From Planctomycetota bacterium (GTDB lineage Bacteria; Planctomycetota; Planctomycetia; Pirellulales; Pirellulaceae), in contig CAUJHS010000045.1 in the NCBI GenBank assembly GCA_963204915.1, positions 1-64,000 on the forward strand: a DNA stretch of 64,000 nt, in the 5' to 3' direction. The notes beneath the pieces are model-generated. The model saw only the letters and a list, made by a program, of their open reading frames with translations. It made no database searches and was not told the DNA's origin. Positions 1 through 64,000 of this stretch are shown here, one piece after another (positions within the stretch are counted from its first letter, which is position 1; each line of letters starts with the position of its first letter). The translations under genes were made by a program, and so were the position numbers.

Positions 1-24
1 TCGCGTGCCGCGGACGGCGCAAAC

Positions 25-945
25 TTAGCGGGCAGGTTCATCGTCAAAGAAGGGGAACAGCTTACGCAGTTCTTGCTCGGTAGGCTGTCGACCGTATTCG
101 CAGATCTCGAACGCTTCGGCGTACTTCACGGCCTTGCCGCGTTCAGGACCGTACCACTTGAGCAGCGCATCGCGGTAGCGGTCCGCTTCGCTGCTTTGGC
201 GCGACTCCCACCGCTCACGCAGCCAGGCTTTGCGCAACTCGGGCGCTTGCGAGGGAGGAACATCGCGCATGAATGCTTCGCTTCCGCTGGCGCCGCCTTC
301 ATACACCTGAGATTCGAGTTCATGCACCGCATCGACCTTTTGGTCGAACACATCGTCCAGGGCCACGGCGATATCGGCCCGGAAAGGATACGGTTTCTGG
401 AACCGATCGCTGGAGTAAAGGAACACGGGGTTCTTCGTCAATGGCGGCGTATCGGGGCAGAAGAAGGGCACGGTGACCATGAACGCGGCGTCCTGCACGA
501 GCACCCCTACGTAACGATGGTCGGGATGATAATCCCATGGGCGATGGGCGATCACCACATCGGCGTTCCACTCGCGTATCAAGCGCGTGATTTTGCGGCG
601 GTTCTCCAGGTTCGGTTCGAGTTCGCCGTCATGAATGTCGAGCACTTCGCACTCGGCGCCAAGCACTCGATCGGCCTTTTGCGCCTCGGCTTTACGGCGC
701 TGGGCCAGCGGACCGCCTGCCATTTGCCAATGACCAATGTCGCCATTCGTGACCGAGACGAGCTTGACGTGATGCCCTTGCTTGGCCCACAGAATCGCCG
801 TGCCGCCCGCTTTAAACTCGGCGTCGTCCGGGTGCGCGCCAAACACAATAATGCGCAATTTGCCGTCATCGGCATCAGCAGAAACCGCCGCAGTGCAAGA
901 CAACACGAAAGCAAGGGCGAGCAGGGAACGGGCAAGGCGGCGCAT
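25..945 (-). CDS. Exported PIG-L (LmbE-like) deacetylase
   Basis: 306 residues. The PIG-L family comprises zinc-dependent N-deacetylases acting on N-acetyl sugars. Seen: a signal peptide of about 22 residues ending near VSA, then the family motif GAHPDDAEF, a second metal motif HPDHR, and the HRPWDYHPDH context. The start at 945 is chosen because GGAGG lies six bases upstream; a longer reading frame back to 1029 adds a non-signal-like leader. A candidate promoter sits 50 bases upstream. A cytoplasmic homologue (28240-29061) shares the same metal motifs and the tyrosine-rich core. The signal peptide suggests this copy works on an extracytoplasmic substrate; the substrate is unknown. Family assignment is secure, the reaction is not. 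Confidence 0.88.
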   Translation of the reverse strand: MRRLARSLLALAFVLSCTAAVSADADDGKLRIIVFGAHPDDAEFKAGGTAILWAKQGHHVKLVSVTNGDIGHWQMAGGPLAQRRKAEAQKADRVLGAECEVLDIHDGELEPNLENRRKITRLIREWNADVVIAHRPWDYHPDHRYVGVLVQDAAFMVTVPFFCPDTPPLTKNPVFLYSSDRFQKPYPFRADIAVALDDVFDQKVDAVHELESQVYEGGASGSEAFMRDVPPSQAPELRKAWLRERWESRQSSEADRYRDALLKWYGPERGKAVKYAEAFEICEYGRQPTEQELRKLFPFFDDEPAR

Positions 946-988
946 GGCGAACCTCCGGCAGGGAAGCAGGCGACAGGGATGACGCCTC

Positions 989-1016
989 ATCATAGCCGGC
1001 CAAGCCGCGATCGCAA
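989..1016 (-). promoter_or_regulatory. Candidate promoter for the PIG-L gene
   Basis: On the minus strand, TTGCGA (1016-1011) and TATGAT (994-989) are separated by 16 bases. The predicted transcript would start near 982, giving a leader of about 37 bases with the GGAGG site in it. Inferred from consensus only. Confidence 0.4.
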
Positions 1017-1097
1017 CACGCGGACACACTGAATACCAGACCGAGCAGCGGGATCACACCCGCCGCCCGTGTCGACTCGTTCGCCGTGGTTGCTTTG

Positions 1098-1583
1098 TTA
1101 CTCTTGCTCTTGCGATTGCACCATCCAGAGGTGCTTTTCCAGTTCCGAGGTAATGCCAATCAGCAGATCTTGGCTGACGGGGTCCGCGTCATCCGTGGCC
1201 TGAATCGCTTGACGCAAACGCTGGATCGTGCTTTGCAGCCGGTCAGCGGTCAGCGTAACGGCCTTCTCGACCGAAATGCGGCCTTCCGGGAAGGAGTCCA
1301 GGCTGCTTTGTTCGCTGACGGTCTCCGCGCGGCCATCGGCGGCGACACCCAACGTAGCGATGCGCTCGGCCACGTCATCCGAGCCAGTCCGGGCCGCGTC
1401 GACGATCTCATCCAATTGTTTATGGAAGGGATGGAACATCCGACCGAGCAAATTCCAATGCGCCTGTTTGGCCTGCAACGACAAATCAATCAGGTTCACC
1501 AGGCAACCTTGCAGTTGCGACACCACTTCGTCGCGAGCCGACTCTTCAATGATCAAACGCTCCTGCTTTTGCTTGGTCGCCAT
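1098..1583 (-). CDS. dps: Dps-family ferritin-like DNA protection protein
   Basis: 161 residues, normal for Dps. Dps proteins form dodecamers that oxidise and store iron and protect DNA under starvation and peroxide stress. Seen: the helix with KQAHWN, the following FHPFHKQLDEIVD segment that supplies the intersubunit ferroxidase ligands, and the DDVAERIATLG stretch typical of the family. The start at 1583 is preceded by AAGGAG eight bases away; an earlier in-frame ATG at 1646 would add a poorly conserved leader. The gene is divergent from the lipoprotein at 1881, and the shared upstream region holds two perfect dyads, so regulation from that region is likely. Confidence 0.9.
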   Translation of the reverse strand: MATKQKQERLIIEESARDEVVSQLQGCLVNLIDLSLQAKQAHWNLLGRMFHPFHKQLDEIVDAARTGSDDVAERIATLGVAADGRAETVSEQSSLDSFPEGRISVEKAVTLTADRLQSTIQRLRQAIQATDDADPVSQDLLIGITSELEKHLWMVQSQEQE

Positions 1584-1667
1584 AATCGAATCTCCTTCAA
1601 AAGGACCTAAGAGAAGGGATTCTTCCCCTCCCATCAATACCATCATTTTCGAGTGTGCCCTTAACTA

Positions 1668-1694
1668 CTGCAATAACCGTTCCATATTTTGCAG
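1668..1694. promoter_or_regulatory. Inverted repeat CTGCAA-N15-TTGCAG
   Basis: A perfect six-base inverted repeat (1668-1673 and 1689-1694) in the divergent region between dps and the FG-GAP lipoprotein. It lies 85-111 bases upstream of the dps start. Candidate operator; no regulator is identified. Confidence 0.35.
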
Positions 1695-1734
1695 TTTGTC
1701 GCCGTTTACGGAAAGTCGCTCGCCCTTTCTCTCG

Positions 1735-1769
1735 GTATTACGTCTGTCTTCTCGAAAGGTTCGTAATAC
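1735..1769. promoter_or_regulatory. Inverted repeat GTATTACG-N19-CGTAATAC
   Basis: A perfect eight-base inverted repeat (1735-1742 and 1762-1769), about 110 bases upstream of the lipoprotein start at 1881. The right arm runs into TACAAT (1767-1772), a possible -10 element without a good -35. It could be an operator or a hairpin with a 19-base loop; there is no T-run to support a terminator. Confidence 0.4.
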
Positions 1770-1880
1770 AATAATCCGCGATACCGCGCTGCGCGCCACA
1801 GGGTCAACTGCTCGAAGGACACGCGCAGCGAAGGCGTAAGCCGGCTCGGCAGTCTGTCGAAATTGCGGAAAGATGTCGCG

Positions 1881-3620
1881 ATGAACGCTTCGCTGGTTGC
1901 GATTCGCCGAATAGTAATTAGTGGCGTACTACTGTTGATCGCGTCGTGCAGTCGATCGTCGGTCGAGATCGACGGAACGGCGCCGCCCCAAGCGGCTGAG
2001 TCTTCGTCACGTTCTCACCCTGAGCCGCAGGCGACGCCCCCCGCGCAACACGTCGTGCGATGGAACGACGTGACTCGCCAATCGGGAATCGACTTCACCT
2101 ACCGCAATGGCCGCGAAGCCCGGCACTACAGCATCTTGGAAACGCTGGGCGGCGGCGTAGCGCTCGTCGATTTTGACGGCGATCATCGCCTGGACGTGTA
2201 CTTTCCCGGCGGCGGACGTTATCAAGACCGCGCCATTCTCGGCCGACCGGGCGCGCTTTTCCGGAATGTCGACGGCGCGCGGTTCGAAAACGTGACCTTG
2301 CCGGCCGAGGCTGCTGCGTCGGCGCATTACTCGCACGGCTGCCAGGCGGCCGACTACAACGACGACGGCTTTCGCGATCTGCTCATCACCGGGTTCGACG
2401 GATTGCAGCTCCTCGTAAACCAGGGCGACGGCACGTTTGTCGACTCGCCAGTTCGGTTGAACGACCGCCTGTGGAGCACCGGCGCCGCCTGGGGCGACTT
2501 GAACGGCGATGGCTGGCTCGACTTGTATGTCGCCCATTACGTGAATTGGTCGTTCGACAACGATCCGCGATGTCCCGGTCCCACGCCCGACCAACAAGAT
2601 TACTGCCCGCCGAAAATGTTCGAGCCGCTTCCCGACGCGGTGTTCTGGAACGACGGCCAAGGCGGCTTACTCGCCTCCGACCGCCGCGAGCCGTGGCTGC
2701 GCGCCGACGGAAAAGGGCTCGGCGTTCTCATGGCCGATGCGAACCTCGACGGCCGCACCGACATCTACGTGACCAACGACACAACCGACAACTTCCTGTA
2801 TCTCAACCGCGGCGACGGCGTGTTTGAAGAAGTGGGCGTGTTGCACGGCGTCTCGGGCGATGAGACAGGTTCGCCCGATGGCAGCATGGGTGTCGATCTG
2901 GGCGACTTCAATCGAGATGGCATGCCCGATCTCTGGGTCACGAACTTCGAAGCCGAGCCGTTCGCGCTGTACCGCAACGAGGGGCAGGGGCTGTTTCTCC
3001 ACGTGAGCGAACTCACCGGCGTTAACACGCTGGGCGGCTTATTCGTGGGTTTCGGGACGGCGTTTCTCGATGTCGATGGCGACGGCTGGGAAGACCTGGC
3101 CGCGGTCAACGGTCACATCATGGACTTTCCCTGGGCCGCGTCGGTGCGGCAATTGCCGCTGTTACTGCACAACCAGCGGGGACAAAGCTTCGCGCGGCTG
3201 GCCTTCCCGCCGGACACGTACTTTTCGACTCCGCACGCGGGCCGCGGCCTGGCCGTGGGAGATGTGAACGACGACGGCGCGCTCGACCTGGCGATTTCGA
3301 ACAATGAAGAACCCGCCGCGCTCCTGTACAACGCCACGCAGCAGAAAAACCCATGGCTGCGCGTACGGCTGATCGGGCGCCAAAGCAACCGCGACGCCGT
3401 GGGCGCCCGCCTCGTGTTGCACACCTCCGAAGGCGATCAAACGCGATTGATCAAAGGCGGCGGCAGTTATCTGTCGCAAAGCGACTTACGACTCTTCTTT
3501 GGCGTTCCGGCCAATGCTAAGGTCAACGGGTTGACCGTCGATTGGCCTTCCGGCCAAACGCAACAGGTCAAGCAGGTCACCGTGCCCGGCGATCTGACCC
3601 TGATTGAGCCGCGCCAGTAA
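1881..3620 (+). CDS. FG-GAP/VCBS repeat lipoprotein with ASPIC/UnbV domain (CRTAC1-like)
   Basis: 579 residues. Seen: a lipobox IASC with Cys23, so the mature protein should be lipid-anchored. Then come at least seven calcium-binding beta-propeller blades with motifs of the DxDGDGxxD type, for example DFDGDHRLD, DLNGDGWLD and DVDGDGWED. The last 85 residues form an ASPIC/UnbV domain ending near VDWPSGQTQQV. The family is abundant and exported in planctomycetes, but its function is not established; extracellular binding or adhesion is usual for such propellers. The ATG at 1881 follows GGAAAG and places the signal peptide correctly; a TTG at 1863 is an alternative. Monocistronic by layout. Confidence 0.88.
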   Translation: MNASLVAIRRIVISGVLLLIASCSRSSVEIDGTAPPQAAESSSRSHPEPQATPPAQHVVRWNDVTRQSGIDFTYRNGREARHYSILETLGGGVALVDFDGDHRLDVYFPGGGRYQDRAILGRPGALFRNVDGARFENVTLPAEAAASAHYSHGCQAADYNDDGFRDLLITGFDGLQLLVNQGDGTFVDSPVRLNDRLWSTGAAWGDLNGDGWLDLYVAHYVNWSFDNDPRCPGPTPDQQDYCPPKMFEPLPDAVFWNDGQGGLLASDRREPWLRADGKGLGVLMADANLDGRTDIYVTNDTTDNFLYLNRGDGVFEEVGVLHGVSGDETGSPDGSMGVDLGDFNRDGMPDLWVTNFEAEPFALYRNEGQGLFLHVSELTGVNTLGGLFVGFGTAFLDVDGDGWEDLAAVNGHIMDFPWAASVRQLPLLLHNQRGQSFARLAFPPDTYFSTPHAGRGLAVGDVNDDGALDLAISNNEEPAALLYNATQQKNPWLRVRLIGRQSNRDAVGARLVLHTSEGDQTRLIKGGGSYLSQSDLRLFFGVPANAKVNGLTVDWPSGQTQQVKQVTVPGDLTLIEPRQ

Positions 3621-3635
3621 TTGCGCCCGCGGCCG

Positions 3636-4823
3636 TTACGGTTTTCCTTCGGCATCGGGTTGGTTACTCCAAGCGTTGCGGGCGGCGTCGTAGATGTCTT
3701 TCAGCGGAGCGTTCTTCTCCGTCGCCAGACGGCGGCAGGATTCGAACTCGGGCGAGAAGCTCACGCCGCCGTCGCCCAAGAAGGCGAGCTTCCCCTCGAC
3801 GGCGCCAAAGGGTGTTTGCACGGTGTGTTGCCGGCGCTCCAGCTTGTGCCGACTCACCGGCCAGCGCCGCACGCCCAGCGTGCCTGTCTCGCGGAAGAGG
3901 ATTTTCTCCAGCTTTTTGATGAACTCGGGCGGCGCGAGCACGCTAATCTTGACCGCGGGCCGGTTCTTCTTCATTTGAATGGCCGTGGTGTACACATCCA
4001 GGGCGCCGGCCTCAGCCAGCAGCGTGGTGGTATGCGCGATCACTTCACCGCTGATATCGTCCAGGTTCGTTTCCAGCATCCAGGCCTGGTCGCCCACCGA
4101 GCGTTCATCCGCCTCGCCCACAAGCAGCCGCAGCATGTTGGCTTGCTCCTCCAAGTCGCGGTCGCCAGCGCCGTAACCGATAGCGGTAATCGTCATCGCG
4201 GGAAGCGGTCCGAACTCATCCACCACGGTGGCGACAATGGCCGCGCCGGTGGGCGTGGTCAATTCGGCGACGACGTCGCTGTGCGCCAACGGAATGCCGC
4301 GCAGAATTTCGGCCGTCGCCGGAGCGGGAATGCTCACGCGACCATGCGCAATGGTCACTGCGCCGCGGCCGGTGGGAATGGGCGAACACACGATCCGATC
4401 GACTCCGAGCAAGTCCAGCCCAATGGCGGCGCCCACAATGTCGGCAATCGAATCGACCGCGCCAACTTCGTGAAAGTGAACCTTGCGGATCGTCGTGCCG
4501 TGCACCTTGGCTTCCGCTTCGCCCAGCCGGGTAAAGATGCGCTTGGCCAGATCTTTTTGCGCCGCGGTCAACGTTCCGCGGTCGATCATGTCCGCAATGT
4601 GGTGCAAATGGCGGTGCGCGTGCTCCGGTTCATGCTCGACCGTTAAATTCGCAGCGCGGAAGCCCTTCTTCTTCACCTCGGTTACTTGCAGCCGACAACT
4701 AGGCAAACCGAGCGAATCAAGGCCCGCTTGAATGGCCGCCAAATCGACGCCCGCATCAACCAGCGCGCCAAGGAGCATGTCTCCGGAGATTCCGCTGAGA
4801 CAATCCAGATATGCAATTTTCAT
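3636..4823 (-). CDS. larC: Nickel-pincer cofactor biosynthesis protein LarC
   Basis: 395 residues, the normal length for a full LarC. LarC is a CTP-dependent nickel insertase that completes the nickel-pincer nucleotide used by lactate racemase and related LarA-type racemases. Seen: the N-terminal signature YLDCLSGISGDM, the histidine-rich segment EHEPEHAHRHLHH expected to handle nickel, and the conserved VHFHEVGAVDSIADIVG block. It reads as one uninterrupted frame, whereas some LarC genes need a programmed frameshift. No larA, larB or larE lies in the window, so the partner enzymes must be elsewhere. The start at 4823 is set by the conserved N-terminus; the upstream purine stretch is a weak ribosome site. 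Convergent with the lipoprotein gene. Confidence 0.9.
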   Translation of the reverse strand: MKIAYLDCLSGISGDMLLGALVDAGVDLAAIQAGLDSLGLPSCRLQVTEVKKKGFRAANLTVEHEPEHAHRHLHHIADMIDRGTLTAAQKDLAKRIFTRLGEAEAKVHGTTIRKVHFHEVGAVDSIADIVGAAIGLDLLGVDRIVCSPIPTGRGAVTIAHGRVSIPAPATAEILRGIPLAHSDVVAELTTPTGAAIVATVVDEFGPLPAMTITAIGYGAGDRDLEEQANMLRLLVGEADERSVGDQAWMLETNLDDISGEVIAHTTTLLAEAGALDVYTTAIQMKKNRPAVKISVLAPPEFIKKLEKILFRETGTLGVRRWPVSRHKLERRQHTVQTPFGAVEGKLAFLGDGGVSFSPEFESCRRLATEKNAPLKDIYDAARNAWSNQPDAEGKP

Positions 4824-5002
4824 CGCCGCCCGTTCCCGCCAGAAAAAATCGACCCGCGTGCAGAAGGGAATCCTCACGGCGTCGAGTCTAGCGAAGGGGC
4901 CGCCCCGGCGAAAGTAAGCAAGTCTCGCAAAGCACTTGCTGCGCGGCGGCGCCATCGGCTGCGGAGCCTGCGCGGCGTTTCGCCGCGTGGGAACCTATGC
5001 CG

Positions 5003-5248
5003 CTATGCCGTCGGTCGGCGGTAATAGCGGTACGCGAGCATCACCTCGTAAAGATCTGTCGAAAGGGTAATCTCGTCGTCCTGGAAGTCGTACAACCAGG
5101 TTCGGTCGCTGCGCACCGCATCGGCCAAGAGCGGAGCAATGTCGCTCAACCGCACCTTCACGGTTTCGCGTTCCATCGACGCCTTCTTTGGCGACGTGCA
5201 AACTTCTTGTTCTTGTGCAAACACAACGCGCAAATGGGGTTGAGCCAT
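5003..5248 (-). CDS. Small uncharacterised protein
   Basis: 81 residues from the ATG at 5248, or 57 residues from the ATG at 5176, which has the better ribosome site (AAGAAGG five bases upstream). The C-terminal half, VRLSDIAPLLADAV to the YRYYRRP end, is well-formed and acidic then basic, with WLYDFQDDEITLS in the middle. I do not recognise a named family and can assign no function. Codon use resembles the neighbouring genes, which is why it is kept. No operon partner: larC lies 179 bases further along the same strand, and Tex is divergent. Confidence 0.55.
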   Translation of the reverse strand: MAQPHLRVVFAQEQEVCTSPKKASMERETVKVRLSDIAPLLADAVRSDRTWLYDFQDDEITLSTDLYEVMLAYRYYRRPTA

Positions 5249-5655
5249 GCCATCCGTCCCTGGGGGGCTGGGAAAATCCAACAACGCGGTCACGATCTGT
5301 TCTATCGGCGGCGCCGGCTGCAAAAGTTTGATGAAAGATTGCTAAATACGAAAAATATTCTCTGAAGGGGATATCGACTGAGAAATTGGGAAACACAGGA
5401 AAACTGCAGGGCGTATCGGAAACGTCCTGAGGTTCTCCAACGGTGAAGACCATGCGCTTGGAATGTGTTTCGTTAGGGTTCATTCTTCACGCGCAAGCCC
5501 CACTCCCTTGACAATGTGGGCCTCACCCCCTATCTTGCGATTCGGGATTTTTTAGGCCCGTTCTCTTTTTGCGCCAACAACTTGTCGCGGCCGGTGTGCG
5601 AGGGCGGAGCCGGCTGTGGGATATTGGACGCCCTCGCTATTCCCGCAGGGAAGTT
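5249..5655. other. Intergenic region upstream of the Tex gene
   Basis: About 400 bases between divergent genes. It contains the candidate Tex promoter at 5508-5536. The rest is AT-richer than its surroundings and shows no convincing gene or repeat. Confidence 0.6.
5508..5536 (+). promoter_or_regulatory. Candidate sigma-70-type promoter of tex
   Basis: TTGACA (5508-5513), a 17-base spacer and TATCTT (5531-5536). The predicted start near 5543 gives a leader of about 113 bases. One of several promoters in the window with the same 17-base spacing. Confidence 0.6.
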
Positions 5656-8600
5656 ATGATGCATTTCGACTTGGGGCAACTGGCCCAAGAGGTCAAGTTG
5701 CCGGTGGAGCAAGTCCAGTCGGTGGTGGAATTGCTCGACGCTGGGAACACCGTCCCCTTCATTGCCCGCTTTCGCAGAGATCAGACCGGCGGGCTCGATA
5801 TCGCCCAAGTGCGCGGCATCCAAACGGCGTTGCTGGAACGCCGGATGGTTTCCGATCGCAAAGAGGCGGTCCTTCGCGCGATTGAGTCGCAAGGCAAACT
5901 CTCGGAAGAGTTGAAGGAGAAAATCCTTCAAACCCATTCCCTGCGCCGTCTGGAAGACTTGTTTGTTCCCTTCAAGCCCAAGAAGCAGACGCTCGGCAGC
6001 TTGGCCAAAGATCGGGGCCTGGAGCCGCTGGCGCGCGAGATTTTGCACGCCAACCCCGCCGCCGCGAACCTGGACGCCCGCGCCGCAGACTTTGTGAACC
6101 CCGACCGCGAACTGGCGAACACCGCCGAAGTGCTGCTCGGGGTCGGGCATTTCCTGGCCGAACATTTCAGCGAACACGCGGAAGCGCGCAGTCAGCTTCG
6201 TAAAATCTTCTGGCGCACCGCCAGGATGATTTGCAAGCAGGGCGAAGCGGTCGATGAACTGAAGGATCTTGACCGGCAAGCACAAGCCGAGCACGAGGCC
6301 CTGCGTCGCTCCATCGAGGAACAACGGCATGCGGAAGCTCAGCAACCCGCGACGGAAGCCGCACCCGCAGAAACTCCCGCATCGCACGCGGAACCTCCGG
6401 CTGCCGATGTAACCGCCGAAGGGGCCAGTTCTGCCGCGGCAACCGCCGAACCAGATCAGACCTCGGCCGAAGCGGCGCCTCAGGACGTCTCCGTCGACGC
6501 GGAACACGCCGAACACGAAGACGAATCGCACGACGAGGCGGCCGCCCACGAAGAAGCCTCGACCGAAGAAGCCGCCGACGAGTCAGCCGAGCATCCCGCG
6601 CCGGAAGCATCCGCAACCGGCGCGCCTGGCGGCAAGAAGCCCAAAGCGGCGCCCGCGGCTTCGGTCTCGCGCAAAAAAGTCAAAGACCAGGTGAAGCGGC
6701 GCAAGCGGCAGAAGGCGGTGCAAACCTTCCGCGACTTCTTCGAGATGCGCGAGCCGATTAAAAACTTGAGCGAGCCGCGCATCCTGTCGATTAATCGCGG
6801 CGAACGAGTTCGCGTGCTGGAAGTCACCATCGAGCCGGACGTGCACGCCATGCAGAAGCAGGCGGAAGAAGTGCTCGTGCCGGCGGATCATCCGCACGGC
6901 GATTTCCTCCGCGCTTGTGCGCGCGACGCCGTGGTGCGGCTCATCATTCCCGCGCTCATTGTGGAAGCGCGCCGCGAATTGAACGATCGCGCCGAAACGT
7001 ATGCCATCGACATTTACGCGGAAAATCTCCGCAATTTGCTGCTTCAGCAACCCATTCGCGGCCGCCGCATTCTGGCCATCGAACCGGGCTACCGCAAAGG
7101 CTGCAAGATGGCGGCGGTCGATGAAGTCGGCCGTGTGCTGGGCGTAGGCATGTTACAAGTCGTCGGGCGTGAAGACTGGCGCAAGAAAGGCCGCGAACGG
7201 CTCGTCGAGGTCATTCAGAAATACAACGTCAAAATCGTCGCGATTGGCGATGGCCCCGGCTCGCGCGATGTCGAACGCATGGTTACCGATGTGCTGGAGC
7301 ACGACTTGAAAGACTCCGGCGTCGAGTACACCGTGGTGCCCGAAGCCGGCGCCGCCGCATACGGCGCCAGTCCGTTGGCGCGGGAGGAGTTGTCGAAGTA
7401 CGACCCCTCGCACCGCATCGCCATCAGCATTGCCCGGCGATTGCTGGACCCCTTGGCCGAATTGGTCAAGGTCAGCCCGGCGAACATCGAAGTGGGCCCC
7501 GCCCATTACGACATCAAGACGAAGCTTTTACGCGACACGCTGGATAACGTCGTTGAGTCGGTCGTCAGCTATGTCGGGGTCGACGTGAACCGCGCCAACC
7601 CCGCGCTGCTCCGCTACGTGTCGGGCATGAATCAGTTGACGGCTCGCCGCGTGTACGAGTATCGCGAGCACTACGGCCCGCTGCGGAACCGCGAGCAACT
7701 CAAAGATATTCCTGGCATCGACGAGAAAACCTATCGCTTGGCCTCGGGCTTTACAAAGGTCACCGGCGGCGAGAACCCGCTGGACGCCACGTGGATTCAT
7801 CCTGAAAGTTACGAAGTCGCCCGCAAGGTGCTCGATGCGCTGGGACTGGCGCTGGAGACGGTCGCGCCGCTTCCGCCCAAGCCCAAAGCCTTCGCGGAAG
7901 AAGTGCTGGCGGAATCGCCCGCCGAATCAACGGCAGCGCCCAGCGAACCACCAGCAACGTCGATGGCCGCCGAGTCGACGCCTTCCTCCGTGAGTGAACC
8001 CGCGGCGGAAGGCAGCGAAGCAACGTCAGGCAACGAAGCGCTTCCCTTGACGCCCACATTGGCCGAGGTTGTTTCCCCGGCGGAAGCTCCCGCCGCGCCG
8101 TCCGAAGCGGCGGTCAGCGCCGAGACGCCTCCTTCCGTAGAAACACCCGCCCAAGAAGCACCGGCAGTGTCGGAAACCCCCGTGGTGTCGGAAGCACCGG
8201 CGGAGGCCGAACCTCCGGCGATGTTCGTGGGAGACGCCGTTTCCGTAGCGGCCTCGGGCGAAACACCGCATGCAGCCGGATCGGAGGAAACTCCTTCGGA
8301 ACCTCCCCCCCCATCCACGCCGACGCCGCCAGAACCCGCAGCACGGCTGCCATTCCCGGAGCCACCGGCCGCCACTGGTCACGCGCCGATTCCGCTGCCT
8401 GCCGAAATTCCTTTTAATGAGGAAGTGCAGCGCCGCAGCGCCGATTGGGACTTGGACCAGAAGGCGCAAGAGTTGGGCGTCGGCAAATTGACCCTGCAGC
8501 ACATACTGGCTGAGTTGACGCGCCCCGGTCGCGACCCGCGCGAGAACTTCCCGGCGCCGGTGTTGCGGTCGCATCGCATGTCGCTGGACGACGTCCAGCC

Positions 8601-9120
8601 CGGCATGGCCATGAAGGGCATTGTGGTCAGCGTGGTCGACTTTGGCGCCTTCGTGGACATCGGCCTGCCCGAAAGCGGGCTGGTGCATATCAGCCGCCTG
8701 GCGAATCGCTACGTCCGCGACGCGCACGACGAAGTCGCCGTGGGCGACGCGATTCCCGTGTGGGTGGTCGAGGTCGACAAAAACCGCGGCCGCGTCTCAC
8801 TGACCGCCATTGAACCCGGCTCGGAGCGTCCGCGAGAAGACCGCCGCGAACGTCCCAAGAAGGAGCAGCCGCAACAACAGCCGCGTCAAACCGGCCAGCA
8901 AGACCAGCGCGACCGCCGACCCCGGCAACAACGGCGTGATCAAGGCAAGAGGGGGGCGCAGCGTCCTCGTCAGCCCGCCGTGTACGTCGTGCAATCGAAG
9001 AAGCCGGCCAAGCCGATCAGCAAGAAGATGATCGAAGGCAAAGAGCCGTTGCGTTCCTTCTCCGACCTTCAGCAGTTCTTGCAAAAGAAGCAAGAAGGCG
9101 ACGAGGAAGAAGCGAAGTAG
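5656..9120 (+). CDS. tex: Tex-family S1 RNA-binding protein with two low-complexity insertions
   Basis: 1154 residues; ordinary Tex proteins are about 720-780. Tex is a cytoplasmic nucleic-acid-binding protein related to eukaryotic Spt6 and linked to transcription. Order: N-terminal Tex helical domain (1-210); an Ala/Glu/Pro/His-rich insertion (about 225-335) ending in a basic segment; a YqgF-like RNase H fold (from LAIEPGYRKGCKMA near 470) with GDGPGSRDVE and SIARRLLDPLAELVKV; helix-hairpin-helix repeats (RYVSGMN onwards); a second Ala/Pro/Ser/Glu-rich insertion (about 740-915); an S1 domain (about 978-1055); and a Gln/Arg/Lys-rich tail. The usual GQYQHDV motif reads GPAHYDI here. Start chosen at the ATG pair after AGGGA. 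Confidence 0.92.
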   Translation: MMHFDLGQLAQEVKLPVEQVQSVVELLDAGNTVPFIARFRRDQTGGLDIAQVRGIQTALLERRMVSDRKEAVLRAIESQGKLSEELKEKILQTHSLRRLEDLFVPFKPKKQTLGSLAKDRGLEPLAREILHANPAAANLDARAADFVNPDRELANTAEVLLGVGHFLAEHFSEHAEARSQLRKIFWRTARMICKQGEAVDELKDLDRQAQAEHEALRRSIEEQRHAEAQQPATEAAPAETPASHAEPPAADVTAEGASSAAATAEPDQTSAEAAPQDVSVDAEHAEHEDESHDEAAAHEEASTEEAADESAEHPAPEASATGAPGGKKPKAAPAASVSRKKVKDQVKRRKRQKAVQTFRDFFEMREPIKNLSEPRILSINRGERVRVLEVTIEPDVHAMQKQAEEVLVPADHPHGDFLRACARDAVVRLIIPALIVEARRELNDRAETYAIDIYAENLRNLLLQQPIRGRRILAIEPGYRKGCKMAAVDEVGRVLGVGMLQVVGREDWRKKGRERLVEVIQKYNVKIVAIGDGPGSRDVERMVTDVLEHDLKDSGVEYTVVPEAGAAAYGASPLAREELSKYDPSHRIAISIARRLLDPLAELVKVSPANIEVGPAHYDIKTKLLRDTLDNVVESVVSYVGVDVNRANPALLRYVSGMNQLTARRVYEYREHYGPLRNREQLKDIPGIDEKTYRLASGFTKVTGGENPLDATWIHPESYEVARKVLDALGLALETVAPLPPKPKAFAEEVLAESPAESTAAPSEPPATSMAAESTPSSVSEPAAEGSEATSGNEALPLTPTLAEVVSPAEAPAAPSEAAVSAETPPSVETPAQEAPAVSETPVVSEAPAEAEPPAMFVGDAVSVAASGETPHAAGSEETPSEPPPPSTPTPPEPAARLPFPEPPAATGHAPIPLPAEIPFNEEVQRRSADWDLDQKAQELGVGKLTLQHILAELTRPGRDPRENFPAPVLRSHRMSLDDVQPGMAMKGIVVSVVDFGAFVDIGLPESGLVHISRLANRYVRDAHDEVAVGDAIPVWVVEVDKNRGRVSLTAIEPGSERPREDRRERPKKEQPQQQPRQTGQQDQRDRRPRQQRRDQGKRGAQRPRQPAVYVVQSKKPAKPISKKMIEGKEPLRSFSDLQQFLQKKQEGDEEEAK

Positions 9121-9147
9121 TATTCTCCTGCTCTGGCTAACCGGTCC

Positions 9148-9708
9148 ATGGCGCCGCCTGTTCCTGTCGAGCCGGTCAAGTACTTCGTTGCGGTCCTGTG
9201 GGCCGATCCCGAGTCGCTCGCGACCGCGTGCGAGCGGCTCATCACGGAATGGGGCGCCTTGGACTTCGTCGGTCAAGACTACCCCTTCACGATCACCAAC
9301 TACTACGAACCGGAAATGGGCCCGGCCCTTCACCGGCGGTTGGTGGCGTTCGCCGCGTTACAGTCGCCGGAAATGTTGCGCCCGGCCAAGCTGCGCACCA
9401 ACGCCATCGAAGACGAGTCGGCCGCACACGGCCGGCGCCGCGCGAACCTGGACATTGGCTACCTGGACCACAACAAAATTGTGCTGGGAAGTCTTAAGGC
9501 GGCGGGCCAGAAAATCTACCTGGGCGACGGCGTTTACGCCGATCTGGTGGCCCGTTGGCGCGACGGCCGCTATCAGCCCTTCGAGTGGACCTTCCCCGAC
9601 TTTCGCGATGGCCGCTATGACGAGGAGCTTGGTCAACTTCGCCGCTTGTACCTTGCGCAGCGCAAGTCGCACCTCGCGAACGTGCAGCAACGGCGCGGTC
9701 CAACGTAG
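9148..9708 (+). CDS. DUF4416 family protein
   Basis: 186 residues, usual for this family. Seen: N-terminal PVKYFVAVLWADPESL, a central TNYYEPEMG, NLDIGYLDHNKIVL and C-terminal WTFPDFRDGRY, all typical of DUF4416. The domain is small, cytoplasmic and of unknown function; it is widespread in deltaproteobacteria, planctomycetes and related lineages. It follows the Tex gene by 27 bases on the same strand, so it is probably co-transcribed with it, although no strong ribosome site precedes the ATG. Confidence 0.85.
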   Translation: MAPPVPVEPVKYFVAVLWADPESLATACERLITEWGALDFVGQDYPFTITNYYEPEMGPALHRRLVAFAALQSPEMLRPAKLRTNAIEDESAAHGRRRANLDIGYLDHNKIVLGSLKAAGQKIYLGDGVYADLVARWRDGRYQPFEWTFPDFRDGRYDEELGQLRRLYLAQRKSHLANVQQRRGPT

Positions 9709-9742
9709 AACGGCAAGGAAAGTTGCAAGGTCACACCGCGAG

Positions 9743-10693
9743 CTACAGCATTTGGTTGAGCTTGTTGAGCAGCGGCTCTTTCTCGCCGGGATCGTTAATC
9801 TTGTAGATTTCCGTTTCGGCTTTCGCCAATACGCTCTTGGCGCGGGCGGCTTCTCCTGCGTCCTTTAACTTCTCGGCCAGGTTAAGCAGAGCGTAGCAGC
9901 GGCTCACCTGATCGTTCGTGAGCGCCTCGGCGGCCTTCTCGGCTTCGTCAAAAACGGCGCGCGATTGCTCGGCCTGATCGATCTTACGGTAGCGTAAACC
10001 CGCTTCGGCCAGCGTATCGGCGCGGCGGCGCGGGTCTTCGATCGTTCGCGCAAGTTCGAGCGCCTCACGCGCCACGCGCGTCGCTTCCTCGGTTTGATCA
10101 AGTTCATGGCGTCGTCCGGCAATGGCCAGGAGCGCCTCCGCGCGGCCTTCGGGAGCCTCGATTTTCGCGGCAGTTTCCTCGGCCTGCTTTAAGTACGTAT
10201 CGGCCAGGACGGCTTTGTCCAAATGTTTGCCATATACCACGGCGATCTTCGCCAGCGCGCCGGCCGCCACTTGAAGATCCTCAACTTGCTCCACGGCGCT
10301 GCGCACTTCTTTGACCAGTTGACTGGCCAGGTTCACCGCGCGAACGGTCCCGGCGGCATACGCCACCGAGGCGAGCGTCTCCGCTTTCTCATGAATCGGC
10401 TCGATCGTGCGGGCGGCCTGGGCGGCGGCTTCGACCGTGGTCTGGGCCGAAGCCGTTTCGCCCGCGCCGTTCTGCTTATACGCGATTTGCATGAGCCGAA
10501 TGGCGCGTGAGCGAGGGTTACGCAACTGGAGCGCTTGCTGGTACTGTTGCTCCGTTGATGCGCCGCCGTTGCTTGGGCTGCCGCATCCGATCATCGCGGT
10601 AAGAAGCAACCCTACACACGCCGCAGTTCGCAGTCTTGCGGCGCCTTGGCCAAGAACCGCGCCAGGCGAATGGGATCCGTGTCGAAAAATCAT
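9743..10693 (-). CDS. Repeat-containing lipoprotein (TPR-like helices)
   Basis: 316 residues. A hydrophobic stretch ends in MIGC (Cys37), a plausible though not ideal lipobox, so it is probably an anchored lipoprotein. The rest is Ala/Glu-rich helix pairs of about 35-40 residues with a recurring phrase of the type RAxxLAxIAxxxxxLDxxxxA, as in TPR or soluble-factor solenoids. Such solenoids usually scaffold protein-protein contacts; no catalytic motif is visible. It overlaps nothing, is convergent with the DUF4416 gene, and lies 73 bases downstream of dapL on the same strand, so it may be co-transcribed with it. Confidence 0.7.
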   Translation of the reverse strand: MIFRHGSHSPGAVLGQGAARLRTAACVGLLLTAMIGCGSPSNGGASTEQQYQQALQLRNPRSRAIRLMQIAYKQNGAGETASAQTTVEAAAQAARTIEPIHEKAETLASVAYAAGTVRAVNLASQLVKEVRSAVEQVEDLQVAAGALAKIAVVYGKHLDKAVLADTYLKQAEETAAKIEAPEGRAEALLAIAGRRHELDQTEEATRVAREALELARTIEDPRRRADTLAEAGLRYRKIDQAEQSRAVFDEAEKAAEALTNDQVSRCYALLNLAEKLKDAGEAARAKSVLAKAETEIYKINDPGEKEPLLNKLNQML

Positions 10694-10766
10694 CGCACTC
10701 TGTGGGAAGGCGCCGCCATGCGTCGCATGGCGAACACAGGAGAAACACTGAGGGCTCGATCCCTGG

Positions 10767-12008
10767 CTACTTCTTGGCGAACTGCAACTTGCAAGCCTTC
10801 AGGCGGCGTTCGGTTTCCGCCATGAGCGCGTCTTCGGCGGCTTCGTCGGCCGCTTCGTACGTGGCCGAGAACCGCAAGAACGGCCCGGCATCGTCCCAGG
10901 GAACCGTCACGATCGACTGCTGCGTGATGAGAAACTGGCTGGCCGCTTCGGCGGTTTCAAATGCGGGGCCGCCTTCCACTCCCGTGGGCGCCGGGGTGTA
11001 CAGGAAGTAGCTGCCGCCGGACATCCGGCAATCGAACCCGCTGCGCTGAAGTGCGGCAACCAGCTTCTTCAAACGACGTTCGTACTTGGCGCGCGTGGCC
11101 CGGGGAATCGAAGCGTCGTCCAACGCCGTAACCGCGGCTTTTTGAATAGCGATGAACTGCCCCGAATCGCAGTTGTCTTTCACATCGGCAAAGGCGCTCA
11201 CCAGGCGTTCATGGCCGCACACCCAGCCAATGCGCCAGCCGATCATGTGGAAGCCCTTGGAAAGCGAATGCACTTCGACCCCCACGTCCTTCGCCCCGGG
11301 AACCGACAGAAAACTGAGCGGCTTGCCTTCATAGGTAAGCAAAATATGCGCGGCGTCTTGCACCACGACAATTTGGTTCTGCTTGGCGAAGTCGATCACT
11401 TTCTCATAGAATTCGCGCGTCGCCACTTTGCCCGTCGGACTGTTCGGGTAATTAATCGCCAGCAGCTTCGCACGGTCGCGAATATCTTGCGGAATCGAGT
11501 CCAAGTCGGGCAGAAAATCGTTCTCCGCCAGCAGCGGCAAGCGGTACACCGAGCCGCCGTAATACCGCGTGTGCGTGCCCGCCACGGGGTAGCCCGGCAC
11601 GGTCATCAGCGTCACATCGCCGGGGTTGATGAAGCACGCCGGCAACATGGCCAAGGCGGTCTTCGAGCCAATACAATGATTCACTTCCTTGACCGGGTCG
11701 AGTTCGACGCCGAACTCGCGCTTCATAAACCGGGCCACGGCTTCTTTGTACGCGGCGACGCCATTGTCGGCGTAACCGCGATTCGCCGGTTGGTTGATTT
11801 CCTCGGCCATGCGAGCGCGTACGGGCGCCGGCGCCATTTCGTCGTTCTCGCCAATGCCAAAGTCGAGCAGCGTTCGATCGGGATATTCCGCCAGGGCTTT
11901 GCGTTTCGCCCGTTTGATCTTCTCGAACTTGTAAATCTCGGTGCCTTTGCCGTAATTGACGCCGCCGATCCGCTCGGCGAACAACTGCTGAAAATAGGGG
12001 TCGCTCAT
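10767..12008 (-). CDS. dapL: LL-diaminopimelate aminotransferase
   Basis: 413 residues, the normal length. DapL is a PLP enzyme that converts tetrahydrodipicolinate directly to LL-diaminopimelate, bypassing the acylated intermediates of the DapD/C/E route, and so feeds lysine and peptidoglycan synthesis. Seen: INYPNSPTGK (fold-type I), the PLP lysine in SLSKGFHMIGWRIGW, an N-terminus with FGIGENDEMAP, and NRGYADN, all DapL signatures. DapL is the route common in planctomycetes, chlamydiae and plants. A possible -10 element TAGGCT is at 12055-12050 on this strand, with a poor -35. Divergent from the PQQ propeller gene. Confidence 0.95.
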   Translation of the reverse strand: MSDPYFQQLFAERIGGVNYGKGTEIYKFEKIKRAKRKALAEYPDRTLLDFGIGENDEMAPAPVRARMAEEINQPANRGYADNGVAAYKEAVARFMKREFGVELDPVKEVNHCIGSKTALAMLPACFINPGDVTLMTVPGYPVAGTHTRYYGGSVYRLPLLAENDFLPDLDSIPQDIRDRAKLLAINYPNSPTGKVATREFYEKVIDFAKQNQIVVVQDAAHILLTYEGKPLSFLSVPGAKDVGVEVHSLSKGFHMIGWRIGWVCGHERLVSAFADVKDNCDSGQFIAIQKAAVTALDDASIPRATRAKYERRLKKLVAALQRSGFDCRMSGGSYFLYTPAPTGVEGGPAFETAEAASQFLITQQSIVTVPWDDAGPFLRFSATYEAADEAAEDALMAETERRLKACKLQFAKK

Positions 12009-12189
12009 CGTAAAATACTTGCAAAAACGGGGTTCAGAAAGCGAAGGTTAGCCTACCCCACGACCCACGAACCGGGAAGTAGGCGGGACATCCCCGGCTG
12101 GCGGCCTTGCCGTTGCTCGGCAGCAATGGCCCGCGTGGAAAATTCCGCTTAGACTCGTAACTGCGTAGCGTTTCTGCGGAGAAGTATTC

Positions 12190-13464
12190 ATGCACTCTCG
12201 TAACCGATGCACGGCCGGAGCCAGGCTCACGGGGTCGTTTTGCTCGCTGCTCTTGCTGCAAGCCCTCGTCGCCCAGGCTGACGACTGGCCCCGCTGGCGC
12301 GGTCCGGCTGGCAATGGCGTCTCGTCCGGGAAGGGGCTTCCCGTCAGTTGGAGTCCGACGGAAAACATTCGCTGGAAGGCCGCAATTCCCGGGCAAGGTT
12401 CATCGTCGCCCATCGTGTGCGGCGACCGCATTTTTCTGACCGCCTCGCACGATCAAGGCGCGCGGCGCGTGCTAGTGTGCCTGGACCGCGCCACAGGACA
12501 AACCACGTGGACTTACGAAATTCAAGACGATTGGCCCGAAATCACCTCGGCGTTAACCGGGCACGCCGCGGCGACTCCCGCGACGAACGGCGAATGCGTG
12601 GTTGCGTTCTTTGGCAACGCCGGCGCAGTGTGCTGCAATATGCAAGGCCAGCTTCTCTGGCGCACAGACCTAGACGATTTCGAATCCGAGTTGGGGCTGG
12701 CCAGTTCGCCCGTGATCTATCAGGACATGGCAATTCTCATTTGCGACCATGACGGCGATCGGTTCAACTCGTTCGATTCGTTCCTCATCGCATTGGATCT
12801 AAAAACCGGCGAAACTCGCTGGAAAACCGAGCGGCGCGGGTTGTTTCGTTCTTGGAGTACGCCGATCTTGGTTCCGGCGCCCGTTCGTGACAACGAAAAC
12901 GCCGAGTCGCTTGAATTCATCGTGGCGGGGCAAGACAAACTCCGTGCGTATGACCCCAACACCGGCAAAGAGCTTTGGACCGCCGAGGGCCTGACCGGCT
13001 GGGTTGCGCCTTCGCCCGTGTTTGCCGAGGGCCTGATCTTCGCCGCTTCGGGCAAAGATGGGCTTACCCTGGCGGTGCGTCCTGGCGGACGCGGCGACGT
13101 GACCGACTCGCACATGGTTTGGAGCGAACGGCGCGGTGCGCCGTATGTCAGCTCGCCCGTGTACTATGAAAACTTCGTTTACATCGCTAATGAGTTGGGC
13201 GTGGTCACGTGCCGGAAGTCGGCCACGGGCGAAATTGCCTGGCAAAAGCGGCTGGAGGGGAAATTCTTCGCGTCGCCCATCGCGGGGGACGGCAAAGTGT
13301 ACTTGCCGGCCGACTCGGGCCGCGTGTACGTCATCGCCGCGAGTCCCTCGTTTGAACTGCTTGCCGAAAACAACCTGGGCGAAGAACTCCTCGCTTCGCC
13401 CGCGGTTGCTCACGGTTGCTTGTTCCTTCGCACGGCGTCGCACCTATACTGCGTAGTGCGTTAA
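12190..13464 (+). CDS. Exported PQQ-like beta-propeller protein
   Basis: 424 residues. Signal peptide ending AQA near residue 30, directly followed by DDWPRWRGP, the usual start of planctomycete PQQ-like propeller proteins. About seven blades each carry a phrase like ALDLKTGETRW, YDPNTGKELWT or CRKSATGEIAWQK. The fold is the BamB/quinoprotein type, but there is no dehydrogenase active-site loop and no disulphide for PQQ, so it is more likely a periplasmic scaffold or binding protein than an enzyme. The start at 12190 has GGAG eight bases upstream. Convergent with the VIT/VWA gene, 16 bases away. Confidence 0.85.
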   Translation: MHSRNRCTAGARLTGSFCSLLLLQALVAQADDWPRWRGPAGNGVSSGKGLPVSWSPTENIRWKAAIPGQGSSSPIVCGDRIFLTASHDQGARRVLVCLDRATGQTTWTYEIQDDWPEITSALTGHAAATPATNGECVVAFFGNAGAVCCNMQGQLLWRTDLDDFESELGLASSPVIYQDMAILICDHDGDRFNSFDSFLIALDLKTGETRWKTERRGLFRSWSTPILVPAPVRDNENAESLEFIVAGQDKLRAYDPNTGKELWTAEGLTGWVAPSPVFAEGLIFAASGKDGLTLAVRPGGRGDVTDSHMVWSERRGAPYVSSPVYYENFVYIANELGVVTCRKSATGEIAWQKRLEGKFFASPIAGDGKVYLPADSGRVYVIAASPSFELLAENNLGEELLASPAVAHGCLFLRTASHLYCVVR

Positions 13465-13480
13465 ACGCCATGCGACGCCG

Positions 13481-16105
13481 TTACGTCGATTTCCAAAACG
13501 CGCCGCGCCGCCGCTGTGCGGTCTTGCTCAACGCGGCCACTTGTTGCGACGTTTCCTGGAGGAACTGGCTCACGGCATGGGTCGTGTGTTCCGCGTTGTT
13601 CGCCAGCCACGAGTCGGCGAGCGACTGGCCTTCCTCGGCAAGTTTGCGGAACGAGCTCTCGGAGTTGTGGTTGGCTCCTTTCAATAGCTTCGCCAGTATG
13701 TCGAGCGAGTGAACCAATCCCATAAAATCCTCGTGCGACGCGGCGGCGCCTGCTTGCTGGAGCGATTTCACGGTTCGTTGAATCACGTCCAGAATGTTGC
13801 GCAGTTCGCCCCAGTTTAGCGATGAACCCGAGCCGCCCAAAACGAGGTGGCGCAGTCGCTCGACGATGGCCATTACGCCGGATATTCGTCGACCGCCGCG
13901 CTCCGCCGCCGGCCCCGGACCGCCGTAACCGCTGGTCGGTGGAACGTTTGGCGACTCGGGCGCGAGATCGAACGCTTCCAGGTCGGTATCGTCAAGATTG
14001 TCGAGGAGAAGATCGTCATCGTCCGGCGACGAGAGAACATCTCGTTTTTTCGACATCCGATCCATAGGCAGGTACGATCGCAAACACACCACACCAGCGA
14101 TCTCCGGTGACATACAAGAATGTGGCGCGAAGCGCAAGACTAGGTCCGACGCTTCCCAACCGGCCGGCAATTCAACGGGTTGCACCACCTGGTGTTGGAC
14201 GCCGCCTGCGTTGACGATTTCTGACTTATCGACCGCCACGTACGCGGTAAAGCGGCACAACACGCCGCTTTCCAGCGACACCTGGACGATCTTTTCCGCC
14301 AGAGTTTCATTGCGTATGCCTTCCGCGGCGTACTGATCTTCCAATTCACGCACTTTGGCGCGACCCCACAAGTGTCGCAACACCGTGGCGGGCGCCGGTT
14401 GGGCGGCAACGTCCGCACTCCACGGTTTGCCTTGCGGATCCGTCGCGTGAACCCGCAAGCGCAAGTCTTGCTTATCGCTCAAATGGCGGCCAAACACCGT
14501 GACCGGCCGATCGGCAAATAAGCCTGCGACGCGCGACGGCGCCAGACTTTCGCTCACGCCGTCAAAGTTGAGCAACTCGAACCGAACGTCGGAAAGCACG
14601 GGCTGGCCGATTAAACGATGGACTCCGTCGAGCGCCTGATCGAGCCGATCTTCCGATTCGACCAGATCGCACACTCCGCCGCCCAGGGCCGCCAGCCGTC
14701 GCAAAAATCCCGCGTTCACGGCTTGATCGATGCCGAGGGTAAACACACGCGGCATGGCGCCGCCGGCCGACGACTTGAGCGTACGCAACAGCGCATCTTC
14801 GCCCGTCACCTGGCCATCCGTCACCACCACGAGCACGCGATCAACGTCGGCCGTGGGTGGAGAGTAACATCGCATGGCCAGTTTCAAGACCGGTCCCATT
14901 TCGGTGCCGCCGCACGCTTCGACCGAGCCAAGCCATTCCAACACTTGCCAGCGGTTGCGATTCGTGCCAGCCAAAAGCGGTATCGCGGGCTCACCCTCGT
15001 TGGACGGCGCCGCGGTTCTGGGCGAACGGCCGCGAGCGGGGGCCGCTTTTTGACCCGGCCAGGAAAGCGTGCTGTCAAATGCGATGACCGTGAAACGATC
15101 CTGATCGAGCAACGTGTCGATCATACGACCGAGCGCGCGGCGGGCCGCGACCATTTTCCATCCGCTCATGCTGCCGGAATGATCCAACGCAAACACCACT
15201 TCCCGCGGCCGAGGTTGCGTGACGGCCAGCTGGGGAGGCAGGAGCGAAACGGCAAACACGCCGGGTTTTCCTTCCACGGCGGGGCTGCATTGCAGCGCGG
15301 TTTGCACCGTCTTCTTGGCGACGGGAAACCGAAGCAGGAAGTCTCGGTTCAGCCGCTCGCCCGGTTGCAGGCGAATGATCCACGGCGGTCCGCTATCCTG
15401 AATCACCACGCTGTGCAAACTCGAATGTACGCCAGAAAGGCCATCGGCCAGCCCCGCCAGATCGAGCTCTACTTCCAGGGAAAGCCGCACCGGATTGGGA
15501 AAACCCGGAAGCAAAACCGGCGGCGTCACGCGCGAAGCGTCCGGAACGTGATCCGTGTCAGGCGACACGCCATCGCCCACGGGCGGCCCGTCCAGCCCCG
15601 TGCCGGGGGTGTAACGCGGCGCCACCACGAGCGGAAAGCGGTACGTTGCTTCGTCGGCCGCGACTTCCAACGGGCCAACCAGGTCCAACTCGACGGTGGC
15701 GATCTCATGAGGTGGAATATTGCCCACGCGCATGGTGAACACGCCCGAGCGTTCTTCTTCCGCCAAGGCGGCGCGGTGTCCCTTTTCGATGGCTGCGTCG
15801 TATGCCTCGCGCGCTTTGCCGCGTTCTTTCAATTCGCCCTCGATTACGCGGTCAGCCACGATCATGCGGAACCGCGTGACGGCCGCACGGTCGGGCAGCG
15901 GAAAAATGTATGTCGCCTCCAAAGGTTCGTCATAGGCGTTACGAAACGTTTGCCGCACGGCCGTTTGAGCCAACAAACCCGACACAACGCCGCGCACGTC
16001 GAGCCCCGTGAGCGGCAAGCAGCCGCGCGGAGTTTCCAAAGCGCCAAAGCCGCCATCTTCCGATTCCGTTACGGGAGCGTCAAACAAGGGGAGAGCGTGG
16101 GTCAT
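13481..16105 (-). CDS. VIT and VWA domain protein
   Basis: 874 residues from the ATG at 16105, which has GGAG eight bases upstream. N-terminal VIT domain (about 20-150: VRQTFRNAYDEPLEATYIFPLP). VWA domain from about 302 with an intact metal-ion site: DHSGS (308-312), GGTEM and VVTDG. After 620 there is a low-complexity acidic DDDDLLLDNLDDTD region and a C-terminal helical part. There is no signal peptide or membrane segment, so it is probably cytoplasmic. VIT/VWA proteins resemble inter-alpha-trypsin inhibitor heavy chains and are common, but uncharacterised, in planctomycetes. It sits 76 bases after a MerR gene on the same strand, so the two probably form an operon. Confidence 0.88.
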   Translation of the reverse strand: MTHALPLFDAPVTESEDGGFGALETPRGCLPLTGLDVRGVVSGLLAQTAVRQTFRNAYDEPLEATYIFPLPDRAAVTRFRMIVADRVIEGELKERGKAREAYDAAIEKGHRAALAEEERSGVFTMRVGNIPPHEIATVELDLVGPLEVAADEATYRFPLVVAPRYTPGTGLDGPPVGDGVSPDTDHVPDASRVTPPVLLPGFPNPVRLSLEVELDLAGLADGLSGVHSSLHSVVIQDSGPPWIIRLQPGERLNRDFLLRFPVAKKTVQTALQCSPAVEGKPGVFAVSLLPPQLAVTQPRPREVVFALDHSGSMSGWKMVAARRALGRMIDTLLDQDRFTVIAFDSTLSWPGQKAAPARGRSPRTAAPSNEGEPAIPLLAGTNRNRWQVLEWLGSVEACGGTEMGPVLKLAMRCYSPPTADVDRVLVVVTDGQVTGEDALLRTLKSSAGGAMPRVFTLGIDQAVNAGFLRRLAALGGGVCDLVESEDRLDQALDGVHRLIGQPVLSDVRFELLNFDGVSESLAPSRVAGLFADRPVTVFGRHLSDKQDLRLRVHATDPQGKPWSADVAAQPAPATVLRHLWGRAKVRELEDQYAAEGIRNETLAEKIVQVSLESGVLCRFTAYVAVDKSEIVNAGGVQHQVVQPVELPAGWEASDLVLRFAPHSCMSPEIAGVVCLRSYLPMDRMSKKRDVLSSPDDDDLLLDNLDDTDLEAFDLAPESPNVPPTSGYGGPGPAAERGGRRISGVMAIVERLRHLVLGGSGSSLNWGELRNILDVIQRTVKSLQQAGAAASHEDFMGLVHSLDILAKLLKGANHNSESSFRKLAEEGQSLADSWLANNAEHTTHAVSQFLQETSQQVAALSKTAQRRRGAFWKST

Positions 16106-16181
16106 GAAAAGTCTCCAAAGAAAAGGGTCGGGGCAGCGCGGCAGCCACCTGCAAGACACTGAACAGGCCAGACGCCATGTC

Positions 16182-16895
16182 CTACGGGATAAGTTCCAAT
16201 CGGCGCAGTTGCGCCACCAGCAATTCCAGAGCGGGCGCGAGTTCGCCCAAGCGGCGGTCGTCAAGTTGATCCGCCGACACATGTTCCAACAACAGACTCA
16301 CGCCGTCGGCCAAAGGCAGCAGCGCGGCAACTTGGGGCTTCAACAGCGGCGCCTCCTTGGGGCATTCCGCTGAAGGTGATTCGTTCGCAACGTCTGGAGG
16401 TTGTGAGTCGGGAGGTTGTGACACAACCGCGGGTTCACGCCAGAATGATCGGGTGCGTTCGGGAACTTGAACCTGCGTTTCGACTTGCGCCGCCGCAGCG
16501 GGCGGCGGCGAAGCCTTCAATAGTTCATCGGGATCAAGCGGCGGCGGCGGCTCGGGCTGATGCTTTTCCCAAAAACTCTCCGGCACAGCCGCCCAGCGAG
16601 CCAGTCGGCTCGTGTCGGCGCCCGCCAAGGACTCTTGCACTTGAGCCAGTGATACCCCCTTGGCCTGCAAGCGTTTAATGGCAACCAACTGCAGCACGTG
16701 ACGCCGGCCGTAATAGGCCACGCGGCCACGCATCTCTGTGGGACGGTCCAGCAACCCTAAAGTGGTGTAGTAGCGAATTGTTCGTTTGTCGGGGGCTCCT
16801 CGTACGCGGGCAGTCGGTTGACCTTCGTACTCGACGGCTTCCAAGGCGGCCACCGCGAGGTGGCAAAGTTCTTCAATGGTCCATAGCTCAGCCAT
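16182..16895 (-). CDS. MerR-family regulator with unusual C-terminal extension
   Basis: 237 residues. An N-terminal winged-helix MerR domain: KRTIRYYTTLGLLDRP then GRVAYYGRRHVLQLVAIKRLQAKGVSLAQVQ. No metal-binding cysteines follow, so it is not a classical metal sensor. The middle (about 115-185) is Pro/Glu/Ala-rich and disordered; the last 40 residues form a leucine-rich helix. It presumably regulates the VIT/VWA gene 76 bases downstream. A strong promoter (TTTACA-N16-TATAAT) ends six bases before the ATG, which predicts a leaderless mRNA and possible autoregulation. A GTG at 16916 would overlap the -10 element and is less likely. Confidence 0.85.
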   Translation of the reverse strand: MAELWTIEELCHLAVAALEAVEYEGQPTARVRGAPDKRTIRYYTTLGLLDRPTEMRGRVAYYGRRHVLQLVAIKRLQAKGVSLAQVQESLAGADTSRLARWAAVPESFWEKHQPEPPPPLDPDELLKASPPPAAAAQVETQVQVPERTRSFWREPAVVSQPPDSQPPDVANESPSAECPKEAPLLKPQVAALLPLADGVSLLLEHVSADQLDDRRLGELAPALELLVAQLRRLELIP

Positions 16896-16901
16896 GCTTT
16901 T

Positions 16902-16929
16902 ATTATACAGTGACACATATCAGTGTAAA
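16902..16929 (-). promoter_or_regulatory. Promoter abutting the merR start codon
   Basis: Minus strand: TTTACA (16929-16924), 16-base spacer, TATAAT (16907-16902), then six bases to ATG. The expected transcription start falls on or next to the start codon. The spacer region contains ACAC-N6-GTGT and two direct CACTG copies, a candidate MerR operator. Confidence 0.55.
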
Positions 16930-17288
16930 TAACCCCATCGGGTGGAAAGGTATGCCTTGCTCAATTCGATTTGACGCCGTGGGGGCAACGTCACTTAAAA
17001 ATGCTGGAAAATCCTTGCGCTTCCGAGAGTTTCTTTGGACGAAACGAGCCAATCTTTTCGGAAAAAATTTCTGCCGGCGACGATTCGGATGCGCGAGAAG
17101 CCCGCCCCTTGCTGCGAATCATTCCGATTGCCGTTGCCGGCGGTTCACGCTGTCGCGGGGAGGGCGTTCCAGCGGTAAGATGCTCAGGTTTCTCCCATTT
17201 CGCCTGGAACACAGCGTTTTGGCCGGCAAACGATGCGACAACCGCGAGCACTCGCTCAAGACGCACTCTCTCAACACAAGGAGCACCG
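16930..17288. other. Intergenic region between merR and the oxidoreductase gene
   Basis: About 360 bases between divergent genes. I see no gene, repeat or good promoter for the oxidoreductase; the last ten bases hold its AAGGAG ribosome site. Confidence 0.6.
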
Positions 17289-18338
17289 GTGAAGCCACTG
17301 CGATGGGCAATTATTGGCATGGGGCGGTTCGGCCGCATTCACGCCCAAGTGGTGCGGTCCACCCCCGGCGTGACCTTGTCCGCCGTGTGCGCTCGCACGG
17401 CGGAAAACGCTGCGGCCGCCGCGGCGGAAACGCAGGCCGGTTTTGCCTGCGCCGACTACCGAGAACTGCTCGCCCGCGATGATGTGGACGTGGTCACGAT
17501 CGCCACGCATTGGAAAGATCATTTTGAGATCGCCCGGACCGCACTGGAGCGGGGCAAGCATGTGTTGTTGGAGAAACCGATGGCGGCGAACAGCGACGAA
17601 TGTCGGCAATTGACCGCTGCGGCCCAGCGTGCCGCGGGGTTTTTGATGGTCGGGCATGTGTGTCGCTTTGATCCGCGCGTTGTCCTGGCCAAGCAAGCCA
17701 TCGACGAGGGACGAATTGGCCGGATCATTTCAATGCACGCCAAGCGAAACCTACCTGTTGCGCCGGGCCCGTTGCGTTTAGACAAAATTTCCCCGCTGAT
17801 GGGCGACGGCGTACATGACGCCGACTTGATGATGTGGTTTCTCGGTCGGGCTCCGTCGCGGGTGTACGCTCGGTGCGTACGCGTCGATGATTTCGCCTAC
17901 CCCGATCTGGGCTGGGCGATGCTGGAGTTTGGCGACTTGTCCCACGAGAAGGCGTCGCGCGAGAATGGCGCCCTGGGCGTGATTGAAACCGTGTGGCGAT
18001 TGCCGGCGAACACGCCCACGACCATCGACGCCACGATGGAGGTCATCGGAACCGAAGGGCAACTTACGATTGATTGCGGTCATGCCGGCCTGGCGATTCT
18101 CGACTCCAAGGGACTGAAGTATCCCGACACCGCTTACTGGCCCGAAGTCTACGGCCAGCGAATGGGCGCTTTGGCGCAGGAGATTGCCTACTTCGCACAG
18201 TGCGTGCGTGAGGGAAAACGGCCCGAGATCATTACTCCACCGGAAGCGGCGCGGGCCGTGATGTTGATGGAAGCCGCCGAGCGCGCCGCCGCAACCGGTA
18301 CGCCGCAGGAGTTTCAAGATGCGTGGCCCGCACATTAA
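17289..18338 (+). CDS. Gfo/Idh/MocA-family NAD(P)-dependent oxidoreductase
   Basis: 349 residues from a GTG start at 17289, preceded by AAGGAG at five bases; the open frame continues upstream without conserved sequence. Rossmann fold at the N-terminus with GMGRFGRIHAQ binding NAD(P), then EKPMA, the family signature around the conserved Lys, and a C-terminal alpha/beta substrate domain with the GDGVHDADLMMW helix (the position of the usual HD catalytic pair). The family oxidises or epimerises sugars, inositols and amino sugars; the substrate is not predictable here. Soluble. Followed convergently by the S9 peptidase gene. Confidence 0.88.
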   Translation: MKPLRWAIIGMGRFGRIHAQVVRSTPGVTLSAVCARTAENAAAAAAETQAGFACADYRELLARDDVDVVTIATHWKDHFEIARTALERGKHVLLEKPMAANSDECRQLTAAAQRAAGFLMVGHVCRFDPRVVLAKQAIDEGRIGRIISMHAKRNLPVAPGPLRLDKISPLMGDGVHDADLMMWFLGRAPSRVYARCVRVDDFAYPDLGWAMLEFGDLSHEKASRENGALGVIETVWRLPANTPTTIDATMEVIGTEGQLTIDCGHAGLAILDSKGLKYPDTAYWPEVYGQRMGALAQEIAYFAQCVREGKRPEIITPPEAARAVMLMEAAERAAATGTPQEFQDAWPAH

Positions 18339-18382
18339 AGACTTATTGAGCTATTTTTGAATAACTCTCAACAAGCGAAGGG

Positions 18383-20278
18383 TCACACAAACACGACATG
18401 CTTCCGCAGAAACGCTTCGAGCGATTGGTAGTATTTCTCGATCGTTTCGCGCTTGCGCCAGCCGTGACCCTCGCCTTCGTAGACGTGGTATTCGTGCGGC
18501 GTGCCGCGGCGGCGGAGGGCTTCGACAATCGCGTCGGACTGGGCTTGCGGCACCACGCGGTCTTCGGCGCCTTGAAACACCGCCAGCGGCCGGACGATAT
18601 TTTCCGCATGCAGCACGGGCGAACGCTCGCGGTAAATCGCCGCGGCCTGCGGCAGCGGCCCCAACAGCGTATCGAGGTAACGGCTTTCGAACTTGTGCGT
18701 CATCGCGGCCAGATGGAACTGGTCGGCCACGCCGAACAAGCACACGCCCGCGGTGAAGACGAAGGGATGCGTAGTCATCGTTTGCAGCACCGTGAAGCCG
18801 CCCGCACTTCCGCCCATGATGACGAGCTTGTGCGGATCGGCTCGGCCCGCATCGACCAGGAATTGCGCGCCGCTGATCGAGTCTTCGACATCGCACACGC
18901 CCCAATTGCCGCGTAGGCGCAACATGTACTCTCGGCCGTAACCGGTCCCGCCGCGATAGTTGACATACAATACGCCGAAGCCGCGCGTGGCGAAGAACTG
19001 CGCTTCGGGCGACCAGCCCGCGCGAACTTGCGACGTAGGGCCGCCATGCACCATCACGATCAACGGCGGTTGGCCTTGGCTGGTGAAACGCGGGTTCGTT
19101 GGCGGGTAATACAGCCCGTGAGCCGTTTCTTCGTGGGCGGTCGTCCACGAGAGCGCTTCGCACGGCGCGAGCGCTTCGCGCGGAAGCGTTTCGGCCTCGG
19201 CTCGCGCCACGACGTGCGCGGCGTCTCTCGCGGCGTCGTACAAAATCACCCGATTCGGCAGGGAGGGCGAACTTCCGACAAACGCATAACGCTCGCCATG
19301 CAGCGAAGCGGTCAGTCCGCTGATTTTGGCGTATTCCGACAGGGCCGCTACGGTCGAGCGTTCGCCCGTATCTAAATCGATGCGCTCGATGCGCTGAAAC
19401 CCTTGTTCATTGGCTGCGGCCAGCACGCTTTTCCGGTCCGCCGAGACGGCGTAGGTGCGCTGGTCTTGCATCCACGCGGGCTCGCCGTACTCGACGCCGT
19501 CGGGCGTGAGGGCCCGATGCTCGCCCGTTTCCAAGTTATGCCGAATGAGGCGCCACCAACCGCTTTCGTCCGACACATACAGTAAGTCGTCGCCGGTGAT
19601 GAACTCGGGCTGGAAGACGGAGATTTCTTCTCCGCCCGCGATGACGCGCTCTTCTTCGAGTCGGGGCGTCCGACCCTCCATCACCACTTGGGCCAGGCAG
19701 AGTCTTGTGCCGTCCCAAGGCATGTTCGGATGATCCCACGCAATCCACGCCAAATGATCGCCAGTGGGACTCCACCGCGGTTGCATATAGAAATCGGCCC
19801 CGCTGGCAAGCACTTGCGGCCAGCGTCGGCCCTGGGTATCAACCACCACGAGCCGGTCGATTTGATCGTCGTCGTGATGCACGTAGACAATCCAGCGGCC
19901 ATCGGGCGAGACCGTGGGCGAGGCCGCTTTGCCGAACGGCGGCGAGACCGCTTCCGCGGGCCCGCCCGCAAGCGATTGCCGGAACAACCGACCGATTTTG
20001 TGCGCGACAAAATAGACGTGCCCGTGGGCGACGGTAAAGTCGCCGCCGCCGTAGCCCACTTCGGCCCGAACGCTCAACTCTTCCGTCAAGCGGCGGGGTG
20101 CGTCGCCGTCGAAATAGTCGGCCAGCAGCACGCCCCGGGCGGAGTGTCCTTCCAGCCACACGAGCGTGGGATGCGTTGTGTCAAAACGAGCGGCCTCCAA
20201 CCGCACGCCTTCCGCCAGGGCACGCGGAGAAATCGGGCTTTTCCATAAACCGAAAGGGCGCGAGATCGCGTGCGACAT
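18383..20278 (-). CDS. S9-family prolyl oligopeptidase-like peptidase
   Basis: 631 residues. N-terminal seven-bladed propeller (about 20-390, with PTVSPDGRWIVYVHH and PRWSPTGDHLAW blades), then an alpha/beta-hydrolase domain. Catalytic triad visible: Ser491 in GGSAGG, Asp573 in GAEDRVV and His605 in EGHGW. The oxyanion motif HGGPTSQVRAGW is present. No signal peptide, so probably a cytoplasmic aminoacyl- or oligopeptidase of the S9C type. The start lies three bases after the stop of the GH10-like gene, so the two are translationally coupled. Confidence 0.92.
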   Translation of the reverse strand: MSHAISRPFGLWKSPISPRALAEGVRLEAARFDTTHPTLVWLEGHSARGVLLADYFDGDAPRRLTEELSVRAEVGYGGGDFTVAHGHVYFVAHKIGRLFRQSLAGGPAEAVSPPFGKAASPTVSPDGRWIVYVHHDDDQIDRLVVVDTQGRRWPQVLASGADFYMQPRWSPTGDHLAWIAWDHPNMPWDGTRLCLAQVVMEGRTPRLEEERVIAGGEEISVFQPEFITGDDLLYVSDESGWWRLIRHNLETGEHRALTPDGVEYGEPAWMQDQRTYAVSADRKSVLAAANEQGFQRIERIDLDTGERSTVAALSEYAKISGLTASLHGERYAFVGSSPSLPNRVILYDAARDAAHVVARAEAETLPREALAPCEALSWTTAHEETAHGLYYPPTNPRFTSQGQPPLIVMVHGGPTSQVRAGWSPEAQFFATRGFGVLYVNYRGGTGYGREYMLRLRGNWGVCDVEDSISGAQFLVDAGRADPHKLVIMGGSAGGFTVLQTMTTHPFVFTAGVCLFGVADQFHLAAMTHKFESRYLDTLLGPLPQAAAIYRERSPVLHAENIVRPLAVFQGAEDRVVPQAQSDAIVEALRRRGTPHEYHVYEGEGHGWRKRETIEKYYQSLEAFLRKHVVFV

Positions 20279-20281
20279 GGG

Positions 20282-21757
20282 TTAAACGAGGTTTTCCTTG
20301 CGGAACGCGGCTAAGGCGGCCAGCGCGGGCTTAGCACGGTCGCCATGATCGAACAACCCGCCATGAGGAAAATCGTGCGGCGCCGCGTCGCGGATTTGTC
20401 GCCAGACCACGCCATGCACCCACGGCTTGGCGGAAAACACCGCAATCAGTTTCTCCACTTGCTGCAGTTGCCGTTCCGGAGAAGGTTGCGGAACAACCGG
20501 CCGGGCGTTGAAGCTGGCTTGCGGATCGGCGCCGTCGCCGCTGGGCGCCGACAGAAACACAATCAGCGGTAAGTTCAAGGCGCTCCAGCGGTCGATCAAC
20601 CGGACCAGCTCCAGCAGATCGCGTTCCGGAGAACCGCCAGGCCAGTAGCCCCAATTGATTTCCAGTCCTAAACCGGAAACGCCCAGTTCGGCCCGCACCA
20701 GCGCGTCGGCAAAGTGAAGCGGCGAAAGATCCCAGTCGCCGCGTCCCAGGTGGTCGCCCCAGGGTTGATCGAAGGAGACGATGACGGGCGTTTTCGCGTC
20801 TTGGCGTCGAATGGCGTCAATCGAACCGACCGTCAAACGCAATCGCTGTTCTTCCGAGAGCGCGAGCGACTGCAACGCATTCATGCGCGACGACGCCAGC
20901 CACACGTGCGTCCGGCCCTGGTACCGTTCGACGGTGTGTTTGATGTGATCATAAATGTAGCCTTCGAGGCTATCGACGTCGCCTTCCCACAGGTACAGCC
21001 AATCGGGCGTGTTGCGGCGACCCAGGTCCAGCAGCGGACCCATCACGATCTTGTAACCGCGGTCGGCGCACCATTCCATCCGGTCATCGACGCTTTCCCA
21101 CCGGCGCTGGCCGGCATTGGCTTCGATTTCCGCCCAGTTGGGCTGCACCATGGCGGAATTGAAGGTGCGGCGAAAAGCGCGGGTGAAGTCTTCGCCGGGG
21201 GAGCGCGTTTCCAGGTTGCCGGCGAACAACGTGCCCAACTTGGGCGTTTGACGGCGACGCACGGCCATGAGCTGCGACGAATAATCGAGCGTCAAGTGAT
21301 CGGTGGCGTCGAGTCCAATTTCAATGGCTAACTGCGCGGCCTGCGCCGACTCGGCCGGGGTGGCTTGCGTCACGGCGGCGCGAATGAAATGCGATGTCGC
21401 CTCGTGCAGCAACCGCGGCGCCGTTTCGCCGACCTGCATGCCCGACGCCTTCCACATTTCGAGTTGGTTGCGCAGCCGGTTCAGGACCCCGCGCGCCAAT
21501 TCGACGGGCAACAAGTAGGGCTCACGGCGTTCGCGCAAGCAAGTGGTGCTTAGCATCAGCTCGCCGCGGTTGGCCACAAACCAGGGAACAAAGAAGTTGC
21601 CGGAGTCATCTTCATCGCGGCGGCAGGTGAGAATGGGGTCGGACCAAGAGACCCACGTTCGCCAAGGAACGCCTTCCGGGGCCGCCAGGTACGCGCATTC
21701 CAGACCAAACGCCGAGACGCGCTGCGGGTCTGGAACCAGAAAGCGCATTAACCCCAT
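20282..21757 (-). CDS. GH10-like TIM-barrel protein lacking the usual acid/base glutamate
   Basis: 491 residues from the ATG at 21757 (AGGA eight bases upstream). The C-terminal 300 residues read like family 10 xylanases: FTRAFRRTFNSAMVQPNW, then WESVDDRMEWC, DHIKHTVERYQG, and a later LGLEINWGYWPGG that matches the nucleophile strand. Where GH10 enzymes have WDVVNE, this protein has VWLASSR, so the general acid/base is missing and hydrolysis by the usual mechanism is doubtful. The N-terminal 180 residues are a beta-rich domain I do not recognise. No signal peptide. Co-transcribed with the S9 peptidase gene three bases downstream. A promoter is predicted at 21833-21861. Confidence 0.7.
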   Translation of the reverse strand: MGLMRFLVPDPQRVSAFGLECAYLAAPEGVPWRTWVSWSDPILTCRRDEDDSGNFFVPWFVANRGELMLSTTCLRERREPYLLPVELARGVLNRLRNQLEMWKASGMQVGETAPRLLHEATSHFIRAAVTQATPAESAQAAQLAIEIGLDATDHLTLDYSSQLMAVRRRQTPKLGTLFAGNLETRSPGEDFTRAFRRTFNSAMVQPNWAEIEANAGQRRWESVDDRMEWCADRGYKIVMGPLLDLGRRNTPDWLYLWEGDVDSLEGYIYDHIKHTVERYQGRTHVWLASSRMNALQSLALSEEQRLRLTVGSIDAIRRQDAKTPVIVSFDQPWGDHLGRGDWDLSPLHFADALVRAELGVSGLGLEINWGYWPGGSPERDLLELVRLIDRWSALNLPLIVFLSAPSGDGADPQASFNARPVVPQPSPERQLQQVEKLIAVFSAKPWVHGVVWRQIRDAAPHDFPHGGLFDHGDRAKPALAALAAFRKENLV

Positions 21758-21832
21758 CGGAGTCGTCCTATCTATGGTCACGCACGGCGATGGTCGAGTC
21801 CGGCCGCGGAATGCGCCATCGTCTACTGCGCG

Positions 21833-21861
21833 AGTGTAACCCACCACCCGCAATCATTCAA
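21833..21861 (-). promoter_or_regulatory. Candidate promoter of the GH10-like/S9 operon
   Basis: Minus strand TTGAAT (21861-21856), 17-base spacer, TACACT (21838-21833), 75 bases upstream of the start at 21757. Confidence 0.45.
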
Positions 21862-22004
21862 CGGCGAATGGACGAAAGCGGCCCGTTGGGGGGCATTTAC
21901 CGGCCCAATTCACGGCCGCGCACGTCCTATAGAGCCAAATCCTCGGACGAAAGCCCGGCGTTTGCGCCCAGGGGCCCGTGCGATAGGATAGCTCTTATAT
22001 CCCT

Positions 22005-23096
22005 ATGAGTGAATCGCCCGCTTCTCCGCCTTTGCCGCACCGCCCGCCTGAAACGCTCCGTTGGATGGGCGACGCTCGTGGCTATTTGCGTTTGATTGAT
22101 CAAACCCGCCTGCCGGTTGAGTTTGTCGAAATCGAATGCCGGCAGGTCGAAACCGTGTGGGAAGCGATCAAAATGCTGCGCGTTCGCGGGGCGCCCGCCA
22201 TCGGCATCGCGGCGGCGTACGGACTGTGTTTGGCGCTTCAAACCACGGTCGACGAAGACGAGGCGGCGTACTTCGCCCGGCTCAACGTGGCCAGCGATTA
22301 TCTAGCGGCGAGTCGCCCCACGGCGGTCAATTTGTTTTGGGCGCTAGACCGCATGAAGCACAAAGCGCAGCAACTGCGCGGCACGGCTCCCGTCGACAAA
22401 ATTCATGCCGCCTTGCTGGAAGAAGCCCGCGCGATTCATGAAGAAGACCGTCAGGTTTGCCGAGCCATTGGGCGCTACGGGGCCGAGTTGCTCGAATCGA
22501 ACACAGGCGTCTTGACTCACTGTAACGCCGGAGGACTGGCCACCGCCGACTACGGCACCGCGCTGGCGGTCTTTTTTACCGCACAAGCGCAAGGTAAGGC
22601 GCCGCATGTGTTTGTCGATGAAACGCGGCCCTTGCTCCAAGGCGCCCGACTGACCGCCTGGGAACTGGCCCAGCGCGGCGTTCGAGCGACGCTCATTTGC
22701 GATTCGATGGCGGCCCAAGTGATGCGCGAGGGACGCGTCCAGGCGGTCATCACCGGGGCCGACCGCATCGCCGCCAATGGCGACACGGCCAACAAGATCG
22801 GTACGTATTCCCTGGCCGTACTGGCCCGCGCGCATGAGATTCCGTTTTACATCGCGGCGCCCCTGTCCACGTTCGATCTCGCCTTGTCCAGCGGCGAGGG
22901 CATTCCAATCGAACAGCGCGGTCGGGAGGAAATCACCCATGGCTTTGGACGGCAAACCGCGCCCGACGGAGTCGACGTGTACAACCCCGCCTTCGACGTA
23001 ACCCCCGCCGGGCTCATTCGCGCCATCATCACCGAACGCGGCGTGATTGAACCCGTCAACGCACATACCATTGCGGCAATGACGGCAGGAGCGTAA
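22005..23096 (+). CDS. mtnA: S-methyl-5-thioribose-1-phosphate isomerase
   Basis: 363 residues, usual length. MtnA converts 5-methylthioribose-1-phosphate to methylthioribulose-1-phosphate in the methionine salvage pathway. Seen: RGAPAIGIAAAYG, the catalytic cysteine in THCNAGGLATADYGTAL, ETRPLLQGARLTAWEL, and the catalytic aspartate in ITGADRIAANGDTANKIGTY. These distinguish it from the eIF2B-like paralogues. Cytoplasmic homodimer. No other mtn genes lie nearby. No clear ribosome site precedes the ATG. Convergent with the membrane protein gene 24 bases downstream. Confidence 0.95.
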   Translation: MSESPASPPLPHRPPETLRWMGDARGYLRLIDQTRLPVEFVEIECRQVETVWEAIKMLRVRGAPAIGIAAAYGLCLALQTTVDEDEAAYFARLNVASDYLAASRPTAVNLFWALDRMKHKAQQLRGTAPVDKIHAALLEEARAIHEEDRQVCRAIGRYGAELLESNTGVLTHCNAGGLATADYGTALAVFFTAQAQGKAPHVFVDETRPLLQGARLTAWELAQRGVRATLICDSMAAQVMREGRVQAVITGADRIAANGDTANKIGTYSLAVLARAHEIPFYIAAPLSTFDLALSSGEGIPIEQRGREEITHGFGRQTAPDGVDVYNPAFDVTPAGLIRAIITERGVIEPVNAHTIAAMTAGA

Positions 23097-23120
23097 GACG
23101 TTAGGGATTCGTGAATCGCT

Positions 23121-24902
23121 TCAGTTTTCCGGCGCGAGGGCGCGCAGTGCGTAAATGTCGATCCGCGCCGTGTCATCGGCGAAAATGTGCTCCACGTCTT
23201 GGCTCAGGAAAGGATTGAGCAAGATCTTCTCTTGCGAAGCATAATCGCGCGCGACAACGCAATAGCGCACGCCCATTTTTTGCAGCGCGTAAATACTGTG
23301 CGCGTCGGGGAACGTCCGCATCGCTTCCTTGAGTTGCAAAAAGGGATCGGGAAAAAAACCCGAGTAGCCGTTGACCATTCTTCGCTGATGAAACGCTCCC
23401 CAGTACATCCACACGGTGGTCGGTTCGTACGCTTCGGCGGTGACGCCCGTAGGAAACGGCGCACAGGCGATCACGGCGTGCGGCGGCGTGTGCGTACGGA
23501 GCCAATCGAGCCATTGCTCGTTCTTTACCTGCGAAGGGACCTGATACAACGACTGCGGCCACGGCCAAAGTTCGGCGACGGCGGCGATGGCGAGAACCAC
23601 TACGGCGCCCTGAAGCATTTTGGCGGCGCCGAGCGAAGTTTGGTTGGACTGGGCGAAGCGAGGGCGCCATGCCGGGAAAGCGCCGCTTCGTGTCAAGTGG
23701 CGCGACATTTCCCAGAGCGCTTGCAGGCCGAACGCCGCCAGCGCCGTTACGGCGATTTGGAAGAACACCGCGAAACGGAAGACGTTGCGCGCTTCGGCGA
23801 TGCCGGGTACGGCGGCGCGCACCCAGTCATAGGGAACGACTGGGCCGATCCGCCAATACGGCCCCATCGCCAAGAGTAAACCCGCGAGCAAAAACAGCAG
23901 CAAGAAGACGGCCCAGCGCCTCCGGCGGCGGCGCCACACGCCCCACGCCACGCCCACCGCGGCCAGGGCGTACTTGAACATGCCAGGCGAAAGTCGGATG
24001 TGGATGCGCGCGGTTTCGGTCCGTCCCTCCCAGCCGAGGCGCGGTTTCCACGGCGTGACGGCGAAATCCGCCCAGTGGGCCGATAATTCCCGCACGAGAT
24101 TTTCCGGACGAGCCATCGCATGGCGATGTGTCACACGCCACTGCGCCACGACGAGAGGCGCTATCAGCATCCCGGCGGCCAGGGCGCTCAACCCCAAGAG
24201 CGCCGCAACCCGCGGACGCAGCAACTTTCGGCCCAGCAGGCATAACGCCGGCAGCGGCAACGCCACGGCGAGGAACAAACCATAATAGGTGCAAAGACCG
24301 TACGCCACGGCAAACCAGGCGCCCAAACCCAAAGCGCGGCGAACCGTCGGTCGGCGGGCCAAGGCGTCCAAGGCCAGAATCGTGCCGAGAATTCCAAACA
24401 GCGGTACAAGCTGAAGCACGCCGAATTCGTTGAATACAAAGGCGAGCGTTTCGAGCATTCCTCCGCCCAATAGCGCCAGCCACGTGGTCACACGCATTCG
24501 CCGCAGCAGGCAATAACCGCTCCAACCGTTCAACGTCAAAGCGAGCAATAGCAGAACGTTGTACGTGAGCACCAAATTGCCCGACGCCGCCCACACCGGA
24601 AGCCCCGCGGCGGTGAGCGGCATTGGCTCCGAAAGTGCGAAGGCGTCTTCCGTGGGATAGAAAATTGGCGCGTCCCAATAGCCCTGATACAGCCGTGATA
24701 TTTGATGGCAATTCCACCAAATGGTCCAGGCGTTGAACAGCGGTACGGTGGCGACGGGTTCCGTTCCGCGCGGAAGCGAGTCGGCCAGATGCGGGGTGAG
24801 AGGCCAAGTGGCCGCAATCGCCACAAAAAGATACAGCACGGGGGGTGCGGCATGTCGCACGAACACCACCAAGCGCCGTGGACTGGCCCCGCGTGAAGTC
24901 AT
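23121..24902 (-). CDS. Polytopic membrane protein, GT-C glycosyltransferase-like
   Basis: 593 residues from the ATG at 24902; a TTG at 24941 is an alternative. About eleven to twelve hydrophobic segments are visible up to residue 420, followed by a soluble extracytoplasmic domain of about 170 residues. The first loop contains a short DxD-poor motif (WTIWWNCHQ) and FYPTEDAFALSEP, similar to planctomycete membrane proteins related to lipid-linked sugar transferases. The topology suits GT-C enzymes, but no diagnostic acidic pair in the first loop is convincing. I call it uncharacterised with a GT-C-like architecture. Downstream of the FAD/Rieske gene on the same strand, 123 bases away. Confidence 0.6.
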   Translation of the reverse strand: MTSRGASPRRLVVFVRHAAPPVLYLFVAIAATWPLTPHLADSLPRGTEPVATVPLFNAWTIWWNCHQISRLYQGYWDAPIFYPTEDAFALSEPMPLTAAGLPVWAASGNLVLTYNVLLLLALTLNGWSGYCLLRRMRVTTWLALLGGGMLETLAFVFNEFGVLQLVPLFGILGTILALDALARRPTVRRALGLGAWFAVAYGLCTYYGLFLAVALPLPALCLLGRKLLRPRVAALLGLSALAAGMLIAPLVVAQWRVTHRHAMARPENLVRELSAHWADFAVTPWKPRLGWEGRTETARIHIRLSPGMFKYALAAVGVAWGVWRRRRRRWAVFLLLFLLAGLLLAMGPYWRIGPVVPYDWVRAAVPGIAEARNVFRFAVFFQIAVTALAAFGLQALWEMSRHLTRSGAFPAWRPRFAQSNQTSLGAAKMLQGAVVVLAIAAVAELWPWPQSLYQVPSQVKNEQWLDWLRTHTPPHAVIACAPFPTGVTAEAYEPTTVWMYWGAFHQRRMVNGYSGFFPDPFLQLKEAMRTFPDAHSIYALQKMGVRYCVVARDYASQEKILLNPFLSQDVEHIFADDTARIDIYALRALAPEN

Positions 24903-24923
24903 CCCGCCTGGTTCTCCCGATCC

Positions 24924-24951
24924 CCAAGAATGGGTCGCCAAGAATGGGTCG
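24924..24951. repeat. Tandem 14-base repeat
   Basis: Two perfect adjacent copies of CCAAGAATGGGTCG just upstream of the membrane protein start. Probably a small replication-slippage duplication. Confidence 0.6.
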
Positions 24952-24956
24952 TTAGG

Positions 24957-25003
24957 AATTGGCGACGATCAAGCCGCTACGCCAGCGGCGTGGCTTGCCA
25001 ATT
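24957..25003. repeat. Nested inverted repeat (long hairpin)
   Basis: Outer arms AATTGGC/GCCAATT (24957-24963 and 24997-25003) enclose AAGCC/GGCTT (24971-24975 and 24992-24996). An alternative inner fold pairs GCCGC with GCGGC. It lies 22 bases after the stop of the FAD/Rieske gene and may end or process its transcript; there is no U-run. Confidence 0.5.
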
Positions 25004-25025
25004 TAACCCATTCCGGGGCGGAAGT

Positions 25026-26549
25026 TCAGGAGGCGGCCAGCGATTGCGGTGACTTGACTTCCAGGTCTTTCGTGGGCGGGCCGTAAATGCGCTCGCCGCA
25101 CGCCGAGTATCGCCCGCCGTGGCAGGGACAGTCCCAAGTTTTCTCCAACGTGTTCCACTTCACGTGACAGCCGGCGTGCGTACACACCGGCGAAAGCAGG
25201 TGCAGTTGGCCGGCGTCGTCGCGGTAGGCGGCCAGTTGTTCCCCCTGGTACTTGACCAGGCGGCCTTCGCCCACGCCGATTTCCTCGAGCGCTTCGATGG
25301 GCTCGCCGGCAAAACGATCGGCGACGAAACGGACCGCGACATCCACATTCTCTTTAATCAGCGCTGCTCCACCTGCAATCGGCTTCAATCGTGACGGCAA
25401 GTAAACTTTGGCCAGCGGCGGCTCTCGACCTTGCACCAGGTCGGCCATGAGCAACCCGGCAACCGTGCCGTAGGTCATGCCAACGCCGGAGTAACCCGTG
25501 CCGATGTACGTATTGGAGTACGTTGGCACACGGCCGATGAACGGCACACCGTCGTCGGGTTCGAAGAACTCGGCCGACCAATGCTGCTGAATCGCCTGTG
25601 CGCGGAACCGCTCTTGCACGTACTCTTCCAACTGACGAGCGCTTGAGGAGGGGTCGCCGTGCCCGGTCTTGTGATCGGCCCCACCGATGAGCAACAGGCC
25701 GGGTTTGCTCGAATCGGCCCAGCGCGTGTAGTGGTAGGGGTCGGCGTCGTCCCAATACAACGCATCAGGAGGCGGCTCGCTGACATGCACCGCCACAACA
25801 TACGACTGCATCGGCTCCATGCGCATGTCGAACACCGAAATTCCCAAGTACGCCGAGTGCGTAGCCAGAATCACCTGGTCGGCGGTGACCACGCCGTGCG
25901 CGGTAGGCACGGTGCAGGGCGTTCCGTCCTGCGGAAGTTCGGCCCGCGTCTCTTCGTAAATGGCGCAGCCGTCGCCATGCACGAGCCGCGCCAACGACTG
26001 CAAGTATTTGAGGGGATGAAACCGGGCCTGGTTCTCATAACGAATTGCCGCAGCCACCTCGAACGGCAAGCCCGTTTCGTCGGTCATCGACGCCTGAATT
26101 CCCAACCGCTGGGCCGCCGCGCATTCTTTCTCCAACTGACGAATATGACTCTCCTTCTCGGTGTACTCGAAGGCCGGGATGCGGCGGAAATCGCAGTCGA
26201 TCTGATGCTCTTGAATCCAACGTTCGATCTGGTTGATGGCCGCCTGGCGCGACGCGGTGATCTGCCGTGCGGCGTCCTCGCCAAAGTCGTTGATCAGCGT
26301 GGAGCAGCCCTGGTCGGGCAAGACTTCCAAATGCGCCGTGGTTCCGCCGGTGGTTCCCGCGCCCACGCGTCCCGCCTCCAGCACAACCACGTTCTTTCCG
26401 GCACGCTTTAACGCGAGCGCCGCAGTCAACCCGGTAATTCCCGCGCCAATGACGCAAACGTCGGCGCGAATGTTTTCTTGCAACGCAGGGTACGCCGCGC
26501 CGGGAGTGGTGGTTTCGTGCCAGAATGAACGGGGAGCGATGGGTTGCAT
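25026..26549 (-). CDS. FAD-dependent oxidoreductase fused to a Rieske domain
   Basis: 507 residues from the ATG at 26549 (AAGG six bases upstream). N-terminal DAO-type flavoprotein: VCVIGAGITGLTAALALKRAG binds FAD (about 31-51), with a GVGMTYGTVAG C-terminal flavin segment near 360. The last 95 residues form a Rieske [2Fe-2S] domain with ligands CTHAGCH and CPCHGGRY. Such DAO-Rieske fusions are known but have no assigned substrate; the Rieske centre would move electrons from the flavin to an unknown acceptor. No export signal is seen. Divergent from pnuC-nadR with 115 bases between. Confidence 0.92.
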   Translation of the reverse strand: MQPIAPRSFWHETTTPGAAYPALQENIRADVCVIGAGITGLTAALALKRAGKNVVVLEAGRVGAGTTGGTTAHLEVLPDQGCSTLINDFGEDAARQITASRQAAINQIERWIQEHQIDCDFRRIPAFEYTEKESHIRQLEKECAAAQRLGIQASMTDETGLPFEVAAAIRYENQARFHPLKYLQSLARLVHGDGCAIYEETRAELPQDGTPCTVPTAHGVVTADQVILATHSAYLGISVFDMRMEPMQSYVVAVHVSEPPPDALYWDDADPYHYTRWADSSKPGLLLIGGADHKTGHGDPSSSARQLEEYVQERFRAQAIQQHWSAEFFEPDDGVPFIGRVPTYSNTYIGTGYSGVGMTYGTVAGLLMADLVQGREPPLAKVYLPSRLKPIAGGAALIKENVDVAVRFVADRFAGEPIEALEEIGVGEGRLVKYQGEQLAAYRDDAGQLHLLSPVCTHAGCHVKWNTLEKTWDCPCHGGRYSACGERIYGPPTKDLEVKSPQSLAAS

Positions 26550-26664
26550 GGGACACCTTCTTGCGACAAAACCGCACTGCGAAACAACTGGGGCCAGGGA
26601 CCGCCCCGTCTTCATTCTGCAAATTGTGTTCCACCGCAACGGCGCCGGACGTTACAATTCGCCC

Positions 26665-27246
26665 ATGTCGCACCTCGAACTGATCGCCGCGGTTTTTGGC
26701 CTGGCCTGCGTGTGGCTGGTCGTGCGGCAAAACATCTGGTGCTGGCCCATGGGATTGGTGCAGGTTGCGCTCTATGTGGTCATTTTTTATGACGCGCGGC
26801 TTTACGCCGACATGGGCTTGCACGTCATTTACATCTTCCTGCAACTCTACGGCTGGCAATATTGGCTGCGCGGCGGGCCGCGTGAGAACACGTTGCCCGT
26901 AACGCGCCTGCCGTGGCAAGCCAATCTGGCTTGGGCTCTCGGCATCGCCGCCGGCGCCGGAAGTTTGGGTCTGGCGCTGGACCATAACACGAACGCCGAC
27001 TTGCCCTACTGGGATTCGGCCATCGTGGCGATGAGTCTGGCCGCTCAATACCTTCTCGCCCGGAAGGTGTTGGAGAATTGGGTGTGGTGGATCGCCGTCG
27101 ATGTGCTGGGCATCGGCGTGTACGCTTATAAAGATTTGTATTACACCGCCGGCTTGTATACGGTGTTCCTGGGCCTGTCGGTATGGGGATGGTTCGCATG
27201 GCGGAAGAGTTTACTCCAGGACCGCATCGCCGCGGTCGCGGCTTAG
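26665..27246 (+). CDS. pnuC: Nicotinamide riboside transporter PnuC
   Basis: 193 residues, about seven membrane helices. PnuC is a facilitator for nicotinamide riboside in the inner membrane. Seen: NIWCWPMGLVQ in helix 2 and HVIYIFLQLYGWQYW, the aromatic substrate-site motifs, and a C-terminal YKDLYYTAGLYTVFLGLSVWGW. The start at 26665 has TACAAT (26653-26658) seven bases upstream, so the mRNA may have almost no leader, although no good -35 is seen. It overlaps nadR by 49 bases in another frame, so uptake and phosphorylation/adenylylation are coupled. Confidence 0.93.
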   Translation: MSHLELIAAVFGLACVWLVVRQNIWCWPMGLVQVALYVVIFYDARLYADMGLHVIYIFLQLYGWQYWLRGGPRENTLPVTRLPWQANLAWALGIAAGAGSLGLALDHNTNADLPYWDSAIVAMSLAAQYLLARKVLENWVWWIAVDVLGIGVYAYKDLYYTAGLYTVFLGLSVWGWFAWRKSLLQDRIAAVAA

Positions 27247-28220
27247 TGCTCGGCAAATTCCTTCCGCCGCACCGCGGACACCAGTTCTTGATTGAGTTCG
27301 CGCGGCAATATGTGGAGCAGTTGCACGTGCTGGTTTGCTCAATCCAGCGCGAGCCCATTCCCGGCGAACTGCGCTATCGCTGGATGCGGCAGATGTTTCC
27401 CGACGTGCAGGTACATCACATCACGGACGAGAACCCGCAAGAGCCGCACGAACATCCAGACTTTTGGAGCATCTGGCTAGCGTCCATCAAGCGGGTCGTT
27501 CCCGACGGGGTGGATTACGTGTTCGCCTCGGAAGACTACGGCCAACAACTGGCCGAGGTGCTTGGCGCCAAGTTTGTGCCCGTCGATCGCGCTCGCGAAC
27601 TCGTGACGACCTCGGGCACGGCGGTGCGCGCCGCTCCGCTGCGTCATTGGGAGATGCTGCCCGAGTGCGTACGGCCCTACTATCTCAAACGGGTTTGTAT
27701 TTTCGGACCCGAGTCAACCGGTAAAAGCACGTTGGCGCGCGATCTGGCTCATCATTTCCACACGCGGTATGTGTGGGAGTACGCGCGACCGCTGCTCGAT
27801 CCTCAAGGGGGCCAATGTTACCCCGAGGATATTGAACGCATTGCGCGGGGGCAGGCCGCAGCGGAAGACGCGCTCGCGTTTCAAGCCAACCGGGTGTTGT
27901 TTTGCGATACCGACGCGCTGACCACGGTGATCTGGAGCGAGACGCTATTTGGTGAAGCGCCCGCGTGGCTGCGCGAACTGGCCGATTCACGGCGGTACGA
28001 TCTTTATCTGGTGACCGACATTGACGCGCCGTGGGTCGATGACGCGCAGCGTTTCCTTGGTGCGCCGCACGAGCGACAAGCATTCTTTGACCGCTGCGTG
28101 CATGAATTGGTGCGGCGTCATCGACCGTACCGCATCTTACGCGGCGACTGGACCTCGCGCTGGCGAAACGCCGTCAGCGCGGTCGAGGACCTTTTGAACC
28201 GATCGGACGTTCGGCCCTGA
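27198..28220 (+). CDS. nadR: Bifunctional NMN adenylyltransferase / nicotinamide riboside kinase
   Basis: 340 residues. N-terminal nucleotidyltransferase domain with GKFLPPHRGHQ (the HxGH-type motif). C-terminal kinase domain with the Walker A motif GPESTGKST near residue 165. It phosphorylates nicotinamide riboside and adenylylates NMN to NAD. There is no N-terminal helix-turn-helix, so unlike the enterobacterial NadR it should not be a repressor. It starts inside the pnuC gene; the chosen ATG at 27198 keeps the GKF motif near the N-terminus. Ends 19 bases from the convergent PIG-L gene. Confidence 0.93.
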   Translation: MAEEFTPGPHRRGRGLVLGKFLPPHRGHQFLIEFARQYVEQLHVLVCSIQREPIPGELRYRWMRQMFPDVQVHHITDENPQEPHEHPDFWSIWLASIKRVVPDGVDYVFASEDYGQQLAEVLGAKFVPVDRARELVTTSGTAVRAAPLRHWEMLPECVRPYYLKRVCIFGPESTGKSTLARDLAHHFHTRYVWEYARPLLDPQGGQCYPEDIERIARGQAAAEDALAFQANRVLFCDTDALTTVIWSETLFGEAPAWLRELADSRRYDLYLVTDIDAPWVDDAQRFLGAPHERQAFFDRCVHELVRRHRPYRILRGDWTSRWRNAVSAVEDLLNRSDVRP

Positions 28221-28239
28221 ACCCACCGGGCGCACGTGA

Positions 28240-29061
28240 CTACGTCTGCCCGAACAAGCGGCGGCGTGCTTGGTCATCCAGCGGGGCGGCGTATTCGCTG
28301 ATCTCAAAAACTTCCACGCATTCCATGGTTTTCCCTTCCTGGCCAAAGGCGCTCTCCAGCGCGGGGCGGAAAAAATCGGCCCGTTGCCGCAATCGCACCA
28401 GGAACCAACCGCGCAGCCAATCGAGGCGTTCGCCTTCGTCGTGCGGAATCTGATCTTCAAACCCGTGGTTGTACGGCAACCATTCGAACACTTGCGACAC
28501 ATGGCAAGCGAGCATCGCCACCACGGTGTCCAGGTAATGCGAAAACTCGATGGTCACATCGGCCCGCATGGGATTGGGGCGGGTGAACGTATCGGGCAAG
28601 TACGCCACGATCGGGTCTTTGCGCAGGGCCTTCGTATCGGCGGCAATGGAAGGCACCGTGACGAGGTACGATGCATCCTGCACCGCCACGCCCACCGCCC
28701 GATGGTCAGGATGATAATCGCATGGCCGATGCGTAAGCACCAGGTCGGGCCGGAAGGTGCGAATCTCGCGAATAATACGCTCGCGCACCGGAAGCGACGG
28801 CGTGAGCGATCCGTCGGGAAAGTCCCAGGTGATGTACTCGGCGCCAATCACGTCTCCCGCGGCGGCGGCTTCCTGACGGCGCCGCGCCGCCAGCGGGGGC
28901 CCAAAGGTTTGGTGGTGCCCGGCGCCACCGTCGGTCACCGAGACCATGCGCACCACGTGCCCCAATCGGCGGTACATGGTGGCCAGTCCGCCCGCGTGAA
29001 ACTCGGCATCATCGGGATGCGCGCCAAGAATGAGAAGTCGCAGAGGTTCATCCGAAGTCAT
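28240..29061 (-). CDS. Cytoplasmic PIG-L (LmbE-like) deacetylase
   Basis: 273 residues. Zinc-dependent N-deacetylase family. Seen: LGAHPDDAEFHAGG at the very N-terminus, and HRPCDYHPDHRAVGV as the second metal/substrate segment. Without a signal peptide it is cytoplasmic, unlike the related exported protein at 25-945; the two share the aDAEF and DYHPDHR cores. The family includes BshB and MshB deacetylases of low-molecular-weight thiols, but no glycosyltransferase or ligase of those pathways is nearby, so the substrate is open. Monocistronic by layout. Confidence 0.9.
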   Translation of the reverse strand: MTSDEPLRLLILGAHPDDAEFHAGGLATMYRRLGHVVRMVSVTDGGAGHHQTFGPPLAARRRQEAAAAGDVIGAEYITWDFPDGSLTPSLPVRERIIREIRTFRPDLVLTHRPCDYHPDHRAVGVAVQDASYLVTVPSIAADTKALRKDPIVAYLPDTFTRPNPMRADVTIEFSHYLDTVVAMLACHVSQVFEWLPYNHGFEDQIPHDEGERLDWLRGWFLVRLRQRADFFRPALESAFGQEGKTMECVEVFEISEYAAPLDDQARRRLFGQT

Positions 29062-29226
29062 AAAGTCGCGCCTAAGAAAAAAGAAGGAAAATGCGGGTCG
29101 AAGAATCGGCTCTTAGAAAACGACCTTTGTAATGAAGTTTTGATTGCCCTTGCCGAGTTTGTTGTTAGACTCATTATCGCGATTTGGAATACGTCGGAAA
29201 CGGCCTCTTGATTTTGTCGGAGAGTC

Positions 29227-31260
29227 ATGGCCATGGTCAATCGCATCGTATTTTGCGCGGTGCTGCTGGGCGGCGCCTTGGCAGCTCAAGCCGAAGTCCC
29301 GCGCTACCGCGGAGAACCGAACCGGCAGTACGTGTTCGACGTGACCGTCACCGCCGATTTACCCACGAAGATCGACACCTTGCAAGGCCGGATTGTCTAC
29401 CAGGTGAAGGCGGCCGGCGAGCCCTTGAAGTTCACCTACCGCGGCGGCCTGAAACGCAGCAGCCAGAAGAAGCCGGGCGCCGAAGGCAATTCTCCCGACC
29501 CGTTTGGACCGCGCAGCTTCGCCCATATTCCGCCTCCACCGGGACCGTTCGAACGTCGGGTCGATCCCTTCCAAGGGTTGTCGCAAACCACGAACGAGTT
29601 GACGATGAAGCCCGATGGCGAGTTCCTCGCGCTGGAAGGCTCCTCGCAGTTGCCGTACTTGCTGGGCAACCTGTGCTTCCTGGTGTTTGAGCCGTTACCC
29701 GCGACCGATCAAACCACCTGGAAAGTGGAAAGCGGCGTGCAAATTAGCGAGGCCGCCCAACGCACGCGGCGTTTCCCGCCGTTCCCGGGAGATCCTTTCG
29801 CAGGACGAGCCGAGGAGAATCGGCCCGAGAAGTCGCAAGCCGGCGGCGAGTCGGCAACGTACGCTTTGGAAAGAGAAGCAGGATCTCTCGTCACCTACAA
29901 AAAGACGTATCGCCTGGAGTCTCCCGGAGACAAGGAAAGCGTCGCCATTGACGGTCAAGGACGCTGGACGTTCAACCGGCAGTTGGGCATGTCCGAGTCG
30001 CTCGACTTTCAGCAAACCATGACGCTGAAAGAGGGCAATATCACCATCGCCGTTCCGGTCACAATCAAGTATCGCCGCTTGTCGGACGAAGAATGGGCCA
30101 AGAGCGAACAGGAACGCCTGGCCGCCGAACAGCAAAAGCAAGACGAACAAGCGCGCATGACCGCCGAAGCGAAGGCGAAGGCCGACGCTCCGCTTGAGGG
30201 CGCCGAACGGCAACAAGTCCTCGCCGCGCTCAAACAGCGCGACGCCGCCACGTTGGAGGCGGCGCTCAAACTTCTTGCCGGCAAAACGCCGCGTTCCGAC
30301 GCCGAACTGGCGCAAGCCATTCAACCGCATGTCAATCACGCCCAAAAGTCAGTTCAAGATGCAGCCAAGAAAGCGCTCGCTGCGTTCTCGCCCGAGTTCA
30401 AGCGCACGTATGACCTGAACCAGCGCTACCGCGGCTCGAAGCCGGTAACCGAGTTGGGACCGTGGATCAGCTACGACACGCCGCTTCCGCCGGGGTTGAT
30501 CGTCGCGGCAAATCGATACGGCCGGTCCGAGTTTGAATACTATCCCACGCAAATTGTGGAAGTGCTCGACTCAGGCCTGATCAAGATCAAAGATCCGGAG
30601 GGTCGGCCCGTGCTGGGAGAACGCCTGCGCGAGGATATGTTTTTGCCTCCACCGGAAATCGAACAACCGTTCTTGAACGACGCACAACGCGCCGCGCTGC
30701 AAGCCTATTACGACGACATCCAAGCCGCGCTCGGTGCTTCGCCCGCAGAGGCGCAGCGTCTCGACCAACTTAACCGCGCGTACCGTGATTCGCAGTCGCC
30801 CGTGCCCCAAACCGGCGCGCCGGTGCCCGACGGGGTCAAGTTGCCCAAGTTCTATGTGGTGGCGGCGCAAAAGAAAGACGGGCAATGGTATCAAGCCCAC
30901 GTGAGCGGCGAGTTGTCCGATGGCCGCATAGCGGTGCGATTCTCGGGTGAGCCGTTTGACGACAAACTGCCCAGGTCCAGCTTGCGGTTTCCTCCGCCGG
31001 AAGTGAAAGCGGTCAATCTTCCGCCTGTCGCGGGCGATGGCGCCGCAACCACCGCCAGCGCTGAGCCCGCCTTCCGCACCTGGAGCGATCGAACCGGGCA
31101 GTTCACCATTCATGCCAAATACGTGGGCGAAGCAGGCGACAAAGTTCGCCTGTTGCGCCAGGACGGCAAAGAACTGGCCGTGCCGCTCAATCAACTCAGC
31201 GAAGCGGACCAGCGTTATGTAGCCACGGTCCGTCAACCGGTGAATCCGTTTGCACAGTAG
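29227..31260 (+). CDS. Exported protein with C-terminal SHD1 domain
   Basis: 677 residues. Signal peptide of about 21 residues ending AQA, with the ATG preceded by GGAG. Residues 25-290 are beta-rich; 290-390 are helical and charged (AEQQKQDEQARMTAEAKAKA); the C-terminus (about 610-665) is an SHD1 domain with FRTWSDRTGQFTIHAKYVG, ELAVPLNQLSEADQRYV. SHD1 (from yeast Sla1) is multiplied in planctomycetes, where exported proteins carry it; its ligand there is unknown. A second SHD1-like unit may lie around residues 490-600 (DGQWYQAHV, GRIAVRFSG). Followed by the ankyrin gene after 31 bases, probably in one transcript. Confidence 0.85.
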   Translation: MAMVNRIVFCAVLLGGALAAQAEVPRYRGEPNRQYVFDVTVTADLPTKIDTLQGRIVYQVKAAGEPLKFTYRGGLKRSSQKKPGAEGNSPDPFGPRSFAHIPPPPGPFERRVDPFQGLSQTTNELTMKPDGEFLALEGSSQLPYLLGNLCFLVFEPLPATDQTTWKVESGVQISEAAQRTRRFPPFPGDPFAGRAEENRPEKSQAGGESATYALEREAGSLVTYKKTYRLESPGDKESVAIDGQGRWTFNRQLGMSESLDFQQTMTLKEGNITIAVPVTIKYRRLSDEEWAKSEQERLAAEQQKQDEQARMTAEAKAKADAPLEGAERQQVLAALKQRDAATLEAALKLLAGKTPRSDAELAQAIQPHVNHAQKSVQDAAKKALAAFSPEFKRTYDLNQRYRGSKPVTELGPWISYDTPLPPGLIVAANRYGRSEFEYYPTQIVEVLDSGLIKIKDPEGRPVLGERLREDMFLPPPEIEQPFLNDAQRAALQAYYDDIQAALGASPAEAQRLDQLNRAYRDSQSPVPQTGAPVPDGVKLPKFYVVAAQKKDGQWYQAHVSGELSDGRIAVRFSGEPFDDKLPRSSLRFPPPEVKAVNLPPVAGDGAATTASAEPAFRTWSDRTGQFTIHAKYVGEAGDKVRLLRQDGKELAVPLNQLSEADQRYVATVRQPVNPFAQ

Positions 31261-31291
31261 ACGTGATCATGTCCTTACGTGAGACGATGGT

Positions 31292-31822
31292 ATGAACTCG
31301 CCAATCCATCCGGCTGCGCCGCGCGAAGCGCCCGAGACGTTGTTCGACGCGATCAACCAGGACCGGCCCGACGAAGCTCAACGCATGATCGAGGCTGACC
31401 CCGGGTTGATCCACGCGGTGCGCATCGCGGGGCGTACGCCGTTGCATCAGGCCGCGTTTTTGGGCCATGCCGCGCTAGTCAAGTGGCTGGTGTCGCAAGG
31501 CGCCCACGTGAACGCAAAAACGCAGCATGGCTGGACCCCCTTGTTCTACGCCATTGCTCCGCTGGATGAGAGCATCGGCTTGCTGTTGCTCGAACACGGC
31601 GCCGACCCTTGCGTTCGCAACGACACGCAAGATACGCCGCTCCACTTCGCCGCAAGTTACGGCAAGACGAAGATCGCCGAGAAGCTCATCGAACAAGGCG
31701 CCGACGTCAACGCGCGCAACGCACAGGGCGAAACTCCGCTCGACGAAGCCCAAAGCACGGGCTGGAAGCCGATGATTCGCTTCCTCAAAAAGCACGGGGG
31801 CAAGAGCGGTCAACCAAGCTGA
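31292..31822 (+). CDS. Ankyrin-repeat protein
   Basis: 176 residues with four to five ankyrin repeats, for example GRTPLHQAAFLGHAALVKWLVSQGAHVNA and DTPLHFAASYGKTKIAEKLIEQGADVNARN. No signal peptide or membrane segment, so a cytoplasmic binding protein. It follows the SHD1 gene by 31 bases on the same strand. Partners cannot be inferred. Confidence 0.88.
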   Translation: MNSPIHPAAPREAPETLFDAINQDRPDEAQRMIEADPGLIHAVRIAGRTPLHQAAFLGHAALVKWLVSQGAHVNAKTQHGWTPLFYAIAPLDESIGLLLLEHGADPCVRNDTQDTPLHFAASYGKTKIAEKLIEQGADVNARNAQGETPLDEAQSTGWKPMIRFLKKHGGKSGQPS

Positions 31823-31837
31823 AGCGCGGTGAGCAGA

Positions 31838-33511
31838 CTACGCGTCCATGCCGATCCACGCCGGCTGCACAAGCATGACGACGCCTAGCAAAAGGATCAC
31901 GCTGCCGCTTACCAGCTTCAGCCAGCGGCCGTGCGTCTCTTGCATCTTGTGACGTTCCAGCGTCACCACCACCAGGCCCACCATTAGCGTGTCGTCCAAC
32001 ATATACGCTGCGATGTACAGCAACAGAAAGCTGTAGTTGAGCAGCATCGGCAGTTGCTGGGCCGTCAATATTTGTGTGTACAGCGCTGGCAGTCCCGCGG
32101 TGCAAAGCAATTCGATCATGTTGACCAACACCGCCAGCACCGCTGCCCCCATCACGGCGCCGGCGATATTCTCGGCCGTGACAATGCGCCGCACCCGTTC
32201 ATAGATGCCGGGCTTGGCCGATTCTGGAATCGACAGCGAGACGCCTTGCTTGAACGCGAAGAAATCTTTGACGTGAATCACCCCCATGGCAATGGCGAAT
32301 AAAGCCAGCGTAACGCGCACCCACGGCAACAGCCCCACCCATAGAAACACGTTCAGCCAGGCCGCCATAAAGGCGAAGTACGCCGCCGCGCTGATGACCA
32401 CAAACGTGCCCGCAACCGCCAGAATTTTCCAGCGGCTATGCAAGTTGACCAGCACGGAAAGGAGAAATAACAGAACCCACATGGCGCAAGGATTAAAGCC
32501 ATCGACCAAACCCACCGCAATGGTGAACAAGGGCAAGCCCAGCGTGCTGGCTTGAATTCGCCCTAGCCAAGGAAGGTCGATGGCGTCTTCAGGCGGCGGC
32601 GTAGGTTCCTGGTTTGCTTCCTCCGACGTTGGCAGCGGCGACTCCGCTTCCGAAGGAAGCGGGAGTGCGTCGTCGCCCGGCAGCGGCAAAGCGTCGGGCA
32701 AGGGCAAAGCGTCATTCTCTTGCGAGCCGCCGAGCAGCAGCCAAGGCTGAATCATCGCCAGACGTAACGATCCGAACGCATCGCGGCGCGCCGCGCGTGG
32801 GGAAAGGGGTCGGCACTCAACGGTCCAACGGTTGAGCAGAGCCTCTAGCCGCGCCCCGGTAGTTCCTGACCCATCCCACCCGATGATCAACTGATTGCAC
32901 ACGTGAAACACGGGCACGCTAGCGGCCGCCGTGTGATGCCGAGCCGTGAGGGCTTGCAAATCACGATTGGCGATCGCATCACCGACGATTTCACGCAACC
33001 GCAGCGTAAACCCGGGATGGCGGGCCTGGAGCGATGGCAAGTGGGTTTTCGCTTCAGCGCAGCGCGAACAGCCGGCGCGAACAAAGACCTCCAAGGTCGT
33101 CATCGCTTGCAGCTCGCGTTGCACGCCTACGGCGTCGCCGCCAGCGACCAGTTGACCGCATCCATATACCGCTGGCGTTTGCACAGGCCGTTTGAAGTAG
33201 GCGCAAATCGTCGCAAGACGTTTGGCGCCGTTTTCATCCTGGTCGACGGTGAACACGCGCAGCGAAAGACCCTTGCGGCTTTGCACAAAACGTTCGACGG
33301 CCGGACGAAATCCTGCGGCGTCATCCTGAGTCGATTCGACGTACAACTCAAGGGCGATGCAGCGCGGCGTCGAACTGGTTTGATACCTTTGCGCGCTGGC
33401 TTCCTGAATCATCGCCAACGTCACTGCCGCGGCGAGCAGAGCCAGCGCTGCGCCATAGGGCGGCGCGCGGCGAAGAAACAGCCATGAACGAGTTTGGATT
33501 GTCCGTTGCAT
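31838..33511 (-). CDS. Redoxin/DsbD-like membrane fusion protein
   Basis: 557 residues from the ATG at 33511 (AAAGG eight bases upstream). Signal peptide (to about 40), then two thioredoxin-fold-like stretches: one with VYGCGQLVAG, one with VRAGCSRCAEAK (CxxC) and SVPVFHVCNQLIIGW, resembling glutaredoxin domains. A Pro/Leu/Asp repeat linker (ALPLPDALPLPGDDALPLP) precedes a six- to seven-helix membrane domain with GFNPCAMWV and IELLCTAGLPA, the paired cysteines expected of DsbD/CcdA-like transporters. It should pass reducing equivalents across the membrane to a periplasmic redoxin on the same chain. No cytochrome maturation genes are nearby. Confidence 0.75.
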   Translation of the reverse strand: MQRTIQTRSWLFLRRAPPYGAALALLAAAVTLAMIQEASAQRYQTSSTPRCIALELYVESTQDDAAGFRPAVERFVQSRKGLSLRVFTVDQDENGAKRLATICAYFKRPVQTPAVYGCGQLVAGGDAVGVQRELQAMTTLEVFVRAGCSRCAEAKTHLPSLQARHPGFTLRLREIVGDAIANRDLQALTARHHTAAASVPVFHVCNQLIIGWDGSGTTGARLEALLNRWTVECRPLSPRAARRDAFGSLRLAMIQPWLLLGGSQENDALPLPDALPLPGDDALPLPSEAESPLPTSEEANQEPTPPPEDAIDLPWLGRIQASTLGLPLFTIAVGLVDGFNPCAMWVLLFLLSVLVNLHSRWKILAVAGTFVVISAAAYFAFMAAWLNVFLWVGLLPWVRVTLALFAIAMGVIHVKDFFAFKQGVSLSIPESAKPGIYERVRRIVTAENIAGAVMGAAVLAVLVNMIELLCTAGLPALYTQILTAQQLPMLLNYSFLLLYIAAYMLDDTLMVGLVVVTLERHKMQETHGRWLKLVSGSVILLLGVVMLVQPAWIGMDA

Positions 33512-33729
33512 AGACGCGCCTTTCAATCAAGATGCACGAACCCGGTTGGCGCGCGGACTCTTGGACAACTACGAGTCGCGGCTCCTTGGGCAGTTTACGC
33601 AAATTACGCGCCCTGTGCGAAAACGCCGTTTCTGCGATCGAATGCAACGGATTTCCGGTCCATTGCGCGGTCGCGGCGGTCAGCATCGCGCGCTCGGTGT
33701 GCGTTGCAGCGCGTCCCTCGGCGTTCCAT

Positions 33730-34311
33730 TCACGAACGTCGATTGTGAAAAACATGTCGATGAAGTTCTGCGAACAACCGCGCGAAGTCAGCCTTTTGAA
33801 AATGCGCATTCAGGCCGCTGGGGTTCGGAAGCACCCAGATCGCAGCGTCTCCGATCGTTTCCGCTCTGAGCCCCAGTTGCGCGGTTTTTCGGTTGAACGC
33901 CGTGCGATAGGCGGTCACTCCCAGGAACGCCGCACAACGCACGCGGCGCCGTTGAATCTTGCGCGCCAGCGCCTTGGCGCCGGTTTGTAGTTCGTCGGTG
34001 CTTAGTTCATCGGCCCGGGCGGTGGCGCGCGGCGCAAAGTTCGTCAGTCCTACCCCATGCGCGAGCAGTTGCCGATCTTCAAAAGGGTGAAAGAGCCGCG
34101 GGGTGAAGCCCCCGTGGAACAGGGCCGGCCAGAAGCGGTTGCCCGGACGCGCGAAATGATGCCCCACCGCCGCGGAGTAGAGACTCGGATTGATGCCGAT
34201 AAACAGCACGTCCAGCCCGTTCGCGATGACGTCGGGAATGGTCCGACCGGCCGCCGCGGTGATTTGTGCGGGCGATGGTTTCCAGGGGGCAGGCGCAGGT
34301 CCAGCGGGCAT
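33730..34311 (-). CDS. mug: Mismatch-specific uracil/thymine DNA glycosylase (Mug/TDG family)
   Basis: 193 residues. Family 2 uracil-DNA glycosylases remove uracil or damaged pyrimidines opposite guanine. Seen: motif A GINPSLYSAAVGHHFARP with the catalytic asparagine, GNRFWPALFHGG, and motif B VLPNPSGLNAHF that inserts into the helix. Length and motif order match Mug. Cytoplasmic. It precedes the redoxin/DsbD-like gene by 218 bases on the same strand and is divergent from the enoyl-CoA hydratase gene. Confidence 0.92.
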   Translation of the reverse strand: MPAGPAPAPWKPSPAQITAAAGRTIPDVIANGLDVLFIGINPSLYSAAVGHHFARPGNRFWPALFHGGFTPRLFHPFEDRQLLAHGVGLTNFAPRATARADELSTDELQTGAKALARKIQRRRVRCAAFLGVTAYRTAFNRKTAQLGLRAETIGDAAIWVLPNPSGLNAHFQKADFARLFAELHRHVFHNRRS

Positions 34312-34349
34312 AGCGTGGCAAGCGGCGGTTTCGTGTCGCAGGAAAATGG

Positions 34350-34366
34350 TACAATCGCTCTATTGT
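34350..34366. promoter_or_regulatory. ACAAT-N6-ATTGT dyad with possible -10
   Basis: Perfect inverted repeat ACAAT (34351-34355) and ATTGT (34362-34366). TACAAT (34350-34355) could be a -10 for the enoyl-CoA hydratase gene; no good -35 is seen. Confidence 0.3.
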
Positions 34367-34430
34367 CGCCCTTAGGGCAATGCTGGCAACCCAACACTTG
34401 GCCGCGTTTTTGTGCATGGTGTCCCTGTCT

Positions 34431-35216
34431 ATGCCTGGTCCGCTCGTTCAAGTCAAAATTCACGCTCCCAGCGGCACGATCGTGCTGAACCGACCCGAGA
34501 AACGGAATGCGCTCTCGCGCGATCTGCTGCGCGAGGTCGAGCAAGCGCTGCACGACTTGCACCAGGAGCGCAAAGTTCGTGCGGTGATCCTGACCGGCGC
34601 CGGTAACGCGTTTTGCGCGGGGATGGATCTGGTCGAAATGAAAGCCACGAGCGACCAGGAGAACCCCTTCCAGCAGTGGCACGAAGACGCCGTGCAATAC
34701 CGCGAGCTGATCGAGCTGATGTTGCGGTTTCCTAAGCCGATCATTGCCGCGGTAAATGGTCCGGCGGTGGCCGGCGGCGCGGGTTTGGTGCTGGCGTCGG
34801 ATCTGACCGTTGCGGCGCCTTCCGCCAAGTTTGGCCTGCCCGAACCTCGGCGCGGCGTGGTGGCGGGGCTCGTGGCGCCGCTCGTGGCGTTTCGGTTGGG
34901 TGGTTCGCAGGCGGCGCGTTTGTTGCTCAAGGCCGATCTGATCGAAGCCGCCGAGGCCCAGCGCATCGGCGTGTACCACGAACTGGCTGGTGAAGCCCAA
35001 GTTTGGGCGCGAGCGCACGAACTGGCCGTCGAGTGCGCTCGCTCGGCGCCCGAATCGTTGCAACTGACCAAGAAGATGCTCAACGAGACGATTGGCGAGC
35101 ACCTGACCACCTTGTTAGCGGCTGGCGCCGCCGCCAGCGCCACGGCCAGAACCACGGACGCCGCGAAAGAAGGCTTAACGGCGTTCCTAGAAAAACGCGA
35201 ACCGAAGTGGCTCTGA
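34431..35216 (+). CDS. Enoyl-CoA hydratase/isomerase family protein
   Basis: 261 residues from the ATG at 34431; in-frame ATGs at 34380 and 34416 would add a short leader. Crotonase fold with the CoA oxyanion segments AFCAGMDL and AVNGPAVAGGAGLVLASDL, and GLPEPRRGVVAGLVAP at the second catalytic region. The usual pair of catalytic glutamates is represented by the Glu of LPEPRRG at one site; the first site is not obvious, so hydratase, isomerase or another crotonase reaction are all possible. Cytoplasmic. Convergent with the membrane protein gene 19 bases away. Confidence 0.88.
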   Translation: MPGPLVQVKIHAPSGTIVLNRPEKRNALSRDLLREVEQALHDLHQERKVRAVILTGAGNAFCAGMDLVEMKATSDQENPFQQWHEDAVQYRELIELMLRFPKPIIAAVNGPAVAGGAGLVLASDLTVAAPSAKFGLPEPRRGVVAGLVAPLVAFRLGGSQAARLLLKADLIEAAEAQRIGVYHELAGEAQVWARAHELAVECARSAPESLQLTKKMLNETIGEHLTTLLAAGAAASATARTTDAAKEGLTAFLEKREPKWL

Positions 35217-35235
35217 TTGCTTCAAGGCCGATGAG

Positions 35236-36156
35236 TCACTTGACGATCGCGCTTCCTGATGGCGCATCACCCACGGCGCCGCGGCGCCGCAACGTGTAGC
35301 CCCACCCCCGCATCGTGAGACAGCCGATCAGCACGAGGGTTGTCAACCCGGCGTGAAAGCCAAGCAGCGGCGGGACAATCTCGCCCAGCGGCCAGCTTCC
35401 CAGCATCGAAACGACCGCAGAGACGCCCAGCATACTTAGCGCGACGTACGCCATAACGGCAAGGCTCGCCACGAAGCGGTCGGCGGCCAGGAACGCGGCC
35501 CACACACATGGCAGCGCCGCAAACGCGCTCCACACGCTGAACGTGGCCGACGTCATCGCCAGGTTGAACCAAGGCTCCATGCGATCGCGCTCGTTCGCAT
35601 TCATATCGTGCAAGAGCACCGCTAAACGAGCCAACCCCAGCGCGATGCCCAGCAAGGCGAAGGTCCGCAGCACATCGCGAATGCGGAATTGCACGCCGTC
35701 GTCTAAAGCATGCGCGGCTTCTGACTTGACCAAACCGCGGCCAAGTCCCACGCGAATCAACCAAAGCGGCGCCTGGGCCGCCAAGAGCAGCACGGGCAGC
35801 ACAAACAGGTTCACCCAAAAAATTTGTTGGTCGGTGCGATTGACCTCGGCGACCGCCAGACCGGCCAGGAACGCCGCATACAGCCAACTGAGCGCGGCCG
35901 TGGCCGCCAGCCAACGGGTCCAGAATGACCCCGTCCCCAGAACCGCCCACACCGACACCAGCAGCACTTGCCCCGCGACGGCGCCAAGAATGGCGTACAT
36001 GGGCCCCACATAGTTGTTGTCGAAGGACACGATCATGCCCGGCGCGAGAAAGTCGAATGCGGCAAGATACGTGAGCGCGCTGAGCTTAGGCCGCAACGAC
36101 GCCAGCGGCGCTCCCGGCTCCGAGAAGGAACGGCTTAGTCCCGGCGCTGCCGACAT
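35236..36156 (-). CDS. Uncharacterised membrane protein, paralogue of the upstream gene
   Basis: 306 residues with seven to eight hydrophobic segments. Shares layout and phrases with the protein at 36182-37132: AQAPLWLIRV against AQAPAWTVRL, FRIRDVLRTFALLGIALGLARLAV against FRVLHLLGATAGAAVVLGAARVGM, and a C-terminal basic RGWGYTLRRR against HGFALRRIS. No catalytic motif is visible. The gene begins 25 bases after its paralogue ends, so they are probably co-transcribed behind dnaE. Function unknown. Confidence 0.7.
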   Translation of the reverse strand: MSAAPGLSRSFSEPGAPLASLRPKLSALTYLAAFDFLAPGMIVSFDNNYVGPMYAILGAVAGQVLLVSVWAVLGTGSFWTRWLAATAALSWLYAAFLAGLAVAEVNRTDQQIFWVNLFVLPVLLLAAQAPLWLIRVGLGRGLVKSEAAHALDDGVQFRIRDVLRTFALLGIALGLARLAVLLHDMNANERDRMEPWFNLAMTSATFSVWSAFAALPCVWAAFLAADRFVASLAVMAYVALSMLGVSAVVSMLGSWPLGEIVPPLLGFHAGLTTLVLIGCLTMRGWGYTLRRRGAVGDAPSGSAIVK

Positions 36157-36181
36157 GATTTCCCCGTGGAAGATTGTTGTG

Positions 36182-37132
36182 TCAGGAAATTCGTCGCAAG
36201 GCGAAGCCGTGAAGGCGAAACGGGATCAATCCGCCCAGCAAGACGCCAAACACTCCGCCATGATAGACCGAAAACATCAACAGATAAGCGCCTCCCACGT
36301 AAAAACCGGCCGCCATGGTCAAGGCAAGCGAGAACGCGATCGCAAGGAAACTGAACAACAAGCCGACCACCAGGCCGGCGAACCAAGGATCGCGCGCTCC
36401 CACGCCAATCCAGAGTGCGGGAAGCGAGTAAAACGCGCTGACTGAGGCGACAAACACGAACAGAATCGCCGCTTGAAGCCAGTCCTCCAAATCCGGCTCG
36501 CTTTCCCAGGCCATGCCTACGCGCGCGGCGCCAAGCACCACTGCGGCCCCTGCCGTTGCACCTAGCAAATGAAGAACGCGAAACTGGTATCCCGGCGATG
36601 ACGACCGATTCGACTGCGACGCGGCCGGCGCCATCCGGCGTCTGCCGAACAGCCGCACCGTCCACGCGGGCGCCTGCGCCGCGCAAAACATCAGCGGGAG
36701 CAGCAAGAGCAAACCTTCCGGTTGTCCGCCGGGCATGAAGTCGTCGTACAGGTCGCCCAGGGGAAGGATCGCCAGAACTACGGCAAGGAACATCAAAAGA
36801 AACAGGGCGGGAAGCCGCCAGACTCCCGGCTCCGGCCCGAGCGCCGCCCACAAGGCGAATAACAGGAATTGCCCTAGTCCCGCGCCGGCCAGCGCAATCA
36901 TGGCCACGGCGGCTGGAAGGCTGTTCCAGTCAACTAAGGAGCTCCAGGCGAAACCAGCCAGAAGATCGAGCGTAAACAGTGTGATTAAGATTGGCGCATG
37001 CGGAATCCAAGCGGAGTCGGCGGCAGGTTCGCCAGGCGCCACGGAGTGCGCCTCCTCCGCGGGCGGCGTGTTGGACGCAAACTCCATGGCTGCCTTCGCG
37101 GTCGGAGTTAGCGCAGGGCCGGCGTTGCCCAT
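36182..37132 (-). CDS. Uncharacterised membrane protein, tandem paralogue
   Basis: 316 residues from the ATG at 37132; a GTG at 37141 is possible. A polar N-terminus of about 50 residues precedes seven to eight hydrophobic segments. Its core helix phrase FRVLHLLGATAGAAVVLGAAR matches the gene at 35236-36156. It starts 50 bases after the dnaE stop on the same strand, which suggests read-through from dnaE. No recognisable domain; function unknown. Confidence 0.7.
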   Translation of the reverse strand: MGNAGPALTPTAKAAMEFASNTPPAEEAHSVAPGEPAADSAWIPHAPILITLFTLDLLAGFAWSSLVDWNSLPAAVAMIALAGAGLGQFLLFALWAALGPEPGVWRLPALFLLMFLAVVLAILPLGDLYDDFMPGGQPEGLLLLLPLMFCAAQAPAWTVRLFGRRRMAPAASQSNRSSSPGYQFRVLHLLGATAGAAVVLGAARVGMAWESEPDLEDWLQAAILFVFVASVSAFYSLPALWIGVGARDPWFAGLVVGLLFSFLAIAFSLALTMAAGFYVGGAYLLMFSVYHGGVFGVLLGGLIPFRLHGFALRRIS

Positions 37133-37182
37133 CGGGGCCACGACTTCGAAACCGGCAACCTGGCGGAATCGAAATTCCTCAC

Positions 37183-40100
37183 TTAGTTCATTTCGGCGCG
37201 CCGGCGGCCGCGTTGCCCGTTCCCGCTGGGAGGGCTGGGTTTGGGCGCTTCGGTAATCAATTGCAGGTTGCCGGGGCCAAGCAAGTCGTCGACACGGGCG
37301 CGTAGCTCGTCATTCACGTTCACGCGGTACTTGGCCGCCGCAAGCCGCACGTGCGTGCCGTTTTCCAAAGCGAGAACGAGTTGCACCTCGCCGTCGCCGG
37401 GGTAAAAGCGGATGATCTCGCGGAGTTTCGCGAGGCTGCCGACGCCGTGGCGCTGTTCGTCGATGCGGATCTTCACGCCCCGGGTGCAGCGAGACTCCAT
37501 CTCGGCCAGGGCGATCAACTCATTGCAGATGATGTTGCATTCGTCGCCGCCGCCCCGCCGGTCCACCGCGCCGCGCAAGATGAGCACCGCATCGGGTTGC
37601 AACAAGTGGCCGAACTTGGCGAACTCCTCGGGCCAGATGATGCAGCGCACCGCGCCGTCTTTGTCTTCCAGGTCGAAGTTGGCGTACTTCGTATGCGTTT
37701 GGCCGGGACGGAGCTTACGAATGTGCGCCGGCTTGATGGCCGACACCATGCCGCCGAGCACCACTTCGCCCCGCGCGGGCACGCCGCCCAGTTGCGTTGT
37801 CTTGTGGGTGCAAAACGTTTCGAGGGCCTTCTCATACTCGGCCAGCGGATGGCTGGAGAGGTAGAAGCCCAGTACTTCCTTTTCCATCAACAGGCGTTCG
37901 CGCTCTTCGAACTCGGGCATGTCGGGCAGTTCGGCCGAGGGACGCGCCGCCGTGGTGGTTTCTTCTTCATCGAACCCGCCGAACAAGTTCTTTTGCCCCG
38001 CGCGGCGGTCGGCCAACGCCTTGGCGCCGGCTTGCATGGCCTTCTCCACCACGGTCATCAGTTGCTTGCGTTTGGCCCCGAAGCAGTCCATAGCGCCCGC
38101 TTTAACGAGCGTTTCAATGGTCGAACGGCCGCAGCCTTGCGGATCGACCCGTTCGCAAAAGTCGAAAATGTCGGTAAACAGACCGCCGTTGCGGCGTGCG
38201 GCTTCGATCACTTCGGAGGCCGAACCGCCGCACCCTTTGACCGCCGCCAGGCCAAAGAAGATCTTGCCGTCCTTCACGGTGAAATCCGCTTCGGACGTGT
38301 TCACGCTGGGCGGCGCCACCTCGATGCCCATACGTGCGCAATCCTCCAAGTGCTCGACCATGGCGTCTTTGCGCTTAAAGTTGCGGCCGGGAATATCGCC
38401 TGAGAGCAACGCCGCCATGAACTCCACCGGGTAGTGCGCCTTCAGATACGCCGTTTGATACGCGACCAGCGCGTACGCCGTGCTGTGCGACTTATTAAAC
38501 CCGTACCCCGCGAACTTGACGATGAGATTCCAGATTTCGTCGGCTTCGTTCTTGGCGAGGCCGTTCTCTTTGGCGCCCGCGATGAACTGCTCGTAGTTTT
38601 GCTGGATCAGCGATTCTTTCTTTTTGCTGATCGCTTTGATGCACGTGTACGCGGCGGCCAGCGGAATCTTTCCCAGCCGGTTCAGAATGCGCATGATCTG
38701 CTCTTGGTAGACCATGACTCCGTACGTTTCATTTAAAACATCTTCAAGAACTTGATGCTTGTATTCGGCTTGCTTGCGGCCATGTTTAATGGCCACGTAG
38801 TCTTCGACCATGCCGCCTTCCAACGGGCCTGGGCGGTACAAGGCGTTCGTCGCGATGATGTCGTGAAAGGCGTCGGGCTTCATCTTCTGGAGCAAGTCGC
38901 GAATGCCGCCGCTTTCCAGTTGGAACACGCCTTTGGTTTCGCCGCGCTGGAGCAGCTCGAACGTCTTTTTGTCATCCAGCGGAAGTTTGAGAATGTCGAG
39001 GTCTTTCCCCGTGGTTTGCTTGATCAGGTCGATCGCGCGGCGGAGGATCGTCAAGTTGCGCAGGCCGAGGAAGTCCATCTTCAACAGGCCGGCGGCTTCC
39101 ACGTCGCCCATCGACCACTGGGTGATGATGTCGTCCTTGCCCGTCACTTTGCCCAGCGGCACGTACTCGGTCAGCGGCTTGTCGGCGATCACCACCGCCG
39201 CGGCGTGCGTGCCCACATTGCGGGCGAGACCTTCAATCTTGCGCGCAAAATCGAGCAGTTCGCGAATTTCGCCGTCGGTCTCGTAGGTCTTCTTGAGGTC
39301 TTCGCTTTTCTCCAACGCCTCGTCCAGAGAGATGCCAAGCTCCTCGGGGACCATTTCGGTCACCTGATTGACGCGAGCCAACGGAATGCCGAGCGCCCGG
39401 CCCACGTCTTTAATTGCGGCGCGGGCCGCCAAAGTGCCAAAGGTCCCAATCTGGGCGACGTTCGCTTCGCCGTACTTTTCCTTGACGTAACGAATGATTT
39501 CGCCGCGCCGTTCTTTGCAAAAGTCGATGTCGATATCGGGCGCCTCGCGGCGGTTCTCATCCAGGAACCGCTCGAAGAGCAAGTCGTACTTAATCGGGCA
39601 AACGTGGCTCAAATAGAGCGCGTAGCACACGATCGCCCCCACGCCGCTGCCGCGGGCCGTGGCCGGTATGCCGAGCCGACGCGCCTCGCGCACGAAGTCC
39701 CATACGATGAGAAAGTAATTCGGGAACCCCAACTTGCTGATGCACGAAAGCTCGCGGTTGAGCCGATCCATCACCTGCTTAGATAGCTCGCCGTTCTCCC
39801 AGCGTTCCGGCTCGTCGGCGTAACGTTCTTTCAGACCTTGAATGCACAATTCGCGCAGGAAATCTTCGGCGGTCTTCTCTTGCGGAATGGGGTACGTGGG
39901 AAAATGTCGCTTGCCCAATTCGAGGTCGATGTGAACCGAGTCGGCAATTTCTTGACTGCGGGCGACGGCGTCTTCCAGGCCGGGAAACTTTTCGTACATC
40001 TCTTCGGGACTGCGAAGATAGTACTGGTTCCCGTCCATCTTCATCCGCGTGCTGTCGGTGCGGAACTTGCCGGTGTTGATGCACAGCAGAATGTCCTGCG

Positions 40101-40770
40101 CGTCGGCGTCTTCGCGATCGACGTAGTGCGTGTCGCTGGTGGCCACCACGGGAATACCCAAACGGTTGGCCACTTCAACCGCGCCTTCCATGGCCAGGCG
40201 TTGAATTTCCACGCCGTTGTTCATCACTTCAATGAAGTAACGATCTCCAAACAGTTGGTGAAACCACTGCGCGGTTTCGTAGGCTTCTTTCAAATGATCG
40301 TCCGAGCCGACGCCGCGCAAGATGCCGCGGCTGAACTCGCTGGAGACGCAGCCCGACAGGCAGATGATCCCCTCGTGGTGGCGTTCGAGCAATTCCTTGT
40401 CGATACGCGGCTTGAAGTAAAAGCCTTCCAAGTAGGCCGCCGACGCAAGCTTCACCAGGTTTTTGAAACCGGTCCGGTCTTTCGCGAGCAGCGTGAGGTG
40501 GTAACTGGCCTCTTTCATGCTGCCGGCGCTTTTTTCGAACCGGCTGCCCGGCGCGATGTAGGCTTCGCACCCGATGATGGGGTTAATGCCGGCCGATTTC
40601 GCTTCGCGGTAAAACTGCAACGCCCCGTGCAGGTTGCCATGGTCGGTCAAAGCCAAGGCGTTCATGCCGTGGTTTTTACAACGCTCGACCAGTTTTTCGA
40701 TCGGCCCGGCCCCGTCCAACAAGCTGAAATGACTATGACAATGCAGATGAACGAACGATCGCTGACTCAT
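37183..40770 (-). CDS. dnaE: DNA polymerase III alpha subunit (replicative polymerase)
   Basis: 1195 residues, the normal length for DnaE1. Seen in order: PHP domain starting at residue 6 (HLHCHSHFSLLDG) with ALTDHGNLHG, so its metal-binding site looks complete; the palm with TARGSGVGAIVCYAL and the catalytic aspartates in PDIDIDF; fingers with GVFQLESGGIRDLL and VYQEQIMRI; helix-hairpin-helix (AAVKGCGG); and a C-terminal OB domain (KTTQLGGVPARGEVVLGGMVS). Catalytic core of the replisome. The final 25 residues are basic and Gly/Pro-rich, a small lineage extension. No strong ribosome site is visible before the ATG. Confidence 0.97.
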   Translation of the reverse strand: MSQRSFVHLHCHSHFSLLDGAGPIEKLVERCKNHGMNALALTDHGNLHGALQFYREAKSAGINPIIGCEAYIAPGSRFEKSAGSMKEASYHLTLLAKDRTGFKNLVKLASAAYLEGFYFKPRIDKELLERHHEGIICLSGCVSSEFSRGILRGVGSDDHLKEAYETAQWFHQLFGDRYFIEVMNNGVEIQRLAMEGAVEVANRLGIPVVATSDTHYVDREDADAQDILLCINTGKFRTDSTRMKMDGNQYYLRSPEEMYEKFPGLEDAVARSQEIADSVHIDLELGKRHFPTYPIPQEKTAEDFLRELCIQGLKERYADEPERWENGELSKQVMDRLNRELSCISKLGFPNYFLIVWDFVREARRLGIPATARGSGVGAIVCYALYLSHVCPIKYDLLFERFLDENRREAPDIDIDFCKERRGEIIRYVKEKYGEANVAQIGTFGTLAARAAIKDVGRALGIPLARVNQVTEMVPEELGISLDEALEKSEDLKKTYETDGEIRELLDFARKIEGLARNVGTHAAAVVIADKPLTEYVPLGKVTGKDDIITQWSMGDVEAAGLLKMDFLGLRNLTILRRAIDLIKQTTGKDLDILKLPLDDKKTFELLQRGETKGVFQLESGGIRDLLQKMKPDAFHDIIATNALYRPGPLEGGMVEDYVAIKHGRKQAEYKHQVLEDVLNETYGVMVYQEQIMRILNRLGKIPLAAAYTCIKAISKKKESLIQQNYEQFIAGAKENGLAKNEADEIWNLIVKFAGYGFNKSHSTAYALVAYQTAYLKAHYPVEFMAALLSGDIPGRNFKRKDAMVEHLEDCARMGIEVAPPSVNTSEADFTVKDGKIFFGLAAVKGCGGSASEVIEAARRNGGLFTDIFDFCERVDPQGCGRSTIETLVKAGAMDCFGAKRKQLMTVVEKAMQAGAKALADRRAGQKNLFGGFDEEETTTAARPSAELPDMPEFEERERLLMEKEVLGFYLSSHPLAEYEKALETFCTHKTTQLGGVPARGEVVLGGMVSAIKPAHIRKLRPGQTHTKYANFDLEDKDGAVRCIIWPEEFAKFGHLLQPDAVLILRGAVDRRGGGDECNIICNELIALAEMESRCTRGVKIRIDEQRHGVGSLAKLREIIRFYPGDGEVQLVLALENGTHVRLAAAKYRVNVNDELRARVDDLLGPGNLQLITEAPKPSPPSGNGQRGRRRAEMN

Positions 40771-40937
40771 GAATGCCGCATCCGGTCAGGATTAGAAAAG
40801 TGATATACCCCTTGCCTGTCATTGTACAGCCGTTCACGAACCTGCGGTAGCGCAATTGCGCTCCCGCATTTCGCAGCAACGGGCCCAAGGGGCGCCTGTT
40901 CAAATCGCGTCGAACGTTGAACAACGAGGCGCGAGGC

Positions 40938-42428
40938 TTAGGGCTCGTCCTTCGGACCCGGCGGGGCTTTTTCGGCGGGGGTGACGCCTTGCACCGGTTC
41001 GGCGGGGGGAGGCTCCGGCGGCGCTTCGGGTTTGGCGCGAACGGTCAGGGCGGCCAACTCGCCTTGTCGGGCGAAGTCGATCGCTTCGGCCAGAATGCGC
41101 GCGGTCTCTTGCGAAGCGTGGAAGCCCTTCGAGTTCTCCGCGTAGATAAAATCGAGCCTCCATTGCGCTCGGCGCTGCAGGTCCCAGGCTTCCTTCAGTT
41201 GCGGCTCTTCGGCGCCGGCGGTTTTCGCGGCGGCGATGGCGTCGACCATTTCGGTGTACGCCGTCGCAGCGCGATCGATCAAAGCCCGAGTTTTGTCTTG
41301 AATGTTGTGCGCCCGGTTCAAGAGTTCTTCTTCGGAAATCCGGTGACAGGTTTGGCAAGCGCGGGCGATGTTCAATAACGGGCTGCGCACGTGGTGATCG
41401 GAAACTTTCATCGCTCCCACGCGCACATACGGCATGTGGCAGTCGGCGCACGATACGCCGCTGCGAGCATGAATGCCTTGGCTCCATAGCTCAAACTCCG
41501 GATGCTGCGCCTTGAGCACCGGAGCGCCGGTCACGCCATGCGTGAAGTCAATGTGGCCGTCCTCTTCGTAGTACTTCTCGATTTCTTCAACTTTAATGCC
41601 GTTGGCCCAAGGATACGTCAGCGTTTTTTGCTCGCCTTTGAAGTAATACTCCACGTGGCATTGGGCGCAAACGAAGGTGCGCATTTCCTGCCGGGTCGCG
41701 TCGCGATTCACGTCGTAATCTTCCACGCCTTGATGCGCCTTGAGCGCCTTGATGCCGTTGAGAAACCCAGGCCGGGTGATGCGCAGTTGCATCGTTTCCG
41801 GATCATGACAGTCGATGCAACTGAGCGGATGTTGCACCAGCAGGTCGCCATGCTCGTCTTTGAGATTGCGGGCTTCGGTATACGGCATGGCGTTCACTTT
41901 CATAAAGCCCTCCATGACGTCTCCGTCGCCCACGTGCCGATACACCGGAAGCACCGAGGCATGGCAGTGCAAACACGCTCCGGGCTGAGGTCGCTTCAGC
42001 ACGCGTTCGGTATGTTCCTGATCCAACAGCATGTGGGCGTGACCGCGCGCTTCGCGATAGTCGAGCGAAAACGCATAGCCCGAGAATAGCGTTTTAAGCC
42101 AAGGGTCTTTGACCAGCAACTGCTCCGGCACGGCGTCGCTGCCGCCGTAGCGCGTCCGCTGGTAATCGACCGTGCGCAAATAACTGTGGTACTGGTGCGG
42201 CCAGTTGGCGCCCCAGGTTTTGGGGTCAATCGTCGCTTCGGTTACTTCCACCGAGCGAAAATACGGCGTTTGCGCTTCCTGTTTTCGCTGGAAAATGCTC
42301 ACCAAGAGCGCGGCAGCGAGAAATGTCAGCACGGCCGTGACCACGGTCAACGTAACCAAAGCGCGCGTACTCCAGCGACGAGGGCGTGGAGCAGGCGCCG
42401 CAGAATCCGGGGCGGGATGAGTGCTCAT
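40938..42428 (-). CDS. nrfA: Ammonia-forming cytochrome c nitrite reductase, catalytic subunit
   Basis: 496 residues from the ATG at 42428. NrfA reduces nitrite to ammonium with six electrons. Five heme motifs: CLHCH (152), CIDCH (204), CAQCH (254), CADCH (327) and CQTCH (358). The first, which in most NrfA is CxxCK and gives the active-site heme a lysine ligand, is CxxCH here; His-type NrfA variants are known. The signature QHPEFELW...GVSCADCHMPY is intact. One N-terminal membrane segment (about 22-45) anchors or exports it. The C-terminus is a Pro/Glu/Ala tail of about 40 residues. Downstream of nrfH by 157 bases, on the same strand. Confidence 0.95.
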   Translation of the reverse strand: MSTHPAPDSAAPAPRPRRWSTRALVTLTVVTAVLTFLAAALLVSIFQRKQEAQTPYFRSVEVTEATIDPKTWGANWPHQYHSYLRTVDYQRTRYGGSDAVPEQLLVKDPWLKTLFSGYAFSLDYREARGHAHMLLDQEHTERVLKRPQPGACLHCHASVLPVYRHVGDGDVMEGFMKVNAMPYTEARNLKDEHGDLLVQHPLSCIDCHDPETMQLRITRPGFLNGIKALKAHQGVEDYDVNRDATRQEMRTFVCAQCHVEYYFKGEQKTLTYPWANGIKVEEIEKYYEEDGHIDFTHGVTGAPVLKAQHPEFELWSQGIHARSGVSCADCHMPYVRVGAMKVSDHHVRSPLLNIARACQTCHRISEEELLNRAHNIQDKTRALIDRAATAYTEMVDAIAAAKTAGAEEPQLKEAWDLQRRAQWRLDFIYAENSKGFHASQETARILAEAIDFARQGELAALTVRAKPEAPPEPPPAEPVQGVTPAEKAPPGPKDEP

Positions 42429-42585
42429 GGTGCTTACAACAAAAAAGGATCTTTGAAAATGACTTCCGTGGTTACCCAACCGCCCTCACGTCACTCACGG
42501 CCGCCGTTGGCGGAAACCGTGGCCTGCGATGCTTCGCCGGGCGCTTGCCCACGTGTTGGTTTCGCGCAGACCGGCGGAGCAGCGG

Positions 42586-43122
42586 TCATCGTGCGGCTCC
42601 GTGACCGACGCCCGCATGGCAATGCACGCACGACATGGCTTCGTCCGGATCGACCACAAACATTTCATGCGTCACCGTCTCATGACAGTTCACGCAGTTA
42701 TGCTGCAAAATGCGCGAGTTGCGCCGATTGATTTGAATGGGCTCGTGAAAATCTTGAAACGTAAAGGCCCAGGAATGGCGGAAGCCGTTATCCGCCTTGG
42801 CGATGTACTTGGGAATGAACTCATGCGGCAGATGGCAGTCGACACATCCCGCCACGGCATGATGACTGCTATGGGTCCACGAGTCGTACTGCGGCTGCAT
42901 GATGTGACAATTCACACACGCCCGCGGATCGGTGCTAAAGTACGACGTTCCTTCGCCGTAATCAAAGGTGAAGGCCCCCACGCCAAGCAGAGAGCCGGTG
43001 AACATGGCGGCCCATAGCCCTACGCCTCCTAGCCGGACCCACATAGCGGCATGCTCCCGAGATGAAAATCCAAAGCGACGGCCGAGCCACGCCGTGGTGC
43101 GCTCTCTGAACCAATCCAGCAA
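42586..43122 (-). CDS. nrfH: Cytochrome c nitrite reductase small subunit (tetraheme quinol dehydrogenase)
   Basis: 178 residues. NrfH takes electrons from menaquinol and passes them to NrfA. Seen: one N-terminal membrane helix (about 26-52) and four heme motifs, CVNCH (with the following IMQ methionine that ligates heme 1), CVDCH, CVNCH and CVHCH. The [20 protein letters not shown] segment between hemes 2 and 3 is the NapC/NirT-family quinol-site region. Gene order nrfH-nrfA is the usual one. Confidence 0.95.
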
Positions 43123-43317
43123 TTTCCGGACCGGTTGTTCGGGAACAATGTAGCACTAAAACCGCCTGTCGATCAATGCACCTCTCGCAAAGAGGGAGCC
43201 TCCGCGCGGCTGCCGCATGGCGCGGCGCACCCGATGAGCCAGGCGATTCTTTCCGCTTTCAAAAACGTCATGTTCAATTGCCCCACCAGGGCCGCCGGAT
43301 GGCACAGGCCGGGGGCG

Positions 43318-43881
43318 TTACTCCGCCGCGGACAGTTCGACCGGCATGGCGATGATCAGCCCCGCAGTGCGGTCGTGCGTGCTGGTGCGGCTGGGCACGT
43401 GGCATTTGAGACAATCGGACCCGAGCGTGATGGGCCCGGCCCGGCGATACATGCCTTGTTCCATTTGCTCGAATTCGTCGGCGCCAGCCGTGAGCGCTTT
43501 AACGGCGCCCTTTTCGAAGTCCGTTTCGGCGGTGTGATCGGCGTTCATCGCTTGGGCGTTCACCGCGATCCAACGCAGCTCGACCTTTTGCCGGTTCGCC
43601 ATTTCGCGAAACACTTTTTTCAAGGTCGAAGCCGGCAGCAACAACCCTTCGTCTTCGCGGTAATACTCATGATGCACAATTTGCAGCGTGGCGTGAACCG
43701 CTTCATGCAGCAACCGCGCTCGATGGCGCGCTTCCTCGACCGACGTCGCCGGGGTTGCTTGGGAAGCGTTTTCCTTCACGGGCTTTTCCGCCGGCGGCGC
43801 AGCACCCGCGCCGCGCACGACAAGCCCTACAACGGCGCCAAGCATCAACAGCGCAGCAACGACAACCGGGGTTCGCTTCAT
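43318..43881 (-). CDS. Exported c-heme protein with DUF3365 (Tll0287-like) domain
   Basis: 187 residues. Signal peptide of about 28 residues, then a PAS-like sensor/electron-transfer fold with a single c-type heme motif DCLKCH near residue 157. The domain is found as a free periplasmic heme protein or as a sensory domain; here it is free. AAG GAA before the ATG gives a ribosome site. It lies 195 bases upstream of nrfH on the same strand, so it may be the first gene of a three-gene nitrite reductase operon and serve as an electron carrier or sensor; that role is inference. Confidence 0.85.
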   Translation of the reverse strand: MKRTPVVVAALLMLGAVVGLVVRGAGAAPPAEKPVKENASQATPATSVEEARHRARLLHEAVHATLQIVHHEYYREDEGLLLPASTLKKVFREMANRQKVELRWIAVNAQAMNADHTAETDFEKGAVKALTAGADEFEQMEQGMYRRAGPITLGSDCLKCHVPSRTSTHDRTAGLIIAMPVELSAAE

Positions 43882-43989
43882 GAGGTTTCCTTCAGAATGG
43901 CCTAGGAAGGTGGGTTTGTTCGAAGGCGGGCCTTAACTCAGGTACGTCTTACGCAGGCAACGGCGCCGTGCGAGGCGAACAACGAATTA

Positions 43990-44003
43990 GGATCAGTTTA
44001 TCC
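43990..44003. promoter_or_regulatory. GGAT-N6-ATCC inverted repeat upstream of the nrf operon
   Basis: Candidate operator about 110 bases upstream of the DUF3365 gene. It only loosely resembles an FNR site (TTGAT-N4-ATCAA) because the central bases differ. Confidence 0.25.
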
Positions 44004-44199
44004 AATTTTACTCCGTCGCGACACCGCATGCCTAGATCATTTCACACGAGTCGCGGATGCTTTTGCAAACTGCCGCCATGAGCCGATGCACGCTAGCTTT
44101 CGGCTGGCGTGTCGGTTGGGTGAGGAAGCAAGAATCAAACGCGAGCGAGCGCCGGCTAGCGCGTAGCTCGTTGAGGTGTGCTGACCTCTTCCGTGTGGT

Positions 44200-44218
44200 C
44201 CACTCGCTCTGTGAGTGG
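44200..44218. repeat. Hairpin CCACTC-N7-GAGTGG
   Basis: A perfect six-base inverted repeat with a seven-base loop. With the GAGGT/ACCTC hairpin about 25 bases before it, it makes a locally structured stretch. No T-run follows, so it is not a classical terminator. Confidence 0.4.
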
Positions 44219-44393
44219 TTTCCGGCACTCGCGGAGCGATTGCGCCACATTGGGGGCGTCACACTTGCGTGAAACGCGCTCTAGTTCCAAGGCCCCACGA
44301 GGATCACGCGAGGCGACAACTTCCTGATCGCGCGTTGGTCGCCTCCCGTCGGGTCCGCGTTCCTCCGTAGCGCGGCCTTGCGTTATGACGATT

Positions 44394-45116
44394 TCAAACA
44401 GCGGCCAGCGAAGCTTCCAATTCAATCGCACGCGGAAACAGAATGTTGTTCTCTTTATGCACGTGAATATGCATGTTTTGTTCGAGTTCCCGCAAACCCT
44501 CGAGCATGGCCCGATACGTGTTGCACGCCTCCGCTGGCGGTTGATACTCGTGCGTCAACACGCGCATCCGGTCGAGCGCGTCGCCAGCGTGGTCGTGTTC
44601 GAACTCCATCATGCGGATCGGATTCGCCACCGTTCCAAACGGAAACGCGGGCTGGGAAGAAGCCTGCTCCAGTTGCCGTATGGCCGGAAACAAAATGCGT
44701 TCTTCCTTGAACATGTGCGGTTCAAGTTCGTTGCGCAGCGCGACGAATGTGGTTTGCACCTCGCGCAGTTCGGAGTGGTTCGCACCGTGCACCTGGGCTA
44801 CCTTGTCTACAATCGCCCCCAGGCGCGGCAACTCGGTCTTGAGGTACGCGTGATGCGTTTGTTCGATATTGTCGCACAGGGCCGCGAGGGAAGCATTGGT
44901 CCAGTCGCCCGCATCTTCCGGAACGGGCGTTTGCGCCGCTTCTTCCATCTGGCGCAGCACTTGTTCTGGATCGAGATTGCGGCCTCGACAGGCGTCCTCG
45001 AGCGCCACGCCGCCGCCGCAGCAATAGTCGATCTTGAGCGATTCAAACAACCGCGAAAGTTGCGGGTGCTGGGCGACCCATTGGCCCACGGTCGATTGTA
45101 GGTTTAAGGAATTCAT
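44394..45116 (-). CDS. ric: Iron-sulfur cluster repair di-iron protein (Ric/ScdA/YtfE family)
   Basis: 240 residues from the ATG at 45116, which follows GGAGGAG. N-terminal DUF542 domain with VGQWVAQHPQLSRLF and the CCGGG motif (DYCCGGGVALEDAC), then a hemerythrin-like four-helix bundle with the expected His/Glu iron ligands (QTHHAYLKTELP, EPHMFKEERILFPAI, EFEHDHAGDALDRM, HIHVHKENNILFP). Ric proteins repair iron-sulfur clusters damaged by nitric oxide or peroxide. Position next to nrfHA and an Rrf2 regulator fits protection against NO released during nitrite reduction. It lies 56 bases after the class V aminotransferase gene on the same strand. Confidence 0.93.
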   Translation of the reverse strand: MNSLNLQSTVGQWVAQHPQLSRLFESLKIDYCCGGGVALEDACRGRNLDPEQVLRQMEEAAQTPVPEDAGDWTNASLAALCDNIEQTHHAYLKTELPRLGAIVDKVAQVHGANHSELREVQTTFVALRNELEPHMFKEERILFPAIRQLEQASSQPAFPFGTVANPIRMMEFEHDHAGDALDRMRVLTHEYQPPAEACNTYRAMLEGLRELEQNMHIHVHKENNILFPRAIELEASLAAV

Positions 45117-45172
45117 CAACTCTCCTCCGGTAGGTAACAAAAAACGCTCCGCCTGGCGTGAGGATCCTGCGT

Positions 45173-46306
45173 TCAAGAAGACGACGCCAACGCGTCGCCC
45201 AGTTCCCGCAAGAAGGTGTTCACATCGTCTGAGGTGTTGTAACCGTGCCACGCGACACGAATGCGGCCGGCATGGTGCATCACATGAATGTTCTTGGCGC
45301 GCAAGTGTTGGTAAATTTTCTCGGTCGAAGGATGCCGAAACGCCAGAATTCCCGCGAGCGAGGCCGGATCGCGCGGCGACAGCAAATCGACGGGCATGGC
45401 CTTCAAGCCTTCCAGACATTCCTCGACCAAGGGCCGCGCGGCGCGGTCGATTTCGGCCACGCCCACATGGTGAATGTATTCCAACCCCGCGCGAATGGCG
45501 TACACGGCGGGGAAGTTCGGCATGCCCACGGTAAAGCTCGCGGCGCCCGGATGGCTGACCGCCCGCTCAAACCGATGGGCGCCAAACGCATCTTCCAGGT
45601 TGAACCAGCCGCCCGCAGGCACGGTCCATTCAGCGGCGCGCGCCGCAGGCACGCCAACCAGCCCTCCGCCATGGCTCGCCAGAATCCACTTGTGCGTGCT
45701 ACTGATGATCAAGTCCGCTCCCGACAGGTCGAGCGGAATGCGGCCCAGCGCCTGAGTCACATCAATCGCCAGCAGGGCCGAAGAATGGCGACGCACCGCC
45801 TCGACCACCTCGCGCAGCGGAAGCATAAAACCATTGAAGAAGCTGACAAGCGACACCGTGACCAGACGCGTGCGCGGAGTCAGCAACGCAATCAAATCTT
45901 CCGTCCGCAGCGCTCCCTGCTTGGCCTTCCAAAGCCGCGCTGTGGCCGGGCAGGACGGTTGCAGCCACGGCGTGGCGCCGGCGGGGAAGTCGAGATCGTT
46001 GATCACCACTTCATCCCCGTCGCGCAGCCGCAGCGCGAGCGCCGCCAGGTTATACGCTTCCGACGAACACGAACAAATGCTCACCTCGCGCGGTGTTAAA
46101 CCATAGAATGAAGCCACGAGCGCTTTGGCCGCTTCCCATTCAGCGAAGTGTCGCTCGCGACCGTCCATGCCAAGCTGCTTGTCCGCAAAATACTTCTCTA
46201 GCGCGGCGCGCACGGCCAGCGGCGGAATCCCCTCGGCCGCCGTGTTCAAATACACCATCTCCTGGAGTGAGGGGAACGACTCCCGCCGCGAAGCGTCCGT
46301 CAACAT
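45173..46306 (-). CDS. Class V aminotransferase (cysteine desulfurase-like)
   Basis: 377 residues from the ATG at 46306, with GGGAGG nine bases upstream. PLP enzyme of fold type I. Seen: VYLNTAAEGIPP at the N-terminus, SCSSEAYNLAALAL, and the PLP lysine in SSTHKWILASHGGGL. No clear catalytic Cys loop of IscS/SufS type can be identified, so cysteine desulfurase activity is uncertain; a related transaminase or lyase is possible. It precedes ric by 56 bases, which would fit supply of sulfur for cluster repair, but this is inference from position. Confidence 0.85.
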   Translation of the reverse strand: MLTDASRRESFPSLQEMVYLNTAAEGIPPLAVRAALEKYFADKQLGMDGRERHFAEWEAAKALVASFYGLTPREVSICSCSSEAYNLAALALRLRDGDEVVINDLDFPAGATPWLQPSCPATARLWKAKQGALRTEDLIALLTPRTRLVTVSLVSFFNGFMLPLREVVEAVRRHSSALLAIDVTQALGRIPLDLSGADLIISSTHKWILASHGGGLVGVPAARAAEWTVPAGGWFNLEDAFGAHRFERAVSHPGAASFTVGMPNFPAVYAIRAGLEYIHHVGVAEIDRAARPLVEECLEGLKAMPVDLLSPRDPASLAGILAFRHPSTEKIYQHLRAKNIHVMHHAGRIRVAWHGYNTSDDVNTFLRELGDALASSS

Positions 46307-46454
46307 GAACGTGCACCTCCCGCACCAAACGACAGCTTGTTTCACCGCTCCCCCGCGGGGAGCGTGTTGACGCCGCCATGTAACTTCGATTCGCATCACA
46401 CGCGACCACGACCCGCCTGCGGCGTGCGCTCGGAAGCGGTTCCACGGTGGGGCG

Positions 46455-48797
46455 CTACGGGTTGTGATTTACCCGCGTTTTCAGATGCTCGCAATTGAGC
46501 ACCTTTTCGACCAGGTCGAGCGGCCGGTAGTAGTAGTGGTTCGACGCTTCAAAACCAAGCCGCGAATCGGCCTGGCACAGCGAGAACAGCGTTTTGGCCA
46601 GTTGCACCTCGTCGTTCAATTCCTGGCGAAGTCGCGCGCGGGCGTTCTCCTGTTGCGGGGCGTTCGCGCCGGGTTCGAGCAGGGCATCGCGCGCCGCCAC
46701 GAACCGCGCTTGATTTGCAACCGACGCAAAATGAACTTGAGCCGCCTGAGCGATCCGCAACTCTGACTGGGCGTGCGACTGCCGCTCGGGCAGCGCCATT
46801 TGCACCGCCTGCCGGAGCGGCTCCAGTCCCGCGGCCCACCCGTTGGCCACCTGTTCCATCTGGTCGATAAACACCTCGGTCGGGTAGGGGCCGCGCCACC
46901 CGCGCAAATCGTCATACGGAAAACCCACCATCGTGGCGTGATACCCGGTGGGTCGTTCAAACAATAAGTTCGCCGGGCCGACTTGTTGCGGCCCGAGATA
47001 CAACAACCCGCCATGATAAGGATACTCGGCAAAGGCCCGGCTAAACGCACGCCACGCTTGCCGCGCCCACGGAGCGCCCTCGCCGTACACGTCCGAAGCG
47101 AGAGAATTTAACACCTCATCCACACTTGCCTGAGGTTGCTCGGCGAAGCGCTGGGCAATTCGCAAATTCGGCGAAGGATACCCGCCCAACGACCAGGACA
47201 GCATGGCGCCGTCGATCTTTTGCTGAGCCAAGTTCCGGCAATGCTCGGCCACCAGGTCCATGACCGGCAAATAAGGAACCGCCGACAACTCCCAGGTGTT
47301 GTTCAACTGCATTTTAGCGGCGGTCTTAAGCCCGGCTTGCTGCGCCAGCGCCCAATGCCGCGTGGCCCGCGGACCCGGCCCCACGGCGGAAATGGAATAC
47401 TCGCCAATTGCGGTTTTCACGCCGCCGCGCTCGATCGGCTTGGACCATTCGCTGACCGACATGAACCAAACATCTTTGGGCAATCGCGCGATGAAATCGG
47501 CGGCGTCGCCGTGCCCGCGCCAGCCCCAGTCCCACGCAATCACCTTGGCCTGCGGATTTCCCCGATGGACTCCTTTCGCAATCGTGGCGTTCACTTCGGC
47601 AATGATTTCATCGTCGCGGCGCGCCTTGCATCGCGGGCAGCCTTGTTGATTCCCGTGCGACGCACAGTTGGTGAAGTTTTCCGAGGCGGTAATGGTGAAC
47701 ACGCCGCCCAGGTCGGGAACTTCGGTGAAGACATGGGCGAGCGAATCTTCCAGCCATTGCCGCACCTGCGGGTTACTGGTGCACATCGCCTGCCATTCGC
47801 CTTCCACAACGCCGGCCATTTCCGGACGCTGGGCGAAAAACTCGGGCGGCATGGCGCGCGGCTCGTTCATGTACAAGTAGACCGAGATTCCCTGCCGCTT
47901 GGCGCGCGTCACCAGGTCGCGCAATGTTTCGAGGCGTCGTTCATGCCCTTCGCCAAACTCGGGAAACCGCGGGCCGCCCGGCGCCAGTTGCCGCAGCACG
48001 ACATGTAGCCACACGCCGTTGATGCCGTTGTCGGCCAGCCGCGCCAACAAGCCGTCGGGGTAGGGGTCCAGCTGTGGGTCGATCAGCGGATCGCCAAACG
48101 AACCGAAGTAGGAATAGATGTAACGCAAACCCGCCCGATTGCGCGAAGCGTCGCTCGTCGACGGGACCACATTCGGGTCGACTTGACTGAGATCTTTGAC
48201 GAACTGAAACGCGGGTTCGCCCGGTTGCGTAAGACCTTCTTCAAAGTGTGCTTCGATCAGTTGCTTGATTTCGGCAGCGCGGCGCTGCGCTGCTTCGTTC
48301 GGCTCTTGCCAGCGGACCGGTTCGCAACGGGGTTTGGCCTGCCCAAGCTTGTGGTACAGAAAGTCATCTTCCCGCAGCGCGACGGCCAGCTCCTCAGCCT
48401 CCATGTCGATCAACGTCAAAATTTGCTCATACGGAAGCAAATGCCAGTTGCGGCGCAACACGGTGATATAACCGCGCCGCCGCCACTCGGGCAACACGCG
48501 CTCGACCGGCGGAAGCCCCATCGAAGCGGCCAGCCGGCGAACGTTCGCTTCCGTGGCGCCCACCGCCTGCGCAATTCGGGCCGGCTCGACCAGTTGCCAG
48601 TTGCGCCACACCACAGCGTGCAACCGATCGGGAAAGTGTGCGAACTCGACCGGCGCCGGCTGAGCGCCCTCGGGCAGCGTGTGTTGAGCCAAAGCCGCTT
48701 CGCTCCCCCAAATGGCCAAGGCGAACAACGCGAAGATACGCCACGTTCGCGTCCTCAAGCATGCAGGCTGAGTTTTGTCGATCATGACCAGGTTCAT
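46455..48797 (-). CDS. Large exported glycosidase-like protein with HTH-like repeats
   Basis: 780 residues. Signal peptide to about residue 37 (LALAQ-type end). Two homologous helical repeats follow: VVWRNWQLVEPARIAQAVGATEANV and VLRRNWHLLPYEQILTLI, each with an RNW core; they look like helix-turn-helix modules but sit in an exported protein. The rest (about 200-700) reads as a TIM-barrel: YIYSYFGSFGDPLIDP, NGINGVWLHVVLRQL, YLYMNEPRAMPPEFF, FTITASENFTNC, and a Cys-rich CASHGNQQGCPRC that may bind zinc. Related to uncharacterised GH20-like proteins, I think; the catalytic residues are not assigned. Its ATG overlaps the stop of the 80-residue gene as ATGA, so the two are coupled. Confidence 0.6.
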   Translation of the reverse strand: MNLVMIDKTQPACLRTRTWRIFALFALAIWGSEAALAQHTLPEGAQPAPVEFAHFPDRLHAVVWRNWQLVEPARIAQAVGATEANVRRLAASMGLPPVERVLPEWRRRGYITVLRRNWHLLPYEQILTLIDMEAEELAVALREDDFLYHKLGQAKPRCEPVRWQEPNEAAQRRAAEIKQLIEAHFEEGLTQPGEPAFQFVKDLSQVDPNVVPSTSDASRNRAGLRYIYSYFGSFGDPLIDPQLDPYPDGLLARLADNGINGVWLHVVLRQLAPGGPRFPEFGEGHERRLETLRDLVTRAKRQGISVYLYMNEPRAMPPEFFAQRPEMAGVVEGEWQAMCTSNPQVRQWLEDSLAHVFTEVPDLGGVFTITASENFTNCASHGNQQGCPRCKARRDDEIIAEVNATIAKGVHRGNPQAKVIAWDWGWRGHGDAADFIARLPKDVWFMSVSEWSKPIERGGVKTAIGEYSISAVGPGPRATRHWALAQQAGLKTAAKMQLNNTWELSAVPYLPVMDLVAEHCRNLAQQKIDGAMLSWSLGGYPSPNLRIAQRFAEQPQASVDEVLNSLASDVYGEGAPWARQAWRAFSRAFAEYPYHGGLLYLGPQQVGPANLLFERPTGYHATMVGFPYDDLRGWRGPYPTEVFIDQMEQVANGWAAGLEPLRQAVQMALPERQSHAQSELRIAQAAQVHFASVANQARFVAARDALLEPGANAPQQENARARLRQELNDEVQLAKTLFSLCQADSRLGFEASNHYYYRPLDLVEKVLNCEHLKTRVNHNP

Positions 48798-49036
48798 AAC
48801 ATGCTGGGAGTGGGGTTATGCACGACCTCTTCCGGGTCGCTCGCATCGAGCGGCGTGGGCGACGCCTCCCAGCTTTGGTAACTGGCTAGCGCGCTTCCTT
48901 GCTCGAATTTGCCGGAACGTTCGCCCGTGGACGATAACGTGGCCCAACGCACATAGGCAAGCAGTTGCTGCTCGGAGCCGAACGTTGCGACGAGCTTCCG
49001 CACGCCGTCTCGCTTGTAAGCGTAAAGAAAATGCAT
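48794..49036 (-). CDS. Small conserved-looking protein of unknown function
   Basis: 80 residues. Begins MHFLYAYKRDGVRKLVATFGSE and ends in an acidic tail. Charged, no signal peptide, no membrane segment, no motif I recognise. The ATG lies two bases after the cupin stop codon, and its own TGA overlaps the next ATG, so cupin, this gene and the glycosidase-like gene form a tightly coupled trio. Tight packing and protein-like composition support it as a real gene. Confidence 0.7.
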   Translation of the reverse strand: MHFLYAYKRDGVRKLVATFGSEQQLLAYVRWATLSSTGERSGKFEQGSALASYQSWEASPTPLDASDPEEVVHNPTPSML

Positions 49037-49038
49037 GA

Positions 49039-49383
49039 CTACGCCTGCGTGGTTTTGTGTTGCAACAAGATGGTGAGTAGAACCGACGCATCTTCGATGG
49101 CGCGCACGGCGTGGGGCGTCGCGCCCGACAGGTACGTCAACTCTCCCGCAGCCAACCGCCGGTTGACGTCGCCGCAAGCCAATTCGACCACGCCTTCCAA
49201 GCATTGGAGGGTGATTTCTCCCGGCACCTGGTGCGTGGGGATCGCTTTTCCCGCCGGCGCGGCCAGGCGAATCACCTCCAAGTCATCGGTCTTGATGAGC
49301 GTTTCGGTGCGTGCTTCTTGAACGCTTCCCCCCTGCGGTTGAACCCGGACGACTTCTCCCGGTCGAGCATGCTGCAATGCCAT
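49039..49383 (-). CDS. Small cupin-domain protein
   Basis: 114 residues from the ATG at 49383, with AAGGAG seven bases upstream. A single cupin barrel: THQVPGEITLQCLEGVVEL and YLSGATPHAVRAIEDASVLLTIL. The usual metal motif 1 (HxH...E...G) is reduced to H..PGE, and motif 2 keeps the PxH, so a metal may or may not be bound. Divergent from the Rrf2 gene and first of a coupled run with the 80-residue and glycosidase-like genes; the dyad at 49454-49477 is placed to control both directions. Confidence 0.85.
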   Translation of the reverse strand: MALQHARPGEVVRVQPQGGSVQEARTETLIKTDDLEVIRLAAPAGKAIPTHQVPGEITLQCLEGVVELACGDVNRRLAAGELTYLSGATPHAVRAIEDASVLLTILLQHKTTQA

Positions 49384-49453
49384 GACGTTCTCCTTTGGCA
49401 TGAAACCGATCGGCGCTGCGCCGCCAGCAACGCGTGTCTGCTAGGTATTCTAG

Positions 49454-49477
49454 ACCTTGAAATCTATACGTCAAGGT
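49454..49477. promoter_or_regulatory. Perfect dyad ACCTTGA-N10-TCAAGGT, candidate Rrf2 operator
   Basis: Seven-base perfect inverted repeat that covers the -35 and most of the spacer of the Rrf2 promoter. Half-site spacing of 17 bases centre to centre suits a dimer. It is also 71 bases upstream of the divergent cupin start. Confidence 0.6.
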
Positions 49478-49484
49478 ATATAAT
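49457..49484 (+). promoter_or_regulatory. Promoter of the Rrf2 regulator gene
   Basis: TTGAAA (49457-49462), 16-base spacer, consensus TATAAT (49479-49484). Start predicted near 49491, so the leader is about 15 bases and carries the GAGAGGAAAA ribosome site. Confidence 0.65.
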
Positions 49485-49505
49485 TCACGCGAGAGGAAAA
49501 AAGCC

Positions 49506-49934
49506 ATGTTACCAAAAACTGCCGAATACGCCCTGCGCGCGGTTGTCTGCATGGCGTCGGACGAGCACGCCCAATCGGCCGATCATCTCGCGGCCGCAAC
49601 GCAAGTGCCACGCCGCTACTTACACAAGGTGCTGCAAGCCCTGGTGCGGGCAGGACTGGCGCGGTCCCAGCCAGGACCTCGCGGCGGCTATGCGCTCGAG
49701 CGGGCGCCGGAAGCAATTACGCTGCTTGATGTGGTAAACGCCGTAGGAGCCGTCGAGCGCATTCGCGCCTGTCCGTTGCAATTAAAAACCCACACGCGGC
49801 TTTGCCCGCTGCACCAGGAGTTAGATAACGCCTATGCGGCGGTCGAGGCGGCGTTTGCACGCGTGACCGTCGCGCAAGTGATGCGACAACCCGGTGTTCC
49901 CACTCCCTTGTGCGAAGTGGGCGGCGCGAAATAA
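49506..49934 (+). CDS. Rrf2-family transcriptional regulator (NsrR/IscR-like)
   Basis: 142 residues. Winged-helix Rrf2 domain: KTAEYALRAVVCMA, LAAATQVPRRYLHKVLQALVRAGL and GPRGGYALER. The Fe-S ligand loop has Cys89 and Cys100 (ACPLQLKTHTRLCPLH) but not the middle cysteine of the C-X5-C-X5/7-C pattern; His96 or His103 could replace it, and a further Cys136 sits near the end. So it may bind an atypical cluster or sense NO or redox by other means. Autoregulation is suggested by the dyad across its promoter. Divergent from the cupin gene and near nrfHA and ric. Confidence 0.9.
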   Translation: MLPKTAEYALRAVVCMASDEHAQSADHLAAATQVPRRYLHKVLQALVRAGLARSQPGPRGGYALERAPEAITLLDVVNAVGAVERIRACPLQLKTHTRLCPLHQELDNAYAAVEAAFARVTVAQVMRQPGVPTPLCEVGGAK

Positions 49935-50048
49935 GTGGTGAGATGCATCACAAGCATGCGATGCAAGCTCGACGAACGAATCGAGCGTTCGGCGCCGGAC
50001 CCACGTTCCGGTTCAATCAAGTTGGCTCCGGTTGAATTAAGCATCCGG

Positions 50049-51221
50049 TTAACGCAATCGGGCTTGGGCGCGAACACCGTCGAGCAAGTTTTGCGTCACA
50101 CGGTCCGCCGGATTGGCTCGGAGTACGCGCTCCAGTTGTTGTTCCGCAGTGGCCAAATCGCCCAGCACCAGGCTGTGATACGCCAGCAGGAATCGGGCGT
50201 CGGCCGAGTCCGGATTGGAAATCACGTACATGGTCAAACTTCGCAAGTGCGATTCGTAGCGATTCGGATCATCGTACAATCGGCTCACGGTTTCATAGTC
50301 CCAACCTTGGGCGACTGCCAAAACAGAATAGATGACGGCGGCCGCTTCCGGGTAGCGTTGTTGGGCGAACAGCACCAAGGCGCGGAACTGGTGCAGCGTG
50401 GGATCCGTTGGCAGGCGAGCAATGGCCTCGTCGATCATCGCGCGCGATTGATCGTAGAGTCCCGCGCGGAAATATTCTCGCGCCGCATCGAACCGGCTGA
50501 TCGCCTGTTCCGAGCGAATCAAGTCTTCGCGCGTTTCGCGGTAATCGACACTGGGCACACGCAGGGGCGCCGAGTAATCAAACCCCAGCGCCGTCACGAC
50601 CGTCGGCCGTACGTAAAACGGATTGGCGAATCCCACCGTCACGCCCCCCACCGAGAAAAACGATCCCGAAGTGGTGACTGAACTGTAATAGTTGGTGTAC
50701 ATCGGACGGTACCAACCCGACCACCACGACGGCCGCCAATGGTAATGCAGCTGGGAATAATACGGCCGGTATTGATGGTGGCTATGATACGAATTGTAAT
50801 TGTTGTTGATATTTGCGATGTTATTAATATTGTTGATATTATTCACAATCGTCTGGTCGGGGCGACCGACAGGAGGCCGATACCCCGGCGACGGCCGATA
50901 GCCCGACGTGGGCGGCCGATAACCCGGCGAGGGACGAACATTCCCAATCGGCGGTCGCGCCACACTCCCCGGATACGAGGGAAGCACCGACGCCTGCGGA
51001 GGCGCCGAGCCCATGCCCATCGACGGCCGATAGGTTCCCGTGCGTTGACGATACGCCGCCGAGCGGCTTTGCGGCGCCGAGAGCGAAGGTCCCGACGAAA
51101 TCGCCGACCGACCCCCACTGGCGCCCACGCGAGTCACGTCTCCGGGCGGCAGGGCCAGCGCCACGGCTGGGAGAAGCACACCCGCCGCTCCCAACACCTT
51201 GATCCAAACCGTCCGTCGCAT
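50049..51221 (-). CDS. Exported Asn/Pro/Gly/Tyr-rich protein with TPR domain
   Basis: 390 residues. Signal peptide to about residue 24, then a low-complexity region: GYRPP-type repeats (about 95-120: PGYRPPTSGYRPSPGYRPP), an Asn/Ile repeat (NNINNINNIANINNN), and a Tyr/His/Trp-rich stretch. The second half (about 215-390) is TPR-like helices (DAAREYFRAGLYDQSRAMIDEAI, HQFRALVLFAQQRYPEAAAVI). Probably a surface or periplasmic scaffold. ATG preceded by AGGTGAG. It follows the SnoaL-like gene by 140 bases on the same strand. No enzymatic motif. Confidence 0.75.
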   Translation of the reverse strand: MRRTVWIKVLGAAGVLLPAVALALPPGDVTRVGASGGRSAISSGPSLSAPQSRSAAYRQRTGTYRPSMGMGSAPPQASVLPSYPGSVARPPIGNVRPSPGYRPPTSGYRPSPGYRPPVGRPDQTIVNNINNINNIANINNNYNSYHSHHQYRPYYSQLHYHWRPSWWSGWYRPMYTNYYSSVTTSGSFFSVGGVTVGFANPFYVRPTVVTALGFDYSAPLRVPSVDYRETREDLIRSEQAISRFDAAREYFRAGLYDQSRAMIDEAIARLPTDPTLHQFRALVLFAQQRYPEAAAVIYSVLAVAQGWDYETVSRLYDDPNRYESHLRSLTMYVISNPDSADARFLLAYHSLVLGDLATAEQQLERVLRANPADRVTQNLLDGVRAQARLR

Positions 51222-51361
51222 AACTCACCTCGCGATTGGAAAAACTTCTGCCAATGTTGTGTTCCTGCCCGCCGCCCCGAGGGCAATCACCCCGTCGTCG
51301 GCGGCTGCTTCCGTTCGCCCAGGAATTTGCACCATTCCGGGCAGGGGCGGAGGGTCGGAAG

Positions 51362-52300
51362 TTATTGCGGCGCCTTCTTGGCCGGGGGAGCCTGCTTCGG
51401 TCCCGGTTGGGCCTTGGGCTTCTCCGCCACGCGCGCGTACGTTTGTTCGGAATCGGGCAACGGTTCGCCCGCGACCTCGCGCGCCGTAGACGACCACCGA
51501 GCGGTCGAACCATCGAGCCGCTCCCAGGACATCACCGACGTGCCGATGCGGCCATCGGGCAGCACGGCCGTCACGCCAATTCGCCAGACGCTGCCGTCTA
51601 ACGTCCAAGGACCGCCCCCGTAACCGCCGCGGCTGTCAAAATACCAAGAGCGGAAGCGTCCCTCGGCCGGATCAAACGCGATCCAAGTGACCACTTCGAA
51701 GTCGTCTTCGTTCGACGTGATATGGAACCGTTGCACGAGAAAATTCTTCGCGAGCTGCCAGTCGCAATCGAGCGTGATCTGGTATTTGTCCGACTTCGCC
51801 TCCCAGCGGCCCACCAGCCAAGACAAATCTTCTAACGCGGGTTTTTCTTGCGGCGCTTCCTCAACTTCCAACGGAATGTCACGCGCCGAGCGAATCCGCC
51901 AAGCGCCGTCTTGCTTGGTCCACACCACGGCGTAGCGCCCGCGGGCCACATCGCCGTTGGCCGAGGTGAGTTCGAGGACGCCGTCGTCCATAATCACTTC
52001 CGGCGCCAGTTGTTTGCACGCATCGGAAGTCATTTTGATGGTCCGACCGGGATTGTCGGCGAACCCGCGGCGGAAAAGGGCGGCGATTAAGTCTCGCCCC
52101 TGGTGGAAGTTACCGCGAATGTCGACAAAGTCGGCGTTCTCGGTCCAGAAGTCCATCACCTGGTTCACCGAGCCGGTGTTGTACGCCGCCGTGTACTTCT
52201 CCAGCGTGGGGGCCAATTCTTTCGCGGCGTCTCCCTCCGCGGCGGTCGCCGTCGCCGCCCCGAGGAACACCCCAAGCAGCAATACCGAGTGGCGAATCAT
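51362..52300 (-). CDS. Exported SnoaL/NTF2-like protein (SgcJ/EcaC type)
   Basis: 312 residues from the ATG at 52300, with GAGGAGG nine bases upstream. Signal peptide of about 21 residues. Residues 25-150 form an NTF2-like SnoaL fold (LEKYTAAYNTGSVNQVMDFWTENADFVDIRGNFHQGRDLIAAL), the second part (about 165-290) a beta-rich domain (LSWLVGRWEAK). A Pro/Lys tail ends the protein. These proteins are common in planctomycetes; their ligands are unknown. A promoter lies about 183-210 bases upstream. Confidence 0.82.
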   Translation of the reverse strand: MIRHSVLLLGVFLGAATATAAEGDAAKELAPTLEKYTAAYNTGSVNQVMDFWTENADFVDIRGNFHQGRDLIAALFRRGFADNPGRTIKMTSDACKQLAPEVIMDDGVLELTSANGDVARGRYAVVWTKQDGAWRIRSARDIPLEVEEAPQEKPALEDLSWLVGRWEAKSDKYQITLDCDWQLAKNFLVQRFHITSNEDDFEVVTWIAFDPAEGRFRSWYFDSRGGYGGGPWTLDGSVWRIGVTAVLPDGRIGTSVMSWERLDGSTARWSSTAREVAGEPLPDSEQTYARVAEKPKAQPGPKQAPPAKKAPQ

Positions 52301-52482
52301 GGGGTAAAACCTCCTCAAAGTAGAAGAACGGGGACCTGTTCCACGCGCACCGACAACCTGAGACGCGCTTGCATTATTGCGATGCGTCAATCCCCACACA
52401 AGCAAATCGTCGCCAAGGCAGGCGTTCTCCTCGATGAGAACCATACGACGAGCCGGCGCGCACCACCACACATCGCACATAT

Positions 52483-52510
52483 ATTATACAAACGTACAGT
52501 ATAAAATCAA
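52483..52510 (-). promoter_or_regulatory. Candidate promoter of the SnoaL-like gene with dyad
   Basis: Minus strand TTGATT (52510-52505), 16-base spacer, TATAAT (52488-52483). The spacer and -10 hold TATAC-N9-GTATA (52485-52503), a possible operator. Leader would be about 175 bases. Confidence 0.45.
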
Positions 52511-52837
52511 GAGTTCGTACCGAAGTTCGTCCATGGATTGAACACCTCTTGGCAAGTTACGCTGCTGGGTTAATCCACAACTGCATATGTTTTAACGATT
52601 TATGCGGCTCCGGCGCGGCGCAAGTTTTTCCACAAGATTTTCTTCTCTTCCAAAGAACTAGAACGGCTAATCGGACGTCCGCCGCGATATGGCCCGCCCC
52701 CCTCACCGTGGGTGCTTTGGCACGACGCGACCTTGAGCTGCGGGCCGCGGTTGCGGTTCACTTGGTCGAGGGAGCAAGAACCGCCCGCGCGCATGACGGC
52801 TAAATCAATCGCGTTCGTGACCGCCGGCGCTCGAAAA

Positions 52838-52866
52838 TTGACTTCCCCCGCGACACGGGTTAGGCT
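52838..52866 (+). promoter_or_regulatory. Candidate promoter upstream of the unknown gene
   Basis: TTGACT (52838-52843), 17-base spacer, TAGGCT (52861-52866). About 285 bases upstream of the start at 53151. Confidence 0.4.
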
Positions 52867-53150
52867 CTTTCCGGCGTGGCGATTGGCGGCCCGCTTCGGA
52901 CAAGCCACAGTAAGTCGCTGGCTTGACCGTTCGACGCCTCGCTTTGCCGTGCATCTTTCGCCCTGCGCTTCTCGTTGCGAAGGATTTTGAGGCGACGCTT
53001 GCTAGTGCGTCAAAGACTCCGCTACCAACCACACGCCGCCGTAGCGTAGAGGTCGGTCGAACCTTTCCCACTCGGATGCTGTCCGAACTCTATTGCCGTC
53101 AAATGTTGAACGCTGAGGCGACTGCATTGGTAGCCGGCCAGGAGAAATCA

Positions 53151-53777
53151 ATGTCAAAGACCAACGATCCGCGCTTCGCCGAGAAGTTTCGCGAGCAATT
53201 GCGTTTTATTGCTCGGTCCGCGGACCTTTATGACCGAGGAGCCGAGGATGAAGCGTTGCGGCTGGCTACGTCGCTGCGCGTTGTTCTACACGACACACGG
53301 GCGAGCACGTCTCTGTTCAAGCATCTCGGCTTGACCAACAGTCGGATGTGCTCTTCGGCGAGAGGCTATGGAAATTGGCAGGATTTTCTTTCCGAAGAGA
53401 TCAATCTGAATTCGTCTGAGCCTATTCGAATGCGCCCACTGCTAGGACGCCAGTTTGTCGAAATCCCACTCGCACGTTGGTGGAGTGGCGACCCGGTGTT
53501 CGTCTATCGTTCAACGGACTATACGAGGCGGCTCGTCTGCCTGAGTGCCGCGAACAAAGATGGCGGGGCCCACGTTGACAGTGAATTAGAGGAATACTAC
53601 GAAACGCTCGCAGCTGGTCAGTATATGGTGGGGATTACTGGCAGTCTGGAGTATGGAGGACAACCGCCACCATTTCCGCAAGGTGTGACGATCTACCCTA
53701 GGAATGCTCACCTCGCCCTGATAAGGCAGTTTGCACATGAATTCCTTTGCTCCGCGGAGCGCTACAATTGGCCCTAA
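53151..53777 (+). CDS. Uncharacterised protein in an AT-richer stretch
   Basis: 208 residues from the ATG at 53151, with AGGAG six bases upstream; the frame continues upstream without protein-like sequence. Notable phrases are LYDRGAEDEALRLATSLRVVLHDTRASTSLFKHLG, LARWWSGDPVFV, LSAANKDGGAHVD and FAHEFLCSAE. It looks like a complete soluble protein from a broadly distributed but unnamed family (from memory, unverified). Codon use and GC are lower than in the surrounding genes, which suggests horizontal transfer. It stands alone, with no partner on either side. No function is assigned. Confidence 0.65.
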   Translation: MSKTNDPRFAEKFREQLRFIARSADLYDRGAEDEALRLATSLRVVLHDTRASTSLFKHLGLTNSRMCSSARGYGNWQDFLSEEINLNSSEPIRMRPLLGRQFVEIPLARWWSGDPVFVYRSTDYTRRLVCLSAANKDGGAHVDSELEEYYETLAAGQYMVGITGSLEYGGQPPPFPQGVTIYPRNAHLALIRQFAHEFLCSAERYNWP

Positions 53778-54402
53778 CGCGGGGAGAATAGGCATGGCTC
53801 CAGTATCTAACCTTTGGCAGGTGGTTCTACTAGCAAGAAGTCTAAAAGGCAACCGCTTCTACTTCTACAACTACCGCGATGCGAGAGAGTGTTTGTTTCC
53901 TTTCTCATGTGGAAGGGCGTTTCTTATGGCCGCATAACTCGCTTCAAGCGGCCTTCGCGAGGCGCGTATGTAGTCCGTGAGCCGCGCGGAATCATTTACC
54001 CGGCGTGTGTAGGAGGTTGGAGCAGAACGCTTTGGGATTGGCGAGGTGGACGGTTCCAGGCACGGCTCAATGCGGATGCTACCAAACTTTTTGAAAATGC
54101 GAAAGCGCCGAGTGCGTGGCAAGTTCCTATCGCGCACCAGGACACTGGGGTGAAGATTTTTCGACCCATAACATTGTGCCCTTGTTAACACCTCGACCGA
54201 AAACCCTCCCGTCCCTTGGTATGGCGCGCTGGCGTCGTTGGTAACGTGTTCCCTCGGTTTGCCATAAAAACACACCACACGTAGCGCGGACGAGAAGTTG
54301 ACTTGCCGAGTGGCCCGGGGTAGGTTCGTTCCGGGCGGGATACACGTCGGTGCGTTGCGGCGAACCGCTCCGGTTTTCTACTTCGCAGCACGGGGACCGA
54401 TT
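53778..54402. other. Intergenic region upstream of the GH5 gene
   Basis: About 625 bases, AT-richer than the genes on its right. It holds the GH5 promoter at 54298-54326. Open frames inside it give no recognisable protein. Confidence 0.5.
54298..54326 (+). promoter_or_regulatory. Candidate promoter of the GH5 run
   Basis: TTGACT (54298-54303), 17-base spacer, TAGGTT (54321-54326). Predicted start near 54333, leader about 70 bases. Same architecture as the promoters at 5508, 52838 and 63168. Confidence 0.5.
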
Positions 54403-55569
54403 ATGAAACTGCCGCCTTCCCGCCTCGTTTGGATCCGTATGGTTCTCGTGAGCACTGCGGCCTTTTGCTCAACGATGGTCAGTTCTGCACGGGCGGAGGA
54501 AGATTCCGCGGCGCCGCCGTCGTCCCAGCCGCGTTTGGAGTGGATTCGGGTGAGCGACGACGGCTCGCATTTCGTCGGCGCCAAGTCAGGCCAACGAATC
54601 GTCATTTGGGGGGTGAACTACGATCACGACGACGCCGGCCGACTCATCGAAGATTATTGGGAGCAGGAGTGGCCAACCGTCGTCGAAGACTTCCGCGAAA
54701 TCAAAGCCCTCGGCGGTAACACGGTGCGCGTCCACTTGCAGTTGGGCAAGTTCATGAACACGCCGGAGCAGCCCAACGCGGTCAGTTTAGAGCGACTACG
54801 CCAATTGTTGCTCCTGGCTGAAGAAACCAGACTGTACCTCGATCTGACCGGCCTCGGCTGTTATCACAAAAAGGATGTGCCGGCCTGGTACGACTCGCTC
54901 TCGGAGTCGGCTCGGTGGGACGTTCAGGCCCGCTTCTGGCGAGCCGTGGCCGAGACCTGCAAAGACAGCCCCGCGGTGTTCTGCTACGACCTGATGAACG
55001 AGCCCGTTCTGGGGGGCGGCGCCAATCCGGGCGAATGGCTCACGGGCGAACTCGGCGGCAAGTTCTTCGTCCAGCGTATCACGCTCGATCTGGCCGGTCG
55101 CACGCGCGAGGAAGTGGCCCGCGATTGGGTCAAGAAGCTCACCTCCGCCATTCGTGAAGTCGATGCGCGCCACATGATCACCGTCGGCGCCATCCCTTGG
55201 GGGCAAACGTTCAAAGGCGCCAAGCCGTTGTTTTATGCACCGGAAGTGCACGAGCCGCTCGACTTCGTGAGCATCCACCTGTATCCGAAAAAAGGCGAAC
55301 TGGAAAACGACCTGGCCGTGCTGGCTTCATATGAGATCGGCAAACCCCTTGTGATTGAAGAAATCTTCGTCCATCACGCGGGCCAAAAAGAAACCGCCGA
55401 GTTCATCGAACGTTCCAAGAAGCACGCCGACGGTTGGATCAGTTTCTACTGGGGCAAGACGATTGAGGAAAACGAACAGAAGGGAGACATCGTCGGCGCC
55501 ATGATGGCCGAGTGGCTGCGTTACTTCCAAAAGCATTCGCCCGTTCTGGCCCAAGACGCGCAGCCCTAA
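54403..55569 (+). CDS. Exported GH5-family glycoside hydrolase (cellulase-like)
   Basis: 388 residues from the ATG at 54403. Signal peptide to about residue 30. TIM-barrel with GGNTVRVHLQLG, the acid/base Glu200 in DLMNEPV, and the nucleophile at Glu319/320 in PLVIEEIF. The family covers endoglucanases, mannanases and many other beta-glycosidases; the substrate is not evident. First of four exported genes with 50-60-base gaps, suggesting one operon for breakdown of complex glycoconjugates. Confidence 0.88.
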   Translation: MKLPPSRLVWIRMVLVSTAAFCSTMVSSARAEEDSAAPPSSQPRLEWIRVSDDGSHFVGAKSGQRIVIWGVNYDHDDAGRLIEDYWEQEWPTVVEDFREIKALGGNTVRVHLQLGKFMNTPEQPNAVSLERLRQLLLLAEETRLYLDLTGLGCYHKKDVPAWYDSLSESARWDVQARFWRAVAETCKDSPAVFCYDLMNEPVLGGGANPGEWLTGELGGKFFVQRITLDLAGRTREEVARDWVKKLTSAIREVDARHMITVGAIPWGQTFKGAKPLFYAPEVHEPLDFVSIHLYPKKGELENDLAVLASYEIGKPLVIEEIFVHHAGQKETAEFIERSKKHADGWISFYWGKTIEENEQKGDIVGAMMAEWLRYFQKHSPVLAQDAQP

Positions 55570-55629
55570 AGGCGCGGCGCCGATCGAGCGAACGATCAAG
55601 TTCTTCCATCTTTATCGAAGACCGCCGTG

Positions 55630-56862
55630 ATGCATCGCCGTGCCTTTCTTCAAACCGGCGCCGCCTTCGCCGCTGCCGGCGGGCTGCTTGGTTCCGCGAA
55701 CTTCGCCGCAGCCCGCGAAGCCGATGACTTGATCGTGTCAATTGACAAAGAGACGATCTTGCGCGGCCGCGACGGCGCGGGGCCAACGTGGTTTCATCCT
55801 CGCGCGTGTCGCATTCCAGATGGCGATGGCGCGACCCTGTTCATGACGCTGCAAACGATCACCGGCTCCGATTATTTCGGCCCGGTGCATTGGATGACTT
55901 CGCGCGATGAGGGCCGCACCTGGACCGAGCCGCAACCGGTTCCGCCGCTGGGGCGTGTGAAGCAGCCCGACGGCGCCGAAGAAGGCGTGTGCGACGTCGT
56001 TCCGGAATGGCACGCGCCGACGCAATCGGTCCTCGCGCTCGGCCACAACGTGTTCTATTCCGGTCCAAAGTTCTCCTCCAACCAACCGCCGCGCTGGCCC
56101 GTTTATGCCGTGTGGCGCGACGGTCAATGGGGTCCGCGGCGCCAGCTCGAATGGAACGACCCGCGCGGCGCGACCATTTACTCGAACGGTTGCGGCCAGC
56201 GCGTCACGCTGCCGTATGGCGATATTCTCATGTCGTTCACGTACGGGGCCGAAAAGAATCAGCCCCGCAGCGTGTCCAGCGTCATCTGCGGTTTTGACGG
56301 CGAAACGCTCACGGTGAAAACCGTCGGTGAGGCGATTACGCACAACGCAGGACGCGGCTTGCTTGAGCCGTCGCTCGCCCAGTTTCAAAAACGCTTCTTC
56401 CTCACGCTGCGCGCCGAAGATGGGCGCGGCTACGTGTGCGCGAGTGAAGACGGCCTGCGCTGGACCCCCAAACAAGCCTGGACCTGGGACGACGGCGAGC
56501 CTTTGACCCTTTCCACCACGCAGCAACACTGGATCACGCATTCCGACGCGCTGTTCCTGGTCTACACGCGAAAAGACCCGTCGAACGTGAATGTGATTCG
56601 GTGGCGGTCGCCGCTGTGGATGGCGCAGGTCGATCCGCAATCGTTACGCTTACTGCGCGACACCGAGCGCATCGTTTTGCCGCTGGTGGGCGATGGCGTG
56701 AACGACCCCGACCGCGTGGCGCTCATGGGCAACTTTCACACCACGAACATCAGCCCGCAGGAATCGTGGGTCACCGTGGGCGAATGGCAGCCGCGCAACC
56801 ACATTCACGGCGACTTGCTCCTCGCTCGCATTCGCTGGAGCCAGCCGAACCGGCAGTTGTAG
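55630..56862 (+). CDS. Tat-exported sialidase-like (BNR-repeat) protein
   Basis: 410 residues from the ATG at 55630; a GTG three bases earlier is possible. Tat-like signal RRAFLQTGAAFAAAGG. A six-bladed propeller fold with an Asp-box (SRDEGRTW) and similar blades (CASEDGLRW). The catalytic Tyr/Glu pair and Arg triad of true sialidases are not clearly visible, so the call is family level: exo-alpha-sialidase-like, substrate unknown. 60 bases after the GH5 gene. Confidence 0.8.
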   Translation: MHRRAFLQTGAAFAAAGGLLGSANFAAAREADDLIVSIDKETILRGRDGAGPTWFHPRACRIPDGDGATLFMTLQTITGSDYFGPVHWMTSRDEGRTWTEPQPVPPLGRVKQPDGAEEGVCDVVPEWHAPTQSVLALGHNVFYSGPKFSSNQPPRWPVYAVWRDGQWGPRRQLEWNDPRGATIYSNGCGQRVTLPYGDILMSFTYGAEKNQPRSVSSVICGFDGETLTVKTVGEAITHNAGRGLLEPSLAQFQKRFFLTLRAEDGRGYVCASEDGLRWTPKQAWTWDDGEPLTLSTTQQHWITHSDALFLVYTRKDPSNVNVIRWRSPLWMAQVDPQSLRLLRDTERIVLPLVGDGVNDPDRVALMGNFHTTNISPQESWVTVGEWQPRNHIHGDLLLARIRWSQPNRQL

Positions 56863-56916
56863 AACGACGATGCGGCTACGATCATTCTGACACGTTCCTC
56901 CAGAAGTGAGGTCAAA

Positions 56917-58284
56917 ATGCGCACTTGGATGATGTGGGTCACGGCGGGCGCGATGTGCCTGATGGCCGATTCCCTTGCGGCGGCGGAGCCGTTGCGGCTG
57001 GCGGTGTTCAACGTGGATGCGACTCCGGCGGTCGGCACGCCCGTGGCTTACGCGCCGGTGCGCCAAGTGCTGGACCCGCTGTTTGCGCGCGGCGTAGTGC
57101 TGCTGGGGAACGAACCGCCGATTGTGCTGTGCGCCGTCGATTGGATTGGCATTGGCAACGGCGGCCACGACGCTTGGCGGCAAGGGCTGGCGGAAGCCGC
57201 CGGAACCACGCCCGACCGCGTCTCGGTGCATACGCTGCATCAGCATGACGGCCCGCGGTGCGACTTCACCGCCGAAGCGCTCTTGGCCGAGCAAGGACTA
57301 GGCGGCCGTTTGCAGGACGACGCGCTTTGTCGTCGCGTGATTAGCAGCGCCGCCGATGCGATTCGCCAGGCGATCCCGCAGGCGCAGCCCATCACGCATG
57401 TGGGCGTGGGCCAGGCGAAAGTTGAAAAGGTCGCCTCGAACCGCCGTGTCTTGGGTCCCGATGGGAAGGTGAAAATCACGCGTTGGAGTAAAACCACCGA
57501 TCCCGCGGCCATTGCGGCGCCGGAAGGTTTGATTGATCCCTACCTGAAGTTGGTCAGCTTTTGGAACGACGATCAACCGCTCGCAGCGCTCACCTACTAC
57601 GCGACGCATCCCCAAAGTTATTACGGACAAGGCGACGTGACGAGCGAATTCATCGGCCTGGCGCGTGCCGCACGGGACGCTGCTTTGCCCGGCGTGTTGC
57701 ATGTTCACTTCAACGGCGCCGGCGGCAACGTGACCGCAGGCAAGTACAACGACGGTTCAGAACCAATGCGGCCGGTGCTGGCCGAGCGCATGCAAGCGGG
57801 CATGCGCGGCGCCTGGGAGGCGTTGAAGAAAACACCCGTTTCCGCAGCCGATGTGACTTGGAACACGGCGCAAGTGCAGCTTCCTTTGGCGGAGCATCTC
57901 GATCCGGAACGCAGCCGGACGACGCTGCACAACCCGCAGGCCAGCGTGCAAGAGCGACAAGCCGCCGCGAATGATTTGGCGTTTCTCCAACGTCAGGAAG
58001 CGAAGCAGCCGGTCGACGTCGGTCTGTTGCGAATCGGCCCCGCCTGGATTGTACACATGCCCGGCGAGTTGTTCGTCGAATATCAACTGGCCGCGCAAGC
58101 CATGCGTCCGGATGACTTCGTGTGCATGGCGGCGTACGGCGATTACGGCCCAGGTTACATTGGCACGGAAATCGCCTACACGCAAGGCGGTTATGAAACC
58201 AGCGCTCGCGCGTCGAACGTGGCGCCCTCGGTCGAAGGCGTCTTGATGAACGCGCTAAAGACGTTGCTAAAACCGACGGAGTAA
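56917..58284 (+). CDS. Exported neutral/alkaline ceramidase-like hydrolase
   Basis: 455 residues. Signal peptide ending near ADSLAAAE. N-terminal neutral ceramidase-like domain: DATPAVGTPVAY, AVDWIGIGNGGHD, HTLHQHDGP (metal ligands), THPQSYYG, and HFNGAGGNVTAG, then C-terminal MPGELFVEYQ. The NGAGGN replaces the classical nucleophile loop of ceramidases, as is usual in these planctomycete members, so lipid amidase activity is unproven. GAGG before the ATG. Third gene of the exported run. Confidence 0.85.
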   Translation: MRTWMMWVTAGAMCLMADSLAAAEPLRLAVFNVDATPAVGTPVAYAPVRQVLDPLFARGVVLLGNEPPIVLCAVDWIGIGNGGHDAWRQGLAEAAGTTPDRVSVHTLHQHDGPRCDFTAEALLAEQGLGGRLQDDALCRRVISSAADAIRQAIPQAQPITHVGVGQAKVEKVASNRRVLGPDGKVKITRWSKTTDPAAIAAPEGLIDPYLKLVSFWNDDQPLAALTYYATHPQSYYGQGDVTSEFIGLARAARDAALPGVLHVHFNGAGGNVTAGKYNDGSEPMRPVLAERMQAGMRGAWEALKKTPVSAADVTWNTAQVQLPLAEHLDPERSRTTLHNPQASVQERQAAANDLAFLQRQEAKQPVDVGLLRIGPAWIVHMPGELFVEYQLAAQAMRPDDFVCMAAYGDYGPGYIGTEIAYTQGGYETSARASNVAPSVEGVLMNALKTLLKPTE

Positions 58285-58335
58285 ACAAGTGTCATCTGAC
58301 ACGCACCACAACTTTTCTGATCAACGAGGCGGCTT

Positions 58336-59223
58336 ATGCAACCTGCGTCAAACATGACCCGGCGCGCCTTTCATGCGGGCGCGGCGGTGTCGCTCGGAAG
58401 CGCCGCGATTGTTTCGCTGCGCGCGTTCGGGCAAACGGCAAGGAGCAACGACGATACGGCGTGCAACTTTGGCGCGTCGTTCATGACCTGGGATTTTCCC
58501 TACCGGCCCGACCCGCGCCCGGAAGCGCGGCATAACATTCCGCACGGCAACCTGGCGCGCATTCAACTGGAGGCGTTGCTCGACGTGATCGATCGCGAGT
58601 CGGGCCAATCGGAACGGTTCGTGCTGATCGCCCCTTGCCGGGCCGAATGGGTCTATGCGGAAGACCGGCTGTTCCAACTTCCCAGCCGCGAGTACCGAAT
58701 GATTTACTCGCAAACGCAGCAGCGTTCGATGGAGCGCAAAATCACCACCGACGGCGCGCCGACACTCGCTACGCCCGTGAGCAATGATTTTCGCTCGCTG
58801 ACAATTGACGTGCGTCCCTACCGCCATGCGACGCGACTCAACACGCCCGCGGAAATCGTCGCGGCCACCGCAGCAGGTCGGCCGCTCGTGGCGCGCACGC
58901 GTTTGGACGATCCCGCGCGGCCTTGGCGTTATGTGCTGGAGTACCCCATCAAAACGATGAACTTCCAGCCGAAGGACAATACCTTCCAGGTTGATACGGG
59001 ACCGGTGCTGACGCCCGACTTCGCCTCGAACGCCGAGAGCGCCATCGACCGCTTGGAAATGGCCCACGTGGCGTACAACCGGCTGGACCGAGCCGAGTTC
59101 ATCCTGCGCCGCCCCACGCCGATCAAGAACGAAGCCGAAGAAACCCTCTGCCAGGTCCTGCACTACTCCGAAGTGCGCGAAGACACGGCGATCAACGAGT
59201 TCTTCGCCGCGGAGGAAGCGTGA
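58336..59223 (+). CDS. Tat-exported protein of unknown function
   Basis: 295 residues. N-terminal TRRAFHAGAAVSLGSAAIVSLRAFG is a Tat signal. The mature part has no motif I recognise; it contains SFMTWDFPYRP, WVYAEDRLFQLPSREYRMIYSQTQ, RTRLDDPARPWRYVLEYPIKTMNF. Fourth gene of the exported run, 52 bases after the ceramidase-like gene. Function unknown. Confidence 0.75.
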   Translation: MQPASNMTRRAFHAGAAVSLGSAAIVSLRAFGQTARSNDDTACNFGASFMTWDFPYRPDPRPEARHNIPHGNLARIQLEALLDVIDRESGQSERFVLIAPCRAEWVYAEDRLFQLPSREYRMIYSQTQQRSMERKITTDGAPTLATPVSNDFRSLTIDVRPYRHATRLNTPAEIVAATAAGRPLVARTRLDDPARPWRYVLEYPIKTMNFQPKDNTFQVDTGPVLTPDFASNAESAIDRLEMAHVAYNRLDRAEFILRRPTPIKNEAEETLCQVLHYSEVREDTAINEFFAAEEA

Positions 59224-59327
59224 AAAAAGTGTCGGGAGATTACAAAGGCCCACCCTTTGCTTCGAACCTAATTATTTAGTCGCATAAACCTGCGTCACAA
59301 AGTCAAAAAAATTGACTGCAATTCCGT

Positions 59328-60119
59328 TTAGCTTTCGAACTTTATTGCTGCTGTCAGCGACTTCCGTATACCGTCCGCGTCATTTGCAACATCGCGCAGG
59401 ACTCGTATTACCTCGACAAAACGCTGGTAGAAAATTGGCTCGTCATGCTCTGCACAATTGACGGTGCCGATTAGCCTGGGCACTGTAAGATACACAGATT
59501 GTTCGACTTCGAGCTGTCGGTTGGCCCTGACGAGCCGTGACCGGAATTCTGGTGGCAACACATCCGGGAACAATTGAATAAGTCGGTCAAACCGCACGCG
59601 CACCTCAAGGAGTCCTTCTACGAAGAGTGGCTTATAGTGGGAGTAGACTTCCTCCGAGTACTTCGGTATCCAAAGGTTGGCCATCAAGTCCCAGACATCA
59701 ACGAACTCACCTGGTTTGCCCTTGGGTAGCGTCGGCCCTGCTAAGAACATGAAGAAAAGTTTCCAGCGATGAGCATCTAGGCTGGCCTCAAGCAACGCTT
59801 CTGCTGCGAGTTCCAATTTGCCGTTGCCGTCGCCACGTGGTGTCAATTTCAGCTGGACAATATCTCGCCAACTTGAGTTGTAAAGGCGGATCAATTCCGG
59901 CGTAAGATTTCGGACAAATGCGCCTTTAGTGTGCGCGTCGCTGTGACAGTGTAGGCAGATCACGGCCAAGTTTTCGAAAGCGTTGTTGGATGGATCTTCG
60001 TCAATGTGGTGGATCTGAACTTTGGGACTGTGCAAGCGACAAACGCAGCAAGTGCGGTCAGAGGCGAACATCACCTTTGCCGCTAAGTCATCGGGGATTG
60101 CGACGCGGTCCTTTGCCAT
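59328..60119 (-). CDS. HNH endonuclease-domain protein in an AT-richer stretch
   Basis: 263 residues. N-terminal HNH nuclease: CCVCRLHSPKVQIHHIDEDPSNNAFENLAVICLHCHSDAH, with the CxxC...CxxC zinc pair and the His-Asn-His active core. The C-terminal 170 residues are helical and unfamiliar. GC and codon use are lower than in the neighbours, so it is probably acquired. It lies on the minus strand between the exported run and the tRNA cluster. Homing endonuclease, restriction or another HNH role are all possible. Confidence 0.85.
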   Translation of the reverse strand: MAKDRVAIPDDLAAKVMFASDRTCCVCRLHSPKVQIHHIDEDPSNNAFENLAVICLHCHSDAHTKGAFVRNLTPELIRLYNSSWRDIVQLKLTPRGDGNGKLELAAEALLEASLDAHRWKLFFMFLAGPTLPKGKPGEFVDVWDLMANLWIPKYSEEVYSHYKPLFVEGLLEVRVRFDRLIQLFPDVLPPEFRSRLVRANRQLEVEQSVYLTVPRLIGTVNCAEHDEPIFYQRFVEVIRVLRDVANDADGIRKSLTAAIKFES

Positions 60120-60633
60120 ATTCCGATAGTACAGCTGCTTCTGGGGCCTATCGAATTGCTTTCGTGTTTCCGAGAAGTCGAATTGGGACTAGGCCGGACG
60201 CCAAGTCCTGTTGACTAGTTGTGTGGAGCCGAACGACTACGAGATTTGACAACTGACGCACACTACTGAGGGCTAGTTTATGCGCCGTCGCATCGTGAAG
60301 CAACTCAAGTCTTGCACTATGGTAAGCTACTCAGCAGTTGTATCTCCACCGAGGCGGGGAGCCTGGTTGACTCAGCGCAAACCGCAGTGACTTATCGCGA
60401 GGATGGTTAAAACCGAATAATCGTACCGCACAAGCTTAGGGCGAACCTTTTTTCGTTGCGGTTGTCTCTCTTGGCATGAGCGGTAGGGCCGTTGGCGCAT
60501 TGGCGCCAGCTTTTGCGGGAATTCATCGATGCAGATTAAGCCAGCCATCTTTCGCTTTGCCGCGATTGGGAAACGCTTTGGTGCGGGCCGAAGGCGCTGG
60601 TGATCTGCGGTTGTGTGGAGTTAGGCTCTCCGA
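60120..60633. other. Intergenic region between HNH gene and terminator
   Basis: About 514 bases. No supported gene. It contains a hairpin at 60493-60508 and ends at the terminator at 60634. The part from about 60420 could be a non-coding RNA ending at that terminator, but I cannot identify one. Confidence 0.4.
60493..60508 (+). terminator. Weak terminator-like hairpin
   Basis: TGGCGC-ATTG-GCGCCA stem with a four-base loop, followed by GCTTTT. Only four T, so a weak terminator. Confidence 0.35.
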
Positions 60634-60663
60634 CCCGGTGTCGCTTGCGGCGCCGGGTTTTTT
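60634..60663 (+). terminator. Rho-independent terminator abutting the tRNA cluster
   Basis: Stem CCCGG and its GC-rich extension (60634-60644) pairs with 60647-60657, followed by six T. Strong intrinsic terminator. It ends three bases before the Phe tRNA-like sequence, and the transcript it terminates is not identified. Confidence 0.75.
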
Positions 60664-60666
60664 GTT

Positions 60667-60738
60667 GGGCCGGTAGCTTAGAAGGCAAAGCGCCTGGTTG
60701 AAGCCCAGGAGAGACGGATTCGAGCACCGTCTGGCCCA
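60667..60738 (+). tRNA. tRNA-Phe(GAA)-like gene
   Basis: 72 bases. Seven-pair acceptor (GGGCCGG with CTGGCCC, one G-T), T8 and A9, D-arm GCTT/AAGC with A14 and G18G19, anticodon stem CCTGG/CCAGG with loop TTGAAGC giving GAA, T-loop TTCGAGC, and discriminator A. No encoded CCA. The last T-stem pair (53:61), almost always G-C, is A-A here, so it is either a divergent or a decaying tRNA. Confidence 0.6.
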
Positions 60739-60771
60739 CTCGAGACAGGGGACCGATGTCCACGGTCAAGG

Positions 60772-60794
60772 CAGGCAACTCCTTCCGTTGCCTG
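60772..60794. repeat. Eight-base-pair hairpin between tRNA genes
   Basis: CAGGCAAC-TCCTTCC-GTTGCCTG, perfect stem, followed by ACTCTTTGTT. Could end or process the Phe tRNA transcript. Confidence 0.5.
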
Positions 60795-60821
60795 ACTCTT
60801 TGTTCCTGACTTTTGACTTCC

Positions 60822-60893
60822 GGTAGTCGGGGGCTGGTTGCTCAAGCGCGGCTGATAACCGCGTTGCGCTGAGTTCGATTCTCAGGGCTACCA
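60822..60893 (+). tRNA. tRNA-Ile(GAT)-like sequence, degenerate
   Basis: 72 bases. Good acceptor (GGTAGTC with GGCTACC), anticodon stem CGCGG/CCGCG with loop CTGATAA (GAT), T-arm CTGAG-TTCGATT-CTCAG, discriminator A. The D-arm is poor: T8 is replaced and only a three-pair stem forms. Likely a tRNA pseudogene or a very divergent copy. Confidence 0.5.
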
Positions 60894-60929
60894 CTGCGCC
60901 GCGCCAGATGCGGGCGGCATGCTGTGGCT

Positions 60930-61002
60930 GTGCTCGTAGCTCGATTGGCAGAGCACTCGACTTTTAATCGAGTGGGTGCGGGTTCGATTCCCGCCGGGCA
61001 CA
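60930..61002 (+). tRNA. tRNA-Lys(TTT)
   Basis: 73 bases. Complete cloverleaf: acceptor GTGCTCG/CGGGCAC, D-arm GCTC/GAGC, anticodon stem CTCGA/TCGAG with loop CTTTTAA (TTT), T-arm GCGGG-TTCGATT-CCCGC, discriminator A. No encoded CCA. Confidence 0.95.
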
Positions 61003-61119
61003 CTTCATCCGGGGGCAGACAGATCTTCTGTCACAACTGGGCCATGAAAATTTGGGCCGCCATGCGACATGCATTATAGTACCCGCTGGCTTGGAGAACT
61101 TCGAAACGCGGGAATTGCT

Positions 61120-61569
61120 ATGTCCGTCCATGCCGTCATCCAGTTGAAGAAGACCAGCTACCGCAAGATCAAGGAAAAGTTCGCCGACCATCCGCATGGC
61201 ATGGCCTACGGGCAGAACTTGGGCCAGTACGTTGACTGGAAGGAGTTGGACGACGTGACCCATGCGCTGGGTCTTCCCTCGCTGCAATCGTTCATCTATG
61301 AACCGGCCGACGTCGATTTGCTGGAAGAAGAGTTGGAATACGCGCCCGAGGAGTATCAACCGATGATTCGCGCGCGTTACGAGCGAGCCAGGCAGCAAAA
61401 GGAATGGCACAATCCGGCCGACGCGCTGCCCACCGTTGCGGCGTTGCTCGACCATTACCGCCGGCAAGAGAACGCGCGGGGCGTGGACTGGGATTTGGAA
61501 ATGTACCAGGCGATTCTGGCCTGGGCTCAAGAAACGGGCGACAAGTTTCGCATCCGTGTCGATGCGTGA
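61120..61569 (+). CDS. Uncharacterised protein, first of two tandem paralogues
   Basis: 149 residues from the ATG at 61120. Begins SVHAVIQLKKTSYRKIKEKF, then HPHGMAYGQNLGQY, LGLPSLQSFIYEP, IRARYERARQQKEWHNPADALPTVAALLDHYR and a C-terminal GDKFRIRV. The neighbouring protein shares the N-terminus, the PNGM/HGM-YG-LG phrase, the SLxSFxYEP phrase and the ADALPT...Y...R end. No family recognised. Small, soluble, acidic. Tandem duplication and location next to tRNA genes are the main observations. Confidence 0.75.
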   Translation: MSVHAVIQLKKTSYRKIKEKFADHPHGMAYGQNLGQYVDWKELDDVTHALGLPSLQSFIYEPADVDLLEEELEYAPEEYQPMIRARYERARQQKEWHNPADALPTVAALLDHYRRQENARGVDWDLEMYQAILAWAQETGDKFRIRVDA

Positions 61570-61649
61570 TCGCACGGCCTTGCCAGGCGAGCGGCGAGCA
61601 TGCCGTTGAACTGTCGCAACACTCGAACCCCCACACTCCAGAATTCGCC

Positions 61650-62126
61650 ATGTCAACTCGCGCGGTCATCCAACTCAAGAAGACGAGCAATCGCAAGATC
61701 GAGGACCAAGTTGACGTACTTCCGAATGGCATGGAGTACGGCTATGCTTTGGGAGAATGGTGTGAGGAAGGTTGGGAAGCGTTTGACGAGATTACCGAAC
61801 CGCTTGGTCTCCACTCCTTGGAGTCGTTCCTCTACGAACCAGACGCCGCAGATGCCGCGGATATCCTGGGAACCGTCATGAAGGATGCGCCGCCCCAGAT
61901 CAAACCGCTTGTGCGTGCTCGGTACAAGCAAGCCCAACGACGGCAAACGCCGTGGCATAAGCCGGAAGACGCGCTACCAACCCTCCAAGCCTTGATGAAC
62001 TACTACCGCCTTCAGGAAGAAGAGGATTTCGAGAACATCGAAATGGACCTGTCGATGTATTACTCCCTTCTGACGTGGTCCGCACAACTCGGCGATCAGT
62101 TTCGGATTCGGCTCAAATACGAATGA
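61650..62126 (+). CDS. Uncharacterised protein, second tandem paralogue
   Basis: 158 residues from the ATG at 61650. Shares AVIQLKKTS-RKI, PNGMEYGYALG, LGLHSLESFLYEP, VRARYKQAQRR-TPWHKPEDALPTLQALMNYYR and the ending GDQFRIRLKY with the gene at 61120. Lies 80 bases downstream of it, and the GNAT gene starts 31 bases further on, so the three may be co-transcribed. Function unknown. Confidence 0.75.
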   Translation: MSTRAVIQLKKTSNRKIEDQVDVLPNGMEYGYALGEWCEEGWEAFDEITEPLGLHSLESFLYEPDAADAADILGTVMKDAPPQIKPLVRARYKQAQRRQTPWHKPEDALPTLQALMNYYRLQEEEDFENIEMDLSMYYSLLTWSAQLGDQFRIRLKYE

Positions 62127-62157
62127 TCGTTCTCGACGGTCAAGAAAGGTCGGCCAG

Positions 62158-62655
62158 TTGCAAACTCCTCGCTTGAACCTGGTGCTGCAATCGCTCGATG
62201 ACGTGCGCGCGATGATCGCCGCGATGAGTCCTGACGATCGCGCGCAGCTTTCGGCCGATTGGTTGGCGCGCGTGGACGCGTCCACCGAAGCCGACCCGTG
62301 GGTGCATGGCTTCGCCGTGACGCATCGCGCGACGGGCGACGTGATTGGAACCGCGGCCTTCAAAGGTCCGCCTTGTGAGGGCCTGGTGGAAATCGCATAC
62401 GCCATGGAACCGGAGCACCAAGGCCAAGGGTACGCCACGGAGGCGGCCGCCGCGCTGACCGAGTTCGCCTTCGCCAGCGGGCGTGTATGCGTGGTGCGCG
62501 CGCACACGCTGCCAGGGCCGAACGCCTCGACGCGCGTGTTGACGAAATGTGGTTTTCGACTTCTGGGAGAAGTGCTTGATCCCGAAGACGGCCTGGTGTG
62601 GCGCTGGGAGAAACCGCAACCGGCCTCATCCTTGACGGATTCTTCAACGTCGTAA
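62158..62655 (+). CDS. GNAT acetyltransferase (RimJ/RimL-like)
   Basis: 165 residues from a TTG start at 62158, with AAAGG eight bases upstream and the usual N-terminal LQTPRLNLV. GNAT fold with EIAYAMEPEHQGQGYATEAAAALTEFAF, the acetyl-CoA loop, and VRAHTLPGPNASTRVLTKCGFRLLGEV. The substrate may be a protein N-terminus or a small molecule; it cannot be read from the sequence. 31 bases after the tandem paralogue. Confidence 0.88.
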   Translation: MQTPRLNLVLQSLDDVRAMIAAMSPDDRAQLSADWLARVDASTEADPWVHGFAVTHRATGDVIGTAAFKGPPCEGLVEIAYAMEPEHQGQGYATEAAAALTEFAFASGRVCVVRAHTLPGPNASTRVLTKCGFRLLGEVLDPEDGLVWRWEKPQPASSLTDSSTS

Positions 62656-62671
62656 TCTTGGGAGCCTATCG

Positions 62672-63022
62672 ATGGGCGACGTTCGCAGTCATTACGACGA
62701 CTGGTTGTGCCCCTTCTGCGGCGCCGTGGCGACTCGGGAAACCCAAGACCGCGTGCTGTGTGACAGCCGGAGCTGCTCCTGCGGCGCGATCGGCCTGGCG
62801 GCGCCTGTGGTCGACTCAGACGAAATCGTGGACGACGCGCTGGGCGTCTTCGGCGTGCAGGTCAGCGCCGAATCACGGGGATTCGATCACCTCTTACTCG
62901 AAGACCTGCGGAACGCCGGAGTCGAAGTTCGTGAGGGACAACGCACACGCGTTGGCGAAGGTTTCTGGGGCGAGTACATCAGCCTATGGTTTCGAAGACC
63001 GCACGGCGCGGAATCGGGCTGA
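62672..63022 (+). CDS. Small zinc-ribbon-like protein
   Basis: 116 residues. N-terminal CPFC and CDSRSCSCG pairs suggest a zinc ribbon. The rest is acidic (DSDEIVDDALGVFG) and has an EYISLWF-type end. No family recognised. 16 bases after the GNAT gene on the same strand, so probably co-transcribed. Function unknown. Confidence 0.65.
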   Translation: MGDVRSHYDDWLCPFCGAVATRETQDRVLCDSRSCSCGAIGLAAPVVDSDEIVDDALGVFGVQVSAESRGFDHLLLEDLRNAGVEVREGQRTRVGEGFWGEYISLWFRRPHGAESG

Positions 63023-63167
63023 CCTGCGCCCAAGCACTCGTCTTGTGCGAGGGGACGTCGGCAAGAAGTCGGCGCGTTAACCGCATTCATGGATTCGAGG
63101 AAAATGAGCTGCCGGCACACAGTACACCACCCAAAGGAAGTAAAAACACCGTAATTTAACCCCACAA

Positions 63168-63196
63168 TTGACGAAATAAACCCCCTCAACTAAGCT
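63168..63196 (+). promoter_or_regulatory. Candidate promoter of the methyltransferase gene
   Basis: TTGACG (63168-63173), 17-base spacer, TAAGCT (63191-63196), about 55 bases before the start. Confidence 0.4.
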
Positions 63197-63250
63197 AATT
63201 TTCGATCGTAGTACTTCGCTCGGGCGTCGCGAATCGGAAAGCGGTCAGGT

Positions 63251-63952
63251 ATGCATATGTGGATGCAAAACCGCCAGGTTCAGAAACTTGGCGGGGGGCG
63301 GCTGGAAAAGTTCGGCGTGCGGCTGTGGTCGCAATTGCAATTCGGGGCCATTTACTCGCGCAAGGAACGTGCGGTGTATAACCTGTTGCGCCAGGTGCAG
63401 CGCGACCGCCGCACATTGCTCACCGCCTTCGAGGGCTACCTGGTGTATTCGTCGGCCCGCGCGCAAGAGAAGCGCCCCGGCGCGTTTGCAGAAGTCGGCG
63501 TATTTCAGGGCGGTTCGGCCCGCATCATTTGCGAAGCAAAGGGCGACCGCCGGCTGGACCTGTTCGACACTTTCGAAGGCTTGCCCGCTACGACCGACAA
63601 AGACGCCGGCGTGCATCAAGCCAATCAGTACACGTGCAGCCTGGAATCGGTGCAGGAGTACTTGAAGAATTACCCGAATGTGCACTATCACAAGGGACTC
63701 TTTCCCGACTCGACGCACGACGTGCCCGAGCAAACTTACGCCTTTGCTCATTTTGACGTTGATCTGTACGCCAGCACGCGGGCTTGCCTGGAGTACTTCT
63801 ACCCGCGGATGATCCCGGGCGGAATTATGCTGTCGCACGACTACGATATCCTCGAAGGCGTCAAGCAAGCGTTTCAGGAATTCTTCGCCGATAAGCCTGA
63901 AACGATCATCGAACAACCCACCACGCAGTGTGTGGTCGTCAAAATCGGGTAA
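63251..63952 (+). CDS. TylF/MycF/NovP-type O-methyltransferase
   Basis: 233 residues. SAM-dependent class I methyltransferase. Seen: EVGVFQGGSARII (SAM loop), LDLFDTFEGLP, HFDVDLYASTRACLEYFYPRM with the metal-binding aspartates, and IMLSHDYDI. The family includes macrocin O-methyltransferase acting on sugars, but distant members also act on other hydroxyls, so the substrate is open. Three in-frame ATGs at 63251, 63257 and 63263 are possible starts. The gene ends 48 bases before the window end. Confidence 0.9.
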   Translation: MHMWMQNRQVQKLGGGRLEKFGVRLWSQLQFGAIYSRKERAVYNLLRQVQRDRRTLLTAFEGYLVYSSARAQEKRPGAFAEVGVFQGGSARIICEAKGDRRLDLFDTFEGLPATTDKDAGVHQANQYTCSLESVQEYLKNYPNVHYHKGLFPDSTHDVPEQTYAFAHFDVDLYASTRACLEYFYPRMIPGGIMLSHDYDILEGVKQAFQEFFADKPETIIEQPTTQCVVVKIG

Positions 63953-64000
63953 CGGCCGGTTGCTGTCCATCGGCGGCGCGCAGCTCCTGCGACCGTAGCC

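Follow-up and report, generated by a model that had tools for sequence, protein, structure and literature searches.

A candidate Rrf2 switch for nitric-oxide stress in a Pirellulales-like planctomycete, with a conserved promoter element and a small conserved protein

The genes of the locus

The window, i.e. the whole stretch of 64,000 nucleotides of planctomycete DNA analysed here, carries a gene for an Rrf2-family regulator that is divergent from a gene for a small cupin, behind which further genes follow on the minus strand (Table 1). An earlier note had proposed a nitrosative-stress locus here, composed of a DUF3365 protein, Ric, a cupin, a divergent Rrf2 regulator, an NrfHA pair and a PLP enzyme. 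Profile scores confirm the first four, and the NrfHA pair is also present, just outside the range that had been given; the genes for a conserved small protein (ORF79) and for a 780-aa protein had gone unmentioned.

Table 1. Genes, promoters and candidate operators of the locus, in window coordinates
Feature	Position	Strand	Basis
NrfA	40938..~42437, start uncertain	-	PF02335 434 bits; five CXXCH; nearest solved structure 1fs9
NrfH	42586..43122	-	TIGR03153 164.9 over 134.2; 4 CXXCH
Tll0287/DUF3365-like mono-c-heme protein	43318..43881	-	PF11845 42 over 24.1; one CLKCH
Ric/YtfE/ScdA di-iron protein, 240 aa	44394..45116	-	PF04405 + PF01814; TIGR03652 253.6 over 204.7 (scored on the longer ORF 44394-45419)
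Class-V PLP enzyme	45173..46303, start uncertain, up to 46399	-	PF00266
780-aa protein	46455..48797	-	no Pfam/NCBIfam match; between ORF79 and PLP gene
ORF79, 80-aa conserved small protein	48794..49036	-	alignment A1
Small cupin, 120 aa	49039..49401	-	PF07883 (Cupin_2) 28.1 over 27.2
Sigma-70-like promoter of cupin operon, TTGACG-16-TAGAAT	49447..49474	-	10/12 matches
Candidate operator copy 2, within cupin-operon promoter, overlaps copy 1	49447..49468	-	PWM 19.6
Sigma-70-like promoter of rrf2, TTGAAA-16-TATAAT	49457..49484	+	11/12 matches
Candidate operator copy 1, 22-nt core, in rrf2 promoter spacer and -10	49463..49484	+	PWM 28.4
Rrf2-family regulator, 142 aa	49506..49934	+	PF02082 100 bits; TIGR00738 above cut-off

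Ric has both the ScdA_N and the hemerythrin domain and exceeds the TIGR03652 cut-off, and the Tll0287-like protein passes the Pfam gathering score and has a c-heme motif. NrfA and NrfH carry five and four C-x-x-C-H heme motifs, respectively, and no CXXCK, with NrfA scoring below both NCBIfam NrfA cut-offs (299.6 vs. 595 and 222 vs. 692.5). The nearest solved structure to the cupin is 3fjs (E 3e-21). ORF79 starts 2 nt after the cupin gene and overlaps the 780-aa gene by 4 nt. It is present in 17 of 196 genomes, its own included, and all 25 loci found in a search of genome contigs are planctomycete. A profile search with ORF79 gave no Pfam family at E 0.1, and its best match among the sequences of solved structures has E 0.74. 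As a Foldseek search of the PDB with its AlphaFold2 model (pLDDT 81) gave nothing at E 0.001, and the best VIA structure comparison reached only Z 2.9 (51 residues, rmsd 3.3), no fold is assigned to it. COG4309, the norB-linked small protein considered as a possible family for ORF79, is presumably Pfam DUF2249.

With the ATG at 46303 as its start, the PLP gene is separated from the 780-aa gene by about 150 nt. The PLP enzyme had been suggested to supply sulfur, a role that I could not uphold, as it lies far below all listed cysteine-desulfurase cut-offs (TIGR01979, 84.6 vs. 475.1; TIGR01976, 86.1 vs. 352.35) and the catalytic cysteine of SufS/CsdA, sought in its C-terminal loop, is absent; its four cysteines, at 79, 81, 120 and 298 of the 378-aa reading, are all outside that loop. 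By eye only, the 780-aa protein looks like a sugar hydrolase.

The regulator is a member of the Rrf2 winged-helix family, and its effector region reads CPLxLxxHxxLCPLH in the alignment with relatives. The spacing C-x10-C-x2-H is shared by these aligned relatives, while two paralogues in the same genome have one residue more. The cluster cysteines of NsrR are spaced approximately C-x5-C-x5-C, a three-cysteine pattern that the alignment does not show in the window protein and does show in an NsrR-like Rrf2 elsewhere in the same genome; on the NCBIfam NsrR model the window protein obtains 39.6 bits, below the cut-off of 182. Judged by its cysteines and by its candidate operator, which differs as well, it is not a typical NsrR. 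The nearest solved structures are 6hsd and 6y45 (E 1.3e-12 and 2.4e-12), which I take to be RsrR entries. RsrR holds its [2Fe-2S] cluster by C90, C110, E8 and H33; in the alignment the glutamate is matched and two cysteines fall in the same region, but their spacing is shorter and the position of His33 is a threonine.

A conserved element in the divergent promoters

Within the rrf2 promoter, an alignment of relatives reveals a conserved element of about 22 bp, TCTRCAYGTCAAGGTGTAGAAT. It occurs twice in the window, as overlapping copies of which each divergent promoter contains one; these promoters are themselves the two best promoter matches of the region. The element was learned from 50 rrf2 upstream regions, and the core matrix derives from the 34 sites scoring above 24; the other 16 score 24 or less, some very low, so the element is absent from some close Rrf2 genes. 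With the window site omitted from the training, copy 1 scores 27.3 and copy 2 scores 19.7, compared with one match at 19 or more and none at 25 or more in a 40-Mb Markov null. In base-shuffled loci, 1.04 Mb in all, no match reached 14. A perfect palindrome, ACCTTGA-N10-TCAAGGT, was dropped as the operator, since the alignment of relatives gives TCTRCAYGTCAAGGTGTAGAAT as the conserved unit, and a match inside ric (44456-44477, score 15.4) was taken as chance.

Whole genomes were scanned with IUPAC patterns instead of the matrix. A genome search with the strict consensus gave no match, as the window site has 4 differences. Allowing at most one mismatch, 117 genomes yielded 19 places, and the reversed pattern, as control, 2. 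Of the 19, 18 adjoin rrf2, norB, ric or cupin; seven of these 18 have no close rrf2 in their 3-kb locus, one of the seven having a 30% Rrf2. The remaining place, scoring 28.0, precedes a Mn-catalase gene in the window's own genome. In the held-out family f21 all six places adjoin rrf2, together with hmp (5) or norB (1), and in a phylum-wide search two of the eight places outside the own genome show none of the query genes. Because the training set consisted of rrf2 upstream regions, a match at one of those rrf2 genes is no independent evidence; independent of the training are the places with only norB, ric or cupin, the catalase place and those of f21. In the own genome, up to three mismatches give 13 places against 4 in the reversed control, and only the window and catalase sites are claimed. 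The operator was not found before nrfH, the DUF3365 gene or the own-genome norB, which is found at another locus together with an NsrR-like regulator, so the link to norB is missing in this organism. A second ric in the genome has an upstream match of 12.6 only. Among the operator places of the survey, one is located between a cupin gene and a COX1-type oxidase gene.

Gene order in relatives

The order Rrf2 / norB-cupin-ORF79-ric occurs at the loci L031/L270 and in Bythopirellula polymerisocia Pla144 (NZ_SJPS01000004.1, L274), and NorB-cupin-ORF79-Ric at L070/L268, with NorB, Hcp and Hmp of the relatives identified by Pfam. The locus of B. polymerisocia resembles that of the window in its regulator (65%), cupin (52%), ORF79 (68%) and Ric (66%), and its operator scores 29.4; it differs in that norB comes first and no 780-aa or PLP gene stands between ORF79 and ric. 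The 35 best-ranked Rrf2 relatives were compared, taken as ranks 1-35 without a break once the own gene is set aside. A norB, ric, hcp or hmp gene stands no farther than 3 kb away in 25 of them, a count that rises to 30 with cupin, DUF3365 and ORF79 included; none of eight control genes, nrfHA among them, is found within 7 kb of any of the 35. Ten lack the four core genes within 7 kb and five lack even the wide set, though several contigs are short, which makes absences there weak. A separate set of 40 Rrf2 loci, which shares most of its loci with the first and whose last few were picked out of rank, some with NorB already known on the contig, has a core gene in 26 and the wide set in 31. The cupin repeatedly adjoins NorB or Rrf2, and DUF3365 also occurs near them, in looser linkage than Rrf2, cupin and Ric. 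A weak search of the own genome with Hcp and Hmp of the relatives found nothing.

A proposed nitric-oxide switch and its alternatives

From the identities and order of the genes and from the conserved element with its neighbouring genes I derive the proposal, which I consider probable, that the window contains the control point of a nitric-oxide and nitrosative-stress regulon of Pirellulales-like planctomycetes, an Rrf2 switch over cupin-ORF79-(780 aa)-(PLP)-ric. The regulator would be a repressor distinct from NsrR, most likely an iron-sulfur protein, that binds the two overlapping operators in the divergent promoters of rrf2 and of the operon and thereby blocks RNA polymerase. Damage to its cluster by NO or reactive nitrogen species, or a redox change that these cause in the cluster, would release it from the DNA, upon which Ric, the cupin and ORF79 would be made, the transcript presumably running as one to ric; Ric would act as a di-iron protein managing NO or nitrite damage, and the cupin and ORF79 may have roles in the same response. 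In relatives the switch probably drives norB, ric and hmp, and hcp as an rrf2-hcp unit, and in the window genome it may drive the Mn-catalase as well. Several observations speak against the proposal: the score of operator copy 2, only 19.7, the Rrf2 relatives that have no core NO gene nearby, the rrf2 upstream regions with low scores for the element, the own-genome norB locus that lacks an operator, and the two places of the phylum-wide search with none of the query genes. More tentatively, these regulators could form a separate planctomycete branch of Rrf2 that serves as a main NO sensor. It would have a Cys-x10-Cys-x2-His (+Glu/His) cluster site unlike that of NsrR or RsrR and would recognise a separate 22-bp operator at norB, hmp, hcp, ric and cupin, and its regulon would include the planctomycete-only ORF79, which would work with NO reductase or Ric.

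In the parts of Rodionov et al. (2005, PMC1274295) considered here, NsrR, a proteobacterial repressor of the Rrf2 family, controls hmp, hcp, norB and dnrN/ric, and the COG4309 family is often co-transcribed with norB. The likeness lies in an Rrf2-family regulator associated with hmp, hcp, norB and ric; however, cupin and ORF79 are additional in the planctomycete locus, and its operator TCTRCAYGTCAAGGTGTAGAAT differs from the proteobacterial gATGyAT-N5-ATrCATc, which with up to three mismatches has a single match in the window (18596; chance mean 3.71) and none near the locus. The main text of that paper does not mention planctomycetes, Pirellul- names or cupin. I found no literature joining planctomycetes, Rrf2 and nitric oxide reductase or hybrid cluster protein; a paper found for cupin, nitric oxide reductase, hemerythrin and operon together treats, in the passages considered, HcpR in Desulfovibrio. 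The proposal makes regulator, operator and regulon of nitric-oxide defence testable in a phylum common where nitrogen cycles, names ORF79, an unannotated small protein, and the cupin as members, and allows prediction of the promoters expected to respond. Should the alignment be right about the cluster site, this would be a new ligand arrangement among NO- or redox-sensing Rrf2 proteins.

Alternatively, the regulator could be a general sensor of redox or iron-sulfur status, RsrR- or IscR-like, that responds to oxidative or metal stress as much as to NO and has the NO enzymes as incidental targets. RsrR of Streptomyces venezuelae resembles it in having two adjacent operators in a divergent intergenic region and a proposed block of RNA polymerase, and in the sections of PMC5015018 considered its class 1 targets point to NAD(P)H and glutamate metabolism, not nitrosative stress. 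As this nearest solved relative is a redox switch serving redox and not NO genes, a wider redox signal is possible, which the catalase site also fits, as does the match between cupin and oxidase gene. However, it is the classic NO enzymes norB, hmp, hcp and ric that turn up as neighbours in one genus after another, and I regard this alternative as unlikely.

More improbable still is the larger unit of the earlier note, in which NrfHA, DUF3365, Ric, a sulfur-supplying PLP enzyme, cupin and Rrf2 together respond to nitrite and NO. Its genes except rrf2 do stand in a row on one strand, and both NrfHA and Ric have a connection with nitrite in the part of PMC9052748 considered, but gaps of 512 nt (ric to DUF3365) and 195 nt (DUF3365 to nrfH) interrupt the row, and the desulfurase cysteine is missing from the PLP enzyme. 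The 117 genomes contain 30 further nrfH places, and the surroundings of 29 of these were inspected over about 1.5 kb to either side: DUF3365, Ric, cupin and ORF79 do not occur there, no operator reaches a score of 14, and a divergent Rrf2 occurs once. A wider view of four nrfH regions found loose links in three: in G070 nrfHA is flanked by a cupin (39%) on one side and by a divergent Rrf2 (49%) on the other, in G024 an Rrf2 (48%) stands 5.5 kb away, and in G012 hmp-norB-ric with the operator are at a distance of about 10 kb. In none of the four is there an operator at nrfHA. NrfA, NrfH, the PLP enzyme and the 780-aa protein are absent from all 21 other Ric loci, several of them on short contigs and that of G012 represented only by sequence from beyond its nrfHA, and from the 35 Rrf2 loci. 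Neither the PLP enzyme nor the 780-aa protein belongs to the core of the regulon, and NrfHA, by its genomic context, is not clearly part of it and appears as a neighbour instead. The idea of a nitric-oxide locus is well supported, with changed boundaries: co-conservation holds for Rrf2, cupin, Ric, ORF79 and, more loosely, DUF3365, with norB, hcp, hmp and a shared operator, and fails for the PLP gene and mostly for NrfHA, which leaves one locus smaller than claimed.

Finally, the assembly could be due to chance, with only the rrf2-cupin promoter functional. The two genes between ORF79 and ric that are absent from the loci of relatives, and the distance before the PLP gene if the later ATG is used, may mean that this lineage has a broken operon. 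However, cupin, ORF79 and the 780-aa gene are tightly packed, and I consider this very improbable, as the core genes are found together again in other genera.

Gene content of the locus and its recurrence

The genes named in the earlier note exist at the window locus, with rrf2 on the plus strand and all others on the minus strand (table), but its inventory had overlooked ORF79, between the cupin and the 780-aa gene. Pfam and NCBIfam searches give no match for the 780-aa protein, which by eye looks sugar hydrolase-like. ORF79 matches no Pfam family, yet it is well conserved: the 16 relatives aligned with it (A1) are 54-71% identical.

Genes and predicted regulatory elements of the window locus
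Feature	Position	Strand	Remarks
NrfA	40938-~42437	-	
NrfH	42586-43122	-	
Tll0287/DUF3365-like mono-heme protein	43318-43881	-	
Ric	44394-45116	-	
Class-V PLP enzyme	45173-~46303	-	
780-aa protein	46455-48797	-	without family
ORF79, 80 aa	48794-49036	-	begins 2 nt past cupin; 4-nt overlap with 780-aa gene
Small cupin	49039-49401	-	
Putative operator copy 2	49447-49468	-	score 19.7, window excluded from training; overlaps copy 1
Putative operator copy 1	49463-49484	+	score 27.3, window excluded from training
Rrf2 regulator	49506-49934	+	
rrf2 promoter, sigma-70-like			TTGAAA-16-TATAAT
Cupin-operon promoter, sigma-70-like			TTGACG-16-TAGAAT

Relatives of the window Rrf2 at E 1e-30 are present in 114 of 196 genomes, and NorB in 48 of 196. 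Within 3 kb of the 35 best-ranked Rrf2 relatives I found NorB (11), Hmp (7), Ric (6), Hcp (5), DUF3365 (8), the cupin (6), a second Tll0287 type (4) and ORF79 (3). At least one of NorB, Ric, Hcp and Hmp, described in PMC1274295 as classic NO-handling genes of NsrR regulons, lies near 25 of the 35, and a member of the set widened by cupin, DUF3365 and ORF79 near 30 of 35 (3 kb). Eight control genes (NrfA, NrfH, the PLP enzyme, the 780-aa protein, a TPR protein, a DUF4440 protein, DnaE and Mn-catalase) occur at 0/35 even at 7 kb. Hcp (Prismane) and flavohemoglobin (globin, FAD and NAD domains) were verified by Pfam for one example each. A protein of about 430 aa without Pfam match (L166:5335-6657 and relatives) is found near Rrf2 in 10 of the 35 ranked loci and is a candidate regulon member.

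ORF79 occurs in 17 of the 196 genomes, own genome counted. Two peptide patterns, which more distant relatives may escape, retrieved 25 loci in named genomes, all planctomycetes according to their titles; names such as Pirellulales and Pirellulaceae suggest Pirellulales as the carriers' order. At 65% identity or more, NorB, Ric or the cupin lies inside the fetched stretch in 8 of 11 loci: the order NorB-cupin-ORF79-Ric next to Rrf2 in Bythopirellula polymerisocia Pla144 (L274) and MAG MB_PLM_2 (L270, taken as the same locus as L031, whose NorB was verified by PF22085 and COX1), the same four genes in that order in L268, Rrf2-NorB-ORF79 in L271 and, in L272, Rrf2, NorB, cupin and ORF79; L267, L275 and L277 have the cupin, sometimes accompanied by a Ric fragment or DUF488. 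Below 65%, NorB, Ric, Rrf2 and cupin are found in 0/14 fetched stretches and DUF488 in 1/14; a 56% copy of ORF79 stands together with Rrf2, Ric and cupin in L082. Judging from these gene orders, norB probably stood first in the ancestral locus and was lost from the window locus, which would also have acquired two genes ahead of ric. DUF488 proteins repeatedly adjoin the cupin or ORF79 (L047, of the inactive-DUF488 subclade by Pfam, L275, L278, L082, L171, L176 and L193).

A putative operator in rrf2 promoters

The upstream regions of 50 rrf2 genes share an element between -35 (TTGA) and -10 (TAGAAT). A matrix built on the 34 of these regions scoring above 24 gives a 22-nt core, TCTRCAYGTCAAGGTGTAGAAT, an imperfect inverted repeat. 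Both window copies sit each inside one of the region's two top sigma-70-like promoters; promoter-like sites there number 5 versus a shuffle mean of 1.6. Base-shuffled loci (about 1.04 Mb) contain 0 operator matches scoring at least 14, and a 40-Mb Markov null gives 31 at 14 or more, 4 at 17, 1 at 19 and 0 at 25. Tandem pairs spaced by 26-27 bp, about 2.5 helical turns, are seen in rrf2 promoters of nine loci (L163, L042, L173, L183, L171, L176, L159, L181 and L039).

With at most one mismatch, the pattern is found at 19 places in 117 genomes versus 2 for the reversed pattern, and rrf2, norB, ric or cupin adjoins 18 of them: a close rrf2 at 11, the window's included, norB without rrf2 at 3, ric without close rrf2 at 3 (one with a 30% Rrf2), and at one (L234, G029:C1:2151534) the cupin gene on one side with a divergent COX1-type oxidase gene on the other, a position that links the cupin to respiration. 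The nineteenth, in the own genome (G000:C18:17006-17025; L204 1501-1520; matrix score 28.0), lies 178 nt before a Mn-catalase gene (PF05067) and is the sole other own-genome copy at this stringency besides the window locus; catalase is absent beside the operator places from a phylum draw of 294 genomes and at the 35 ranked Rrf2 loci. That draw gave 10 places (2 own) versus 1 control match. Six of the 8 non-own places come from a single further family of the class, whose genomes were absent from training, and all six adjoin rrf2 with hmp (5) or norB (1, with DUF3365); at the other two, none of the query genes is present.

NrfHA, the PLP enzyme and DUF3365

The earlier note had proposed that these genes serve one stress response to nitrite/NO. 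Rrf2, cupin, ORF79, Ric and DUF3365 do recur together, whereas the PLP enzyme, like NrfA, NrfH and the 780-aa protein, is found at 0/21 other Ric loci (some contigs short). Nor is its suggested role as sulfur supplier confirmed, as the loop cysteine is missing and the kinship to cysteine desulfurases is only distant. DUF3365 lies 512 nt beyond ric in the window, and no operator was found for it there; within this gap, a 24-nt inverted repeat (44194-44249, 79% complementary, 8-nt loop) is perhaps a terminator.

NrfH is present in 30 of 117 genomes (31 places). Within about 1.5 kb on each side of 29 of the 30 non-own places, DUF3365, Ric, cupin or ORF79 occur at 0, a divergent Rrf2 at 1, and no operator reaches 14 (one reaches 13.7). 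Wider inspection of four regions, three of these 29 and the remaining place, showed a cupin (39%) directly past nrfA in G070, where the divergent Rrf2 counted above (49%) is on the opposite side, an Rrf2 (48%) 5.5 kb from nrfHA in G024, hmp-norB-ric plus the operator at a distance of about 10 kb in G012, nothing in G019, and an operator at nrfHA in 0/4. Given these loose links and the lack of an operator at nrfHA, NrfHA may belong to a broader nitrogen-oxide neighbourhood that another Rrf2 group controls, and they are not assigned to the window regulon. Nitrate reductase-like genes (napDA, by eye) share the nrfHA stretches in G012, G024 and G070 (L300-L302); together with an Rrf2 of another group or hmp-norB-ric, they possibly make up a nitrate/nitrite/NO island controlled by a second Rrf2 type and lacking the window-type operator. 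The window NrfA has CLHCH at the position of CWTCK in 1fs9, the NrfA of Wolinella, and is an all-CXXCH NrfA.

The regulator and a second NO locus

The window Rrf2 and its aligned relatives have CPLxLxxHxxLCPLH in common. Its nearest solved proteins are RsrR entries. In Streptomyces, RsrR is described as having two adjacent sites between its own gene and a divergent target, with obstruction of RNA polymerase as the proposed mode of action (PMC5015018); the window likewise has two operator copies, here overlapping. By this analogy, the window Rrf2 is probably a cluster-bearing repressor. I infer operator binding, cluster, signal and repression alike: with its cluster, Rrf2 would repress the rrf2 and cupin-operon promoters, and NO would cause the cluster to be lost or altered, freeing both. 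Ric/YtfE is presented in PMC9052748 as a di-iron nitrite reductase easing nitrosative stress alongside NO-consuming enzymes, so that its pairing with NorB or Hmp makes sense.

An Rrf2-controlled NO regulon is a known kind of system; here the regulator branch and the operator differ, and the small protein ORF79 is undescribed. Literature searches on Rrf2/NsrR, NO and nitrosative stress in planctomycetes yielded no paper on the window system among the matches listed. The own genome has norB elsewhere (C117, L184 4680-10469), where a Tll0287-like protein and an NsrR-like Rrf2 with three cysteines are divergent from NnrS-NorB. No window-type operator was found at this locus, so NO control in this organism seems to run through two systems.
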